Assembly (NCBI GenBank): GCA_035260525.1
Contig: DATFVB010000042.1
Span: 1 to 54,800, forward strand
Length of the DNA stretch: 54,800 nt
DNA from: Thermoanaerobaculia bacterium
GTDB lineage: Bacteria > Acidobacteriota > Thermoanaerobaculia > UBA5066 > DATFVB01
Direction: 5' to 3'
The number at the start of each line of letters is the position of its first letter. The stretch's first letter is position 1. Positions 1 through 54,800 of the stretch are shown piece after piece. The notes below the pieces were generated by a model. It had not been told where the DNA came from. It saw only the letters and a list, made by a program, of their open reading frames with translations, and ran no database searches. A program made the position numbers and the translations under genes.

Positions 1-1
1 G

Positions 2-409
2 GCCGTCGCGCGGATGGGGCGGATCGAGAACCGGCTGCGGTCGCCGCTCACGGATCTCGCAACGTCGTTCCACGCGTCGATGGAGGCGGCGATGGCGGAG
101 GCGGGCATCGAAGCCTCCCCGATGGCCGCGGCGCAGGACGCCGCGCGAATAGCCACGGCGCAGAACGCCGTGCGGACAGTCGCGGCGCAGGACGCCGCGC
201 GAACAGAGGTGGCGCCAAACGCCGCGCGCACAGTCGCGGCGCAGGACGCCGCGCGCACAGTCGCGGCACAGGACGCCGCGCGAATAGCCACGGCGCAGGA
301 CGCCGTGCGAACAGAGGTGGCGCAGGATGCCGCGCGGACAGTCGTGGCGCCAAACGCCGCGCGCACAGTCGTGGCGCACGACGCCGCGCGCACAGAGGCC
401 GCGCGATGA
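2..409 (+). CDS. C-terminal part of a DapA-like protein with a 9-residue-repeat tail (5' end outside window)
   Basis: The gene enters from the left edge; the frame is open from base 2. The first ~40 residues (RIENRLRSPLTDLATSFHAS and the alanine-rich helix after it) resemble the end of dihydrodipicolinate synthase, where an R-x-P-L-x-x-L segment precedes the last helix. The neighbour dapD supports this, but too little is visible to be sure. The rest is a tail of ten 9-residue units (consensus A-Q-D-A-A-R-T-V-A) that no DapA normally carries. The stop overlaps the dapD start as ATGA, so the two are probably translationally coupled. It could also be another lysine-pathway enzyme. Confidence 0.5.
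   Translation, partial: AVARMGRIENRLRSPLTDLATSFHASMEAAMAEAGIEASPMAAAQDAARIATAQNAVRTVAAQDAARTEVAPNAARTVAAQDAARTVAAQDAARIATAQDAVRTEVAQDAARTVVAPNAARTVVAHDAARTEAAR
131..400 (+). repeat. 27-bp tandem repeat, ten units, in frame
   Basis: Ten consecutive units of exactly 27 bp run up to three codons before the stop of the upstream gene. Units differ by a few bases; the core is a variable Arg codon, then ACA-GTC or ACA-GAG. ACA is a disfavoured codon in this GC-rich DNA. There are no spacers, so it is not a CRISPR array. The same period and the encoded core ARTVA recur in the hypF tail. Confidence 0.9.
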
Positions 410-1230
410 GCGCGACGGAGACGTCGCCGGGCGCCGCGAACGCGACGGTGACCGGCGCAAGGAACGAGGAGTTCCTCGACGCGCTGGAGTCGGGAGCGCT
501 CCGCGCGGCCGTGCGCGACCCGAGCTCGCCGACGGGCTGGCGGGTCGACCGCGAGGTCAAGCGCGGCGTGCTCGCCTGCTTCGCCGCGTCCGCGGAGACC
601 GAAGTCTCGGCGGGCCCGTTCCTCTTTCGGGACCGCGATCTCCTGCTGCCGCGGCGTGATCTTCCGGCGAGCGTTCGCGTCGTGCCCGGTGGAACCGCGA
701 TCCGAAGGGGGGCGCACCTCGGGAAGGGGGTCGTCGTGATGCCGCCCGCGTACGTCAACGTCGGCGCGTTCGTGGACGAAGACTCTCTCGTCGACAGCCA
801 CGCGCTCGTGGGGTCGTGCGCGCAGGTCGGCAAGCGCGTGCATCTCTCGGCGGCCGCGCAGATCGGCGGCGTGCTCGAGCCGATCGGAGCGCTGCCCGTG
901 ATCGTCGAGGACGACGTCTTCGTCGGGGGCAACTGCGGGATCTACGAGGGGGTCGTCGTGAAGCGGCGCGCGGTGCTCGCCGCGGGCGTCATCCTCACTT
1001 CATCGACGCCCGTCTACGACTTGACGCGGGGCGAGATTCTGCGCTCCGACCCTTCGAACGGCGTTCCGCTCGTGATCCCCGAAGGCGCCGTCGTCGTGAT
1101 GGGGTCGCGGCCCGCTCCGGGAGATTTCGCGCGGGAACACGGCCTGTCGCTCGCGGCGCCCGTCATCGTCAAGATCCGCGATGCGAAGACCGACGCGAAG
1201 ACGACGCTCGAGGCCGCGCTCCGCCGATGA
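406..1230 (+). CDS. dapD: 2,3,4,5-tetrahydropyridine-2,6-dicarboxylate N-succinyltransferase
   Basis: Transfers succinyl from succinyl-CoA to tetrahydrodipicolinate in the succinylase branch of lysine and meso-diaminopimelate synthesis; cytoplasmic, normally a homotrimer. The 274-residue protein has a short helical N-terminal domain and a left-handed beta-helix from about residue 90. Diagnostic DapD stretches are MPPAYVNVGAFVDE (112-125), DSHALVGSCAQVGKRVHLSA (130-149) and EDDVFVGGNCGIYEG (168-182). The length is typical. The first ~20 residues are low-complexity and may be a lineage extension. The start overlaps the upstream stop by ATGA and the stop overlaps the next start in the same way, so it sits in the middle of a coupled operon. 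Confidence 0.97.
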   Translation: MSATETSPGAANATVTGARNEEFLDALESGALRAAVRDPSSPTGWRVDREVKRGVLACFAASAETEVSAGPFLFRDRDLLLPRRDLPASVRVVPGGTAIRRGAHLGKGVVVMPPAYVNVGAFVDEDSLVDSHALVGSCAQVGKRVHLSAAAQIGGVLEPIGALPVIVEDDVFVGGNCGIYEGVVVKRRAVLAAGVILTSSTPVYDLTRGEILRSDPSNGVPLVIPEGAVVVMGSRPAPGDFAREHGLSLAAPVIVKIRDAKTDAKTTLEAALRR

Positions 1231-2510
1231 AGACCGCGCTCGGCGACCGGCGGCTCTCCCGGCTCGCGAAGCGGTACGGCACGCCGTACTTCGCCTACGA
1301 CTTCGACGGGTTCGACCGGCAGGCGCGGGCGCTCCGGGACGCCTTGCCGCGCCGGTTCGAGATCTTCTACGCCGTCAAGGCGAACCCTTCGCTCGCGGTG
1401 CTCGCGGCGTTCGCGCGCCGGGGCCTGGGCGCCGACGTGGCGTCGGCGGGGGAGATCGCGGCCGCCCTGGCGGCGGGTTTCCCGCCCGAACGGCTCGTCA
1501 TGTCGGGGCCCGCCAAGAGCGATCGGGACCTCGCCGCCGCCGTGCGCGCGGGCATCCTGGCCGTCAACGTCGAGGGCCCGGCAGAGCTCGACCGGCTCCA
1601 GGCGATCGCGCAGGCGTCGAAATCGCGGATGCGCGTGCAGCTCCGGTTGAATCCCCGGTGGAGGCGGACCGAGCGCATCCGGATCATCGGCGGCCCGGGC
1701 GCCGGCAAGTTCGGGATGAGCGTCTCGCTCGCGGGCGATGTGCTGGCGCGAAGATCGCGCTGGCCCCGCCTCGCGATCTCGGGCTTCCACGTGTTCCAGG
1801 CGTCGAACGTGCTCGACGCGCGCGCCTTCGTCGGCAACGTCCGGCGCGTCCTCGATCTCGCTCTCGGCCTCGCGCGGCGATGGGACGTGCCGCTCGATCT
1901 GATCGACCTCGGGGGCGGTTTCGGGATCCCGTACCAGCCCGACGAGAAGCCGCTCGATCGCGAACGCCTCGAGCGCGGCCTCGACCGCGTGTGCTCCGAG
2001 ATCGAAGGCGAAGAGCGCTTCGCGCAGACGCGATTCCTGTTCGAGCCGGGGCGGTACCTTGCGGGCCCGGCGGGCGTTTACGTCTGCCGCGTCCTGGACG
2101 TGAAGCGGGAGGCGGGGCCGTCATCGACGGTCCACGCGCTCGTGGACGGCGGCATCCATCACCTGCTGCGGCCGGCTCTGGTCGGGCCACAGCCCGTGCG
2201 CCTGATTCCGGCGCGGGCGCGCCGGCCGGGCCGCGCGCACCCGACCACGATCGGCGGGCCCCTCTGCACCAGCCTCGACGTTTTCGCCGGCCGGGTTCCT
2301 CTTCCGATGCCCGAGCCCGGCGATCTCGTCGCGTTCTCGCAGGCGGGGGCCTACGGCTACACGGAGTCGATGCCGCTCTTCCTGTCGCACCGCTGGCCCG
2401 CCGAGATCGGCGTGCGGGGAGGCCTCGACGCGCCTCTTCGAACCCCGCCGACGGTCGCCGAGCTGCTCGCGGCGCAGGAGACTCCGCGCATCCTCTTCCG
2501 GCGATCCTGA
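1227..2510 (+). CDS. Fold-type III PLP decarboxylase, probably diaminopimelate decarboxylase (LysA-like)
   Basis: 427 residues with an alanine-racemase-like TIM barrel and a C-terminal beta domain. The PLP lysine lies in FYAVKANP (K51); a GGGFG phosphate loop follows; the C-terminal active-site segment is GGPLCTSLDVF with Cys347, then a QAGAYGYT loop. Position after dapD, overlapping by ATGA, makes meso-DAP to lysine the likely reaction. The sequence is not a textbook LysA: GPLCTSLD instead of CESGD, MSGPAKSD instead of FTGNNKS, and FHVFQASNVLDA are closer to the decarboxylase subfamily named for exosortase-A systems (and BtrK/PvsE). Family is certain; exact substrate is inferred from context. 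Confidence 0.85.
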   Translation: MKTALGDRRLSRLAKRYGTPYFAYDFDGFDRQARALRDALPRRFEIFYAVKANPSLAVLAAFARRGLGADVASAGEIAAALAAGFPPERLVMSGPAKSDRDLAAAVRAGILAVNVEGPAELDRLQAIAQASKSRMRVQLRLNPRWRRTERIRIIGGPGAGKFGMSVSLAGDVLARRSRWPRLAISGFHVFQASNVLDARAFVGNVRRVLDLALGLARRWDVPLDLIDLGGGFGIPYQPDEKPLDRERLERGLDRVCSEIEGEERFAQTRFLFEPGRYLAGPAGVYVCRVLDVKREAGPSSTVHALVDGGIHHLLRPALVGPQPVRLIPARARRPGRAHPTTIGGPLCTSLDVFAGRVPLPMPEPGDLVAFSQAGAYGYTESMPLFLSHRWPAEIGVRGGLDAPLRTPPTVAELLAAQETPRILFRRS

Positions 2511-2698
2511 TCGGCGGCCTCCGGCGCGATCGGGCCCGGCGGCTCCCGGTCACGGGACGCCCCAGCCCCGGCAAGGCTCGATCGCGGCGCGGAGCTCGGA
2601 TGCCGAAGCGATCCGGCTGGCAAGCGCACGCCTTCGCGTGAGATGATTCTGCTCGCAAGGCTCCCGCGTTCTCGAATCCGGTCCAGGGAGCGAACACG

Positions 2699-3400
2699 AT
2701 GGACGCGCGAACCGGCCCCAGCCGCACACTCGACCCTCCTTCGCGGCGGCGAACGTCTCCGCGCGAGACGATCGACCTTCTCTCGAAGAGCCGGCAGGCC
2801 GCATTCGGAATCGACTCGATGGAGCGGATCGTCTACTGGAACCGTTCCTGCGAGACGCTGCTCGGGCACGCCGCGCCGAAGGTGCTCGGCAAGCACTGTT
2901 TCGACATCATCGCCGGGCGCGACGAGAACGGAAACCGGTACTGCGCTCGAAACTGCCCGATATTGCCGCAGGCGCGAAACGACGACGACCCGGTGCGCCC
3001 GTTCACGCTGACGCTCCTCGACGCCGCGGGCCGGGAACGCGCGATCCGGTTCCGGACCTTCGTCGTGCCCTCCGTCCGCGCGGAGCTCTCCGTGGTCATC
3101 CACGTCGTCGCGGAAAAGGGCTCGGAGCTCTCGGCGACCGACGCCGAGCTCGCGTCGCTCGCGGCGAGCGCGCCCCCGGCGCGCTGGCCGATGCGAGCCG
3201 CGGCGCCCGTGATGCTGACTGCCCGCGAGAAAGAGATCGTCCTCGGCTTCGCCGAGGGTCTCTCGACCGCGCGCGTCGCCGAGAAGCTCCGCATCGCGCC
3301 CGTGACCGTCCGGAACCACACCCAGCGGATTCTCCTGAAGCTCGACGTCCACTCGAAGCTCGCCGCGGTCGTCTTCGCGTACCGGCACCAGCTGCTGTAG
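2699..3400 (+). CDS. PAS domain - LuxR-type HTH transcriptional regulator
   Basis: 233 residues. A PAS domain spans about residues 25-125 (FGIDSMERIVYWNRSCETLLG, then HCFDIIAGRDENG and CARNCPILP). The three cysteines of that second half are typical of single-PAS LuxR regulators and could sense redox state or bind a metal. A LuxR/GerE helix-turn-helix occupies about 165-233 (LTAREKEIVLGFAEGLSTAR, then EKLRIAPVTVRNHTQRILLK). There is no receiver domain. It is monocistronic, with a 188-base gap on the left that shows nothing else and the convergent hydrogenase maturation operon on the right. A role in hydrogenase control is possible from position only. Confidence 0.85.
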   Translation: MDARTGPSRTLDPPSRRRTSPRETIDLLSKSRQAAFGIDSMERIVYWNRSCETLLGHAAPKVLGKHCFDIIAGRDENGNRYCARNCPILPQARNDDDPVRPFTLTLLDAAGRERAIRFRTFVVPSVRAELSVVIHVVAEKGSELSATDAELASLAASAPPARWPMRAAAPVMLTAREKEIVLGFAEGLSTARVAEKLRIAPVTVRNHTQRILLKLDVHSKLAAVVFAYRHQLL

Positions 3401-3584
3401 CCGGCCTGCGTCAAGGCTACGGCGCGGCAGGCCGCGACCTCGCAATGACGACGAGGACGAGTGGCCTCGCGGTGACGAGAAGAGAGTCGCTTCGCGACCG
3501 ATCGACGGCGGGCGGGGAAACCGCGCCGAAGCTCGAAGAGCAAAGGCGGGCCTTGTCCTCCGTAGCTCGGAGAGCGGAGGAGGA
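3401..3584. repeat. Convergent intergenic spacer with imperfect palindromes
   Basis: The spacer between two convergent genes holds three palindromic relics: a GGCCTGC...GCAGGCC pair near the left end, a CGCCGAAGCTCGAAGAGC segment in the middle, and GTCCTCCG...CGGAGGAGGAC at the right, just beyond the stop of the minus-strand gene. A CTCGCAATGACGACG stretch resembles the GTCATTGCGAG type of dispersed intergenic repeat. They could end transcription from both sides, though there is no U-run. Confidence 0.5.
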
Positions 3585-4229
3585 CTACCAGCCGAGGCCG
3601 AGGACCGCGAGTCCGACGGCGGCGATCAGGCCGCCGGCGGCGGCGTCGCCCCAGCGGTCGAGCCACGGCGCGTGGAGGACGCGCGCGCCCGCGCGCGCCG
3701 GAAGGACGAAGGCGAGCATCGTCGCGAGTGTCGCCGCCTCGTAGAGCGCGACGATGGCGAGGATGCGAGGCCAGCCGAGAGGGGCCGCCGCGAGGACGAG
3801 CGGCGCGACGGCGAAGCACGGATCCGCGGAGAAGAGGAGAAACAGCGTCCAGGCGCTCGCGCGGTCGTGCACGTGGTCGTAGTGCGCGTGGGGATGCCCG
3901 TGCACGCGCGGCGGAATCGCGCGGCGCATGCCCCAGAGCGCGTACGCGACGCCGAAGACGATCAGGAGGAGCGGCGCGACGGCGCCGAGGCGCCGCCCGA
4001 ACGAGGCGAGGACCTGCGTGCCGAGGAAGACCCCGGCGAGGCCGAGGAGCGCCGAGACCGTCACGTGGCCGAACCCGCACGCGAGCGTGACGCGCGCCGT
4101 GCGCCGGGCGGACCACCCGCGCGTCCGGGCGAGCGCGGCGAAGGGGACCCAGTGATCGGGCGCGGCCGTGTGCAGGCTGCCGACGGTGACGGCGGCGACG
4201 GCGAGCGCCGGGAAGATCGCGCCGCTCAT
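3585..4229 (-). CDS. NicO-like multi-pass membrane protein, probable nickel transporter of the hyp operon
   Basis: 214 residues with about six hydrophobic segments. The first membrane segment carries H-T-A-A-P-D-H, which fits the HX4DH signature of nickel/cobalt permeases; a GFGH motif follows in the next helix. The hydrophilic loop near residues 100-115 is histidine-rich (HGHPHAHYDHVHD), as in NicO/RcnA and HupE-type carriers. It is the last gene of the maturation operon and its ATG overlaps the stop of the crotonase gene. Nickel import for HypA/HypB is the natural role. The overall match to NicO is weak, so a TauE/UreH-like or other metal carrier cannot be excluded. The start was chosen at the ATGA overlap; a longer upstream frame would be antisense-like. 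Confidence 0.6.
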   Translation of the reverse strand: MSGAIFPALAVAAVTVGSLHTAAPDHWVPFAALARTRGWSARRTARVTLACGFGHVTVSALLGLAGVFLGTQVLASFGRRLGAVAPLLLIVFGVAYALWGMRRAIPPRVHGHPHAHYDHVHDRASAWTLFLLFSADPCFAVAPLVLAAAPLGWPRILAIVALYEAATLATMLAFVLPARAGARVLHAPWLDRWGDAAAGGLIAAVGLAVLGLGW

Positions 4230-5056
4230 TTCAGTCCGAACTCCGGCGCGCGCTTCTCGAAGAAGGCGTCGAGTCCCTCGCGGAAGTCGGCGCCGTCGGC
4301 GATCCGCGCGAGCGCCTCGATCTCGCGGTCGAGATGGAAGTCGAGGCGGTCGACGCCCGCGGCCTGGTTGACGAGGTTCTTCGCGATTCCGAGCGCCTCG
4401 GCGGGCCCGGCGGCGATCCGCCGGGCGATCTCGAGGACGCGGTCGTCGAACCCGTCGGTCGGGAAGACCGCGTTGACGAGCTGCCATTCGAGGGCCGTTT
4501 TCGCGTCGAGCCGGGGGTTCATCAGAACGAGCTCCATCGCGCGGCGCAGGCCGAGGAGCCGGGGCAGGAAGAACGTCGAGCTTTCGGCGCCCGTGAGTCC
4601 GGTCTTGCCGTAGGCCCACTCGAAGCTCGCGCGCTCGGAGGCGAAGACGAGATCGCACGCCATCGCGATCCCGAACCCTCCGGCGGCCGCGACACCGTCG
4701 ACGGCGGCTACGAAGGCCTTCGGGGCGCGCTTGATCTCGGAAATCGCGCTGTGGATGTATTCGAGGATCTGCTGGAAGACGGCCCCGTAGCCGCCGCGCT
4801 GCGGCCGGCCGTCCTGGAGGTATCCGAGGTCCTTCGAATCGCCTCCCGCGCGGATGTATTTCAAGTCCGCCCCGCTGCAGAAGACGCCGCCCTCGCCGCG
4901 CAGGATCACGGCCCGGACCTCCGGGTCGCGCGCGCACTGGAGTCCGGCGCGGCGGAACTCCTGCGCGGTCTCGACGTCGAGCGAGTTGAACCGGTCCCGC
5001 CGGTCGATCGTGATGACGGCGACGCTGGCGGAGCGGTCGAGCCGGATCGCCGTCAT
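4226..5056 (-). CDS. Crotonase-family protein, probable CO-forming half of a split HypX
   Basis: 276 residues of enoyl-CoA hydratase/isomerase fold. The oxyanion-hole segments are FCSGADLKYI (59-68) and AAVDGVAAAGGFGIAMACD (117-135). Both catalytic glutamates of ordinary hydratases are absent: the equivalent positions are Gly129 and Tyr149. Instead there is AYGKTGLTGAESSTFFLPR (148-166), which keeps a Tyr (149) and a Glu (158) spaced almost as in the C-terminal domain of HypX, where such a pair is needed to release CO from formyl-CoA. The gene overlaps the formyltransferase upstream by ATGA inside the hyp operon. Crotonase membership is certain; the HypX role is inferred from residues plus context. 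The alternative is an acyl-CoA isomerase carried along by chance. Confidence 0.7.
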   Translation of the reverse strand: MTAIRLDRSASVAVITIDRRDRFNSLDVETAQEFRRAGLQCARDPEVRAVILRGEGGVFCSGADLKYIRAGGDSKDLGYLQDGRPQRGGYGAVFQQILEYIHSAISEIKRAPKAFVAAVDGVAAAGGFGIAMACDLVFASERASFEWAYGKTGLTGAESSTFFLPRLLGLRRAMELVLMNPRLDAKTALEWQLVNAVFPTDGFDDRVLEIARRIAAGPAEALGIAKNLVNQAAGVDRLDFHLDREIEALARIADGADFREGLDAFFEKRAPEFGLK

Positions 5057-5793
5057 GCGCCCTCCGCGGAGAGCACGGCGACGACGGGCTCCGCGTCCGG
5101 CGCCCGCCGCCCGGCCGCGGCGAGGCGGATCGCCTGGCGCGCGAGGTCTCCCCAGGCGTCGGCCAGCATCCACTCCTGATGGGCGCAGGCGTACGCCTTG
5201 ACGGCCCGGCGGTTTCCGGCCGCGAGCAGGTCGGCCACGAACGGCGCGACGGGATACGCCGGCGATCGGAGGATCACCGGTCCGCCGTCGACCTCCTCGG
5301 TCATCCAGTGGGCGGTAGCGCGCGTTTCGCGCTCGCCCGAGAGGATCGCGTCGGCGACCGCGCGCAGGCCCGGGTATTTCGGCCGGCCGTCGGCGCCGAG
5401 CAGGCACAGGTCGCTCCCGTGGACGTTGATCGCGCCGACGGGCGCCGAGTCGAGGAGCGCCGGGGTCGCGACGTACAGGTACGACGAGAAGAGGAGGAGG
5501 TCCGGTTCCCACATCTTCAGGAGGGCGGCCACCGCGGCGTCGTACTCCCGCCGCACCGACAGATCCGAGAGAGGCGCGTTGCGCCGCCGGTAGAAGTCGC
5601 GGATCGGGTACGACACGAAGGGAACGTCCGCCGCGAGGAAGAGCGGGCGCGTCTCGAAATCCGGCTCGCTCGAGAACGCGCAGGCGAGCTCCCATCGGCG
5701 TCCGAGCGCCGGATCGAAGAGGAGGTCCTGCGCGCCGGGGCAGCGGTGCGACGAGAGCACGGCGACGCGCAGCGGACGAAGGAAGGTCAGCAT
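5053..5793 (-). CDS. Formyltransferase-fold protein, probable formyl-THF-using half of a split HypX
   Basis: 246 residues with a Rossmann-like formyl_transf_N domain. The catalytic Asn-His-Asp triad of folate formyltransferases is visible: N123 and H125 in INVHGSDL, and D169 in TEEVDGGPVI. HypX joins such a domain to a crotonase domain; here the partner is the next gene, overlapping by ATGA. The start overlaps the hypE stop by 7 bases. The expected reaction is formyl transfer from N10-formyl-tetrahydrofolate to CoA, the first step in making the CO ligand. The loop after the His (SDLCLLGADGRPKYPGLRA) looks more like generic formyltransferases than like canonical HypX, so this may be a divergent or independently recruited version. 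Sugar- or aminoacyl-tRNA formyltransferase roles fit the context poorly. Confidence 0.7.
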   Translation of the reverse strand: MLTFLRPLRVAVLSSHRCPGAQDLLFDPALGRRWELACAFSSEPDFETRPLFLAADVPFVSYPIRDFYRRRNAPLSDLSVRREYDAAVAALLKMWEPDLLLFSSYLYVATPALLDSAPVGAINVHGSDLCLLGADGRPKYPGLRAVADAILSGERETRATAHWMTEEVDGGPVILRSPAYPVAPFVADLLAAGNRRAVKAYACAHQEWMLADAWGDLARQAIRLAAAGRRAPDAEPVVAVLSAEGA

Positions 5794-6854
5794 ATGCGCG
5801 GGAGCGGCTCCCCCTCGGGCTCGGCGAGGAGGCGCCTTCCGAAACCGGTGTCGAGGATGATCGAGCCGGGCCGTTCGGCGAGACAGGTCCCGACGATCGC
5901 GGCCTCGCGCCCGAGAGGATGCGCGCGCAGGGCTTCGAGGAGCGCGCCGGCGGCCTCGGGGGCGACGCCGATCACGGCCTTTCCCTCGTTGGCGACGTTC
6001 AACGGGTCGATCCCGAGCAGGTCGCCGGCGGCGCGGACGGCGTCGTGGACGGGGACTTTCGTCTCCTCGAGGAGAATCCCGACGCGGCTCTTGCCGGCCA
6101 TCTCGTGAAGGGCCGAGGAGAGCCCGCCGCGGGTGGGATCCTTCATCGCGACGATTCCCGCGCCGCAGGCATCCAGGGCCGCACGGATCAGGCCGTTGAT
6201 CGGCGCGACGTCGGAGAAGAGGTCGCCTTCCAGACCGAGCTGGTGGCGGGCGGCCATGATCGCGAGGCCGTGGTCGCCGATCGCTCCGGTCACGACGATC
6301 CGGTCGCCGGGGCGCAGGCCGCAGTCGCGGACGATCCGGGTGGTGACGGCCACCCCGGTCGTGTTCAGGACGATCCCGTCAATCTCGCCGCGGCCCATCA
6401 CCTTCGTGTCGCCGGTGACGATCGGCGCGCCCGACTCCCGGCAGGTTTCGGCCATCGAAGCGCGGATGCGATCGAGGTCGGTCCGCGGAAACCCTTCCTC
6501 GATGATCGCGCCGCAGGTCAGCGCGAGCACCTCCGTGGCTCCCATCATCGCGAGGTCGTTGACCGTCCCCGAGATCGAGAGCTTCCCGATGTCTCCGCCG
6601 GGGAAGAAGATCGGATGCACGACGTGCGAGTCGGTCGTCACGACGACCCACCGGTCGCCGATCCAGAGGGCGGCCCCGTCGTCCATCGCGAGCGGCCCGA
6701 CGTCCTTGTCCGAGAGCCGCGGGGCGCCTTCGAGGAACACGTCCTCGATCAGCGCCCGCATCGCGCGGCCGCCGGCGCCCTGCTTGAGCGTGACGCGGTC
6801 GTCGAGCAATGCCAGCCCGGTTTTCGTCGAGCCGCCGAGGCTCGCGTTCTTCAT
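5787..6854 (-). CDS. hypE: Hydrogenase maturation protein HypE (carbamoyl dehydratase)
   Basis: 355 residues of the PurM/AIR-synthetase fold. HypE receives a carbamoyl group from HypF on its C-terminal cysteine and dehydrates it with ATP to a thiocyanate, the source of the cyanide ligands. The protein ends in P-R-I-C, giving the required terminal Cys. Other family stretches are LKQGAGGRAMRALI near the start, MDDGAA, FPGGDIGKLSISGTVNDLA and MKDPTRGGLSSALHEMA. The start overlaps the hypD stop (ATGA) and the final Cys codon overlaps the start of the formyltransferase gene. Confidence 0.97.
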   Translation of the reverse strand: MKNASLGGSTKTGLALLDDRVTLKQGAGGRAMRALIEDVFLEGAPRLSDKDVGPLAMDDGAALWIGDRWVVVTTDSHVVHPIFFPGGDIGKLSISGTVNDLAMMGATEVLALTCGAIIEEGFPRTDLDRIRASMAETCRESGAPIVTGDTKVMGRGEIDGIVLNTTGVAVTTRIVRDCGLRPGDRIVVTGAIGDHGLAIMAARHQLGLEGDLFSDVAPINGLIRAALDACGAGIVAMKDPTRGGLSSALHEMAGKSRVGILLEETKVPVHDAVRAAGDLLGIDPLNVANEGKAVIGVAPEAAGALLEALRAHPLGREAAIVGTCLAERPGSIILDTGFGRRLLAEPEGEPLPRIC

Positions 6855-8038
6855 AGCGTCCCCAGGTCGGGATGACCGCCGTACTGGTGCCAGATCTTGC
6901 AGGTGCCTTCGGAAGACACCATGCACGCGCCGACGGGCGTGTCGGGCACGCACTCCTTCCCGAAGAGCTTGCAGTTAACGGGCGAAGCGATCCCCGACAT
7001 GATGTTGCCGCAGATGCAGTCGGCCGCGAGCGTCGGCGGCGCGTAGTCCCAGAGCGAGGAGAGGTCGATCGTGAAGCGCCGTCGGGCGTCCAGGTGCGCC
7101 CATTCGTCGCGCAGGCGCAGGTTCCCGTTCGGGACGTGCGCGATGCCGCGCCACCGCCCGCCGACGGGGCGGAACACGCTCCAGAGCTCCTCCTGCGCGC
7201 GCCGGTTCCCTTCCTTCGTGACGCAGCGCGGGAACATGTTGACGACCTTCGGCTCGCGGTCGCGGACGAGCTCGACCAGGCGCGCGAGGCCGGCGAGGAT
7301 GTCCAGCGGCTCGAACCCGGCGACGACGACCGGAAGCCGGTGCTTCTCCGCGAAGGCCTCGAAGATCCCCCAGCCGGTGATCGTCGCCGCGTGCCCCGCC
7401 GCGAGGAATCCCTCGACGCGGTTTTCCGGCATCTCGGCGACGATCTCCATGACCGGCGGGATGTACTTGTGCGCCGAGAGCACGGAGAAGTTCTTCGGCG
7501 GGTTGCCGCGGATGACGGCGGCGGTCGCGACGGCCGTCGTCTCGAAGCCGGTCGCGAAGAAGACGACCTCGCGGTCGGTCGAGCGGGCGAGATCCACCGC
7601 CTGGCTCGCGCTGTAGACGACCGCGACGTCGGCGCCGTCGGCCTGCGCGTCGTTCAAGGACTGGACCGTCCCGCGCACCTTCAGCATGTCGCCGTAGGAG
7701 GCGATGAGCACTCCCTGCCGCGCGAGCGCGACGCCTTCGTCGACTTCCGGCATGTCCGTGATGCAGACGGGGCATCCCGGCCCCATGATGACGTTCAAGT
7801 CCCTCGGGAACGTCGCGCGGAGACCGAACTTCGCGATCGCCTGCTCGTGGCTGCCGCAGACGTGCATGACGGACACGGGGGAGCGGCCGATCTCCTTCGT
7901 GACGCGCGCGATCGTCTCCGAGAGCTTCCGCGCCGTCGCCGGGTCGCGGAACTTGAGCTGGCGGATCGCGGCGTCGAGCCGCGCGTCCTCGGACGACCGG
8001 GGGGGGCCCGCCGAGGGAGCGCCTGCGGGATCAGCCAT
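6851..8038 (-). CDS. hypD: Hydrogenase maturation protein HypD
   Basis: 395 residues. HypD carries a [4Fe-4S] cluster and, with HypC, holds the iron that receives two cyanides and one CO. Motifs in order: HVCGSHE (Cys61), GPGCPVC (Cys89, Cys92), FFATGFETT, SAHKYIPPVMEI, FPRCVTKEGNRRAQEE, and a C-terminal Cys-rich cluster region with CICGNIMSG, CKLFGKEC and GACMVSSEGTCK. Length is normal, with a slightly long N-terminus of about 20 residues. It overlaps hypC by 8 bases and hypE by 4. Confidence 0.97.
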   Translation of the reverse strand: MADPAGAPSAGPPRSSEDARLDAAIRQLKFRDPATARKLSETIARVTKEIGRSPVSVMHVCGSHEQAIAKFGLRATFPRDLNVIMGPGCPVCITDMPEVDEGVALARQGVLIASYGDMLKVRGTVQSLNDAQADGADVAVVYSASQAVDLARSTDREVVFFATGFETTAVATAAVIRGNPPKNFSVLSAHKYIPPVMEIVAEMPENRVEGFLAAGHAATITGWGIFEAFAEKHRLPVVVAGFEPLDILAGLARLVELVRDREPKVVNMFPRCVTKEGNRRAQEELWSVFRPVGGRWRGIAHVPNGNLRLRDEWAHLDARRRFTIDLSSLWDYAPPTLAADCICGNIMSGIASPVNCKLFGKECVPDTPVGACMVSSEGTCKIWHQYGGHPDLGTL

Positions 8039-8321
8039 TGCCGCTTCCCGTTCCGGCGATCTCGCCGCGCACGTCCGCGGCCATCAGGTCGTCCGCCCCC
8101 GCTTCCTTCAGGAGATTCTCGTAGAGCGACAGCGTCTGGCCGATGTCCTCCTGCGGGATCCGGCGGATCGCGAAGCCGACGTGGTTCAGGATGTAGTCGC
8201 CCGGCTGGACCGGCTCGTCGACGATGTCGAGCGAGACCTGGCGCCGGACGCCCCAGAAGTCGACGATCGCAAACGCCCCGTCGACCGAGATCACTTTGCC
8301 GGGAACTCCGAGGCACATCAT
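8031..8321 (-). CDS. hypC: Hydrogenase assembly chaperone HypC/HupF
   Basis: 96 residues or one fewer: two ATG codons are adjacent, and the second gives the usual N-terminus M-C-L-G-V-P-G-K-V whose Cys after Met binds the iron and the large-subunit precursor. The body is the small OB-like barrel of the family (AIVDFWGVRRQVSLDIVDE, GDYILNHVGFAIRRI). The C-terminal helix of about 25 residues is ordinary. The start overlaps the hypF stop (ATGA), with the repeat-coded HypF tail just upstream. Confidence 0.95.
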   Translation of the reverse strand: MMCLGVPGKVISVDGAFAIVDFWGVRRQVSLDIVDEPVQPGDYILNHVGFAIRRIPQEDIGQTLSLYENLLKEAGADDLMAADVRGEIAGTGSGNG

Positions 8322-10762
8322 TCACCTCCCGAGGGAACGAGCTGGAGAGCATCTCCATTCGCGCTGCTTGGCGCGGTGGCTGTTCTTGCGCTGCTTGCCG
8401 CGGCGAGTGTTCTTGCGCCGCTTGCGGCGGCGACTGTTCTTGCGCCGCTTGGCGCGGCGACTGTTCTTGCGCCGCTTGCGGCGGCCGCGCCTTTCGCGCA
8501 CTGGGCCGCCGCCACGACGGCCTGGCCGAGCGCGAGACCGCCGTCGCCCGGCGGCACGCGGCGCTGGAGAAGGACGCGGAGCCCGAGGCGGCCGACGTGC
8601 TCGGCGACTCGCTCGGCGAGCAGCGCGTTCTGGAAGCATCCTCCGGTCGCGACGACCGGAAGGTCCTTCGCGATCTCGACGGCGTGACGAACGAGCGCCG
8701 CGGTCGCGGAGGCGACCGTCTCGTGGAAGCGTCCGGAGATCGCCGAAGCATCCGCGCCCGCGAGGAATTCCGCGACCGCCGCACGGACGGCCGGTCGGAA
8801 GTCGAGCTCCCACGGCGTCGAGGCGCGGGCGATGGCGAACGGATAAGCGCGTCTCTCGGCCGGGTCGGCGGCGAAGTTCCACGCGAGCGCGACCTGTCCC
8901 TCGTGCCGCGCGGCCGGACGGGCCAGGAAGAGCGCGCCGAACCCGTCGAAATACCTTCCGACGCCCCGCGCGAGCGGCGTGTGGATCTTCGCGCCGAGCA
9001 TCTTCCGGACCGTGTCGACCGAGCGCGAGCCGAGGCGCTGGAAGAGCGGAAGACGGTCGATCGGCGCGCCCTCCGGGAAGGCGTCCTCGAGCAGCGCGAG
9101 CGCGACCCGCCAGGGCTCGCGGATCGCCGCCTCGCCCCCGGCGAGCGCGACGGGGCGCCACGTCGCGACGCGGTCGTAGCCGGCGGGGGTCGCGACGAGC
9201 AGCTCGCCGCCCCAGGCGGTTCCGTCGGTCCCGTAGCCCGTTCCGTCGTACGCGATTCCGATCGCGCGATCGAGGCCGTGCTCGGCCATCGCGCTCGCGA
9301 CGTGCGCGTGGTGGTGCTGGACGGCGATCTTTCGCCCCTTCCGCTCCCGCGCGTACGCCGTCGAGACGTATTCCGGATGAAGGTCGTGCGCGACGATCGC
9401 CGGCTCGACGCGAAGGAATCGCTCCATGCGAGCGATCGCCTCCTCGAACGCGGCGAGCGTCTCCAGGTTCTCGAGGTCGCCGATGTGAGGGCCCAGATAC
9501 GCCGATTCGCCGAGGCCGATGCAGAACGTGTTCTTGAGGTGCCCGCCGCAGGCGAGCACCGGCTCGGGGAAGGGGACGGAAACGGGAACCGCGCGCGGGA
9601 CCCATCCGCGCGACCGGCGCAGCAGCACGGGGCCGCCGCCGACGATGCGCGCGACCGAGTCGTCGCATCGGGAGGCGATGTCGCGGTCGTGGAGGAGGAA
9701 CGCGTCGGCGATGCGCGAGAGACGCGCGAGCGCCTCCTCGTTTCCGCACGCGATCGGCTCCTCCGACAGGTTTCCCGACGTCATCACGAGCGGGGTGGCG
9801 GCGGCGTCGAGGAGCAGATGGTGGAGCGGCGTGTACGCGAGGATCAGGCCGACGAGCGGATTGTCGGGCGAGACCTCGGGCGCGAGCCGCGCGCCCGCGC
9901 GCCGCTCGACGAGGACGATCGGCCGCTCGACCGAGGAAAGGAGCGCCCGTTCTTCGTCGGAGAGGACCGCGAGCGACTCGGCGTCGGCAAGCGTCCGCAC
10001 CATCACCGCGAACGGCTTCTCCTCGCGGCGTTTGCGGCGGCGCAGGCGCTCGACCGCTTCGGAGGACCGCGCGTCGCATGCGAGGTGGAACCCTCCGAGG
10101 CCTTTGACGGCGACGGTGCCGCCGGCGCGCAGGATCGAGACCGCGCCGTCGATCGGGTCCGTCCCGCGAACGCGGCCTCCGTCGTGAGAGACGAGCCGGA
10201 GCTTCGGCCCGCAGGCGGGACAGGCGTTGGGCTGCGCGTGAAAGCGGCGGTCCGCGGGGTCCTCGTATTCGCGCCGGCAGTCCGGGCACATCGGGAACGC
10301 GGCCATCGTCGTGGCGGGCCGGTCGTAGGGAACTTCGCGCGCGATCGTGAAGCGCGGCCCGCAGTGGGTGCAGTTCGTGAACGCATACCGAAAGCGGCGG
10401 TTGCCCGGATCGAAGATCTCCCGGAGGCAGTCGTTGCAGGTCGCGAGGTCCGGCGGAATCGAGACGCGGAGCCCTTCCGTCGCGCGGCTCGCGACGATGA
10501 CGAAGTCCCGGACCGTCTCGACCGGGATCGGCCGCGATTCGAGCTCGCGGATCTCGGCGGCCGGGGGCGGCGCGACGCGCAGCCCGCGCAGGAAGCTCTC
10601 GAGCGCCGACTCGCCTCCGAAGGCGTCGATCGTCACGCCGCGCGAATCGTTGGAGACGCGCCCCGCGATGCCGTTCTCCCGGGCGAGCCTCCAGACCCAG
10701 GGACGGAAGCCGACGCCCTGGACGGTTCCCCGGATCTCGATGCGAATTCCGGACTCGCTCAC
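8318..10762 (-). CDS. hypF: Carbamoyltransferase HypF with an unusual repeat tail
   Basis: 814 residues. HypF activates carbamoyl phosphate and passes the carbamoyl group to HypE. Domains in order: acylphosphatase (1-90, RGTVQGVGFRPWVWRLA), two zinc fingers (about 108-190, CNDC...CTHC and CPDC...CPAC), a YrdC-like nucleotide domain (about 200-390), and a Kae1-like domain from about 400 (HHHAHVASAMAEHG; AYDGTGYGTDGTAWGGELL). The start is GTG. The family normally ends near residue 755; here about 57 extra residues follow, built from 9-residue units such as SGARTVAAP. The stop overlaps hypC. The 290-base gap upstream holds a structured repeat element, so hypF may have its own promoter or be read through from hypA. 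Confidence 0.96.
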   Translation of the reverse strand: MSESGIRIEIRGTVQGVGFRPWVWRLARENGIAGRVSNDSRGVTIDAFGGESALESFLRGLRVAPPPAAEIRELESRPIPVETVRDFVIVASRATEGLRVSIPPDLATCNDCLREIFDPGNRRFRYAFTNCTHCGPRFTIAREVPYDRPATTMAAFPMCPDCRREYEDPADRRFHAQPNACPACGPKLRLVSHDGGRVRGTDPIDGAVSILRAGGTVAVKGLGGFHLACDARSSEAVERLRRRKRREEKPFAVMVRTLADAESLAVLSDEERALLSSVERPIVLVERRAGARLAPEVSPDNPLVGLILAYTPLHHLLLDAAATPLVMTSGNLSEEPIACGNEEALARLSRIADAFLLHDRDIASRCDDSVARIVGGGPVLLRRSRGWVPRAVPVSVPFPEPVLACGGHLKNTFCIGLGESAYLGPHIGDLENLETLAAFEEAIARMERFLRVEPAIVAHDLHPEYVSTAYARERKGRKIAVQHHHAHVASAMAEHGLDRAIGIAYDGTGYGTDGTAWGGELLVATPAGYDRVATWRPVALAGGEAAIREPWRVALALLEDAFPEGAPIDRLPLFQRLGSRSVDTVRKMLGAKIHTPLARGVGRYFDGFGALFLARPAARHEGQVALAWNFAADPAERRAYPFAIARASTPWELDFRPAVRAAVAEFLAGADASAISGRFHETVASATAALVRHAVEIAKDLPVVATGGCFQNALLAERVAEHVGRLGLRVLLQRRVPPGDGGLALGQAVVAAAQCAKGAAAASGARTVAAPSGARTVAAASGARTLAAASSARTATAPSSANGDALQLVPSGGE
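8362..8489 (-). repeat. 27-bp tandem repeat, about 4.7 units, coding the HypF tail
   Basis: Four full 27-bp units and a partial one, differing by one to five bases, lie in frame at the 3' end of hypF. On the coding strand each unit holds a (C)AAGAACA core; ACA and AGA codons are unlike the rest of the gene. The encoded unit A-A-S-G-A-R-T-V-A resembles the A-Q-D-A-A-R-T-V-A unit at 131-400. Confidence 0.88.
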
Positions 10763-10918
10763 GGTGGTCTCACGGTAGGCGGCGGGGGCCTCCGGCGGGG
10801 AGGTGTGAATGCATCAATCTGCGCAAATCGCTCACGCAAAACGCGAGCATTTCGAGACCGGCTGGGCATGGCCCGAAGCATGCGCAATGGAGGTTTGCGA
10901 GTTTCAGTTGCCCAAGCG

Positions 10919-11048
10919 ATCAGGCGCGGCCAGAGGGGTTGGAAGACGGGTCCGTGCGACCCGCCCGCGGGCGAGGCGTACTGAGAACGTACGTTAAGAC
11001 CGCGGGCGGGTCGCACGGACCTGTATAACGACCCCTATGGTCCGCGCC
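10919..11048 (-). repeat. Structured hairpin element, copy A (22-bp perfect stem)
   Basis: Arms 10949-10970 and 11000-11021 are perfect reverse complements, 22 bp, around a 29-base loop that contains the palindrome AACGTACGTT. Read on the minus strand, the element begins five bases after the stop of the Rieske gene with GGCGCGGACCATA, followed by GTCGTTATAC, and ends with CGTCTTCCAACCC and GGCCGCGCCTG. Copy B at 49491-49623 shares both flanks and the loop almost base for base, while the arms differ and still pair. There is no U-run. The remaining gap toward hypF, 10763-10918, shows AT-richer patches that could be a hypF promoter. Confidence 0.88.
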
Positions 11049-11053
11049 GGCCG

Positions 11054-11497
11054 TCAGCCGACGATGATGCGATCGGGTTGAACCCTGACCGGCACCCCGC
11101 GAAGCGGACCGGGGGGCGGCCCGGCCAGAACCTTCCCGTCCTCGTCGAAATGGCCGTCGTGGCAGGGGCATGAGTACGTCCGCGATTCCGGCTTCCACTT
11201 CACGACGCATCCCGAGTGTGTGCAGCGCAGGAGCCGCGCGGTCACGCCGCTCGCGTCGCGGAAGACCTCGACCGGGTTGTTCCGGACCGTGATCGTGACG
11301 CGCCGCCCGCCGGCGAGATCGCCCGACGGGACCGACACTTGCCCGGACTCGAGCAGCGCCGCCGCGCCCCGCGTGCATCCGGCCGGGAGGAGCCCGGCCG
11401 CGATCAGGGCGGCCGCCGCGCCGAGGACCTCGCGGCGGCCCAGGCCTCCCGGGCGGTCGATGGGTGTGCCCCGGGCGGCGCGGCCGCCGTCCTTCAT
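11054..11497 (-). CDS. Rieske [2Fe-2S] lipoprotein within the hyp operon
   Basis: 147 residues. A twin-arginine start (GLGRREVLGAAAALIAAG) leads to L-P-A-G-C (Cys41), which reads as a lipobox, so the protein is probably exported folded and anchored outside the membrane. The Rieske motifs are C92-T-H94-S-G-C97 and C110-P-C112-H113; C97 and C112 are the extra pair that forms a disulfide in high-potential Rieske proteins. It is small, a single domain, and is not part of a bc complex. It sits between hypB (ATGA overlap) and hypF. Rubredoxin-like electron carriers occur at this kind of place in some hydrogenase operons, so an accessory electron transfer role at the periplasmic hydrogenase is a reasonable guess. 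Confidence 0.88.
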   Translation of the reverse strand: MKDGGRAARGTPIDRPGGLGRREVLGAAAALIAAGLLPAGCTRGAAALLESGQVSVPSGDLAGGRRVTITVRNNPVEVFRDASGVTARLLRCTHSGCVVKWKPESRTYSCPCHDGHFDEDGKVLAGPPPGPLRGVPVRVQPDRIIVG

Positions 11498-12180
11498 CGC
11501 AAAGCGAGAACTTGCGCGGCGCGCTTGTCGGCGAGCGCGTTGGCCAGGAGCGCGTACCACGCTTCCAGGCCCGCGCCCGTCCGCGAGGACGTGACGAGGA
11601 GCTTCCCGGAGGGATTCAATGCGGCTACCTGGCTGCGGACGGCGTCGAGGTCGAAATCGACGTGCGCGAGGAGGTCGGCCTTCGTGACGACCGTGACCGC
11701 CGCGCGCGCGAAGATCGCGGGGTACTTGAACGGCTTGTCGTCTCCCTCGGCGACGGAAAGGAGCGCGACCTTGAAGTCCTCGCCGAGGTCGTAGGACGTC
11801 GGGCAGATCAGGTTCCCGACGTTCTCGATGAAGAGGATGTCGAGCGCCGAAAGCCGCCCGTCTTCGTCCGAGAGCGCCTTCTCGATCTGGCGCGCGTCGA
11901 GGTGGCAGGCGCCGCCCGTCAGGATCTGCCGGGCGGGGATGCCCTGCCGGCGCAGACGCTCCGCATCGCGTTCCGTCGCGATGTCGCCGTCGAGCGCTCC
12001 GAGGCGGAAGCGGCCGCGGAGCGCGCCCGCCGTCGCCTCGAGAAGCGTCGTCTTGCCCGACCCGGGAGAGGAGATCAGGTTGACGACGAGCGTGCCGGTA
12101 TCGCGGAACGCGCTGCGCAGTCCCGCGGCGGCCGCCGCGTTGGCGGCGAGCACCTTCTGGCGGACGTCGATCTCGGTCAT
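11494..12180 (-). CDS. hypB: Hydrogenase nickel incorporation GTPase HypB
   Basis: 228 residues of the SIMIBI GTPase class. The P-loop is SSPGSGKTT (38-46); DGDIATERDAERL follows, and GGACHLDARQIEKAL carries the metal ligands C92-H93, with C126 in ENVGNLICP as third ligand. The N-terminal CXXCGC site and the histidine-rich stretch found in some HypB proteins are missing, so it delivers rather than stores nickel. It overlaps hypA upstream and the Rieske gene downstream, each by ATGA. Confidence 0.97.
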   Translation of the reverse strand: MTEIDVRQKVLAANAAAAAGLRSAFRDTGTLVVNLISSPGSGKTTLLEATAGALRGRFRLGALDGDIATERDAERLRRQGIPARQILTGGACHLDARQIEKALSDEDGRLSALDILFIENVGNLICPTSYDLGEDFKVALLSVAEGDDKPFKYPAIFARAAVTVVTKADLLAHVDFDLDAVRSQVAALNPSGKLLVTSSRTGAGLEAWYALLANALADKRAAQVLALR

Positions 12181-12536
12181 GCGTCTCCTCCTTCGCAAAA
12201 CACGACGCTCCGCACGTCGAGCTCGTCGCCTCCCGTCACCGCGAGCGGACCGCCGCAGCGCGGGCAGAGGCGCAGCCAGCTCCCGGCGGCGCGCTCGGCG
12301 ATGTCGCCGCACGCGGCGCAATGCTGCGACGCCCGCCGCCACTCGACGACGAGGCGCGCGCCGGCGTCCGGGGTTCCGGAGACGACCGCCTCCCACGCGA
12401 ACGCGAGGAGCTCCGGCTCGACCGCCGAGAGCTCTCCGACGACGAGCGTGACCGATTCGATTGCGCCGCCTCGCCGGGCGTCCGCCGCGGCGCGGGCGAT
12501 CTTGTGGGCCTCGATGGCGAGGCCGGTCTCGTGCAT
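12177..12536 (-). CDS. hypA: Hydrogenase nickel metallochaperone HypA
   Basis: 119 residues, the usual length. M-H-E at the N-terminus gives the nickel-binding His2; the zinc site is C73-x-x-C76 (HCAACGD) and C91-x-x-C94 (LCPRCGG). It is the first gene of the maturation operon, reading away from the divergent structural operon. A longer upstream frame exists, but the M-H-E start is diagnostic and was chosen. Confidence 0.96.
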   Translation of the reverse strand: MHETGLAIEAHKIARAAADARRGGAIESVTLVVGELSAVEPELLAFAWEAVVSGTPDAGARLVVEWRRASQHCAACGDIAERAAGSWLRLCPRCGGPLAVTGGDELDVRSVVFCEGGDA

Positions 12537-12765
12537 CAGCTCTTTCCCCCCGCGCGCCGCATTCCGGAGAAGTATGCGAGCCCGCCGTCTCACCGGCGTG
12601 ATGCAAATGCTTCGTTCGAGCGCATTGCGTCCGTGATCCGAATGCTTCGTTTGCGCCGATTGGAAATGATGAATTTGCATTTTGGAGCAAAGCGCGCACG
12701 GGACCATCGTTCAACGACAGCAAACGAAGCGGAACTTTCGAACGATCCGCTCGCAGGAGGTCGGT
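12537..12765. promoter_or_regulatory. Divergent promoter region of the hyp and hyb operons with two direct repeats
   Basis: Both hydrogenase operons must start here. The region is AT-richer than its surroundings. Two copies of a ~31-bp direct repeat begin at 12598 and 12633, 35 bases apart, sharing GTGAT, AATGCTTCGTT and ATTG. A weaker third match (ATGAATTTGCATTTTGG) follows at about 12669. Such spacing suits an activator binding on one DNA face. No convincing sigma-70 or sigma-54 pair could be fixed by eye. Confidence 0.5.
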
Positions 12766-13893
12766 ATGTCGTCGACGGACGTGGAGCTCAGGACCGAGCG
12801 GAAGGCCCGCGTGGACCGCCGCGATTTCATCCGCGTGTGCACGATGGCCCTGGCGGCCGTCGGGATGCCCTACGCGGCGGCGGCGAAGGTCGCCAAAGCG
12901 ATCCAGGCGAAGAAGCTGAAACCCTCCGTGATCTGGCTGCACTTCCAGGAATGCACGGGATGCACCGAGTCGCTCCTGCGCACCTCGCACCCGGCGGTCG
13001 CGGACCTGATCCTGGATCTCGTCTCGCTCGACTATCACGAGACGCTGTTCGCCGCGGCGGGCCACCAGGCCGAGGCCGCGCTGCGCAAGGCGATGAAGGA
13101 CAACGCGGGCAAGTACGTCGTCGTCATCGAGGGCGCGATTCCGGTCAAGGAAAACGGGATCTACTGCCAGATCGGCGGACGCACCGCGCTCGATATCGTT
13201 CGCGAGGTCTCCGCCAAAGCGGGCGCGATCATCGCGATCGGCTCGTGCGCGTCGTGGGGCGGCATCCCGTCGGCGGACCCGAACCCGACCGGCGCGACGG
13301 GCGCGCCCGAGATCCTGAAGGGGAAGACGGTCGTCACGATCCCCGGCTGCCCGGCCAACCCGTACAACCTCCTCGGAACGGTGCTCCAGTTCGCGACGTT
13401 CGGGACCCTCCCGGAGCTCGACGCGAAAGGGCGCCCGAAGTTCGCCTACGCCCGCACGATCCACGAGCACTGCCCCCGCCGCGCTCACTTCGACGCCGGA
13501 CGCTTCGCCGAACAATACGGCGACAACGGCCACCGGCAGGGCTGGTGCCTGTACAAGCTCGGCTGCAAAGGCCCCGAGACGCACGCCAACTGTTCGGTGC
13601 TCCATTTCGGCGAAGTCGCCGACGCTTGGCCGATCGGCATCGGCCATCCCTGCTACGGGTGCACGGAGCAGACGCTCGCGTTCCGCGTGCCGATGCATAC
13701 GACGGTCGACATCGAGCGGCCGACGCCGCCCGACACGTATCCGCCGATCCATGCGAAGGAAGGGCGAGTGAGCCCGGTCGCGACCGGCGTCGCCGGCGTG
13801 ATCGGCGGCGCGCTCGTCGGCGCGGGGCTCATGGCTTCCCGCCGGCTCGGCGAGGCGCCCCCCGAGGAGAAGGGCCCCGGAAAGGAGGCCTGA
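12766..13893 (+). CDS. hybO: [NiFe] hydrogenase small subunit, group 1 (Hyb-type)
   Basis: 375 residues. A Tat signal (VDRRDFIRVCTMALAAVG) exports the folded enzyme. Iron-sulfur ligands: ECTGCTES (C63, C66), GSCASWGG and PGCPANP for the proximal cluster; HEHCPRR, GWCLYKLGCKG, HANCS, and GHPCYGCTEQ for the medial and distal clusters. The proximal site is the ordinary CTGC, not the CTCC with two extra cysteines of oxygen-tolerant group 1d enzymes. A C-terminal segment VATGVAGVIGGALVGAGLMA anchors it in the membrane. The start was set at the ATG eight bases after a strong AGGAGGT; a longer in-frame start upstream lacks such a site. First gene of an order matching E. coli hybOABCD. Confidence 0.95.
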   Translation: MSSTDVELRTERKARVDRRDFIRVCTMALAAVGMPYAAAAKVAKAIQAKKLKPSVIWLHFQECTGCTESLLRTSHPAVADLILDLVSLDYHETLFAAAGHQAEAALRKAMKDNAGKYVVVIEGAIPVKENGIYCQIGGRTALDIVREVSAKAGAIIAIGSCASWGGIPSADPNPTGATGAPEILKGKTVVTIPGCPANPYNLLGTVLQFATFGTLPELDAKGRPKFAYARTIHEHCPRRAHFDAGRFAEQYGDNGHRQGWCLYKLGCKGPETHANCSVLHFGEVADAWPIGIGHPCYGCTEQTLAFRVPMHTTVDIERPTPPDTYPPIHAKEGRVSPVATGVAGVIGGALVGAGLMASRRLGEAPPEEKGPGKEA

Positions 13894-13894
13894 G

Positions 13895-14854
13895 ATGTCC
13901 GTCGATCGACGATCCCTGTTCAAGGGCCTCGCCGCGGCGGGCGCGGCCGTCGCCGCCACGGAGGGGGTCTCCGAGGCGCGCGTGCGTCCCGCTCTTCCCG
14001 CCGACGCGATGGGCCTCCTCTACGACACGACGCTCTGCATCGGATGCAAGACGTGCGTCGTCGCCTGCCGCGAGGCCAACGGAAAGAAACCGGACACGAC
14101 CTATTCGCCGCTGTGGGACGCCCCGAGCGATCTGAACGGCCAGACGAAGAACGTCATCAAGCTCTACAAGAGCGAGGACGGATTCGAGCGCTCGTATTTC
14201 AAGGCGCAGTGCATGCATTGCGTCGACCCCGCGTGCGTCAATGCCTGCATGATCGGCGCGCTCGGCAAGCGCGAGTACGGGATGGTCACGTACAAGCCCG
14301 AGCTCTGCTCCGGCTGCCGCTACTGCCAGATGGCCTGTCCCTTCAACGTCCCGAAGTTCGAATGGACGTCGCTCGCACCGCTGATGGTCAAGTGCGAGAT
14401 GTGCGCCCACCGCGCCAAGAGCGCGCCCGTCCGCGGCGCCGACGGGTTCACCCGTTTCCCGAAGGGTGAAGGCGCCGCCTGCGCCGAGGTCTGCCCCCGC
14501 GCCGCGGTGATCTCCGGGCGTCGCGACGAGCTGCTCGCCGAGGCGAAGCGCCGGATCGCGGCGCACCCCGACCGCTACAAGGGCTACCACGAAGGCGATT
14601 CTCCGCGGGTGTTCGGCGAGGTCGACGCGGGAGGGACGCAGGTGCTGTACCTCTCGCACGTCCCGCTCGAGAAGCTCGGGCTTCCGGACCTCGGGACGCA
14701 GCCGGTCCCCGAGACGCAGCAGTCGATCCAGCAGGGCCTCTACAAGGGCTTCATCGGCCCGGTCGCCCTCTACGGGCTCCTCGGCCTCGCGGTCTTCCGG
14801 AACCGGCGCGCGGGCGGCGGGGAGTCGGACAAGACTCCGCGAGGTGACGCATGA
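13895..14854 (+). CDS. hybA: Hydrogenase-associated four-cluster ferredoxin subunit (HybA-like)
   Basis: 319 residues. A Tat signal (DRRSLFKGLAAAGAAVAA) is followed by four [4Fe-4S] cluster motifs: CIGCKTCVVAC, CMHCVDPACVNAC, CSGCRYCQMACPF, and CEMC with a later CAEVCP. It carries electrons from the small subunit to the membrane protein next door. A C-terminal hydrophobic stretch (FIGPVALYGLLGLAVF) anchors it, as in HybA. The start follows the small-subunit stop by one base; the stop overlaps the next start by ATGA. Confidence 0.94.
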   Translation: MSVDRRSLFKGLAAAGAAVAATEGVSEARVRPALPADAMGLLYDTTLCIGCKTCVVACREANGKKPDTTYSPLWDAPSDLNGQTKNVIKLYKSEDGFERSYFKAQCMHCVDPACVNACMIGALGKREYGMVTYKPELCSGCRYCQMACPFNVPKFEWTSLAPLMVKCEMCAHRAKSAPVRGADGFTRFPKGEGAACAEVCPRAAVISGRRDELLAEAKRRIAAHPDRYKGYHEGDSPRVFGEVDAGGTQVLYLSHVPLEKLGLPDLGTQPVPETQQSIQQGLYKGFIGPVALYGLLGLAVFRNRRAGGGESDKTPRGDA

Positions 14855-16047
14855 GCGCCGGAACCGTTTCCCGGCCGGAGCCCGTCGGCGGCCCCCTTCT
14901 CACTCCGACGGTCAAGCTCATGGCGATCTTCGCCGCGATCGGAGCCCTCGCGGTCGTCTACCGCTTCGCGGTCGGCCTCGGCGCCTCGACCGCGCTCTCC
15001 AATGGCTACCCGTGGGGGATCTGGATCGCGTTCGACGTCGTCACCGGCACGGCGCTCGCCTGCGGCGGCTACGCGCTGGCAATCCTGATCTACATCGTCA
15101 ACCGCGGGCAGTACCACCCGATGATCCGGCCGGCGCTGCTCACGAGCGCGCTCGGCTACAGCATGGCGGGCCTCTCGATCTTCGTCGACGTGGGGCGGGG
15201 CTGGCTCCTCTACCGCGTGCCGCTCTGGTTCCGGCACTGGAACCTCCACTCGGTGCTCTTCGAGGTTGCACTCTGCGTGATGGCGTACGTCCTCGTCTGC
15301 TGGATCGAGGTCTCGCCCGCCTTCCTCGAGAAATTCGAGGAGGGCCCGCCGAGCTTCCTGCAGCGCGCGTCGAAGGCGATCCTTCCGCCGCTCAAGAAGG
15401 CGATGCCGTGGATCATCGCGCTCGGGCTGCTCCTGCCGACGATGCACCAGTCGTCGCTCGGGAGCCTGATGCTGCTCACGGGGAAGAAGCTCCATGCGCT
15501 CTGGTCCACGCCGCTCCTGCCGCTCCTGTTCCTGATCTCCTGCGTCGGGATGGGATTCGCGGCCGTCGTCTTCGAGTCTACGCTCTCGTCCCGCGCGTTC
15601 CACCGGCCGCGCGAATCGCGGATGCTCGCCGGGCTCGCGAAGGCGATGATCCCGATCCTCCTCGTGTTCACGGTTCTCCGCGTCCTCGACCTGGCGCTGC
15701 GCGGGCGGCTCGGCCTCGTCTTCACTCCCGACCGTCACGCCCTCCTCTTCTGGCTCGAGACGATCTTCTTCCTCGCGCCGGTCTTCATGCTGCGCCGCGA
15801 GACGCAGCGGCTCGACCCGGGCAACCTCTTCCGCGCCGCGATGCTCATGATGACGGCGGGGGGCCTCTACCGGTTCGACACGTTCCTGCTGGCCTTCCAT
15901 CCGGGGGTCCAATACGCGTACTTCCCGAGCGTTCTCGAGACGCTCACGACGGTCGGGATCGTCGCGTTCGAGGTTCTCGCCTACATCGTGATCGTGAAGC
16001 GTTTTCCGATTTTGAGCGGCGCGCCGCGGCCCGCCGTTCAGGGATAG
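14851..16047 (+). CDS. hybB: Hydrogenase membrane subunit, NrfD/PsrC family (HybB-like)
   Basis: 398 residues with about ten membrane segments and no haem-ligand pattern of the cytochrome b (HyaC) type. Family stretches include NGYPWGIWIAFDVVTGTALACGG at the start and the late YRFDTFLLAFHPG, though only short parts are compared here. It passes electrons from the ferredoxin subunit to menaquinone or ubiquinone. A gap of nine bases with GAGGT precedes the large-subunit start, so the four subunits are surely one transcript. Confidence 0.93.
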   Translation: MSAGTVSRPEPVGGPLLTPTVKLMAIFAAIGALAVVYRFAVGLGASTALSNGYPWGIWIAFDVVTGTALACGGYALAILIYIVNRGQYHPMIRPALLTSALGYSMAGLSIFVDVGRGWLLYRVPLWFRHWNLHSVLFEVALCVMAYVLVCWIEVSPAFLEKFEEGPPSFLQRASKAILPPLKKAMPWIIALGLLLPTMHQSSLGSLMLLTGKKLHALWSTPLLPLLFLISCVGMGFAAVVFESTLSSRAFHRPRESRMLAGLAKAMIPILLVFTVLRVLDLALRGRLGLVFTPDRHALLFWLETIFFLAPVFMLRRETQRLDPGNLFRAAMLMMTAGGLYRFDTFLLAFHPGVQYAYFPSVLETLTTVGIVAFEVLAYIVIVKRFPILSGAPRPAVQG

Positions 16048-16056
16048 AGGTCAGCA

Positions 16057-17757
16057 ATGTCGCAACGAATCGTGGTGGATCCGGTCACTCGCATCGAGGG
16101 TCACCTCCGCATCGACTGCGAGGTCGACGGGGGAAAGGTTCAGAAAGCCTGGTCCTCGGGGCAGATGTTCCGCGGAATCGAGACGATCCTCCAGGGGCGC
16201 GACCCGCGCGACGCCTGGATGTTCACGCAGCGCTTCTGCGGCGTGTGCACGACCGTCCACGCGATCGCGTCGGTGCGCACGGTCGAGAACGCGCTCGGGA
16301 TGGAAGTGCCGTTGAACGCCCAGTACATCCGGAACCTGATCGTGATGGCCCACGCGATGCACGATCACATCGTCCACTTCTACCATCTCTCCGCGCTCGA
16401 CTGGGTGGACGTCGTCTCGGCGCTGAAGGCCGACCCGGCGAAGACCTCGGCCCTGGCCGAATCCCTCTCGCCGTGGCCGGGCAACAGCAAGCAGCAGATG
16501 AAAGCCGTGCAGGACAAGGTCAAGGGGTTCGTCGAGGCCGGCCAGCTCGGCATCTTCACGAACGGCTACTGGGGCCACCCCGCGATGAAGCTCCCGCCGG
16601 AAGTGAACCTCCTCGCGGTCGCGCACTACCTCCAGGCGCTCGAGTACCAGCGCAAGGTCAACCAGATCGTCGCGCTGCTCGGGGGCAAGACCCCGAACAT
16701 CCAGAACCTCGCCGTGGGGGGCGTCGCCAACGCGATCAACCTCGACAGCGACTCCGCGCTCAACATGAACAAGCTGTTCATGGCCAAGGACATCCTCGAC
16801 GACATCTCGAAGTTCATCGAGCAGGTGTATTTCGTGGACGTCTGCGCGGTCGCCGGGATGTATCCGGAGTGGCTGGGCTACGGCGCCGGCGTCACGAATT
16901 ACCTCGCCGTCCCCGACCTCCCGCTCGACACGAAGGGAACGAAGTTCGACCTTCCCGGCGGGACGATCTTCAACGGCGACCTCGCGCACGTGCGCGAGAT
17001 CAAGTCGTTCGAGGATCCGTACTTCAAGGAGAACGTCAGCGAATCGATCGCGCACTCCTGGTACGACGGCGACTGGTCGAAGCATCCCTACGAGGAGACG
17101 ACCGAGCCGAAGTACACGACCTACGACGATGCGAAGAAATACTCGTGGGTCAAGTCGCCGCGTTTCCAGGGGAAAGTGATGCAGGTCGGGCCGCTGGCTC
17201 AGGTCCTCGTGGGCTACGCGATCGGCCACGAGCCGACGAAGCGCTGGGCGGACAAGACGCTCGAGACGGCCGGCGCGGTCGCGAAGACGAAGCTCACGCC
17301 CGCGGTGCTCCACTCGACGCTCGGCCGGCACGCCGCCCGGATGATCCGCACGTGCGTCATCTCCGAAACCGCCAAGAAGCACTGGGGACTCCTCGCCGCC
17401 AACATCGGCAAGGGCGACACGACGATCTTCAACCCGCCGGTCTTCCCGAAGGGGGAGCAGCGCGGCTTCGGCTTTCACGAGGCGCCCCGCGGCACGCTCT
17501 CGCACTGGATCGTCATCCAGGACGGGAAGATCGCCAACTACCAGGCCGTCGTCCCCTCGACGTGGAACGCCGGCCCGCGCGATGCGCAGAATCAGCCGGG
17601 ACCGTACGAGGCCTCGCTCGTCGGGAACCCGGTCGCCAACGCCGAGCTCCCGCTCGAGGTGCTTCGGACGATCCATTCCTTCGATCCGTGCCTCGCGTGC
17701 GCGGTCCATACGTTCGATCCGAAGGGGAACGAGATCGCGCGCGTGAAAGCGCTGTGA
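16057..17757 (+). CDS. hybC: [NiFe] hydrogenase large subunit, group 1 (Hyb-type)
   Basis: 566 residues. Nickel-iron ligands are RFCGVC (C61, C64) and DPCLACAVH (C545, C548). After that last His comes a 15-residue tail, TFDPKGNEIARVKAL, which the maturation protease would remove. DPVTRIEGHLRID at the N-terminus and HARAMIR-like HAARMIRTCVISE are further family marks. Together with CTGC in the small subunit and HybA/HybB partners, this places the enzyme near group 1c uptake hydrogenases. No signal peptide: it is co-exported with the small subunit. The stop overlaps the protease start (GTGA). Confidence 0.97.
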   Translation: MSQRIVVDPVTRIEGHLRIDCEVDGGKVQKAWSSGQMFRGIETILQGRDPRDAWMFTQRFCGVCTTVHAIASVRTVENALGMEVPLNAQYIRNLIVMAHAMHDHIVHFYHLSALDWVDVVSALKADPAKTSALAESLSPWPGNSKQQMKAVQDKVKGFVEAGQLGIFTNGYWGHPAMKLPPEVNLLAVAHYLQALEYQRKVNQIVALLGGKTPNIQNLAVGGVANAINLDSDSALNMNKLFMAKDILDDISKFIEQVYFVDVCAVAGMYPEWLGYGAGVTNYLAVPDLPLDTKGTKFDLPGGTIFNGDLAHVREIKSFEDPYFKENVSESIAHSWYDGDWSKHPYEETTEPKYTTYDDAKKYSWVKSPRFQGKVMQVGPLAQVLVGYAIGHEPTKRWADKTLETAGAVAKTKLTPAVLHSTLGRHAARMIRTCVISETAKKHWGLLAANIGKGDTTIFNPPVFPKGEQRGFGFHEAPRGTLSHWIVIQDGKIANYQAVVPSTWNAGPRDAQNQPGPYEASLVGNPVANAELPLEVLRTIHSFDPCLACAVHTFDPKGNEIARVKAL

Positions 17758-18311
17758 CCGGGAGCCTCGCACCGGTTCGCGTCCTCGGCCTCGGCAATGT
17801 CCTGATGGGCGACGATGCCCTGGGTCCCTGGGTGATCGAGGACCTGCTCGCCCGGTGGGAGTTTCCGGAAGGCGTTTCCGTCGTCGACGTGGGGACGCCG
17901 GGGCTCGATCTCACGCCCTATCTCGCCGATGCCGAGGCCGTGATCCTCGTCGACACGGTCAAGGGAGACGAGCCTCCCGGGACGCTCAAGGTCTACTCGC
18001 GGGGCCAGCTCCTGTCGCGCGGCCCTCAGGCGCGCGTCTCGCCGCACGATCCCGGCCTCGCCGAGGCGCTGTTCTCGCTCGATTTCGCGGGATGCGCGCC
18101 GCGGCAGGTGACGCTCGTCGGCGTCGTCGCCGGCACGGTCGCCACCGGGATCGGGCTCACCCCGGCTCTCCGCGCCGCGGTGCCCGTCGCGTCCGAGGAG
18201 ATCGCGGGGCGCCTGGCCTGGCTGGGTCTTCGTCCGCTTCGGCGCGCCGGCGCCGCAACGCACCCGTGGTGGGAGCGGCCGTCCCGGGAGAGGTCCTCCG
18301 CCGGCGTCTGA
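17754..18311 (+). CDS. hybD: Hydrogenase maturation protease (HybD-like)
   Basis: 185 residues, family M52. It cuts the C-terminal tail of the large subunit once nickel is in place. Motifs: VLGLGNVLMGDDALG (10-24), ILVDTVKGDEPPGTL with D67, and VSPHDPGLAEAL with H98. The first nickel ligand is usually Glu in G-D/E-E-G; here the motif reads GDDALG, so Asp21 may replace it. The start is GTG, overlapping the large-subunit stop. The last 25 residues are Arg/Ser-rich and variable. Confidence 0.93.
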   Translation: MTGSLAPVRVLGLGNVLMGDDALGPWVIEDLLARWEFPEGVSVVDVGTPGLDLTPYLADAEAVILVDTVKGDEPPGTLKVYSRGQLLSRGPQARVSPHDPGLAEALFSLDFAGCAPRQVTLVGVVAGTVATGIGLTPALRAAVPVASEEIAGRLAWLGLRPLRRAGAATHPWWERPSRERSSAGV

Positions 18312-18350
18312 TCCGGCGCCGATTCCGCCCCCGGCGCGAAAGGAGAGTCG

Positions 18351-19022
18351 ATGAACGGCTCTGACGGCATTCCCTTCGAGGATCGAAAGGACGCCGGCCG
18401 ATCGCTCGTTCGGCATCTTTCCCGCTACCGCGGAGAAGACGTCCTCGTCCTCGGAATTCCCCGCGGCGGCGTGCCGGTCGCCGCGGAGGTCGCCCGTGCC
18501 CTCGGTGCCGAGCTCGACGTCGTGGTGGCCCGGAAGCTCGGCGCGCCCGGACAGGAAGAGCTCGCGATCGGAGCCGTCACGGCCAACGGCGGCGAGTTCG
18601 TCAACGCGGAGCTCGTCGCGGATCTGCGGGTCTCCGACGCGTATCTGGCGGGCGTTCGACGCGAGCAGATCGCGGAGGCGCGCCGGCGCGAAGCGCGTTT
18701 CCGGCGCGGGCGCGTCCCCCTCGACCTCCGCGGACGGGTCGTTCTGCTCGTGGACGACGGGCTCGCCACGGGCGCGACGATGCGCGCGGCGGCGCGCTCG
18801 GTCCGCAAGGCGGGTCCGGCGAAGCTCGTCATCGCGGCTCCGGTCGGGGCGGCGGAGACGTGCGCGGCGCTGCGGAATGAAGCCGACGAGGTGGTCTGTC
18901 CCAATACTCCGGAGCCGTTCGCCGCCGTCGGGTATTTCTACCGCGATTTCGCCGCGACGGAGGATGCGGAAGTCGAACGGATCCTCGACGAGTTCGCGGC
19001 GCACCGCGCCGCGGCGAAATAG
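18351..19022 (+). CDS. Phosphoribosyltransferase-fold protein
   Basis: 223 residues. The PRPP-binding motif is VVLLVDDGLATGATM near residue 130; LGIPRGGVPVAAEVARALG and VVARKLGAPGQEELAIGAV mark the stand-alone family often found with Prs or dienelactone-hydrolase-like genes. Substrate is unknown. It follows the protease gene by 39 bases with GGAG before the ATG and precedes the Prs-like gene by 15 bases, so these two probably form a pair. Confidence 0.85.
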   Translation: MNGSDGIPFEDRKDAGRSLVRHLSRYRGEDVLVLGIPRGGVPVAAEVARALGAELDVVVARKLGAPGQEELAIGAVTANGGEFVNAELVADLRVSDAYLAGVRREQIAEARRREARFRRGRVPLDLRGRVVLLVDDGLATGATMRAAARSVRKAGPAKLVIAAPVGAAETCAALRNEADEVVCPNTPEPFAAVGYFYRDFAATEDAEVERILDEFAAHRAAAK

Positions 19023-19037
19023 GCGGAGCCCTCCCCG

Positions 19038-19976
19038 ATGGACCTCGCCCTGATCGCCGGAACGAGCGACCTTCCTCTGGCCGAAGACGTCGCCCGGCTG
19101 CTCGGCGCGCCGCTCGGGAACCGGGAGCTCGAGCGATTCCCCGACGGCGAGTGCCATGTCCGGATCACCGACAGCGTCCGCGGAAAGGACGTCTATCTGC
19201 TCCAGTCCACCGGTCCGCCGGTCGAAGCGAACCTGTTCGAGCTGCTGCTTCTCGCCGATGCTTGCCGGCGCTCCGGCGCCGCGCGCCTGACCGCGGTCGT
19301 CCCGTACTTCGGCTACGCGCGGCAGGACCGGAGGGCGGCGGGCCGGGAGCCGGTGAGCGCGCGGTTGATCGCCGATCTCGTGTGCGAGAGCGGCTTCGAC
19401 CGGATCGTCGCGGTCGACCTCCACAGCGCGGCGCTCGAGGGATTCTTTTCCATTCCTCTCGAGCATCTCACCGCGGTGGCTCTCCTCGCCGACCCTCTCC
19501 AGGCGTGGGCCTCGGCCTCCCGGCTCGTCGTCGTCGCCCCCGATCTCGGCGCGGCGAAGCTCGCCGACCGCTATGCGCGGCTGCTGAACGCCCCCGCCGC
19601 GATCGTGCACAAGACGCGTCTGAGCGGGCGCGAAGTCGCCGCCCGCGGGGTCACCGGCGACGTGGCGGGGCGCCAGGCGGTGATCGTGGACGACATGATC
19701 TCGACCGGCGCCACGATCGAAGCGGCCGCGCGGGCGCTCGAAACGGCGGGCGCGGCCTCCGTCGCGGCGGTCGTGGCCACGCACGGGCTGTTCGTCGCGG
19801 GAGCGCCGGAGCGGCTCGCGGCGGCTGCCGGCGCGAGATTGATCGTCGCGGATACGCTTCCCCGGGCCGCGTCGGTTCCGCGGCTCGAAGTCGTGACGAT
19901 TGCGCCGCTCCTCGCGAAGGCGATCGGCGGCCTCCACGAGGACCGCTCCCTCGCCGAGCTCGTCGGCCGCGCCTGA
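19038..19976 (+). CDS. prs: Ribose-phosphate pyrophosphokinase-like protein
   Basis: 312 residues, close to the usual 310-320. It makes PRPP from ribose 5-phosphate and ATP. Motifs: RFPDGECHVRI near residue 38, STGPPVEANLFELLLLADA, VVPYFGYARQDRR, DLHS (144-147 region) and VIVDDMISTGATI. The FPDGE and DDMISTGAT elements are intact. Divergence in the flexible loop (DRRAAGREPVSARL) hints at a secondary, non-housekeeping copy; the genome may have another Prs elsewhere. Confidence 0.85.
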   Translation: MDLALIAGTSDLPLAEDVARLLGAPLGNRELERFPDGECHVRITDSVRGKDVYLLQSTGPPVEANLFELLLLADACRRSGAARLTAVVPYFGYARQDRRAAGREPVSARLIADLVCESGFDRIVAVDLHSAALEGFFSIPLEHLTAVALLADPLQAWASASRLVVVAPDLGAAKLADRYARLLNAPAAIVHKTRLSGREVAARGVTGDVAGRQAVIVDDMISTGATIEAAARALETAGAASVAAVVATHGLFVAGAPERLAAAAGARLIVADTLPRAASVPRLEVVTIAPLLAKAIGGLHEDRSLAELVGRA

Positions 19977-20100
19977 CGAGCGCCGGGTAACGGCGGAACG
20001 GCGCGCAAAAAAAGGCCCCGGGCGCAGGAATCCCCACAGAAAACCTGGAAGTGGGAGCGCGCCGCGAGCTGAAGCCCTCGAGCAGGGGCTCGTCTCCACA

Positions 20101-20382
20101 TCAGCGATCGGGCGCCGGGTCGCCGGCGTCGGCCCAGCTCCGGTCCCACCCCATCCGCTTCGCCGTCTCGAGGTTGACCGTGTCGTCGGCGTTGTAAATC
20201 CCGGTCGCAACGAGGCGCCGCTGGATCTCGGGGGCGTAGGAGGCGAAATGGCGGTCGTCCGGGCCGTCGGGAACGAAGAGCGGGTTTTCGCGGACGACCT
20301 CGAAGTCCTTGTAGGACCGCGCGGCGCCGAGAGCGTTGGTCAGGCCGAGCCTCGGGCGAGATTTTCGTCGCCGAGCGGATTT
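20101..20382 (-). pseudogene. C-terminal remnant of an unrecognised protein
   Basis: About 80 residues read well to a stop, for example ARSYKDFEVVRENPLFVPDG and ASYAPEIQRRLVATGIYN, ending MGWDRSWADAGDPAPDR. The composition is that of a real protein (charged and aromatic residues, normal codon use), but upstream an in-frame stop sits at 20383-20385 and the sequence turns into the opposite-strand TPR remnant. There is no start codon. Family not recognised. Confidence 0.5.
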
Positions 20383-21264
20383 TCAACCAGGCGCCGGGGA
20401 CCGGCCTGGGCGAGACGGCCGGGCTCACGAACCTGGCGGACGTCGAGCATTCCCTCGGCAACTATGAACGCGAGCAAGGTCTTCTCGAGCGCGCCCTCGC
20501 CATCGGAGTCCGGGCGGAGGGAAAGGTCGACGTTCAGGTGGACGTGACGCTGCTCAACCTGGCGAGTGTCCTGCGGGACCGGGAGGAGTTCGCCCGGGCT
20601 CTTCCCCTCTTCGAACAGGCCCTCGCGATCGAAGAGAACGCTTTCGGCAAGGACAACAGCGGCGTCGCATTCACTCTCGGCGAGCTGGGGAGCTCCGCTT
20701 CGCCATGGGCGACCGGGCTCGTGCGCGAGAGCTCGTCCGCCGTTCGATCGAGACGATCGAACGGACTCTGGGTCCCTCGCACAGGAGGATCGCCCCGCCC
20801 CTCCAATACGAGGGACGCTTTCTCCTGGCCGAAGGACGGCCGCAGGAGGCTCTGCCGTTGCTCGAGCGGTCGCTCGAAATCTGGCGAAGGATGTTCATCG
20901 ACGAGAACCATTCGGAAATCGCGGTCGTCCTCGTCGATATCGCTCGGACAAAGCGAGTATTGGAGGGTCCGCGCTCGGCCGAGTTCGTTCTGCGCCGGGC
21001 CCCGCGATCCAGCGAAAGGCGCTCCCGCCGGCGCACCCCGTCCTGATCCCCACGCTGACCGCACTCGGCTCGGCCCTCCTGGATCTCGGGCGACCCGCGG
21101 AGGCCGAGCCCCTTCTCGGAGAAGCCGTCGCCATCGCCAGAGCCAAGCTTCCCGAATGGCACTCGGAGCGACGAGAGGCCGAAGCGGCCTGGCAGGCAGC
21201 GCGGGCCGGAAGCGGGGGACGAGGCGTGGCGGCCGGCCAGGGCCGAGAACCCTCCGGATCCTGA
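20350..21264 (+). pseudogene. Degenerate TPR protein with two frameshifts
   Basis: Tetratricopeptide repeats of the kinesin-like type (LLERALAIG; ALPLFEQALAIEENAFG; ALPLLERSLEIWRRMF; AEPLLGEAVAIARAKL) are spread over three frames. The first frame runs from about 20358 to about 20697, where one extra G in GGGG shifts reading; the second to about 21000, where a base is missing near GGGCCCCGCG; the third to 21264. The N-terminal part is absent. The family is common as the tail of acidobacterial Ser/Thr kinases, so this may be the rump of such a gene. Assembly errors could also cause the shifts. Confidence 0.7.
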
Positions 21265-21307
21265 AATCGTCGCGCCGGATCGGACCGCCTGAAGAAGAAG
21301 AGGAGGC

Positions 21308-21329
21308 CTCCGGGGCTTTCGCCCCGGAG
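21308..21329 (-). terminator. Hairpin after the TonB receptor gene
   Basis: CTCCGGGGC and GCCCCGGAG pair perfectly (9 bp) around a GAAA tetraloop on the minus strand, 20 bases after the stop. A CTCCTCTTCTTCTTC tract follows instead of a pure U-run. It probably ends transcription of the receptor gene. Confidence 0.65.
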
Positions 21330-21349
21330 CGCTGCGAGATTCCGAAATC

Positions 21350-24211
21350 CTAGAAGTGGAGACGCGCCCCGAGCTGAAGCAACCGCTGCTCGCCCTGCGC
21401 GGGGTCGCCGGCGAAAGCGGCCGGCTGGAGATCCGCGTCGGGAACGTCGACGTTTCCGCGGTACGCCGCGGGGTTCTTCGCGTTGAAGACGTTGAAGACC
21501 TGGGCGACGACCTCGATCCCGATGCCGTGCGTCAGGTCGAATTCCTTGGAGAACGACAGGTCCGTCTGCTCGAAGGAATCGCCGCGCCCGGCGTTGACGT
21601 GGGAGACGCCGGCCGGGAGGTCGAGCGGATAGCCGTCGTTGTTCGGGTCGGTTCCCGTGAAGATCATCACCGGTGTCGCCGAGCGATACCGGAAGACGCC
21701 GGAGACGTTGATCCCCCACGGCGCCGAATAGGTCGCGGCGAACGTCACCTTGTGCCGGGCGTCGGTGTCGAGCGGTCCGTAGCAGGCGCCGCGGCATTGC
21801 GGATCGAGCGGGTTGATCGAAACGTCGCGCCGGCCGCCGCCGAGATCGGGCTGGTAGTCGGTCGCGGTCAGGCGGAACTCGTCCGCGCCGCGCAGGACGT
21901 TGCCCGTGATCCGGGAGAGCGTGTAGAAGCCCTGCAGACGGAGCTTGTCGGAGAGCCGCGCGTTGAAGGAAAGGTTCGCGCCGTTGTAATCGGCCTTCCC
22001 GCCGCCGATCCAGATCCGGAAGCTGCCGAAATCGGGGAACCGGCGGTCGCCGCCGTCGACCCTCGGGTTGCCGCGGAACCGGTACGGGATGTCCCGATAC
22101 TGGATGTTCGAGAGATCGAGGCTCACGCCCAGCCAGTCGGCCACCTGGTGAGAGATGCCGAGCGAGACCTGCCGGGTGAACGGCGTCTTCGTCACGCTGG
22201 GAAGAGCCACTTCGTTCGGCGCGGCCGGGCCTCCGCCGCCGGGATTCGGCGGCAGGGGATCACCGACCCGGAAATCGGGCGGAGGAACGACGTCGTAGAC
22301 GACGCCGTAATTGGACTGAATGGCCGACGACGGGAAGAGGATCGTCGCATTCGTATACGGGAAGTCGTAGTAGATGCCCCAGCCGCCGTGCACGAACGTC
22401 TTCGACTGGCCGGTCAGATCGTACGAGAAGCCGAACCGGGGGCCCCAGTTCTTCTTGTCGTTCTCGAGCTTCCCGCCGAAGCTCCGGAAGTCGTCGTAAT
22501 ACGACGCGTCGTTGTACGTCGCCTGCGCATGGAGAGTCTGGTAGATCGGATTGCCGGTCTCGTTCAAGTCATAGCCGAGCCACAGGTCGTACCGGACGCC
22601 GACATTGACGGTGAGCCGCGCGCTCGGCCGCCAGTCGTCCTGCAGGTACGCGGAGAACTCGTTGACCGGCGTCTTCTGGCCGTTGAAGCCCGCATACTGC
22701 ACGATTTCGTCCACGGGACCGTTGATGTCATTGGTCGACATGAAGTACTGGGGCGAGTCGACCCCGGCCGAGAAGTCGCCGCCGAGGCGCGGCTCGTGGA
22801 TGTAGTTGATCCCGGCCTTGAAGTCGTGGCTGCTCCGGCCGATGTTGGTCGAATAGGAGAAGTCCTCCTTGTACTGGTACTTCGTCTGGCCGGTGTGCTG
22901 CGGGGTGTTCGGGTTCTGGCCCGCGACGGCGCCGTTCGGGAAATCGATCGTCGGGTGGCTCGAGTCGGGCGTGATGCCGTTGTCGAACTTCGAGTACTGG
23001 AACAGGAGCTCGTTCAACGCGCTCTGGCCGATCTGCAGCTGGTGGCTGCCGAGGATCGACGTGTACTTGTTGACGACGGTGCCGAGCGATTCCGGCGAAA
23101 ACAGGGGGCTCGCTCCGTACTGGCTCGTGTTCTTCTGGTAGCCGAACCGCACCTGGAGATACTGGTCGGCCGAGATGTCGACGCTTCCCTTGGCGGCGAC
23201 GAGCTCGTCGCGGAAGGGGAGCTCCGTCACGACGCCGTCGAACTGGGGAAGCGCGCCCTCCGTGTCGACCGAATAGTTCGTCTTCCGTTCGGTCCGCTCG
23301 GCGGTGAGGAAGAAATGCGCCTTGTCCCTGACGATCGGGCCGCCGACAGAGGCGCCGTACTGGTTGCGGCGGTAGGCCGGCTTGCCGCTGCCCGACTGCT
23401 TCTCGGTCTCCGTCTCCGAGTTCAGGCTCTTGTCGCGGAAGTACTCGAACGCGCCGCCGTGGAAGTCGTTCGTCCCCGACTTCGTCGCGACGTTCAGCAC
23501 GCCGCCGGACGACCGGCCGTATTCCGCCTTGTACTGCTGGGTCTGGATGTGAAACTCCTGGACGGCCTCGAGCGGATAGTTCTGGAGCTGGCCGCCGATC
23601 GTGTCGTCGGTGTTGTCGCCGCCGTCGACGACGTCGTTGACGTTGCGGCCGCTCCCGCCGTCGAGGGAGATCGTCAGCTGGTCGGGCCGAGTGGGGTCGG
23701 CGTTGACCGAGAGCTGCGTCCCGGGGGCCAGCGCGCCGAAGGCGGCGAATTGCCGCCCGTCCAGAGGGAGGGTCCGGAGCTCTTCCCGGGAAACCACGGC
23801 GCCGATCGCGGCCTCCGGCCGCACGAGCGGGATCCCGGTCGAAACGATGATCATCTCGGCCCCCGGCGAGGCCTGCATCGTGACGTCCAGCGTCCGCGTG
23901 GAGGCGACGTTCAGCTCGACGTTCTTCTGTTCGATCGTCTTGAAACCGGAAACCTCATACGTGACGGTGTACGTGCCGGCGGGGACCGAGGCGATCGTGA
24001 ACGCCCCGCCCCGGCCCGTCGTGTCGCCGCGGGAGAAGCCGGTGGAGGGCGACGTCGCCGCCACGGCGACGCCGGGGAGCCCCGCGCCGTTCTCGTCGCT
24101 GACGCGGCCGGTCAGAGTCGCGTTCGCGCCCTGGCCGAAGACCGCCGCCGGCGCCAGAATCAGCGCGGCGGCGGCGATTGCGCCGGCGCTGCGGGAGAGG
24201 CCGAATTTCAT
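21350..24211 (-). CDS. TonB-dependent receptor with carboxypeptidase-regulatory-like domain (Oar-like)
   Basis: 953 residues. A signal peptide (about 1-27, ending VFGQG) precedes a carboxypeptidase regulatory-like beta-sandwich (about 30-115, LTGRVSDENGAGLPGVAVAA, then PAGTYTVTYEVSGFKTIEQK). A plug domain follows (about 140-255, RTLPLDGRQFAAFGALAPG; VVDGGDNTDDTIGG; EYGRSSGGVLNVATKSG), then a large outer-membrane barrel ending LLQLGARLHF with the terminal Phe. This is the Oar-type receptor abundant in Acidobacteria, thought to import glycans or peptides or act in surface adhesion; substrate unknown. It is transcribed alone, from an AT-richer leader of about 60 bases, and ends in a clear hairpin. 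Confidence 0.92.
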   Translation of the reverse strand: MKFGLSRSAGAIAAAALILAPAAVFGQGANATLTGRVSDENGAGLPGVAVAATSPSTGFSRGDTTGRGGAFTIASVPAGTYTVTYEVSGFKTIEQKNVELNVASTRTLDVTMQASPGAEMIIVSTGIPLVRPEAAIGAVVSREELRTLPLDGRQFAAFGALAPGTQLSVNADPTRPDQLTISLDGGSGRNVNDVVDGGDNTDDTIGGQLQNYPLEAVQEFHIQTQQYKAEYGRSSGGVLNVATKSGTNDFHGGAFEYFRDKSLNSETETEKQSGSGKPAYRRNQYGASVGGPIVRDKAHFFLTAERTERKTNYSVDTEGALPQFDGVVTELPFRDELVAAKGSVDISADQYLQVRFGYQKNTSQYGASPLFSPESLGTVVNKYTSILGSHQLQIGQSALNELLFQYSKFDNGITPDSSHPTIDFPNGAVAGQNPNTPQHTGQTKYQYKEDFSYSTNIGRSSHDFKAGINYIHEPRLGGDFSAGVDSPQYFMSTNDINGPVDEIVQYAGFNGQKTPVNEFSAYLQDDWRPSARLTVNVGVRYDLWLGYDLNETGNPIYQTLHAQATYNDASYYDDFRSFGGKLENDKKNWGPRFGFSYDLTGQSKTFVHGGWGIYYDFPYTNATILFPSSAIQSNYGVVYDVVPPPDFRVGDPLPPNPGGGGPAAPNEVALPSVTKTPFTRQVSLGISHQVADWLGVSLDLSNIQYRDIPYRFRGNPRVDGGDRRFPDFGSFRIWIGGGKADYNGANLSFNARLSDKLRLQGFYTLSRITGNVLRGADEFRLTATDYQPDLGGGRRDVSINPLDPQCRGACYGPLDTDARHKVTFAATYSAPWGINVSGVFRYRSATPVMIFTGTDPNNDGYPLDLPAGVSHVNAGRGDSFEQTDLSFSKEFDLTHGIGIEVVAQVFNVFNAKNPAAYRGNVDVPDADLQPAAFAGDPAQGEQRLLQLGARLHF

Positions 24212-24371
24212 TTCCGCGTCATTGTTTTAGAAAGTCGGCGGTCGAACCACTCCCATATTTGTTGGAGAGGTCGTCATTGCGAGCCCTCGCGCCGAAGCCT
24301 GTTCGAAGAATCCGAGCATCAAAGATGCGAGCATCTGACCCGAGCAGATCGCCGCGTCCACGTTCGGCGGC

Positions 24372-25331
24372 TTATCGGGCGGCTTCCCTCGCCGCCAGCG
24401 CCGCGCCGAGCGCGCCGGCGGCGTCCTTCAGAATCGAGGCGACGACGCGGGGCTTCGCGAGCTCGGTCGAGAACGCATGGGCCAGGGCGGCCTGCCGCGC
24501 GAGGCGAACGTAAGGGGCGCCGATGTCCTCGACGACTCCCCCTCCCAGGATGAAGACCTCGGGAGCGAGCGCGTCGAAGAGATTGGCGATCGCGATCCCG
24601 ACGTACCGAGCCGATCGTTCGACCGCCTCGACGGCGAGCCGGTCTCCTTCGCGGTAGGCGTCGCCGAGGGCGCGGCTGTGCAGGCGTCCGGACCGGAAGG
24701 CGTGGCGGCCGAGCGCGGTCGTGCGGCCCTTGCGGATCTCCTTCTTCAGCCACCGCGTCATGCCGCTCTTGGACGCCTCCCATTCGAGCGACCCGCGGTC
24801 GGTTCCGGCCCGCGCCCGTCGCGCGTCGATGATCATGTGGCCGAGCTCCCCGGCGTTCCGGTTGATTCCCGTGAGCACCCGCCCTCCGGAAATCACGCAC
24901 CCGCCCACGCCGGTTCCGATCCACAGTCCGACGAGGTTTCGGAGCCCTTTTCCCGCGCCCATCCGCCACTCGCCGCGCAGCGCCATGTGAACGTCGTTGT
25001 CGAGGACGACGGGGCGGGAATACGCCTTCGCGATTGCCGGCCCGATCGGGAGCCTTCGGACCGCCAGATGAGGCGACCGAAGGATCATGCCGCGCTCCGG
25101 GTCGAGCGGGCCGGGACTGCCGAGGCCGATCGCCGCGATCGACGATCTCGGGACGCCGGCGTCGGCGACGGCGCCGTCGATCGCTTCCGCGATGGCGCCG
25201 ACGAGCGCTCTTCCTCCGGCCGCAAACGGCGTCGCGCGCTTGCGGCGGCCGAGCCATCGGCCGGAAGAGGAAAAGACGCCGGCGAGGATCTTCGTCCCCC
25301 CGAGGTCGACCCCGACCCAGCACCGCTTCAC
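24372..25331 (-). CDS. ROK-family sugar kinase (glucokinase-like)
   Basis: 319 residues. The ATP site is VGVDLGGTKILAGV at the N-terminus; DNDVHMALRGEWRMGAGKG and IGTGVGGCVISGGRVLTG follow. The ROK zinc motif usually contains CXCGXXGC; here the region reads GELGHMIIDARRARAGTDRG, without those cysteines, which is unusual. EVFILGGGVVEDIG near the end is typical. There is no HTH, so it is an enzyme, not a NagC-type repressor. The start is GTG, overlapping the upstream stop (GTGA). The exact hexose is not clear. Confidence 0.85.
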   Translation of the reverse strand: MKRCWVGVDLGGTKILAGVFSSSGRWLGRRKRATPFAAGGRALVGAIAEAIDGAVADAGVPRSSIAAIGLGSPGPLDPERGMILRSPHLAVRRLPIGPAIAKAYSRPVVLDNDVHMALRGEWRMGAGKGLRNLVGLWIGTGVGGCVISGGRVLTGINRNAGELGHMIIDARRARAGTDRGSLEWEASKSGMTRWLKKEIRKGRTTALGRHAFRSGRLHSRALGDAYREGDRLAVEAVERSARYVGIAIANLFDALAPEVFILGGGVVEDIGAPYVRLARQAALAHAFSTELAKPRVVASILKDAAGALGAALAAREAAR

Positions 25332-25750
25332 GGCGGGCACGCGCCATCCCGCCGCGCCTGGATCCGGTAGCGGACCGGGTGCTTCGCTCCCCGCCCGTCT
25401 TCGACCTGGATCGTGAACTCTCCTTCGCCGCGATCGCCGTCGAACGCGAGCCGGCCGGCTCCGGAACCGCGGTAGCGTCCCGCGCACTCGCCGCTCCACC
25501 GGACGGTGCGGCCCTCGGCCGTCCACCCGTCGATCCTGCAGTCGTCCGCGGGAGCGCCGATTTCGGCGAGGAGAGCGGGGGGATCCGGCGCGCCGTCCAC
25601 GCAGCGCTCGACGATCCGCGGCGGAGGCGCGACCGGGAGGCCCCCCATCGCGAAGGTCGTCGTGAACTCCCACTGTCCGGGGGCCGCGGGGAACCGCGAA
25701 TTCCCCTTGGCGGCGAGCGTGGCGGCGAAGAGAAAGACCGAAACTGTCAT
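25328..25750 (-). CDS. DUF3617-type small exported protein
   Basis: 140 residues. A short hydrophobic start (VSVFLFAATLAA) is probably a signal peptide. The body has the family pattern: P-G-Q-W-E-F-T, a proline-rich MGGLPVAPPPRIVERC, paired cysteines (IVERCVD, DDCRI, GECAG), and a beta-rich end. Members are periplasmic and of unknown function. It overlaps the ROK kinase start, so the pair is one operon. Confidence 0.7.
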   Translation of the reverse strand: MTVSVFLFAATLAAKGNSRFPAAPGQWEFTTTFAMGGLPVAPPPRIVERCVDGAPDPPALLAEIGAPADDCRIDGWTAEGRTVRWSGECAGRYRGSGAGRLAFDGDRGEGEFTIQVEDGRGAKHPVRYRIQARRDGACPP

Positions 25751-25997
25751 CCGGGGCGGTCAGTATATCCGGCGCTTCCTGGCGTGAAATTTAATTTCGC
25801 AGAAAACATCTTTCTGACCCGCTGCCGGCGCAGTACCATCTCGGCCTCTCAGCAGCCACCCCGCGCCAAACATCATCGGAGCTCTTTGACAAGCCACTCG
25901 TCCGAGATCATTCGCCGTTTCCGAACCTTTCCCTCGTCATCCCGCCGGCCCGATGCCGGCAAAACCCTCACCTCATCAACCCATAGGAAACCCCGAC
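25751..25997. other. Upstream region between divergent genes
   Basis: AT-richer leader between the DUF3617 gene and the first beta-helix gene. TTGACA at 25886-25891 has only a poor match (CATTCG) 17 bases downstream, so a promoter is possible but weak. A CGTCATCCCG followed by CCGGCCCGATGCCGG is a relic of a dispersed intergenic repeat. Confidence 0.3.
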
Positions 25998-27491
25998 ATG
26001 AAAACTTTCGGTCTCGTTCTGCTGACGCTCGCCGCCGCCGTCGCGGCAGGTGCCTCGGACTTCTACGTCTCGCCGAACGGCTCGCCCGGCGCTACGGGCG
26101 ACGCCGATCATCCGTGGGACCTCGCGACCGCGCTCGCGCAGCCGTCTTCGGTCCATCCCGGAGACACGATCTGGCTGCGGGGCGGAACCTATCGCGGCAC
26201 GTACACGGCGAATCTGAACGGCACCGCCGACGCGCCGATCGTCGTCCGGCAGTATCCCGGGGAACGCGCGACGATCGACGGAGGCGACTCCGGCTGGAAA
26301 TCGATCTTCACGATCGCCGGCTCGTACGCCTGGTACTGGGGGTTCGAGATCACGAGCTCCGATCCGAACCGCGTCTCCGCGCAGACCGGCTCGAATCCGA
26401 CCGACATCGGCCGCGGCAACGTCCAGACGGAGCAGTCGTCCCGCACCGGCGACGGACTGAAGTTCATCAACCTGGTCATCCACGACGTCCAGGACGTCGG
26501 CCTCTGGAAGGAGGCGACGAACGTCGAGTTCTACGGCTCGCTCATTTCCGACAACGGGTGGAACGCGCCCGACCGCGGGCACGGGCACGGTCTCTACGTC
26601 CAGAACCGCGAAGGGACGAAGGTGATCCGCGACAACGTCATCTTCCAGAACTTCTGCAACGGGATCCAGGTCTACGGGACCGAGAACTCTTACCTCGACG
26701 ACATCACGATCGACGGCAACACGATCTTCGGCAACGGCGAGATCGTGAATTCCCCGGCCGACGACATCACGATCGGCGGCGGCGTCGTCGCGCACCGGCC
26801 GGTCGTGACCGACAACTTCGTGTATTTCTCGCAGTGGGGCAACGGCAACGACATCGACCTCGGCTACGCGGACTTCGGCCGCGGCTCGTCCGGCGCCGTC
26901 GTCACCGGAAACCACCTGGTCAACGGTGTCATCAAGCAGAACGCCGCGAACTCCGGGACGGTGATGACCGGCAACACGATCTACTCCTCGATTTTCGGCT
27001 GGGACGCCGCTGAGTTCCCGCAGAACAAGTACCTCTGGTCGCACCCCGGCTCGACGGTCGCCTTCGTCCGGCCGAACGCCTACGAGCCGGGGCGCGCGAC
27101 GATCGTCGCCTACGCCGGCTCCGGCGCGCCGTTCGTCCCCGCGGACGTCTCCGGCGTCCTGGCGGCGGGGCAGGCATGGGAGCTTCGGAACGCCCGCGAC
27201 TTCTACGGCGCTCCCGTGGCTTCCGGAACCTACGACGGCAGGCCGATCGCGGTCCCGATGCACGGGCTGACGGTCGCGGCGCCCGTCGGCTGGCCGGCGC
27301 CTTCTCCGTCGGAGGAATTCAACGTGTTCATCCTGCTTCCGGTCGGGTCCGCTCCCGCTCCGGGAAGCGCGCCCGCTCCCCCGACGCCGTCGCCCGACCC
27401 GTCGCCCGCTCCTCCCCCCGCGCCGACAGCCGCGCCGAGCGGACCGGTCCTGTCGCCGTCGGGCCCGGCCGACGAGCGAGGGCCCGCTTAG
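25998..27491 (+). CDS. Secreted right-handed parallel beta-helix protein
   Basis: 497 residues. A signal peptide (MKTFGLVLLTLAAAVAAGAS) is followed by the typical opening of secreted beta-helix proteins: FYVSPNGSPGATGDADHPWD, then PGDTIWLRGGTYRG. Repeated N-x-I/V-F/Y-x-N turns (DNVIFQNF, GNTIFGNG, TDNFVYFS, GNTIYSS) build the coil, as in polysaccharide lyases and other carbohydrate-active proteins. GHGHGLYVQN is strongly conserved with the paralogue downstream. The C-terminus is a Pro/Ala/Ser-rich tail of about 45 residues, perhaps a wall or surface linker. Catalytic type unknown. Confidence 0.85.
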   Translation: MKTFGLVLLTLAAAVAAGASDFYVSPNGSPGATGDADHPWDLATALAQPSSVHPGDTIWLRGGTYRGTYTANLNGTADAPIVVRQYPGERATIDGGDSGWKSIFTIAGSYAWYWGFEITSSDPNRVSAQTGSNPTDIGRGNVQTEQSSRTGDGLKFINLVIHDVQDVGLWKEATNVEFYGSLISDNGWNAPDRGHGHGLYVQNREGTKVIRDNVIFQNFCNGIQVYGTENSYLDDITIDGNTIFGNGEIVNSPADDITIGGGVVAHRPVVTDNFVYFSQWGNGNDIDLGYADFGRGSSGAVVTGNHLVNGVIKQNAANSGTVMTGNTIYSSIFGWDAAEFPQNKYLWSHPGSTVAFVRPNAYEPGRATIVAYAGSGAPFVPADVSGVLAAGQAWELRNARDFYGAPVASGTYDGRPIAVPMHGLTVAAPVGWPAPSPSEEFNVFILLPVGSAPAPGSAPAPPTPSPDPSPAPPPAPTAAPSGPVLSPSGPADERGPA

Positions 27492-27547
27492 CGCGACGGA
27501 GGACGGCGCCGGCCGCGGGGCACGTCGATTGCAGTCCGAGGCGGGCG

Positions 27548-29260
27548 CTGAAAACCATCGCTCTTCGCGCGCTCGCCGCGGCCGTGGCGCTCGCGTCCGC
27601 CGCGGCGGCGCCGGCTTCCGAATTCTTCGCCGCCCCGAACGGGAGCGCTTCCGGGGACGGCAGCCGCGCGCGGCCGTGGGATCTCGCGACCGCGCTCGGG
27701 GAGCCGCGCGCCGTGCGCCCGGGCGACACGATCACCCTGGTTCCCGGGACCTACCGCGGAGAGTTCCGGTCGAAGCTCCGCGGCCGCCGGGGCGCGCCGA
27801 TCGTCGTCCGCGGAGAGGAGGGCGGCCGCGCGACGATCGACGGCACGCTTCGCGTGTCGGGAGTTAACGCCTGGTACCGCGGCTTCGAGGTGACGAGCTC
27901 CGCGCCGGCGCGCGTTTCGCGCCAGGACGGCCCATATCCGACCGACGTGCCGCGGGGGATTCTCGCGACCGACGCGAGCGGCGAGACCGGCGAAGGGCTG
28001 AAGCTCATCGACCTCGTCGCCCACGACCTCGCCTCGGTCCTGCTCGAAAAGGATGCCGTGGATCTCGAGATCTCCGGCTGCCTCGTCTACTACAACGGGT
28101 GGACCGCGCCGGACCGGGGTCACGGGCACGGCATCTACGTCCAGAACGTCTCCGGGACGAAGACGATCCGGGACAACGTCATCTTCGAGAACTTCGACAA
28201 CGGGATCCAGGCGTACGGGAGCGCCGCCGCGGGGCTCGACAACCTCGACATCGAGGGGAACACGATCTTCGAGAACGGAGCTCCGGTGGGAGACCCGGCC
28301 AACAACGTCCTGGTCGGCGGCGGACGCGTGGCGAAGAACACGCGGATCATCGGGAACCTCCTCTGGTTCTCGGGCTTCGGACGCGGGACGCAGATCAACC
28401 TCGGATACGACCCGTACGGCGCGGGCGTGGACGGCGCCGTCGTGAAAGACAACCACGTCGTCAACGGCGAAGTGCGGATGAACCCGAAGAACGGCGTCGT
28501 CGATTTCTCGGGCAACACCGTCTTTGCGAATCTCGCGAACCTCGACCCCCGCCGGTATCCGGGCAATCGCTGGACGAAGACGCCGACGGACGGCGTCTTC
28601 GTCCGTCCCGACCGGTACGAGAAAGGGCGCGCGATCGTGACCGTCTTCAACGCCGGGCGAAAGGCGTCCGTCGCCGCGAATCTCGCCTCCGTCCTCGCGA
28701 AGGGCGAGCGCTACGAGGTCCGCAACGCGCAGAACTTCTACGGCGCGCCGATCGCGGCCGGCGTCTTCGACGGCGGTGCGGTCGTCCTCCCGATGCGGGC
28801 TTTTCCGGCCGCCTCACCGGCGGGGTGGAAGGCTCCCGCTCCGACCGGTCCGGCGTTCAACGTCTTCGTCGTGATGCGAACGGGGGAGCCGGGCGGGCCG
28901 TCAGCGGGGCGGAGGGACGTCGGTGCTTCCCGCGGTGGTCGGCGCCGTGGCGGCGGGACTCCGTCCTCCGCCGGGCATGTCGCCCGTCAGCGAGGTCGGC
29001 GCCGTCGTGCTCACCGCTCCCGGCGTCGCGCCCGGGCCCGTCGCGACCCGCAGCTCGTCGACCACGGAACGGACTCCCGGCGTCTCGCGCGCGGCTCGCA
29101 GCGCCTGGTCCTTCGCCGCGGGGGTCGCGAGCGTGCCCGAGATCGTGACGACCCGGTCGCGCGACCCGACCGTGACCGTTCCCTTCGGAATGCTTTCGGC
29201 GGCGAGTTTCCTCTCGACACTCTTCGAGAGGCGCGCGTCGGTGCGCGCGCACGCGATTGA
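27548..29260 (+). pseudogene. Paralogue of the beta-helix protein without normal start and stop
   Basis: The same protein as its upstream neighbour: EFFAAPNGSASGDGSRARPW, PGDTITLVPGTYRGEF, GHGHGIYVQN, NAQNFYGAPIAAG, FNVFVVM all align along the full length. The signal peptide also aligns, but the initiator position is CTG (C-T-G-AAA-ACC) where the neighbour has ATG-AAA-ACT. No ATG or GTG start lies close by. At the other end the homologous part stops near 28880, yet the frame stays open for 380 more bases, antisense to the BON gene. Either CTG is used and the tail is junk, or the copy is decaying. The long tail (RRGGGTPSS...) has no protein-like pattern. Confidence 0.6.
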
Positions 29261-29314
29261 AATCGCGACGGCGGCAAGCACGAGGAGTCTTCTCACGGGA
29301 GGCCGAGGGTGCAT
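28901..29314 (-). CDS. BON-domain lipoprotein or periplasmic protein
   Basis: 137 residues. A signal sequence (RRLLVLAAVAISIAC) ends in a possible lipobox Cys. A single BON domain covers about 30-90 (LSKSVERKLAAESIPKGTVT, VVTISGTLATPAAKDQALRA, TPGVRSVVDELRV), a fold that binds phospholipid at the outer membrane. The rest is a Thr/Ala/Pro-rich tail. It lies antisense to the open extension of the beta-helix paralogue; protein-like composition shows that this strand is the coding one here. Confidence 0.8.
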   Translation of the reverse strand: MHPRPPVRRLLVLAAVAISIACARTDARLSKSVERKLAAESIPKGTVTVGSRDRVVTISGTLATPAAKDQALRAARETPGVRSVVDELRVATGPGATPGAVSTTAPTSLTGDMPGGGRSPAATAPTTAGSTDVPPPR

Positions 29315-29503
29315 CTCGCGTGCCGGCGCGAGGGTCGGGCGGATGTCATCCTCCGAGGTCGAGTTGCTCGTAGGCGGGACAGGCCGGCATTCCGTCCCTT
29401 CGAATCGGAATTCGTAAGCTGCTTATTTTCATTGCCTTCCGCGCTCATTCGGACCTGTCGCGAGTGGCATCCGCGTTGCGATCTCCCCCCGCGGAGGTTC
29501 GTC

Positions 29504-29938
29504 ATGGAAGGAAGAAGGAAACTCGCTCTCGCCGCCGTCGTGACCGGAGCGCTTCTCGCGTTCGGATCCCGGCCGGCTGAGGCTCAGGTAGCCTCGCATC
29601 CCTTCGCGACCGTCGCCCGGCACGAGGGATACCGGGGCAACGATCGAAACGGATACCGGGGCGGAGATCGCCGCGGAGACCGGTACCGCGACGGCGGTCG
29701 CCGCGGGTACGGCGGAAATCGGTATCGGGACAATTACCGGCGCCGGGAATATCGGCCGTACCGTTCGTACGGCTACGGCTACGCGCCGAATGCCTACAAC
29801 GACTATTACCCGCCGTACGCCTACGACGGCTACTCTCCGTATCCGCGATATCGGACGCGGCGCATCTTCATCGCGTTCCCGTTTCCCCATTTCGTGATTC
29901 GGCGGGTGCCGATCCCGATTCCGGTTCCCGGCTGGTAA
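29504..29938 (+). CDS. Small secreted Arg/Gly/Tyr-rich protein
   Basis: 144 residues. A signal peptide (LALAAVVTGALLAFGSRPAEA) precedes a low-complexity region rich in R, G, Y and D (GYRGNDRNGYRGGDRRGDRY), then Y/P-rich segments and a C-terminal end FPHFVIRRVPIPIPVPGW. GGAGG sits eight bases before the ATG. Similar RGY-rich exported proteins are common in Acidobacteria, with no known role. Confidence 0.7.
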   Translation: MEGRRKLALAAVVTGALLAFGSRPAEAQVASHPFATVARHEGYRGNDRNGYRGGDRRGDRYRDGGRRGYGGNRYRDNYRRREYRPYRSYGYGYAPNAYNDYYPPYAYDGYSPYPRYRTRRIFIAFPFPHFVIRRVPIPIPVPGW

Positions 29939-29972
29939 CCGTCGCGGGAGCTGGCTCGGGGACCGGGAGCGC

Positions 29973-30023
29973 GTGACGGGTTCACGGCTCGTCGAACGAG
30001 CGACTCGGCCGCGAACCCGTCAC
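29973..30023. repeat. Hairpin with an 11-bp perfect stem
   Basis: GTGACGGGTTC (29973-29983) pairs with GAACCCGTCAC (30013-30023). The enclosed sequence itself holds GCTCGT/ACGAGC, giving a nested stem. Flanking CGGGAGCG and CGCTCCCG extend the pairing outside. It lies in the 355-base gap between two convergent genes. Confidence 0.75.
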
Positions 30024-30046
30024 CCCCTCGCCGACGCTCCCGCCCC

Positions 30047-30101
30047 CGCATCGCGGAGAGCTCTTGCCTCGGTTACTTCGGCAAGAGCTCTCCGCGATGC
30101 G
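30047..30101. repeat. Perfect 22-bp inverted repeat with an 11-base loop
   Basis: The arms CGCATCGCGGAGAGCTCTTG(CC) and their exact complement flank TCGGTTACTTC. No U-run on either side. Position between convergent genes suits a two-way transcription barrier. The rest of the gap, to 30293, shows no gene. Confidence 0.85.
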
Positions 30102-30293
30102 AAGGGGCCCGCAGCCGAGACGTCCGAGACCGCCGACAAGCATCCGCGTGAGCTCGCCGCGCCCCGAGTCTTGAGAGTTGAGCTTCCGTCCACCTTGGAC
30201 GATGAGGCAGGCGGTGCGCCGAGCGGAGCGGAAATGCCCAACCCGGCTCGTTCTTTTTCCGGCGGCATGCCGCCCGCGCGGTTCCCGGCCGCT

Positions 30294-30581
30294 TCAGTCC
30301 CTGCCGATCAGCACTCCCATCAATACTCCGAGCGCGATCCCGACCCCGAGCGATCCGAGCGCCACGCCGACCGAATGCTCGTCCGTGTAATCCTTCGCGC
30401 TCTCGGAAGCGCGTTCCCATCCTTCGCCGATTCGACGCGAGGCCTTCGCTCTTCTCGCCCGAAGCTCCTCCCAGATCGACGAGCCTTCGATCTCCCCGTC
30501 TCCGCCGGCGCGCCGGACGCCCGCGTCGATCGGACCCGGCGAAGGAACGTTCTCGCCCGCGGACTTGTTGAGGTCTTCCAT
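30294..30581 (-). CDS. Small membrane-anchored protein (YqjD/DUF883-like)
   Basis: 95 residues. A hydrophilic helical part (ELRARRAKASRRIGEGWERA, then SESAKDYTDEHSVG) is followed by one Gly-rich membrane segment, VALGSLGVGIALGVLMGVLIG, ending R-D. This layout matches the YqjD/ElaB type of inner-membrane ribosome-associated or stress proteins, though similarity is only in plan. AGGAG lies at good distance before the ATG. It stands between the MFS gene and the hairpins. Confidence 0.6.
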   Translation of the reverse strand: MEDLNKSAGENVPSPGPIDAGVRRAGGDGEIEGSSIWEELRARRAKASRRIGEGWERASESAKDYTDEHSVGVALGSLGVGIALGVLMGVLIGRD

Positions 30582-30685
30582 CTTTTCGTCTCCTTTCCGG
30601 AAAGTGCGTCGATGTCGAAGCGGAGGTTCAAGCAAGCGACGGGCCAGAGAAGCCGCGGCACGGCTGATCGCGGCGAAGCGCTGAC

Positions 30686-31993
30686 TTAGCGCCCCTCCCC
30701 GGCCGGCTCGATCGCGGGCAAATGTCGTTCGAGGTCGTATTCCCGGACGATCGGCGCCGCGAGCGCCACGACGCCGGCGACCACGATCGTCGCGATCCCG
30801 CCGCTCACGATCGAGAACGCGGCGCCCAACGCGGTCGAGCGGAAGAGGGAGGCCACGAATCCCGCTTCCGCTTCCCCGAGCTGCGGCCCGCCCATGAAGA
30901 AGATCATGTTGACGGAGGTCATCCGCCCCCGCAGGTCGTCGGGAGTGATGACCTGCCGCAGCGTCTGCCGGATCACCGTCGAGACCAGGTCGGCGAGCCC
31001 GGCGGCGGCGAGCGCCGCGAAGGTGAGGGCGTAATTGCGAGACAGCCCGTAGACGATCGTGGCGGCGCCGTAGGCGGCGACGGCCTTCAGGAAGATCGGC
31101 CCCTGACGGCTCGGCAGCGAGTGCAGCGCCGTGTACAGCGAGCCGACGAGGGCGCCGATCGCGGGCGCGGAGCGAAGCCATCCGTATCCGGCGGGGCCGA
31201 CGTGGAGGATCTGATCCGAGACGATCGGCAGGAGCGACATCGCTCCCGAGAAGAGGGTCGCGAAGAAATCGAGCGCCATCGTCGAGACCATGATCGGCGT
31301 CCGGAAGACGAACCGGAGCCCGTCGGCGAGCGCCTGCCGCATGCGGGGCGGCGCCGCGGCCGTCGCGGCGACGCGCCCCGACGCGCGGATGAAGAGCAGG
31401 GCGACGAGGACCGCTCCGAACGACACGGCGTTGCCGAAATAGATGAGCGAAAGGCCGCGCGTCCCGCCGCGCGCCCAGCGGCTCGTCGCCGCGATGACGA
31501 CTCCCGAGGCCGCGGGGCCGGCGATCATCGCGACGTGGAAGAAAGTCAGGTTGAGCGAGAGCGCTCCCGGCAGGTCGCCGGCGGGGACGAGCCGCGGGAT
31601 CAGCGCCTGCCGCGCCGGGTTGTCGAACGCGGTGGCGGCCGACGCGACCGCGGTGAGCACGTAGATCAGCCACAGCGTCTCGCGATGCATCAGCGTCGCG
31701 ATCGCGAGGAGGAGCGCGGCGGCCGCCATGACGCTCTGCGCGGCGAACATCACCCGCTTCCGGTCATGGCGGTCGGCGACGACGCCTCCCCAGAGCGAGA
31801 GGGCGATGATCGGCACGACGCGGACGAGCCCGACGAGGCCGAGCGCGAGCGGGGAGTGCGTGAGGAGATAGATGTGCCAGTCGATCCCGACGTTCTGCAT
31901 CTGGGTGCCGACGATCGAGATGAGCGTGGCGAGACCGAGCAGCCGGAAGTCGCGGTGCTCGAGCGAGTGGTAGGGGCGGCGAGCCGCGCTCAT
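30686..31993 (-). CDS. MFS exporter (EntS/TMF-like)
   Basis: 435 residues with twelve expected membrane helices. HRDFRLLGLATLISIVGTQM at the N-terminus, the loop GGVVADRHDRKRVM between helices 2 and 3, FDNPARQALIPRLVPAGDLP and TPDDLRGRMTSVNMIFFMGG are hallmarks of the enterobactin-exporter-like MFS group (MFS_3). Substrate unknown; small hydrophobic compounds or siderophores are typical. It seems to be a single gene. Confidence 0.88.
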   Translation of the reverse strand: MSAARRPYHSLEHRDFRLLGLATLISIVGTQMQNVGIDWHIYLLTHSPLALGLVGLVRVVPIIALSLWGGVVADRHDRKRVMFAAQSVMAAAALLLAIATLMHRETLWLIYVLTAVASAATAFDNPARQALIPRLVPAGDLPGALSLNLTFFHVAMIAGPAASGVVIAATSRWARGGTRGLSLIYFGNAVSFGAVLVALLFIRASGRVAATAAAPPRMRQALADGLRFVFRTPIMVSTMALDFFATLFSGAMSLLPIVSDQILHVGPAGYGWLRSAPAIGALVGSLYTALHSLPSRQGPIFLKAVAAYGAATIVYGLSRNYALTFAALAAAGLADLVSTVIRQTLRQVITPDDLRGRMTSVNMIFFMGGPQLGEAEAGFVASLFRSTALGAAFSIVSGGIATIVVAGVVALAAPIVREYDLERHLPAIEPAGEGR

Positions 31994-32099
31994 GCGCGGC
32001 GGTAAATCGGGCTCATCTCGGTCATTGGAGTTTGGAGTTTAAGGTTTTGCTGGAGTTCGGTGCTTGGTACTGGGAAATTGAGCCAGAGTCGGGCGCGCC

Positions 32100-33236
32100 T
32101 CATTGCCTCGCCGGCAGGGCGGTGCGGAGCGTCTGGATTTCCTCTGGAGTCGCCGGCCTCCACCGGCGCCGCGCGATCCGCCGCGAGAGGGCCTCGCGGT
32201 CGAGGATGAGGCTCGTGACGTGCCGCCCTTCCGGCGTGAACGCGTGCGCGCGGCCGCGCGGGCCGAGCACGATCAACGTCCCGCGCGTCTCGTCGGCGAG
32301 GAGATCCGCGTCGGCCGCGCTCCAGGCGTCCTGGATGGCGGCGTGCGTCGGGCGGTTCTCGCGGCGGCGTTCGACCGCGTGCTTCGTCCGGCGTCCGCTC
32401 TGCCGGCCGGACCGCTCGAGGACGCGGCGGAGATCCTGCAGGATCCCCGGTATCCTGCGCATGAGCTCCGACCGCCGCGCGGGAGACACGGCATCCTGCG
32501 CGAGATCGTCCTCGATCTGGCCGAGCCGCCCGCGGGCCGACTGGAGGGCGACCGCGAAGCCGTGCTCCGGGTGCGCGTCGAGAAACGCGGACGCTTCCGC
32601 GCCGATGCGGTTGAGCGACAGACGGGTCCTCCCTTCCGGCGAGCGGCTCTCGACCGCCTGGACGGTGATCGCCGAAAGGGGCGCCCCGCCGGGCGCGCCG
32701 AAGTGCCCCGCGACGATCTGTCCGAGCACGTCGTACGTCTTCGAGGACTTTCCGAACGGATGCAGGAGCCGCGCCTTGAGATCCCGCCCCGGCTGGACGA
32801 GCGCGAGCGGCGCGGAGCTCGAGAAGAGCTCGTCCACGCGCTCGTGGCGCGCCTCGAGGAGCGCCTGCGCGAGATCGGTCCACTGCGGCTGTCCGGTCGG
32901 CGAGAACCCCGAGAAGACCGACTGCGGACGCGGCGGCGCGGAGTGCTCGCAATCGGCGCGGTCGCAGCGGTAGCAGAAGACGCGTCCGGCAACGACCGGG
33001 TCCGCGCGCGACCCCGTCCGCTGGAGCGCCGCCCCGATTCCCGCCAGCAGCGCCGGCGCGGCCTCGGAGCCGTCGGACCGGCGGGGCGGGATCGAGACCT
33101 CGACCGAGACCCGGAGCGCTTCGGGAAACGGCGCTTCCGCGCCGAACATGCGCCGGTGCATCCGGCGGGCGAGGTCCGCGATCTCCCCCTCGATCTTCCG
33201 CGCTTCCCCCGAGAGCGATTCGCGCCCGCGCTTCAC
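32100..33236 (-). CDS. Unrecognised protein with a small Cys/His cluster
   Basis: 378 residues, no signal peptide and no membrane segment. The one distinctive motif is VFCYRCDRADCEHSAPP near residue 87, with C-x-x-C-x4-C-x-H, which could bind zinc. After it come mostly charged helical segments, among them LKARLLHPFGKSSKTYDVLG and a basic stretch RRTKHAVERRRENRP. The AHAFTPEGRHVTSLILDREA segment near the end suggests a beta hairpin. Codon use is normal, so it is a real gene. Function unknown; it stands alone between the MFS gene and the divergent phosphoesterase. Confidence 0.7.
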   Translation of the reverse strand: MKRGRESLSGEARKIEGEIADLARRMHRRMFGAEAPFPEALRVSVEVSIPPRRSDGSEAAPALLAGIGAALQRTGSRADPVVAGRVFCYRCDRADCEHSAPPRPQSVFSGFSPTGQPQWTDLAQALLEARHERVDELFSSSAPLALVQPGRDLKARLLHPFGKSSKTYDVLGQIVAGHFGAPGGAPLSAITVQAVESRSPEGRTRLSLNRIGAEASAFLDAHPEHGFAVALQSARGRLGQIEDDLAQDAVSPARRSELMRRIPGILQDLRRVLERSGRQSGRRTKHAVERRRENRPTHAAIQDAWSAADADLLADETRGTLIVLGPRGRAHAFTPEGRHVTSLILDREALSRRIARRRWRPATPEEIQTLRTALPARQ

Positions 33237-33315
33237 GCCTCCATTCTAAGGCGCGAGGCTTCGCCGTCCGGCGGTCTGGAAGCGGGCGCGGCGCCGTGTA
33301 AAGATCGCGTCCGGG

Positions 33316-34488
33316 ATGAACGGAGCGTGGGTCCTCGCGGCGGCCGCCGCCGCTTTCCTGTCGGGCGCGCCCGTCCGCGGGGCGACGGATCGTCCGATCG
33401 CGCCGGTAGGAGGGAAGCTCGCGCCGATCTCCGCGGGCGCCGATCTCCTCTTCGTCGTCGGCGGCGACAATCGGTCGACCGGCCGGGACGCGTTGTTGCC
33501 GCGCGTGATTCGCACGATCTTCTCGGAGATCGGTCTCATCGGCCCGAATTTCGTCCTCTGGACCGGGGATACGGTGTACGGCTATCACGACACCGCGCGC
33601 GAGCTCGCGATCGAGTACGACCGGTTCGCGGCGGCGGCGCGCGAGAGCGGCGCGCCCGTGTTCAACGCCCCGGGCAACCACGAGATCCATCATCTCCACG
33701 GCGACCCGTGCGGAGACCGCGCGTCGGAGGAGGCGTACGCGCGCCGTTTCGGGAACCTCTACGGATCGTTCGACGCGGGGGACGTGCATTTCATCGCCCT
33801 CGACACCGCGCAGGTCTGCTCGGAGGATCGTCTCGACCCCGCCCAGCGAGCGTGGCTCGAGCGGGACCTCGCGGCGAACAAGAACGCGCGGGCCATCTTC
33901 GTCTTCACACACTCGGTGTTTTTCGCGCCCCCGCTGATCGATCCCGGCTCCGAGAAGCCGGAGATCGGCAACAGGGCGGATCTCGTCGCGCTCTTGCGCC
34001 GGTATCCCGTGCGCGCGGTCTTCTCCGGCCATGCCCATCTCTACTCCCATGAAGCGCACGACGGAATCGACTACTTCATCGCGGGCGGCGCGGGCGCGCC
34101 GCTCTACGCGCCGCCGGACCGCGGAGGCTTCTCGCACTACGTCGTCGTGCGCCTGGCCGGAAACGACCTGCGCTGGGACCTCGTCGAGCCGGGCCGGCTC
34201 TACGTCGAGACCGGACGCGATCTCGCCGGCGCGCGGACGACCTGGATCGTCAACGGCACCGATGCGGACGTTCCTCTGCGCGGCGCGTGGATCGACGCCC
34301 CGGGACCCCTCGGCTCGTGCCGGCGGCTCGCCGCCGCGGCCCGTCTGAAGAAGAGCGACGGGACGGCGGTCCCCGTGCCCGCCTTTGTCGAAGGATGCGC
34401 CGTCGTAAACGGCCGGCGGCGCGCGCGCGTCGCGCTCACGTCTCCGCGCGGGACCTCCGTTCGCGTCACGATCGGCCGCACGCGCTGA
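33316..34488 (+). CDS. Exported calcineurin-like metallophosphoesterase
   Basis: 390 residues with a signal peptide (VLAAAAAAFLSGAPVRGA). The metal-binding blocks appear in order: FVVGGDNRS, LWTGDTVYG, APGNHEIHH, FVFTHSVFF and FSGHAHLYSHE. The first is G-D-N rather than G-D-x-H, a variant seen in secreted purple-acid-like members. The C-terminal third is a beta-rich accessory region. Substrate unknown. The gene diverges from the unrecognised minus-strand gene. Confidence 0.88.
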   Translation: MNGAWVLAAAAAAFLSGAPVRGATDRPIAPVGGKLAPISAGADLLFVVGGDNRSTGRDALLPRVIRTIFSEIGLIGPNFVLWTGDTVYGYHDTARELAIEYDRFAAAARESGAPVFNAPGNHEIHHLHGDPCGDRASEEAYARRFGNLYGSFDAGDVHFIALDTAQVCSEDRLDPAQRAWLERDLAANKNARAIFVFTHSVFFAPPLIDPGSEKPEIGNRADLVALLRRYPVRAVFSGHAHLYSHEAHDGIDYFIAGGAGAPLYAPPDRGGFSHYVVVRLAGNDLRWDLVEPGRLYVETGRDLAGARTTWIVNGTDADVPLRGAWIDAPGPLGSCRRLAAAARLKKSDGTAVPVPAFVEGCAVVNGRRRARVALTSPRGTSVRVTIGRTR

Positions 34489-34562
34489 GCGGTGAGTCCG
34501 CGTCAGTCGTACAGTCGCGCGTCACGAGTCCGAGCGCTAACGGCGAGTACACCGTGCCTCCT

Positions 34563-34588
34563 GTCATCCTGAGCGAAGCGAAGGATCT
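34563..34588. repeat. Dispersed intergenic repeat (GTCATCCTGAG type)
   Basis: GTCATCCTGAGCGAAGCGAA followed by GGATCT is a repeat that occurs between genes in many high-GC soil genomes. A related, inverted and longer version lies at about 53785-53978. The rest of the spacer, 34489-34710, shows only short CTCGCGA-type direct repeats. Confidence 0.7.
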
Positions 34589-34710
34589 GCCCTCGGTTCC
34601 TCGGTCGTTGTCTTTCGAACTGGTGACCGGCGACGAACCGACTCGCGATTCTGAGTCGACGCGCAACGCGGGACGGAAGGACTCGCGACGGTTGTCTTTC
34701 CGTCTCGCGA

Positions 34711-36867
34711 CTACTTTTCCGGGTACAGCTCCCGATACGACTCCGAGAAGAGGAAGACCCGGCGGACGTAGTCGCGGGTCTCGGCCGCCGGAAGCGACTC
34801 CAGCCGCTCGTCGGCGGAGAGGCCCGGGTGGTCGCGCAGGAAGCCACGGATCCGGCCGGGCCCGGCGTTGTACGCGGCGAGCGCCATCAGACGGTCGTTG
34901 CCGAAGTCCTGGAGGAGCTGGCGCAGGTAGGAAGCGCCGAGCCGCACGTTGATCGCCGGGTCGTACAGGAACGCGCGGCGAAACCGCTTCTTGAGCACCT
35001 TCCGCGAGAGGAGCCGGGCGGTGCCCGGCATCAGCTGCGTCAGGCCCGCCGCGCCCGCCTTCGATCGAGCCCGGGCGTTGAACGTGCTCTCCTGCCGCAC
35101 GAGCGCGCGGAAGAGGCTCGGGTCGACGCCGAACTCCTTCGCGGCGGACTCGACCAGGCCTCCGGCCGGGAGCGGGTAGTAGAGCCGCCGCCACTGCTCC
35201 GGGACCTCGCCCTCGAGCGCGGTCCCGATCCGGGGAAACGCCGCCTTCACGGAGGCGCTCGCCGAGGCGAAGTCGCCGAGCGCGAACGCCGCGACCGCGA
35301 GCCGGAGCCGGCGTCCGCGCGATTCGGGAAGGCGCTCCGCTTCGCGCCGGGCCTGCGGGAAGAGACGGAGGCGCAGGAGCTCGTCGACGGAAGCGAACTC
35401 GCCCGAGAGCTCCGGCGGCTCGGAGGCGGGGGTGTCTGAGCAGCCGGCCTTCCACGCCTCCGCGAACTTCGCATAGAGGTCGGCCGGGTCGGCGCAGGGG
35501 AGTTCGCGCCCGAGCTCGTCCGCGGCGTCGGCCTTTCCGAGCCGCTCGTAGCACCGAGCGCTCCAGTACTGGAGCCGGCGCGACGCGGACACCTCGTGAT
35601 AGACGGAGGCGAGCGCGAGGACTCCGTCGAGCGCCCCGGAGTAGTCCTTCGCCTCGATCTTCTCCCAGACCGGCGCCCAGAGCGCCTCGAATCCCCACGT
35701 CGCGCCCGCGTCGATCGCCGTCATCCGGCGCGCGGCGTCGAGCGCCGACGGCGCGTCGCCGGCGGCCGCCCAGAGCACGACCTCGAAGCGGAAGCCGCGC
35801 ATCTTCGTCTCGGCGGCCGCGTCGCCCGAGGTCGCTTCGTGAAAACCCGAGGCGAGGCGGCGGGCGACGTCCGGCGGCAGGTCCCGGATCTGGAGCTTCC
35901 GGCGCGAGCGGCCGCGGCGCGAGAGCGCGCGGCGAAGCCCGTTCTCGGCCGTCACGAGCGCCGCCGCGCTCCCTTCCCTGCCGCCGGTCCCGACGAGCCG
36001 CGCCTCGCGGTCGGACGCGTCGAGCTTTCCGAGCTTTTCCAGGGCGCGGGCACGCAGCAGGCGGAGCCGCCGCTGTCGGGAGGCGTCGAGCGCGCCGGGC
36101 GCGATCTCGGCCGCCGTCTCGAGAGCCCCCGTCGTCTGCCCCTCCGCCGCGAGCCGCTCGGCCGTGTCGAGCTTCCGAGCGTCGGACAGGTTCGCGACGA
36201 TGCGCCGGCCTTCGCGCAGGAGCGGGCGCGGCAGCTTGCGGTCGAAGAGGAGCGCGGGATCGCCCTCGATCAGATCCGAGGCGGCGCGCGCCAGGGCGTC
36301 GTCGTCGCCGAGCTCGCCGGCGAGACGGGCCCGCGCGTCGACGAGGTCGCGGCGCTGGTCCGCCGCCGCCGCTCCGGCGGCGCTTTCGAGGGCCGCGAGC
36401 GTCTCGCGCTTTTCGGCGCGGCCGCGGGAGAGGCGCGCCGCCGCCAGAGCGGAGGGGACCCGATCGGCCCTCGCGCTCTCTTCGCGGGCGGCGCGCAGGT
36501 ACGCGTCGCGCGCCTCGCGCGTGCGCCCCGCGCGCTCGAGCGCCGCGCCGAGGAAGGCGTCGCGATACCCCTGCATTCCGATCGCGCGCGCATCGACGGC
36601 CGAGAGCGCGGCGACCGCCGAGGCGTCGCCCGTGTCGAGCGCGCGATGCGCGCGGAACAGGTCGACGCGCGCCTTCCACGCGGGGAGGGGATAGTTGCGG
36701 AGGAGCTCGTCGAAACCCGTGCGGGCGGCGCCGGCGTCGCCGCGTTCGAGCGCTTCGGCGGCGCGGGCGAACGTCTCGTCGGCGTCAGGTGAAGGGGGCT
36801 CCGCGAAGTCAGCCCGAAGCGGGAGCGCGGCGAGGAGGGCGGCGAAGAAGAGCGCCCTTCGGATCAA
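34711..36867 (-). CDS. Soluble lytic murein transglycosylase (SLT family)
   Basis: 718 residues. A signal peptide (IRRALFFAALLAALPLRA) leads into a long alpha-superhelical region of TPR-like repeats (about 30-540), then the SLT domain in the last 150 residues: ALVRQESTFNARARSKAGAA with the catalytic Glu, GLTQLMPGTARLL, and LALAAYNAGPGRI. The layout matches Slt70, which cuts peptidoglycan to 1,6-anhydromuropeptides. The start is taken as TTG, since TTGA overlaps the upstream stop and directly precedes the signal peptide; an ATG at a suitable place is lacking. Confidence 0.9.
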   Translation of the reverse strand: MIRRALFFAALLAALPLRADFAEPPSPDADETFARAAEALERGDAGAARTGFDELLRNYPLPAWKARVDLFRAHRALDTGDASAVAALSAVDARAIGMQGYRDAFLGAALERAGRTREARDAYLRAAREESARADRVPSALAAARLSRGRAEKRETLAALESAAGAAAADQRRDLVDARARLAGELGDDDALARAASDLIEGDPALLFDRKLPRPLLREGRRIVANLSDARKLDTAERLAAEGQTTGALETAAEIAPGALDASRQRRLRLLRARALEKLGKLDASDREARLVGTGGREGSAAALVTAENGLRRALSRRGRSRRKLQIRDLPPDVARRLASGFHEATSGDAAAETKMRGFRFEVVLWAAAGDAPSALDAARRMTAIDAGATWGFEALWAPVWEKIEAKDYSGALDGVLALASVYHEVSASRRLQYWSARCYERLGKADAADELGRELPCADPADLYAKFAEAWKAGCSDTPASEPPELSGEFASVDELLRLRLFPQARREAERLPESRGRRLRLAVAAFALGDFASASASVKAAFPRIGTALEGEVPEQWRRLYYPLPAGGLVESAAKEFGVDPSLFRALVRQESTFNARARSKAGAAGLTQLMPGTARLLSRKVLKKRFRRAFLYDPAINVRLGASYLRQLLQDFGNDRLMALAAYNAGPGRIRGFLRDHPGLSADERLESLPAAETRDYVRRVFLFSESYRELYPEK

Positions 36868-38063
36868 GAACCGAGAGCGTCGGAACTGCCGTCGGCGAGA
36901 GAGCGGATGAGCTCCTCGTGGAAATAGTTCGTCGTGGACCGGACCGACTCCGGCACGCGCTCGTTGTACGTCTGCCGCGCGCGATCGATGTCGTCCCTGA
37001 GGCGCGCGTAGATGTCGTTGTGCCTCTTCCCTTCCTCGATCGCCGCCTCGTTGTAGAGCCGGATGTCGGAGACGAGGAGCCGCGCGATCTTCCGGGCGTG
37101 CTCGTGCGGGTCCTCCTCGACGGCCGCGAGCGGCCCGCGAAGGATGCGGGGCCCCGCCGGCGCGACGCCCGGAGGGGGACGGTACGCGTGGCTCGACTCG
37201 AAATCGATGCCGCGGGCCGGCGGCGGCGGCTCGGGTGCCGGCTCGGGCTCCGGCTCCGCGGCCTCGGGCGTTTCCTCGATCTCGATCGCGGCGGGCGGCT
37301 CGGGCTCGGTTTCGCGCGCTTCCGGCGCGCGCTCGGCCTCGGCCGGCTCGAAGCTCCGGAACGGCGTGAGCGCCGGCGCGGGGCGGATCTTTCGCGAAGC
37401 GAGGCGATCGACGGCGACCCCGATCAGAAACGCCAGGAGCGAGAGCGCGTCGGGATCGAACGGCGACGAGGCGTCCTTCTGGTCGGCGTAGAGGATCGCG
37501 GAGATCTTTTCGCGCACGACGATCGGGCAGACGAGGGCGCGCCGCGCGCCGGGGGAATGGAGGAGGTCCGACATCGGCGAGCCGCCGGCCAGGACGACCG
37601 GATTGCCGTCCATCGCCGACGCGAGGGCCGGGTTCGCGGACGGGGAGACGGCGAGGTTTCGGAGAGCCGACTCTTCGGCGGGGGAGTAGCCTTCCGCTTT
37701 CCACACGGCGAGGCTCTCGCCGCGCGACACGAGGAGCACGGCGCGGTCGCTCCGCCGGCGGCACCCGGCGAGGAACGCCTTGAGCGCGTCGACCTGGTTG
37801 GAGGCCGCGTCGATGGCGCGCATGATCTCGCGCATCTCGCCGAGATCGGCCGCCTCGGGGGGCGCCGGAGGCGCGGGCTCGGGAATGACTCCCGCGGGGA
37901 CGAGCTCGGGGAGGGGAAAGTCGAGCCGCATCAGGAACTCTTCCCACTTGCGGTGGCTCTCGAGGCGCATGCGCTCGAACTCGAGCCGGAGCTGGTCGAG
38001 GTGCTCTTCCAGGCGGCGCTTGGCTTCCTTCTCGATCTTCTGGCGAATCTCTTCAGCGGACAT
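36864..38063 (-). CDS. GAF-like domain protein with coiled coil
   Basis: 399 residues. The first ~50 form a charged coiled coil (EEIRQKIEKEAKRRLEEHLD). A GAF-like domain follows at about 75-215 (LLVSRGESLAVWKAEGYSPA; ALVCPIVVREKISAILYADQ). Next is a Glu/Pro-rich linker, then a C-terminal helical region (ARKIARLLVSDIRLYNEAAI, EEGKRHNDIYARLRDDIDRA). The last block is common in acidobacterial signalling proteins and suggests dimerisation. Ligand and partner are unknown. It overlaps the transglycosylase start. Confidence 0.75.
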   Translation of the reverse strand: MSAEEIRQKIEKEAKRRLEEHLDQLRLEFERMRLESHRKWEEFLMRLDFPLPELVPAGVIPEPAPPAPPEAADLGEMREIMRAIDAASNQVDALKAFLAGCRRRSDRAVLLVSRGESLAVWKAEGYSPAEESALRNLAVSPSANPALASAMDGNPVVLAGGSPMSDLLHSPGARRALVCPIVVREKISAILYADQKDASSPFDPDALSLLAFLIGVAVDRLASRKIRPAPALTPFRSFEPAEAERAPEARETEPEPPAAIEIEETPEAAEPEPEPAPEPPPPARGIDFESSHAYRPPPGVAPAGPRILRGPLAAVEEDPHEHARKIARLLVSDIRLYNEAAIEEGKRHNDIYARLRDDIDRARQTYNERVPESVRSTTNYFHEELIRSLADGSSDALGS

Positions 38064-38134
38064 GCGGCGATATTTGCGCGGAATCGCGAATTTGTCAAGA
38101 AAGTCAAGGCATCAAAGGACTTATCGTCCGCTCG

Positions 38135-38163
38135 TTGACGGCGCCGGGGGCCTGCCGTATCAT
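38135..38163 (+). promoter_or_regulatory. Sigma-70 promoter for rpsU and the downstream operon
   Basis: TTGACG (38135-38140) and TATCAT (38158-38163) are separated by exactly 17 bases. This is the clearest housekeeping promoter in the window and lies 49 bases before the rpsU ATG. AAGGGGGTGAT provides the ribosome site. Confidence 0.8.
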
Positions 38164-38212
38164 TGACAGTCCGCCCGCGGGGCGCATCTTTCAGCGAAGG
38201 GGGTGATGGCCA

Positions 38213-38419
38213 ATGCCTGTGATCCACATCAAGGAAGACGAGTCCTTCGAGAACGCTCTCCGCCGGTTCAAGCGGAAGTGTGAGAAATCGGGCATCCTCT
38301 CCGAGCTGAAGAAACGTCAGCACTACGAGAAGCCTTCGGCCAAGCGCAAGCGCAAGGCGATTGCCGCCCGCAAGAAGATGCTCCGGAAGCTTTCGGAGGA
38401 GCGCCGCGCCGGCGTCTGA
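38213..38419 (+). CDS. rpsU: Ribosomal protein bS21
   Basis: 68 residues, basic, with the family start [20 protein letters not shown] and [20 protein letters not shown]. It belongs to the small ribosomal subunit and helps initiation near the anti-Shine-Dalgarno. Its place before dnaG and rpoD recalls the classical macromolecular synthesis operon. A strong promoter and GGGGGTG ribosome site lie just upstream. Confidence 0.97.
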
Positions 38420-40757
38420 TCCCCTCGACTTCACGGCCGTGGTGACCCTGGCCGCCTCCTTCGCCCAGACCGAGATCGGCCGCGCGAAGGTGCGCGGCCT
38501 TTTTCCTTTTCCGGAGGAGGAGGAAGCGCGCGGCGCGCTCGAGGAGACCGCTCAGGCGGTCGTCCTCCGCGAGCGCGCCGGCCGCCTCCCGCTCGCCGGC
38601 CTCGACGACCCCGCGCCCCCCCTCGACGCGCTCGCGGCCGCGGGAGGCCTCGGTTTCGACGCGGAGCTGCGCCCGCTCCTCTCGGTGGCGCGCGCCGCCG
38701 AGCGGACGCGCCGGCTCGACGCCGATCTCTCGGATCTGCCGAGGCTCGCGGCGCGGATCTTCGCGCTTCCCGATTTCGGGGATCTGGTGCGCACCGCCGC
38801 CCGCCTCTTCGAGCCCGACGGCACGCTTTCCGACCACGCCTCGCCGAAGCTCCAGACGCTCCGCACGCGGCTGCGCCGGGAGCGTCAGAGCCTGTACGAG
38901 ACCGCGAAGCAGTGGCTCGCGCGAAACGCCGCCGACGCCGCGGGAGAGACGGTCGTGCTGCGCGAGGAGCGCTACTGCGTGCCGGTCTCGGCGAGCGCCG
39001 CGGGGCGGGTCCGCGGGATCGTGCACGACCGCTCCGGGTCCGGCCAGACGGTGTTCGTCGAGCCGTTCGAGATCACCGACGCGAACAACGCGCTCTCGCT
39101 CCTCTCGTCGGATTTGAAGCGCGAGGAGGAGCGGATCCGCCGCGAGTTCGGCCGCGCGCTGCTTTCCCGCGGCGAGGACCTCCTCGCGGCGGCGGAGCTC
39201 CTTTCCGAGCTCGACGCGATCGAGGCGCGCGGCGCGTTCGCGCGCGCGTGCGAAGCGACGATGCCCGAGTTCTCGCCGCGCGACTGGGCGATCTCCGGAG
39301 CGCGCCACCCGCTGCTGGACCGGGGCCTCGCCGCCGCGCGCCGGACGGTCTTCGGCGAGGAGCCCGGGACGCGCGACGCCGTGCCGCTCGACGTCGAGCT
39401 CGCGCCCGGAAAGCGGTGGCTCCTCGTCTCCGGGCCCAACGCCGGCGGAAAGACCGTGGTCCTGAAGACGGTCGGGCTCTTCTCGATGCTCGCGCAGGCC
39501 GGGTTCCTCCTGCCGGCACGCCGCGCCGTGCTCCCGTTCTTCCGCGCCTTCCTCACGCTGATCGGCGACGAGCAGGGAATTCTCTCGGACCTGTCGACCT
39601 TTTCGTCGGCGATGCGGCGGCTCGCCGAGGTGCTCCGCGACGCCGACGCCGATTCGCTCGCGCTCTTGGACGAGCTCGGGAGCGGGACCGATCCGGAGGA
39701 AGGCGGCGCAATCGCCGTCGCGTCGCTCGAGAGCCTGCTGGCCCAGGGGACGCGCGCGGTCGTGACGACGCATCTGACGAGCGTCAAGGAATTCGCCGCG
39801 GGGCGCGAGGACGCGCAGATCGCGGCGATGGAGTTCGACGAAGAGACGGGGCGGCCCACGTATCGGCTCCGCGCCGGGTTCCTCGGCCGGAGCCGCGCGC
39901 TCGCGACCGCCCGGGACCAGGGGCTGCCTTCGGCGACGCTCGACCGCGCCTCGACGCTCCTGGGCGAGGCCTGGCAGCGGCGCGAGAAGCTCGAATCGGA
40001 GGCCGAGGAGGCGCTCGCGCGGCTTCGCGAGCGCGAGCGGGAGCTTTCCGAGTCGCTCGCCCGCGCCCGCGAGCGCGAGGAGCGGCTCCAGGCCGAGCGC
40101 GACGAAGTGGAGGCGCGCCGGCGCAAGATCCTGACGGAGGGACGCGACTCCCTCGACCGCGCGCGCCGGGATTTCCGCGCCGCCGCGGCGGAGGCGGTCG
40201 AGAGGATTCGGAGCGAGAAGATGACGCAGGCGAAGGCGGCCGAGCTCCTCGCGCGCGTGGAGTCGGAGCGGCGGGCGGACCCGGCCGTGCGCGAGGCGGA
40301 GGAAGAAGTCGAGTCGGCGGCCCGGACGCTTCGCGCCGGCGACGCCGTGCGGCTCCGCGCCGGGAGCGCCACCGGCACGATCGTTTCGATCGAGGGAGAC
40401 AAGGCGCGCATCGAGGCGGGAGGCAAGCGCCTCTCCGTCCCGCTCGCCGACCTCACCGCGATTGCGCGCAAGCCTTCGGGCAGGAGCGCCGTGTCGGTGC
40501 CGGAGCCGGTCTCGGCGCCCCGCGAGATCCACGTGATTGGCCGTACGGTCGACGAGGCGATCGATGAAGTCGACCGCGCGATCGACCATTCGATCTCGTC
40601 GGGAGAGGAGACGCTCCGCGTCGTCCACGGACACGGCACCGGCCGGCTCCGCGCGGGATTGCGCGACTTCCTGCGCAAGCATCCCGCCGTCGCCTCGTAC
40701 CGCGCCGGCAAGGCCAACGAGGGAGGCGAAGGCGCGACGGTCGTGGTGCTGAAATGA
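38361..40757 (+). CDS. mutS2: Endonuclease MutS2
   Basis: Up to 798 residues. [20 protein letters not shown] matches the MutS2 N-terminus; then core and clamp helices, the ATPase with Walker A GPNAGGKT and Walker [18 protein letters not shown], a long coiled coil (about 540-680), and a C-terminal Smr nuclease domain ([37 protein letters not shown]). MutS2 suppresses recombination and rescues collided ribosomes. The start is uncertain: the frame opens at TTG 38361 inside rpsU, and the next candidates (GTG 38439, 38442) would cut off the conserved LDF. No ATG exists. Its place between rpsU and dnaG is not the textbook order. Confidence 0.92.
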
Positions 40758-40838
40758 GCGCCCGAAGAGACGCGCTGAAATGAGCGCCCGAAGAGACGTG
40801 CTGAAATGAGCACCCGAAGGGTGGTGGTACTGAAATGA
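40748..40838 (+). repeat. 26-bp duplications making three overlapping micro-ORFs between mutS2 and dnaG
   Basis: The junction GCTGAAATGAGC occurs at the mutS2 stop and again 26, 52 and (as ACTGAAATGAGC) about 81 bases on. The result is a chain: mutS2 stop/ATG 40754 (peptide MSARRDALK), ATG 40780 (MSARRDVLK), ATG 40806 ([10 protein letters not shown]), then dnaG ATG 40835. Every junction is ATGA, so each stop overlaps the next start and each step changes frame. Confidence 0.85.
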
Positions 40839-42610
40839 GCGACGCGCTCGACCTGAACGATCGCGTCCTCGCCGACATTCGCGCCGCCGCCGACATCGTC
40901 GACGTGATCGGCGAGCACACGACGCTGAAGAAAGCGGGCAACTCCTGGAAGGGCCTGTGCCCGTTCCACCGCGAGAAGACGCCGTCCTTCACGGTCAACC
41001 GCGACCGCGGCCTCTTCTACTGCTTCGGCTGCGGCGCCGGGGGCGATCTCTTCGGGTTCGTCCGGCAGATGGAAAGGGTCGAGTTCCGAGAGGCGGCCGA
41101 GATCCTCGCGCGCAAGTACGGCATCGAGATCCCGAAGCGGACGCGGCGCGACGGATCCGACCGCTCGGAGAAGCTCCGCGAAGCGGTGGCGAAGGCGCAC
41201 AAGACCTACGTCGAAGCCCTCGGGAAGGCGCCCAACCGCGCGCTCGCCTATCTCGAGAGCCGGGGCGTGCCGGAAGACGCGGCGCGCGAGCTCGGCCTGG
41301 GCTTCGCGCCGGAGGGGTGGGACTTCCTGGCGCGGTCGCTCTCCTCCTTCTTCACGCCGGACATCCTGATCGAGGCCGGTCTTCTCCAGCCGGGCGCCGA
41401 AGGGAAGCGGCCGTACGACCGCCAGCGCGACCGCCTCGTCTTTCCCATCCGCGACGAACGGGGCCACGTCGTCGGATTCGGCGGCCGGTCTCTCTCGGGC
41501 GAGGAGCCGAAGTACCTGAACTCTCCGGAAACGCCGATCTTCGCCAAGAACCGGCTCCTCTACGGCCTTCCCGCGGCGCGGGACGCGATTCGCCGCGAGG
41601 ATCGGACCATCCTCGTCGAGGGATATTTCGATCATCTCGCGCTCTGGCTCTCCGGCTGCGCGAACACCGTCGCGAGCATGGGGACGGCCTTCGGCAGGCC
41701 CCAGGCCGAGAAGCTGCGGCGGCTCGCGCCGCGCGCGGTCCTCTGCTACGACGGCGATGCGGCCGGCCGGAACGCGACGCGCCGCGCGATTCCGATCCTG
41801 TTGTCGGAGGGGATCGAGGTGCGGGTCGCCCGGATGCCGGCGGGCCTCGATCCGTTCGACCTGTTTCGCGAGTCGGGAGGAGAGGCCGTGCGGAAGGCCG
41901 TCGAGCAGGCCCCGGCTTTCCTCGAGTGGCTCCTCTCGGACCTCGAATCGGCGCCCGCGGAGCCCGAGGCGCGCGGCGAGGTCGTCAACGGGATCCTTTC
42001 CATCCTCGAAAGCGTGCCCGACCGGGTCCTGCGTTACGAGTACGTGCGCCGCGTCTCCGAGGAGGCGGGAATACCTGCCGACGTGCTCTGGAAGCGGGCG
42101 CCCGCGCGCCCGGTGCCCTCCGAGGGAACGAAACCGGGCTCGGAATCGTTTTCCCGAGTGCCGCTTCCGGCGGTGGAAAGGCGGCTCTTGAGCCTGCTCG
42201 TCAACGGCGGCGAGGAAGCCGCCGCGTTTCTGGAGATCGATCCGGAGTACTTCTCGGATCCGCGGCTGCGTGCGATCTTCCTCGCCGTGGGGTCGGAAAA
42301 AAAAGAGGGGGAGGCCCTTGATTTCCCCCGAGTCGCGACCCATCTTGAAACCGGGGACGAACGGACGCTCCTTTCCGAGCTCGCCTGCGACGAGGAGCCG
42401 CCCGGCGGGATCGAAGCTATCTCTCAGTACGTCAATTATTTGGCGCGTGGGTATCTCGAGCGGCAGGCCGCGGTGGTGCAGCAGGCGATCGTGGCTGCCG
42501 AATCGAGGGGCGACAAGGAAGAAATCGACCGGCTATTTCGTTCCAAGACTGCCCTGAGACAGCAAATCGCGGATCTCGGACGTGACGGCGCACGGAGGAA
42601 AAATTGTTGA
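40835..42610 (+). CDS. dnaG: DNA primase
   Basis: 591 residues. Zinc-binding domain at the N-terminus ([29 protein letters not shown]), RNA polymerase domain with TOPRIM ([34 protein letters not shown]), and a helicase-binding C-terminal domain from about 430. It makes primers for replication. The start overlaps the last micro-ORF. An A8 run at 42297-42304, rare in this DNA, lies in the helicase-binding region. The stop overlaps the alternative rpoD starts. Confidence 0.96.
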
Positions 42611-44268
42611 TGATCGAGGAAAAATACCCGGAAGTTCGGTCGCTTTTCGCGCAGGGCAAGGGGAAGGGCTATCTGAGCTACGAGCAGATCCATCAGGCCC
42701 TTCCCGACGAGCTGGCGACGACTCCGGATGAGCTCGACGAGGTCTACCAGCGCCTGGGCGATCTCGGGATCGAAGTCATCACCGACACCGACAAGGCGGG
42801 CCGCCGGAAGGCGAGCGCCGCCGAGGGAGAGGAAGTCTCCGAGGGTGTGGAGAAGACCAACGACCCGGTGCGGATGTACCTGCGCGAGATGGGGACCGTC
42901 AAGCTCCTCGACCGCGAGGGAGAGGTCCAGATCGCCCGCCGCATCGAGGTCGGGGAGTCGAAGATCTACCGCGCGCTCTCGAACAACCCGAAGATCCTCG
43001 AAGAGATCCTGAAGATCGCCGAGAGCATGGCCAACCGCAACCTGCCGGTGGTCGAGGAGGAAGAGGACTTCGAGGGCGACGAGCTCGCCGAAGGGCGGCT
43101 CTCCAAGCGGGTCGACGAGATCCTGGCGGCCTTCCGGAAGATCAACGGCATCGACTCGGACCTGAAGCGACTCGCCGCGCGCATGAGGACCGTCAAGAAG
43201 GCCTCGAAGCTCGAGGCGAAGACCCTCGCGGCCTCGGACAAGAAGGTCTCGGAGATCGCCAAGTGGGTCCGCTCGATCGACTTCACGCCGATGATCCTGA
43301 TCCGGCTCCTCAACATCCTGCGCGACATCGACCGGCAGCTCTCCGTGCCCGAGCAGATGATCCGCCAGGACACGACGACCGTGAAGAAGGAGAAGAACGC
43401 GACGCGGCGGGAGTTCTACCAGCGGCGGATCGCGAAGTACCGGAAGAACCTGCGGGAGATCGAGAAGAAGTTCGGCCTGACCCACGAGGACGTCAAGCGC
43501 ACGCTCCGCGCCGTCCGCGAGGGGGAGGAGGAGGCCGACCAGGCCAAGCACGAGCTGATCGTCGCCAACCTCCGGCTCGTCGTCTCGATCGCCAAGAAAT
43601 ACACGAATCGCGGCCTGCAGTTCCTCGACCTCATCCAGGAAGGGAACATCGGCCTGATGAAGGCGGTCGAGAAGTTCGAGTACCGCCGCGGCTACAAGTT
43701 CTCGACGTACGCGACGTGGTGGATCCGGCAGGCGATCACCCGCGCGATCGCGGACCAGGCGCGCACGATCCGCATTCCCGTGCACATGATCGAGACGATC
43801 AACAAGCTCACGCGCACGTCGCGCTCGCTCGTGCAGGAGCTCGGCCGCGAGCCGGAAGCCGAGGAGATCGCCAAGCGCATGGACATGCCGGTCGGCAAGG
43901 TCCGGAAGATCATGAAGATCGCGCAGGAGCCGATCTCGCTCGAGACCCCGATCGGCGAGGAGGAAGACTCGCACCTGGGCGATTTCATCGAGGACCGCAT
44001 GGCGATCTCCCCGATCGAGGCGGTGCTCGTGTCGAACCTGCGCGACCAGACGCGGAAGGTCCTGAAGTCGCTCACGCCGCGCGAGGAGCAGGTGCTCAAG
44101 ATGCGGTTCGGCGTCGGCGACGGCTCGGAGCACACGCTCGAGGAGGTCGGCCGCTCGTTCAACGTCACGCGCGAGCGGATCCGGCAGATCGAGTCGAAGG
44201 CGCTCCGGAAGCTCCGGCATCCCTCGCGATCCAAGAAATTGCGGCCGTTTCTGGAGACCATCCGGTAA
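42610..44268 (+). CDS. rpoD: Principal sigma factor RpoD (sigma-70)
   Basis: 552 residues. Region 1.1 is present ([20 protein letters not shown]), then region 1.2 ([20 protein letters not shown]), the non-conserved insert, region 2 ([20 protein letters not shown], and [20 protein letters not shown]), region 3 and region 4.2 ([20 protein letters not shown]). It recognises TTGACA/TATAAT promoters such as that of rpsU. TTG codons at 42604 and 42607 are alternative starts, closer to the GGAGG; the ATG was preferred. Last gene of the operon. Confidence 0.97.
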
Positions 44269-44305
44269 GAGGGTTCCTCGCTTCGAGGTCCGGTTCTCAA
44301 TGGGG

Positions 44306-44334
44306 GAATTGGAGCGACTGCCGTCGCTCAATTC
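44306..44334. repeat. Bulged hairpin 1 behind rpoD
   Basis: GAATTG(g)AGCGAC pairs with GTCGCTCAATTC with one unpaired G, loop of four bases. It lies 38 bases after the rpoD stop and is the first of three similar hairpins in this 322-base spacer. It may end the operon, but no U-run follows. Confidence 0.7.
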
Positions 44335-44338
44335 TCGC

Positions 44339-44377
44339 GCCGAGTTGGAGCGGACGCTCCGCGCCGCTCAACTCGGC
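44339..44377. repeat. Bulged hairpin 2 behind rpoD
   Basis: GCCGAGTTG(g)AGCGG pairs with CCGCTCAACTCGGC, again with a single extra G after TTG, around a ten-base loop that itself can pair. Confidence 0.7.
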
Positions 44378-44470
44378 TGTAAGCCGGAGACGCTTCCAAC
44401 GCCGTCCTCTTCGAAGCGATTCTCCCGTTCCCAAGACAGCTCCGTAGAGAGTCATCGAGCCGAACATGCC

Positions 44471-44504
44471 GCCGGCTTGGGCGACGGCGTCGCCTCAAGC
44501 CGGC
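44471..44504. repeat. Bulged hairpin 3 before the tRNA
   Basis: GCCGGCTTGGGCGAC pairs with GTCGCCTCAAGCCGGC; a single unpaired A on the right arm takes the place of the bulge. Loop of three bases. Between here and the tRNA an AT-rich TTATATTTGACG stretch may hold the tRNA promoter. Confidence 0.7.
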
Positions 44505-44590
44505 GACGTGTCGCGTTATGCGGCGCGCGCAGCCGTCCGCATCAACGCGACCCTGTGTTATATTTGACGATCTTGGGCTAGGATCCGCAC

Positions 44591-44664
44591 GGGTCCATAG
44601 CTCAGCGGTCCAGAGCCACCGGCTCATAACCGGCCAGACCCCGGTTCGAATCCGGGTGGACCCA
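44591..44664 (+). tRNA. tRNA with anticodon CAT (elongator Met, or Ile2)
   Basis: 74 bases fold as a cloverleaf: acceptor GGGTCCA/TGGACCC, D arm GCTC/GAGC, anticodon loop CTCATAA, T arm CCCGG-TTCGAAT-CCGGG, discriminator A. The first anticodon-stem pair is A-C. It is not an initiator, as position 1 pairs. CCA is not encoded. Lysidine-modified Ile2 tRNAs have the same anticodon, and the sequence alone does not settle this. Confidence 0.92.
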
Positions 44665-44742
44665 GGACCGGCGGCGAGGAAAGGGATTCGTGAATCAGGC
44701 AGGAAGCGGCGACATCGCCCGAGAGGGTGAAATCAGGAAAAC
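44665..44742 (+). other. Unexplained leader between the tRNA and a terminator-like hairpin
   Basis: The 78 bases can form GATTC/GAATC and GGCGA/TCGCC stems and contain purine-rich stretches (GAGGAAAGGG, AAATCAGGAAAACGG). They end at the hairpin below. No match to tmRNA, RNase P RNA, SRP RNA or a known riboswitch core was seen. Confidence 0.35.
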
Positions 44743-44774
44743 GGGGCGACTCTCCACGAGTGCGCCCCTTTTTT
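44743..44774 (+). terminator. Intrinsic terminator or attenuator
   Basis: GGGGCGACTC and GAGTgCGCCCC form a stem with one bulge and a five-base loop, followed by six T. It is the best intrinsic terminator in the window and ends only 19 bases before the GTG of the next gene. Confidence 0.8.
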
Positions 44775-44793
44775 ATGCACTCGCGGAGTCGGC

Positions 44794-45516
44794 GTGACGG
44801 GTGAAATCGAGAATCTGATCAAGCTGCAGGAGCTCTTCCTTCTCCAGAAATCCAAGGCCCGCCAGCGGGACACCCTCCCTCCCGAGCTCTCCGACGTCGA
44901 CCAGGAGTACCGGGAGAAGCTCTCGGCGATCGAGAACCTGAAGAGCACGATCGAGGACGCGGAGCGGTCGCGGCGTTTGGCCGAAGGAAAGCTCGCGGAG
45001 CTGACCGACCGCCTGAAGAAGTACCAGGTGCAGCTGATGGCCGTGAAGAACTCGCGCGAGTACGGCGCGATGTTGAACGAGATCGACCAGGTCAAGCGGG
45101 CGCTGCGCGAGGTCGAAGACGAGGTCGTCGGCTTCATGGAGACGATCGAAGCCGCGCGCACCGAGCTCGCCGAGCGCGAGGCGAAGCTGCCGGAGGAGAC
45201 CGCGGAGCACGAGGACCGGCTGTCGGGGTGGCGGGAGACGCAGCGGCAGATCGATCGCGAGCTCGAGGAGGCCCGGGTGCAGACGGCCGAGATCGAGAAG
45301 CGATTCTCGCCGAAGAAACTCGCCGAGTTCTACCGGCTCTGCGACCGCAAGGGCGGCCACGCGGTCGTCCGCGCCGTCTCCGGGTCCTGCTCGGCCTGCC
45401 ACGTCCGGCTCCGGCCGGCGCTCTACCAGGCGCTGCGCCTCGGGGGCGAAGTGATCACCTGCGATTCCTGCAAGCGCATCCTCTACTATCAGGACGCCGC
45501 GGCCGCGTCGTCGTAA
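44794..45516 (+). CDS. Zinc-ribbon coiled-coil protein (C4-type, DUF164 family)
   Basis: 240 residues: about 180 of coiled coil (LVALQ-like pattern; YGAMLNEIDQVKRALREVED), then the zinc ribbon CSACHVRL and CDSCKRILYY with four cysteines. Members occur beside RNase H and YggS genes in many phyla, act in the cytoplasm, and have no proven role. Start GTG; an ATG nearby is lacking. The upstream terminator-like hairpin suggests that it is either separately transcribed or attenuated. Confidence 0.88.
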   Translation: MTGEIENLIKLQELFLLQKSKARQRDTLPPELSDVDQEYREKLSAIENLKSTIEDAERSRRLAEGKLAELTDRLKKYQVQLMAVKNSREYGAMLNEIDQVKRALREVEDEVVGFMETIEAARTELAEREAKLPEETAEHEDRLSGWRETQRQIDRELEEARVQTAEIEKRFSPKKLAEFYRLCDRKGGHAVVRAVSGSCSACHVRLRPALYQALRLGGEVITCDSCKRILYYQDAAAASS

Positions 45517-45633
45517 AAAAAGCCGGCACGAGTCGCGAATCTTGAACCGTGACGATCCCGTTTCTCCCGGGAGCGAGTTGTGCGACGCCGGACCGATGGT
45601 CCGGCGATCGCTGCAACGGAGCATCGTCCCGCG

Positions 45634-46044
45634 ATGAAACTGGTCGCTTACATCGACGGCGCCGCGCGCGGAAACCCGGGCCCGGCGGGGGCGGGCGCGT
45701 ATTTTCCCCCCGGCGAGGACAACGGCGCGCCCCGCGAGCTCTTCGAGGCGCTCGGCCGGGCCACGAACAACGAGGCCGAGTACCGCGCCCTGCTCCTCGC
45801 GCTCGGGGAGGCGGAGCGGCAGGGAGCCTCGGAGGTCGCGATCTATTCCGATTCGCTTCTCCTGGTCGAGCAGATCAACGGCCGGTTTCGGATCAAGGCC
45901 GACAACCTCAAACCGCTGGCGCGCGAAGCCATGAGCCGCTCGCGTCTCTTCCGGAAGTTTTCGATCGCGCACGTACGCCGCGAGAAGAACCGGGACGCCG
46001 ACCGACTCGCGAACATGGGCGCGGACGCCTCGGAAGCGATGTGA
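45634..46044 (+). CDS. RNase HI-like protein
   Basis: 136 residues. Catalytic carboxylates are visible: D in AYIDGAARGNPGPAG, E in NNEAEYRALLLAL, D in AIYSDSLLLVEQ and D in EKNRDADRLAN. It matches the short rnhA-like family common in Actinobacteria and Acidobacteria, which cuts RNA in RNA-DNA hybrids. The stop overlaps the next gene (GTGA). The 117-base gap upstream holds a perfect CGGACC/GGTCCG hairpin. Confidence 0.9.
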   Translation: MKLVAYIDGAARGNPGPAGAGAYFPPGEDNGAPRELFEALGRATNNEAEYRALLLALGEAERQGASEVAIYSDSLLLVEQINGRFRIKADNLKPLAREAMSRSRLFRKFSIAHVRREKNRDADRLANMGADASEAM

Positions 46045-46763
46045 CCGCCGGCCCGGATCCTCCGTCCTCGCCCGAGCTTTCCCGGCGTGTCCGCGACGTC
46101 GAGGAGCGGATCGCGCGCGCGTGCGAGGCGGCCAACCGCGACCGGTCGGAAGTCACGCTGGTGGCGGTCTCGAAGACCCATCCTTTCGAGACCGTCCGGC
46201 GCGCGGTCGAGGCGGGGCTGACCGTCTTCGGCGAGAACCGGGTGCAGGAGGGGGTCAGGAAGATCGAGGCGCTCCGCCCCGATTTTCCGGACCTTTCCTG
46301 GCGTCTCATCGGCCGCCTTCAGACGAACAAGGCCAAAACCGCGGTAAGATATTTCGAGGAGATTCAATCGGTTGACCGCATTTCTCTGCTCGAGATCCTC
46401 TCGCGGGAGGCGGGGGCGTCGAACCGCTACCCGATCTACGTGGAGGTGAACGTGGGGGGCGAGGTCTCCAAGGGGGGCGTGCCGCCGGCCGAGTGCGGCG
46501 CGCTCGTCCGGGCGGCGCTCGCGGCTCCGTCGATCGAGCTCCGCGGGCTGATGACCGTGCCGCCGTTCTCCGACGATCCGGAGGCGTCGCGGCCGTATTT
46601 TCGCGAGCTCCGCGGCATGCGGGACCGCCTCGAGCAGGAGACGGGCTCGCCGCTCCCCGGACTGTCGATGGGAATGAGCCACGATTTCGAGGTCGCGATC
46701 GAAGAAGGGGCCACCGTCGTCCGCGTCGGCACCGCGCTCTTCGGACCGAGGGAGATCGTATGA
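46041..46763 (+). CDS. PLP homeostasis protein YggS (PLPBP)
   Basis: 240 residues of the alanine-racemase-N barrel. The PLP lysine is in LVAVSKTHP; GENRVQEGVRKIEAL, HLIGRLQTNK-like RLIGRLQTNKAKTA, SMGMSHDFEVAIEEGATVVR and VGTALFGPRE are the family blocks. It binds PLP and balances vitamin B6 and amino acid pools. Start GTG. It is followed by YggT and DivIVA, the same order as ylmE-ylmG-divIVA in Gram-positives. Confidence 0.95.
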   Translation: MTAGPDPPSSPELSRRVRDVEERIARACEAANRDRSEVTLVAVSKTHPFETVRRAVEAGLTVFGENRVQEGVRKIEALRPDFPDLSWRLIGRLQTNKAKTAVRYFEEIQSVDRISLLEILSREAGASNRYPIYVEVNVGGEVSKGGVPPAECGALVRAALAAPSIELRGLMTVPPFSDDPEASRPYFRELRGMRDRLEQETGSPLPGLSMGMSHDFEVAIEEGATVVRVGTALFGPREIV

Positions 46764-47065
46764 GGGGCCTCGGGACCGGAGTGGCGATCGGCCTCGTGCA
46801 GGTCGTGTCGATGCTCTTCCAGCTCGTGATCTGGCTCGTGATCGCCGCGGCGCTCGTGACCTGGGTCTCCCCCGACCCGCGCAACCCCGTCGTGCAGTTC
46901 CTCTACAAGTCGACCGAGTGGCTGTTGAAGCCGTGCCGGAAGATCCTCCCGCCCCGTTGGACGGGCGGAATCGATTTCTCGCCCATCATCGCGATCCTGC
47001 TTCTGGTGCTGCTCCGCGCGATCGTGCTGAGCCTGATGACCGGAGGCGCGTACTCGCCCATCTGA
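46760..47065 (+). CDS. YggT-family membrane protein
   Basis: 101 residues with two hydrophobic segments (VSMLFQLVIWLVIAAALVTW and FSPIIAILLLVLLRAIVLSL) around a conserved STEWLLKPCRKILPP loop. This is the YlmG/YggT type, linked to cell division or osmotic growth. ATG overlaps the YggS stop. Confidence 0.9.
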   Translation: MRGLGTGVAIGLVQVVSMLFQLVIWLVIAAALVTWVSPDPRNPVVQFLYKSTEWLLKPCRKILPPRWTGGIDFSPIIAILLLVLLRAIVLSLMTGGAYSPI

Positions 47066-47075
47066 GGAGATCATC

Positions 47076-47588
47076 ATGACGCCCAAGATCACCGCTCTCG
47101 AGATCCAGAAGCACGAGTTCACCGTCAAGCGCCGGGGCTACGACGCCGAAGGGGTACGAGCCTTCCTCCTGTCGGTTGCCGAGGATTTCCAGGAGCTGAT
47201 GCGTGAGAACGTCGACCTCCAGACGCGCGTGCGGCATCTCGAGGAGGAGAACTTCGACCACCGCGACCGCGAGAAGATCCTGAAGGAGACGCTCCTGTCC
47301 GCGCAGCGTCTCTCCGAGGAGATGAAGAACACGGCGCGGCGCGAGGCGGAGAACGTCGTGCGGCAGGCGGAGCTCGCCGGCCAGCAGCTGACGACCGAGG
47401 CGCTGCAGCAATCCGCGAAGATCGAGAAGGCGATGCGGGACCTGAAGCTCCAGCGGGCGAATTTCCGGCTGAAGTTGAAGTCGATGCTCGACATGTTCCA
47501 GCAGGTCCTCGACTTCGACCAGGAAGAGGAGGAGAAGTCGACCACCGTCTCTTACCTGGTCCGGTCGCAGGACACCACTGCCGGCTGA
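47076..47588 (+). CDS. DivIVA-domain protein
   Basis: 170 residues. The N-terminal block ALEIQKHEFTVKRRGYDAEG(VRAFL) is the membrane-binding DivIVA domain, and the rest is a continuous coiled coil (REAENVVRQAELAGQQLTTE). It marks curved membrane at poles or septa. It lies ten bases after YggT with AGGAGAT before the ATG. Presence outside Firmicutes and Actinobacteria is normal for this gene order. Confidence 0.93.
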   Translation: MTPKITALEIQKHEFTVKRRGYDAEGVRAFLLSVAEDFQELMRENVDLQTRVRHLEEENFDHRDREKILKETLLSAQRLSEEMKNTARREAENVVRQAELAGQQLTTEALQQSAKIEKAMRDLKLQRANFRLKLKSMLDMFQQVLDFDQEEEEKSTTVSYLVRSQDTTAG

Positions 47589-47591
47589 TGA

Positions 47592-48866
47592 ATGATGCGG
47601 GCTGACCCGCCGCCGGCGGAGCTTCGCGACACCCTCGAAATCCGGAACCTCTCCTGCCTGGCGACGGCGACGGGCGCTTCGGCGCGCCGCGGCAGCGCGC
47701 AGCGCGAGATCCTCGTCGTCGAGCACGCGGCGGTCCGCTGCGAGGGGGGGCGGATCGTCTTCGCGGGCCGGGACTCGGATCTGCGCGGCCGCTTCGACCG
47801 GCCCGAGCGCGAGATCGACGGGTCCGGGAAGACGCTCCTTCCGGGGTTCGTCGACGCGCACACGCATCCGGTCTGGGCCGGCGACCGGGCCGCGGAGTTC
47901 GCGCGTCGCCTCGCCGGGGAATCGTACGCGGCGATCGCGGCGTCCGGCGGCGGGATCGTCGCCACGGTCGAGGCGACCCGCCGGGCGACGCGAGAAGAGC
48001 TCACCGCGGCGACGCGTTCGCGTCTGGTCGCGATGCGCCGGTCGGGGACGACGACGGCGGAATGCAAGTCCGGGTACGCCCTCGACGCCGAAGGGGAGAT
48101 CCGGTCGCTCGAGATCCTGCGGGACCTGGCCGCGGAAGGCATCATCGGGATCGTTCCCACGCTGCTTGCGGCGCACGAGATCCCGGTCGAACGCCGGCGA
48201 GACCGCTCCGGATGGGTGCGCGAGATCACGGAAGCGATCCTTCCCCGCGCCGCCTCGGCGGGCCTCGCGCGCTTCTGCGACGTCTTCTGCGAGGAGGGCG
48301 TCTTCACCGTCGCGGAGTCCCGCGCGATCCTCTCGCGCGCGCGGGACCTCGGCCTCGGGCTGCGGGTGCATGCCGACGAGCTCGCCCGCTCCGGGGGCGC
48401 GCGGCTCGCGGCGGAGCTCGGGGCGGCGTCGGCGGACCACCTGCTCTTTGCCGGGGAAGACGAGATCGCGGGGCTCGCCGCCGCCGGAACCGTCGCCACG
48501 CTGCTGCCCGGCACGGCCTGGTGGCTCAAGTCCCGCCGCGCGCCGGCGCGGGCGCTCGTCGACGCGGGAGTTCCCGTTGCCGTCGCGACGGACGCCAATC
48601 CGGGCTCGTGCAACACGGAATCGCTGCCGGCCGTCGCCGGCCACGCGTGCCACGACTACGGAATGTCGATCGAGGAGACGCTGACCGCGATCACGTTGAA
48701 CGGCGCGGCCTCGCTCGGCCTGGCGCCGGACCGGGGCTCGATCGAGGCGGGCAAGCGCGCCGACCTCGTCCTGATCGACGCTCCCGACTACCGGCACCTC
48801 GTTTATCATTGGGGCCTGCCCCTGGTCACGCACACGATCGTGGGAGGTCGCGTCCATGAATTTTGA
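47592..48866 (+). CDS. hutI: Imidazolonepropionase
   Basis: 424 residues of the amidohydrolase fold. Metal ligands: FVDAHTHPVWAGDR, LLAAHEIP, RVHADELA, and the catalytic Asp in ATDANPGSCN. Third step of histidine breakdown, giving formiminoglutamate. The next gene overlaps by 11 bases and uses the product pathway. Two ATG codons stand together at the start; either may be used. No hutH or hutU lies in view. Confidence 0.95.
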   Translation: MMRADPPPAELRDTLEIRNLSCLATATGASARRGSAQREILVVEHAAVRCEGGRIVFAGRDSDLRGRFDRPEREIDGSGKTLLPGFVDAHTHPVWAGDRAAEFARRLAGESYAAIAASGGGIVATVEATRRATREELTAATRSRLVAMRRSGTTTAECKSGYALDAEGEIRSLEILRDLAAEGIIGIVPTLLAAHEIPVERRRDRSGWVREITEAILPRAASAGLARFCDVFCEEGVFTVAESRAILSRARDLGLGLRVHADELARSGGARLAAELGAASADHLLFAGEDEIAGLAAAGTVATLLPGTAWWLKSRRAPARALVDAGVPVAVATDANPGSCNTESLPAVAGHACHDYGMSIEETLTAITLNGAASLGLAPDRGSIEAGKRADLVLIDAPDYRHLVYHWGLPLVTHTIVGGRVHEF

Positions 48867-49488
48867 GAGCCGCTCGTTCCGCGAGTTCCGGTCCTCCCTC
48901 GCCTCCGACGCTCCCACTCCCGGCGGCGGCACCGCCTCGGCCGCGGCCGGCGCGATGGGCGCGTCGCTCCTCTCGATGGTCCTCGCGCTCACGGTCGCGA
49001 AGGAGAAGTTCGCCGCGGTCGCCGGCGAGCTCCGCCCGATCGCGGAAGAGGCCGAGCGCGCGGGGACGCGCCTCGAGGAGCTCATGAACGAGGACGCGGC
49101 GTCCTTCGACGCGATGGTCGCCGCGCGAAAGCTCCCGAAGGAGACCGACGCCGAGAAAGCGGCGCGCGCGCGCGCGATGCAGGACGCAGCGAAGCGCGCG
49201 GCGGAAGTCCCGATGGAAACCGCCCGCTGCGCGGCGACACTTCTGTCCCGCGTCCCGCTCGTCGCCGAGAAGGGGAACCCGAACGCCGCTTCGGACGCCG
49301 GTGTCGCGGCGCTGCTGCTGGCGTCGGCGGCCGAGGGCGCGCTCCTGAACGTGGGAATCAACCTCGGGTCGATCCCGGACCCGGCCTTCGTCCAGACGAT
49401 GGAGAAAGAGACGGCGACGCTGTCCGCCGACGTCGAGCGGCTGAGGGCGCAAGTCATTGCTCTGGTCCGCAAAACCTTTTCCAAGTAG
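48856..49488 (+). CDS. Formiminotetrahydrofolate cyclodeaminase
   Basis: 210 residues, all-helical FTCD_C domain: SFREFRSSLASDAPTPGGGT and AAGAMGASLLSMVLALTVAK at the N-terminus, GNPNAASDAGVAALLLASAA in the middle. It converts formimino-THF to methenyl-THF and ammonia. Mammalian enzymes fuse it to the transferase domain; here it is stand-alone. It overlaps hutI. The stop is followed after two bases by the structured element copy B. Confidence 0.92.
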   Translation: MNFESRSFREFRSSLASDAPTPGGGTASAAAGAMGASLLSMVLALTVAKEKFAAVAGELRPIAEEAERAGTRLEELMNEDAASFDAMVAARKLPKETDAEKAARARAMQDAAKRAAEVPMETARCAATLLSRVPLVAEKGNPNAASDAGVAALLLASAAEGALLNVGINLGSIPDPAFVQTMEKETATLSADVERLRAQVIALVRKTFSK

Positions 49489-49490
49489 CG

Positions 49491-49623
49491 GGCGCGGACC
49501 ATACGCGTCGTTATACGGGACGCGGGCGGCCGGCCGGCGGGCTTAACGTACGCCCCGGTACGCCGCGCCCGCCGGCCCGGCTGCCCGCGCGCGTCTTCCA
49601 ACCCGTCTGGCCGCGCCTGGTCG
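49491..49623 (+). repeat. Structured hairpin element, copy B
   Basis: Starts GGCGCGGACCATA two bases behind the cyclodeaminase stop, then GTCGTTATAC, arm 49522-49542, loop with CTTAACGTACG and GTACGCC, arm 49567-49588, then CGTCTTCCAACCC and GGCCGCGCCTG. Arms pair over about 21 bp with one bulge and one mismatch. The flanks and loop are nearly identical to copy A read on the minus strand; the arms are not. Confidence 0.88.
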
Positions 49624-49807
49624 TTTGCCTATTCGGGATCGTATCGGGGTCGGCCTTTCGCTCACCGCGCCTCGACGTTGTCATAACCGACACCCGCGTT
49701 CGCGAAGCTTCTGTCTCGACGGTGAGGGTTTCGCCTCTCCCCGCGGGAGAGGCCGCCGCGCCGAGATCCGAAGGAGCGAAGGCGGGCGGGTGAGGGAGAC
49801 CCGAGGG
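49624..49807. other. Spacer with intergenic repeat relics
   Basis: CCTCTCCCCGCGGGAGAGG forms a perfect palindrome near 49733, followed by GGCGGGCGGGTGAGGGAG; both are typical of dispersed repeats seen between genes in high-GC genomes. No gene is visible. Confidence 0.5.
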
Positions 49808-49996
49808 CTATTTTTTCCCGGTCTTCTCCAGCTCTTCCGCGGCCTTCTCGACGGCGGCGCGCGCGCGGCGCAGCGCCTCGATCGAGAACGCCCTTCCTTT
49901 GGAGAACGCGATCTTGCCGAGCTGGAACAGTGAATCGCCGAGCATGCGCATCTCGTCGGCGATCTTCCCTTCGGTGCGGTCTTCGGGGTTTTCCAT
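49808..49996 (-). CDS. Small helical protein of unknown function
   Basis: 62 residues, charged and helical (KIADEMRMLGDSLFQLGKIA, then EALRRARAAVEKAAEELEKT). No signal or membrane segment. The ATG overlaps the upstream stop by one base, which argues that it is real. It does not match XseB, which it resembles in size. Confidence 0.5.
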   Translation of the reverse strand: MENPEDRTEGKIADEMRMLGDSLFQLGKIAFSKGRAFSIEALRRARAAVEKAAEELEKTGKK

Positions 49997-50883
49997 CAGA
50001 ACGTCTTTTTCTCCCGTTTGGTAAAGAAGGTCGTCGGGAACGCCTTCTGGAAGTAGTCGTACATCGCCAGGATCTGGCGATTGTCTCCGTTTTCCCATCC
50101 GGCGTCGCGGAAGCAACCTTCCTGCCCCGAGAAGCTGCGGAAGCAGAGCTCGAGACAGAGGTTCTCACCGGCGCGCGGCGCGCAGTTCAACCACATCTCC
50201 TTGATGTTTCGTTCGGAGATCGAAAAGTTGTCCTCCGGGTCGACCATCTGGTACCAGTTCACCCGGTCGCCGTCGACGACGAACTTCCCGATCTTCTTCT
50301 TCTTCGAGCTGCCGATCCCGAGGAACCCTTGCCGCTGCCGCACGAGGCCGTCGAACTCGGCATGCCGCGCGACGGGCTGGACCGTTTCGGCGACGGGGGC
50401 CGCCTCGGCCGACCCGGCGTGGAGCATCGCGTCGATGACCGTCTCCGACAAGCCGGCTCGCCGCAGCGCGATCAGATCGTCGACGGTCAGCCGATACGGC
50501 TGGTTCGCCCGCCGCACCTTGTTGAGGAGGAAGTCCTCGGAGTAGCCCGCGTCGCGGAGACGCAGGATCTCGCTCGCGGCCGGCGACAGCGTCGGACTCG
50601 CCGGAGCGACGGGCGCGACCGCCGGATTGGGGGCGGAGGAGGCGCCGCTCCCCGATCCGAAATCCCCCGCCGGCGCCGGCGGCTCGACGGGAGCGGGAGC
50701 GACGGCCTGCGCCGCCGGCTGCACCGCGGCGGGAGCCGGTGCCGGAGCGGGCTGGGCCGCCGGAGGCGGCGCCACGTACGGCGGGGGCGGATTCTTCGAG
50801 GTGAACGATTTCGAGGCGCAGGCCCACGTCGCCGCCAGTCCACCGAGAAGGATGGAGATCCCGAGAATCCGTCGAGGCGTCAT
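49996..50883 (-). CDS. Lipoprotein with a two-helix repeat module and unknown C-terminal domain
   Basis: 295 residues. A signal with lipobox (ILLGGLAATWACAS) is followed by a Pro/Ala-rich linker (about 28-100). Then come two short helical units, EILRLRDAGYSEDFLLNKVR and DDLIALRRAGLSETVIDAML, a module frequent in acidobacterial exported proteins. The C-terminal ~120 residues hold six cysteines (WLNCAPRAGENLCLELC; EGCFRDAGW), probably disulfide-bonded. Function unknown. It is 64 bases downstream of the adenosyltransferase gene and may be on the same transcript. Confidence 0.7.
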   Translation of the reverse strand: MTPRRILGISILLGGLAATWACASKSFTSKNPPPPYVAPPPAAQPAPAPAPAAVQPAAQAVAPAPVEPPAPAGDFGSGSGASSAPNPAVAPVAPASPTLSPAASEILRLRDAGYSEDFLLNKVRRANQPYRLTVDDLIALRRAGLSETVIDAMLHAGSAEAAPVAETVQPVARHAEFDGLVRQRQGFLGIGSSKKKKIGKFVVDGDRVNWYQMVDPEDNFSISERNIKEMWLNCAPRAGENLCLELCFRSFSGQEGCFRDAGWENGDNRQILAMYDYFQKAFPTTFFTKREKKTF

Positions 50884-50947
50884 CTTTGCCGCTCCTTGGA
50901 GCGCGTCCTTCTTTTCCGACGAGAACCGGGAACGCTCGAGGGCGATT

Positions 50948-51511
50948 CTACACCCGGCTGTTCCAGAGAACGTCCGGGCGCCCGCGGCGCCGGTTCTCGA
51001 ATCTCGCCGCCACGAAGAGCGCGTCGGACAGGCGGTTCAGGTACGGAACGACGTGCGGCCCGACCGCCTCCTGCCGCGCGAGCCGGATCGTCTCCCGCTC
51101 CGCCCGCCGGCAGGTCGCGCGGGCCACGTGCAGCGCCGCGGCGCCCGGAGTCCCGCCGGGAAGGACGAAGTTCTCGAGCGGCGCAAGCTCCGCCGACATC
51201 TCGTCCATCCAGAGCTCGAGGGCGTCGACGTGACGCTGCCCGATCACCGGAACGGGCCGCTTCTCCTTGTCCGGTTCGAGCGTGCAGAGGTCGGAGCCGA
51301 GATGGAAGAGGTCGTTCTGAACGGCCGAGAGACGTTGTGCGAGCACCGGCTCGAGACCGGCGGCGATCGCCGCGCCGATCTGCGAGTTGACCTCGTCGAC
51401 CGTCCCGAAGGCGTCGATTCGCGGCGAATCCTTCGGGACGCGCTGGCCGCCGCCGAGCGAGGTCGTGCCGTCGTCGCCGGTCCGCGTGTAGACCTTCGTG
51501 ATCCGGGGCAT
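50948..51511 (-). CDS. Cob(I)alamin adenosyltransferase, PduO type
   Basis: 187 residues. The N-terminal ATP-binding block [20 protein letters not shown] and the later [15 protein letters not shown]-like [27 protein letters not shown], and [17 protein letters not shown] with [15 protein letters not shown] are the family marks. It turns cob(I)alamin into adenosylcobalamin. It follows the receptor gene by 29 bases, so the cobalamin riboswitch at the front very likely controls both. Confidence 0.95.
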
Positions 51512-51540
51512 GGGGGGAGTCTAACGCCTCGCTCGCCCGG

Positions 51541-53409
51541 TCAGAACGACGCGGAGAGCCCCGCCGAGAGCCGCCGGCGCCGCGCCGGGAACCCGCTCGC
51601 CTCCTCGTAACGGCGGTCGGCCGCGTTCTCGACGTTGACGAAGGGAGCGACGTGGCCGAAGCGGTATTCCGCGTGAAGGTCGAGCCGCAGATAGGACGGG
51701 TCCTCGGTCGCGCCGTACGGGAACACCGCCTGGACGTCGGGGCGCCTCCCGGTGAAGAGGAGCGTCGCCGACGCGTTCCAGCGTGCGGAGCTCCACGCGA
51801 GGTCGAGAGACCCGCGGTGCCGCGGGCGGCGGGCGAGCGGCGCCCCGCCGTTCTCGTCGACCGCCCGGAGGAACGTGTACGAGACGGCGCCGCGCAGCGA
51901 GGAGACGATCGGCGCGGACGCGCTCGCCTCGATCCCCTCCGTGCGCGCCCGGCCGACGTTGCCGTTCGTCTGGCGGACGGGGTCGTACTGGATGAGGTCG
52001 CGGATGTCGTTGCGGAAGGCCGCGACGTCGAATCGCGCGCGGCCGGCCGAATGCGTGAATCCGATCTCGAAGCTCCGGGAGCGCTCGGGGGAAAGATCCG
52101 GGTTCCCGAAGAACGGGTAATAGAGCTCGCCGATCGAAGGCGCCCGGAACGCGGTTCCCCAGGAGGCCCGGATCGCGTCGGCGGGGCCGGCGTTCCAGAC
52201 CGCCGAGACGCGGGGGCTCGTCGACGACCCGAACGCGGAATGCCGGTCGAATCGCACCCCCGCCACGACGTGGAGCCGGCCGCCGAAGAAGGCGATCTGG
52301 TCGTCGACGCCGGCTCCCCAGGTCGAAATCCTCCGGTTCGCGATGAGCGTGCCGAATGCGCCGCCCGAGTCGACCGTCGAGCGCTCGTACGAGGCCACGG
52401 CCGAGAGCGTGTTCCCGTCCGAGGCCTTCCACGAATCGACGACGCGCGCCCCGCGCGTCCGCGCGCGCGTCTCGCTCTGGAAGAAGCCCGAGGTGTCGTC
52501 GGGATCGACGGCAGTCGGGTGCAGCGCGACGTCGTAGAGGGCGGCCGACAGCGCGTTCTGCTCCGAAAGCGCCGCGCGGACCGGGAGCGTCCACGTCGTC
52601 TGCGCGAAATCCGTGAACCGCCGCGGCGTGGGCTGCCCGGCGTCGGAAGGAATCTCGCTGCGAGCGAACATCCGCTCGACCCGCAGCCCGGCGCGGAACC
52701 CGGGCGCGGCGTTCCAGTCGACGGCGGCCGAGCCGTTCCGGTCGCGCCAGCCGTCGTTGTCGACGCGGGTTCCCGCGACGTCCTGCGGCTCGCCGCCGTC
52801 GTGCGCGTCGCGGCCCGAGACGGAAAGGGCCACGGGTCCGGTCCCGGCCGTCGCGAAGAGCGTCTCCTCGTGGAACGCGCGGTTCCCGGCCGCGGCGGTC
52901 GCCCGGCCGGACGGCTCGGCCGAGGGCGCTCGGCGCAGGATCGAGATCACCCCGCCGATCGCGTCCGAGCCGTAGAGGGCGGAGTACGGCCCCCGGACGA
53001 TCTCGATTCTCTCGACGTCCTGCGTCGAGAGGGCCGAGAAGTCGTATCCGGCGAAGTACGGGCTGTTGACGCGCACGCCGTCGATCAGCACGAGCGTCTG
53101 GGTCGAGTTCGTTCCCCGGAGGAACACGCTCGCGACCTTTCCGGCGTCGCCGCTCTGCACGACGTCGACGCCGGGAACCTGCCGGAGGAGATCGAGCACG
53201 TCGGTCTTTCCGCTGTGCTCGATCTGCTGCCGGGTGATGACGGTGACCGACGACGACACGGCCGGCTCGGTCTCCGGGGCCAGCGACGCGGAGACGACCA
53301 CGTTCTCGGAAACCGGCGGGACGGTCTGCGCGCCGGCCGGCGCGGCGAGCGCGGCGGCGGCCGCGATGGGAAAGAGGAACCGGGCGAGGAAAGGAGAACC
53401 CGTGCTCAT
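51541..53409 (-). CDS. btuB: BtuB-like TonB-dependent cobalamin receptor
   Basis: 622 residues. Signal peptide to about residue 27; a probable TonB box in ENVVVSAS; plug domain (about 45-150) with VTVITRQQIEHSGKTDVLDL, LRQVPGVDVVQSGDAGKVAS and IEIVRGPYSALYGSDAIGGV; then a 22-strand barrel ending LSAGLSASF with terminal Phe. Length and the riboswitch in front make cobalamin or cobinamide uptake the likely role. GGGAGG stands nine bases before the ATG, inside the riboswitch tail. Confidence 0.92.
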   Translation of the reverse strand: MSTGSPFLARFLFPIAAAAALAAPAGAQTVPPVSENVVVSASLAPETEPAVSSSVTVITRQQIEHSGKTDVLDLLRQVPGVDVVQSGDAGKVASVFLRGTNSTQTLVLIDGVRVNSPYFAGYDFSALSTQDVERIEIVRGPYSALYGSDAIGGVISILRRAPSAEPSGRATAAAGNRAFHEETLFATAGTGPVALSVSGRDAHDGGEPQDVAGTRVDNDGWRDRNGSAAVDWNAAPGFRAGLRVERMFARSEIPSDAGQPTPRRFTDFAQTTWTLPVRAALSEQNALSAALYDVALHPTAVDPDDTSGFFQSETRARTRGARVVDSWKASDGNTLSAVASYERSTVDSGGAFGTLIANRRISTWGAGVDDQIAFFGGRLHVVAGVRFDRHSAFGSSTSPRVSAVWNAGPADAIRASWGTAFRAPSIGELYYPFFGNPDLSPERSRSFEIGFTHSAGRARFDVAAFRNDIRDLIQYDPVRQTNGNVGRARTEGIEASASAPIVSSLRGAVSYTFLRAVDENGGAPLARRPRHRGSLDLAWSSARWNASATLLFTGRRPDVQAVFPYGATEDPSYLRLDLHAEYRFGHVAPFVNVENAADRRYEEASGFPARRRRLSAGLSASF

Positions 53410-53439
53410 CGAAACCTCCCGTTTCGACGCGACGAAAGT

Positions 53440-53605
53440 GGCGCTTCGGCAGGTCTCCTGACTTCCGGATCGTCCGCCCGGCGCTCCTTCCCGAGCGCGC
53501 GACTTGCATCGGCAGCGCTCAGTGGTTTCTTGCGCGGGCGTCCCCGGTCACAGTGGCGGGAGCCGTGCGGGTATTTCACCCGCTTCCCTTTTCACCCCTT
53601 CCCGG
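53440..53605 (-). promoter_or_regulatory. Cobalamin (AdoCbl) riboswitch
   Basis: On the minus strand the order is GGTGAAAAGGGAAGC, CCCGCCACTGTGA, AACCACTG, CGGGAAGG, and the B12 box AAGTCAGGAGACCTGCC (53448-53464). All are standard parts of the class. The start codon follows 39 bases behind the B12 box. No terminator U-run is seen, so control is probably at translation, by hiding GGGAGG. Confidence 0.93.
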
Positions 53606-54121
53606 CAATCCGGGAGGAGGCACCGAAAACGTTCAAAGATCGCGAGGGAAGGAAACATACGCCACGGTCGCGCGGAGAGCAAATCGTCCGGGGCAAGTCG
53701 CCCGCCGCGATTCGCGAGGCGGCGAATCGGGTTCACGAACAGGAGCGGCAATCCGGCATTGTTTCGAAAGTTGTCCCTTCGTCATCTTGAGTCCTTCGCT
53801 CGCGGCTGTCATCCTGGGCGCAGCGGCCTGCCGCGCCGACTCGTCGCGCCGAAGCTTCAGCGAAGGAGGAAGCCTTGGCGAAGGCGGGAAGGATCTACTC
53901 TCGGGTCGCTCGAGGATAGACTCCGCGAAGGATCTACTCTTGGTGGGGTAGATTCTTCGTCGCTTCGCTCCTCAGAATGACAAAGTCGCCTTACCTCGCC
54001 CGTCGAACGGGGAGAGGGGAAGCGACGCCGATCAGCCGAACACGACGAGGACGCCCGTTTCCTTCGAGTGCTTCGAGCACGGGCCGAATCCCGCGTCCGG
54101 CCGGAGCAAGCTCCCGCGATG
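53606..54121. other. Long spacer rich in dispersed repeat relics
   Basis: Some 500 bases without a protein-like frame. From about 53780 it holds pieces of the GTCATCCTGAG family: GTCATCTTGAGTCC, GTCATCCTGGGCGCAGCGG, CGCCGAAGCTTCAGCGAAGG, repeated GAAGGATCTACTCT, and finally TCGCTTCGCTCCTCAGAATG(AC) in reverse. The two ends face each other, as in a composite palindrome. A CCTCGCCC...GGGGAGAGG pair follows near 53996. The promoter of the riboswitch transcript should lie near 53620-53700 but could not be fixed. Confidence 0.5.
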
Positions 54122-54800
54122 TCAGACCACGACGTGCAGGGGACGCTCCTGTCGCCGGGCCGCCGCGGGCACGTACTCGCTCCACGCGCGGGCAAGGCGC
54201 CTCACGCCGTCGCGGATCTCGGCCGGTTCCAGACAGAACGGCATCCGGAGATGATCCGCGTGCGCGTTGGACGGGGAAAAAACCGACCCGGGGAGTATCG
54301 CCACGCCGTGGCGGCGGGCGACCGCGCCGAACTCCTCCGCATCGCCTCGCGGGAGGCGCACCCAGACCGACAGACCTCCGAGCGGGCGCTCCCACTCCCA
54401 GTCGGGAAGCCTTCGCGAGAGCTCTCCGGCGAGGACCTCGAACCGCTCGACGACCTCGGCGCGCCGGCGCTCGCGGATCTGCGGGAGCCGCCGCATCAGG
54501 CGCGCCCCGAGCGTCTGCGAGAGGGGAGAGTTGCCGAGGTCGCTCATGACCTTGATCTCCGCGGCGGCGTCGAGGAGCGGCGCGGGAGCGCGGAGCCATC
54601 CCACGCGCAGCCCTCCCCAGATGAGCTTCGACAGCGAGCCGATCGTCAGGACCCTTCCTCCGCGGGAAAACGCCGCGATCGGCGGGGGAGGACGCGTTCC
54701 GAAATCGAGCTCGTCGAGCGTGCCGTCCTCGACGACCACCGCGCCGTGCCTCTCCGCGATGGCGGCGATCTCGCGCCGCCCTTCCGCGGGGATCACGGCG
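54122..54800 (-). CDS. PLP-dependent class I aminotransferase, MocR/PdxR-like (N-terminal part outside window)
   Basis: Only the last ~226 residues are present. The PLP lysine lies in TIGSLSKLIWGGLRVGWLRA, and VVEDGTLDELDFG upstream is the aspartate/Tyr-side segment. The pattern with GLSVWVRLPRGDAEEFGAVA and ILPGSVFSPSNAHADHLRMP is that of the aminotransferase half of MocR-type regulators, whose GntR-like HTH would be beyond the window edge. A stand-alone aminotransferase is also possible. Confidence 0.8.
   Translation of the reverse strand, partial: AVIPAEGRREIAAIAERHGAVVVEDGTLDELDFGTRPPPPIAAFSRGGRVLTIGSLSKLIWGGLRVGWLRAPAPLLDAAAEIKVMSDLGNSPLSQTLGARLMRRLPQIRERRRAEVVERFEVLAGELSRRLPDWEWERPLGGLSVWVRLPRGDAEEFGAVARRHGVAILPGSVFSPSNAHADHLRMPFCLEPAEIRDGVRRLARAWSEYVPAAARRQERPLHVVV

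Follow-up and report, generated by a model that had tools for sequence, protein, structure and literature searches.

Dispersed palindromic repeats behind stop codons, found in a single genus of Thermoanaerobaculia

Most REPs of REP-rich genomes are found no more than 20 bp from the end of a gene, where the neighbouring genes are unidirectional or convergent, and the ends of GTAG REPs often supply the TAG stop codon (PMC3733652). The enterobacterial ERIC/IRU repeat is a 127-bp hairpin that has been reported to influence mRNA stability in an orientation-dependent manner (PMC2229807). E. coli REPs situated at most 15 nt from a stop codon have been reported to stall ribosomes (cited as ref. 17 in PMC12306157). 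The palindromes described here were found in a Thermoanaerobaculia bacterium (GCA_035260525.1), in which two copies stand in the window, that is, the whole stretch of DNA analysed (54 800 nt, positions 1–54 800 of contig DATFVB010000042.1). The family appears to be undescribed so far, although its kind is known: it is best filed with the dispersed palindromic repeats (REP/ERIC/MITE kind) rather than as a singular regulatory RNA.

Copies in the window and the family to which they belong

An earlier note on this DNA had placed one copy (A) at 10919–11048 on the minus strand and another (B) at 49491–49623 on the plus strand; both placements were confirmed to within a few bases (Table 1). The feet, flanks and loop were near-identical between the two copies, and the arms were of differing sequence and still paired, as had been described. 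Upon folding, each copy gave a single long, imperfect hairpin, inside which there is a small CGTAC/GTACG stem-loop; the z-scores against dinucleotide shuffles were −10.1 (copy A) and −5.8 (copy B), and no shuffle matched either copy. The TGA stop codon of the Rieske-domain gene stands 5 nt ahead of the hairpin foot of copy A, and the TAG stop codon of the FTCD_C-type gene 2 nt ahead of that of copy B. A and B were the only type I copies returned by a model search of the window.

Table 1. Positions of the two copies, their host genes and two further RNA features in the window.
Feature	Position	Strand	Basis
Copy A, type I element, 128-nt imperfect palindrome	10921–11048	−	blastn; covariance model R1, 140.8 bits; fold, −95 kcal/mol
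Copy A, inner stem-loop CGTAC..GTACG, most conserved part of the family	10977–10993	−	alignments A2 and A3
Copy A, 3' tail, ends in AACTGA (weakly conserved family motif)	10904–10920	−	flank logo
Copy A host gene, Rieske [2Fe-2S] domain protein	11054–11560	−	Pfam PF00355
Copy B, type I element, 129-nt imperfect palindrome	49491–49619	+	R1, 119.2 bits; fold
Copy B, inner stem-loop	49547–49562	+	alignment A2
Copy B host gene, cyclodeaminase/cyclohydrolase (FTCD_C) family protein	48856–49488	+	Pfam PF04961, NF045657
tRNA gene	44591–44664	+	
Cobalamin riboswitch	53431–53642	−	118.6 bits

The view of A and B as a structured element held; the count of two did not, the family comprising approximately 200 copies or more. 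With copy A as the query, blastn returned some 40 copies of near-full length from this genome. In the covariance model search proposed in the earlier note, model R1 (built from 27 copies) gave 138 matches in this genome, some places being matched on both strands, and 95 matches in one sister species, and model R2, from the second arm type, gave at least 150 and 119 matches, respectively. When the full-length R1 places were merged with the R2 matches listed, at least 194 distinct copies were counted in this genome; the sister species holds more than 80 copies. Many copies are situated at contig ends of this genome (G000; e.g., C338:25, C9:17, C79:28, C36:39, C193:5325 and C7:7077), which indicates that the hairpins tend to interrupt the assembly and that the copy number is likely underestimated.

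The family was found only in this one genus. R1 was empty in 17 further genomes from the order, and R2 in 17 from the order or the class, the best 150 candidates being scored per genome in both cases, and a blastn search over 39 relatives outside the genus was empty. A pattern scan of the genome collection returned one match (L215, on a contig labelled Bryobacteraceae), which reads as a chance match; R1 gave nothing in that genome. In viral contigs, 83 stretches share the loop string alone, and none of them is a family member. The earlier note had recognised no known family, in agreement with an Rfam search at the gathering threshold, which gave no match; at relaxed thresholds, sub-threshold hairpin matches only were obtained (e.g., to plant microRNA precursors).

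The element is a 127–130-bp imperfect hairpin that contains an inner stem-loop. Its arms are of two types, namely ACCATACGCGCCGTTATACGGG / CCCGTCTTCCARCACGTCTGG (type I) and CGATGCATCGAGCCGGGCGGGCGCG / CGCATCCCGCCGGGCTCGCGCCTCG (type II), and the foot GGCGCGG/CCGCGCC and the inner hairpin are common to both. In the alignments, the inner loop is invariant and the mismatches in the stems are conserved; according to folds and alignments, the ends pair end to end as terminal inverted repeats, and the length falls within the MITE/ERIC class of 100–200 bp. Hybrid, chimeric, shortened (about 70–90 nt) and insert-bearing copies are also present. The flank logo contains a weak tail 3' of the foot, TCGTCGTT...AACTGA, in which AACTGA was found in 22 of 114 copies, mostly 12–13 nt beyond the hairpin. 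The hairpins of tandem copies are mostly 42–51 nt apart, corresponding to a repeated unit of approximately 175 bp. At four places in this genome (C111:9293, C175:12323, C185:1973 and C102:1635) the arms are split by another shared segment, GATCGCCGAGCACGCCAGTGCGAAGGCC, and other copies bear an insert, TCGCGCCGAAGC...GGCGAAGGCGG, suggesting that both are nested small palindromes.

Position relative to stop codons

Positions were counted with a simple home-made codon-usage gene caller, which was applied to the fetched loci. A sense-strand stop codon was situated at most 20 nt from the start of 90 of the 122 full copies in this genome, in which most loci were picked because they bear a copy, and of 38 of the 40 full copies in the sister species (G001), of which about 0.58 Mb was read. 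The stop codon of an antisense gene was never found within this distance (0/105 here and 0/35 in the sister species, 0/140 together). TAG was enriched among the element-adjacent stop codons both in this genome (58/90, vs. 69/280 elsewhere; p=2e-11) and in the sister species (19/38, vs. 85/392 elsewhere; p=3e-4). TAG stood at most 12 nt ahead of the foot in 55 of 114 copies, as compared with 2 of 114 control positions, and exact GTAG was present at the foot in 18 of 114 copies.

The possibility that the element supplies the stop codons was rejected, as orthologous sites keep the stop codon in place even beside an unrelated hairpin. A stop-proximal hairpin general to all genes was likewise rejected: the median z-score was −0.9 for genes without a listed element, as against −4.8, and most of the strong stop-proximal hairpins found in such genes turned out to be further members of the family. 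The anchoring is tighter than passive survival would obviously give, and this points to targeted insertion or to function. A dedicated system is conceivable, in which some process that senses where translation ends (through TAG-specific insertion or through coupling to transcription/translation) puts palindromes right behind stop codons, or swaps them there as interchangeable interior modules, and in which the palindromes determine translation termination or the fate of the mRNA for roughly 5% of a genus's genes; we regard such a system as rather unlikely.

A strong hairpin at gene ends would also suit a family of intrinsic transcription terminators, but the U-tract is missing: TTTT occurred within about 14 nt on the 3' side in 4 of 114 and 1 of 29 copies, and the hairpin of copy A drew no terminator-like call. 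This reading, which we consider very improbable, was rejected for lack of the U-tract. A few copies stand 3' of a separate U-tract.

An imperfect palindrome directly 3' of a stop codon and in gene orientation has the anatomy and position of an integron attC recombination site, and both species encode true integron integrases (450 and 468 bits; cut-off 265), located at 3300–4298 of L222 (G000:C184) and 2127–3221 of L223 (G001:C103). An attI-like site lies downstream of the integrase in this genome, and the sister species carries a cassette with an ordinary attC. On the other hand, the RYYYAAC/GTTRRRY boxes are absent from the ends of the palindrome in the flank logo, the copies are dispersed and form no cassette arrays, and the ordinary attC of the sister's integron (GCATAAC...GTTATGC) is unrelated in sequence. 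The missing core boxes and the real attC of the sister species largely refute an attC-like site, which we consider extremely unlikely.

Covariation, wobble pairs and exchange of interiors

In 27 copies, 94.8% of the pair cells were paired, as compared with 85.7% after shuffling. Alignment A2 contained 91 double-changed cells (29.5 in shuffled and at most 12 in frame-slid controls) and 18 pairs changed on both sides (10.5 in shuffled and at most seven in slid controls). The covariation reported in the earlier note therefore lies far above shuffles and slides. It favours a structured RNA that is under selection and not primarily mobile, i.e., a 3'-UTR module that stands behind some 200 genes, governs mRNA 3' ends or the termination of translation, and acquires its compensatory changes by selection on pairing. 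The fixed polarity and stop-codon distance, the invariant inner loop with conserved mismatches and the retention of a family member at orthologous sites (see below) speak for it as well. It is countered by the existence of tandem, chimeric and truncated copies, by unrelated hairpins at several orthologous sites, and by the wobble pairs. A selected RNA helix should tolerate G⋅U better than A⋅C, a general expectation that is uncalibrated for these stems; in the stems of 143 copies, G⋅T mismatches (G⋅U in the sense RNA) were counted 41 times and A⋅C mismatches 68 times. The corresponding tRNA control comprised 11 tRNAs, too small a number for use. Altogether, a selected structured RNA is a doubtful explanation of the family.

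Pairing kept without an RNA-type wobble bias would suit a site that acts at the DNA level, namely a palindrome that a chromosomal protein (nucleoid, gyrase or repair) recognises in duplex, cruciform or single-stranded hairpin form, as proposed for BIMEs. Conserved mismatches and loop are in line with such a site, and so is the over-representation of convergent gene ends in this genome (42/93, vs. 14/251 gene pairs without the element). Near convergent ends, however, such a site would not need to face one gene in one orientation, yet no antisense stop codon was found among the 140 cases counted. We consider a DNA-level site improbable.

About two dozen orthologous places, with flanks mostly 75–92% identical, were compared with the sister species, matches and switches being judged by eye. 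A family member was present at the same place in the sister species at about 17 of them, and at about eight of these retained sites it was of a different arm type; several orthologous sites carried unrelated hairpins instead. At orthologous sites, the entire interior, comprising both arms plus the loop, was often replaced by that of another family type. The tandem pair beside the Y1 transposase gene (see below) is of the same make: the foot and the spacer are identical, one copy is of type II and the next of type I. Because arms and loop are contiguous, a single exchange tract alters both arms together, without pair-by-pair compensation. At two places in the sister species (L180, about 13552–13650 and 9856–10010), a different palindrome family, GTCGCGAGTC...GACTCGCGAC, stands just 3' of the stop codon, where this genome has the element.

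Given the lack of a G⋅U excess and the swapped interiors at orthologous sites, covariation is a weaker argument for selection on RNA. The element is undescribed in Rfam, structured and covarying, as the earlier note had it; its further claim of selection on structure is not supported as worded for RNA. Where the covarying copies are paralogues within a single genome, covariation alone is insufficient evidence that RNA structure has been selected. Strong covariation within a genome can arise alongside whole-interior exchange between copies, and caution is advised when new structured RNAs are called from paralogous repeats.

Mobilisation and comparison with known repeat systems

The only Y1 transposase gene found in this genome (P0001; L129, 2941–3888, on G000:C147) is RAYT-like, encodes a DnaA-type C-terminal domain, scored 77.3 bits against a cut-off of 80 for the NCBIfam REP-associated tyrosine transposase (REP_Tyr_transpos), and has two tandem copies of the repeat, plus fragments, immediately upstream of it. 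The own ends of P0001, GGGGTCAGATCTG, fit GGGGWSAS, the motif of TIR-type relatives (PMC3733652). A Y1 gene was looked for in the sister species and none was found, and Y1 genes occur in 10 of 13 relatives without the repeats. The neighbourhood is suggestive in one genome, but with Y1 absent from the sister species and common in repeat-free relatives, Y1/RAYT is a doubtful mobiliser, and no mobilising enzyme is tied to the palindrome family. No autonomous element or transposase sharing the ends was seen among the partial matches in the fetched loci, and no clean empty/filled pair with a target duplication (TA) among the orthologous sites compared.

The palindromes are dispersed and tandem repeats with polar stop-codon anchoring, they combine one inner hairpin with either of two exchangeable types of arm, and a family member is retained at many orthologous sites. 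We consider it fairly probable that they are dispersed palindromic repeats of the REP/ERIC/MITE kind, confined to one genus and seated at gene 3' ends; their interiors would change mainly by ectopic exchange, and they would probably act as mRNA 3' hairpins. The copies would once have spread as non-autonomous elements by means of some mobilising enzyme, with survivors mainly at gene 3' ends. Ectopic exchange with other copies, for which the shared foot would serve as the anchor, would then renew the interior, and the complementarity of the arms might be held by hairpin-templated repair, by constraint or by both. If transcribed, the hairpin would open the 3' UTR and could there block 3' exonucleases; by analogy with E. 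coli REPs at most 15 nt from the stop codon, a hairpin inside the footprint of the terminating ribosome may slow termination. Its predicted role is probably exerted on the mRNA 3' end near terminating ribosomes. With approximately 200 natural replicates in two species, each placing one large hairpin 1–20 nt 3' of a stop codon, effects on termination, mRNA stability and 3' ends should be statistically measurable.

Like the GTAG- and CGTC-tagged REP superfamilies, the present family consists of high-copy, dispersed, intergenic palindromes downstream of genes, for the most part less than 20 bp beyond the end of a gene and between convergent genes or genes of the same direction, and, as in GTAG REPs, the TAG at its foot often coincides with the stop codon. 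REPs are single palindromes of 20–40 bp, whereas the present elements contain an inner stem-loop with an invariant loop; they are also near-absolute in orientation to the upstream gene, have no RAYT tied to them, and bear exact GTAG in a minority of copies only. Its size excludes the family from the GTAG REPs. With ERIC/IRU and other bacterial MITEs it shares the size class, the end-to-end imperfect hairpin and the intergenic location, but it occurs in a different organism, has two exchangeable arm types and is anchored at stop codons. The imperfect palindrome with conserved mismatches, placed right after the stop codon in gene orientation, resembles the attC sites of integrons, from which it differs in lacking core boxes and arrays, the genus's own integron having an ordinary attC. 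The E. coli stop-proximal REPs, for which ribosome stalling has been reported, resemble the present family in where the hairpin stands with respect to the stop codon; the present hairpin is much larger.
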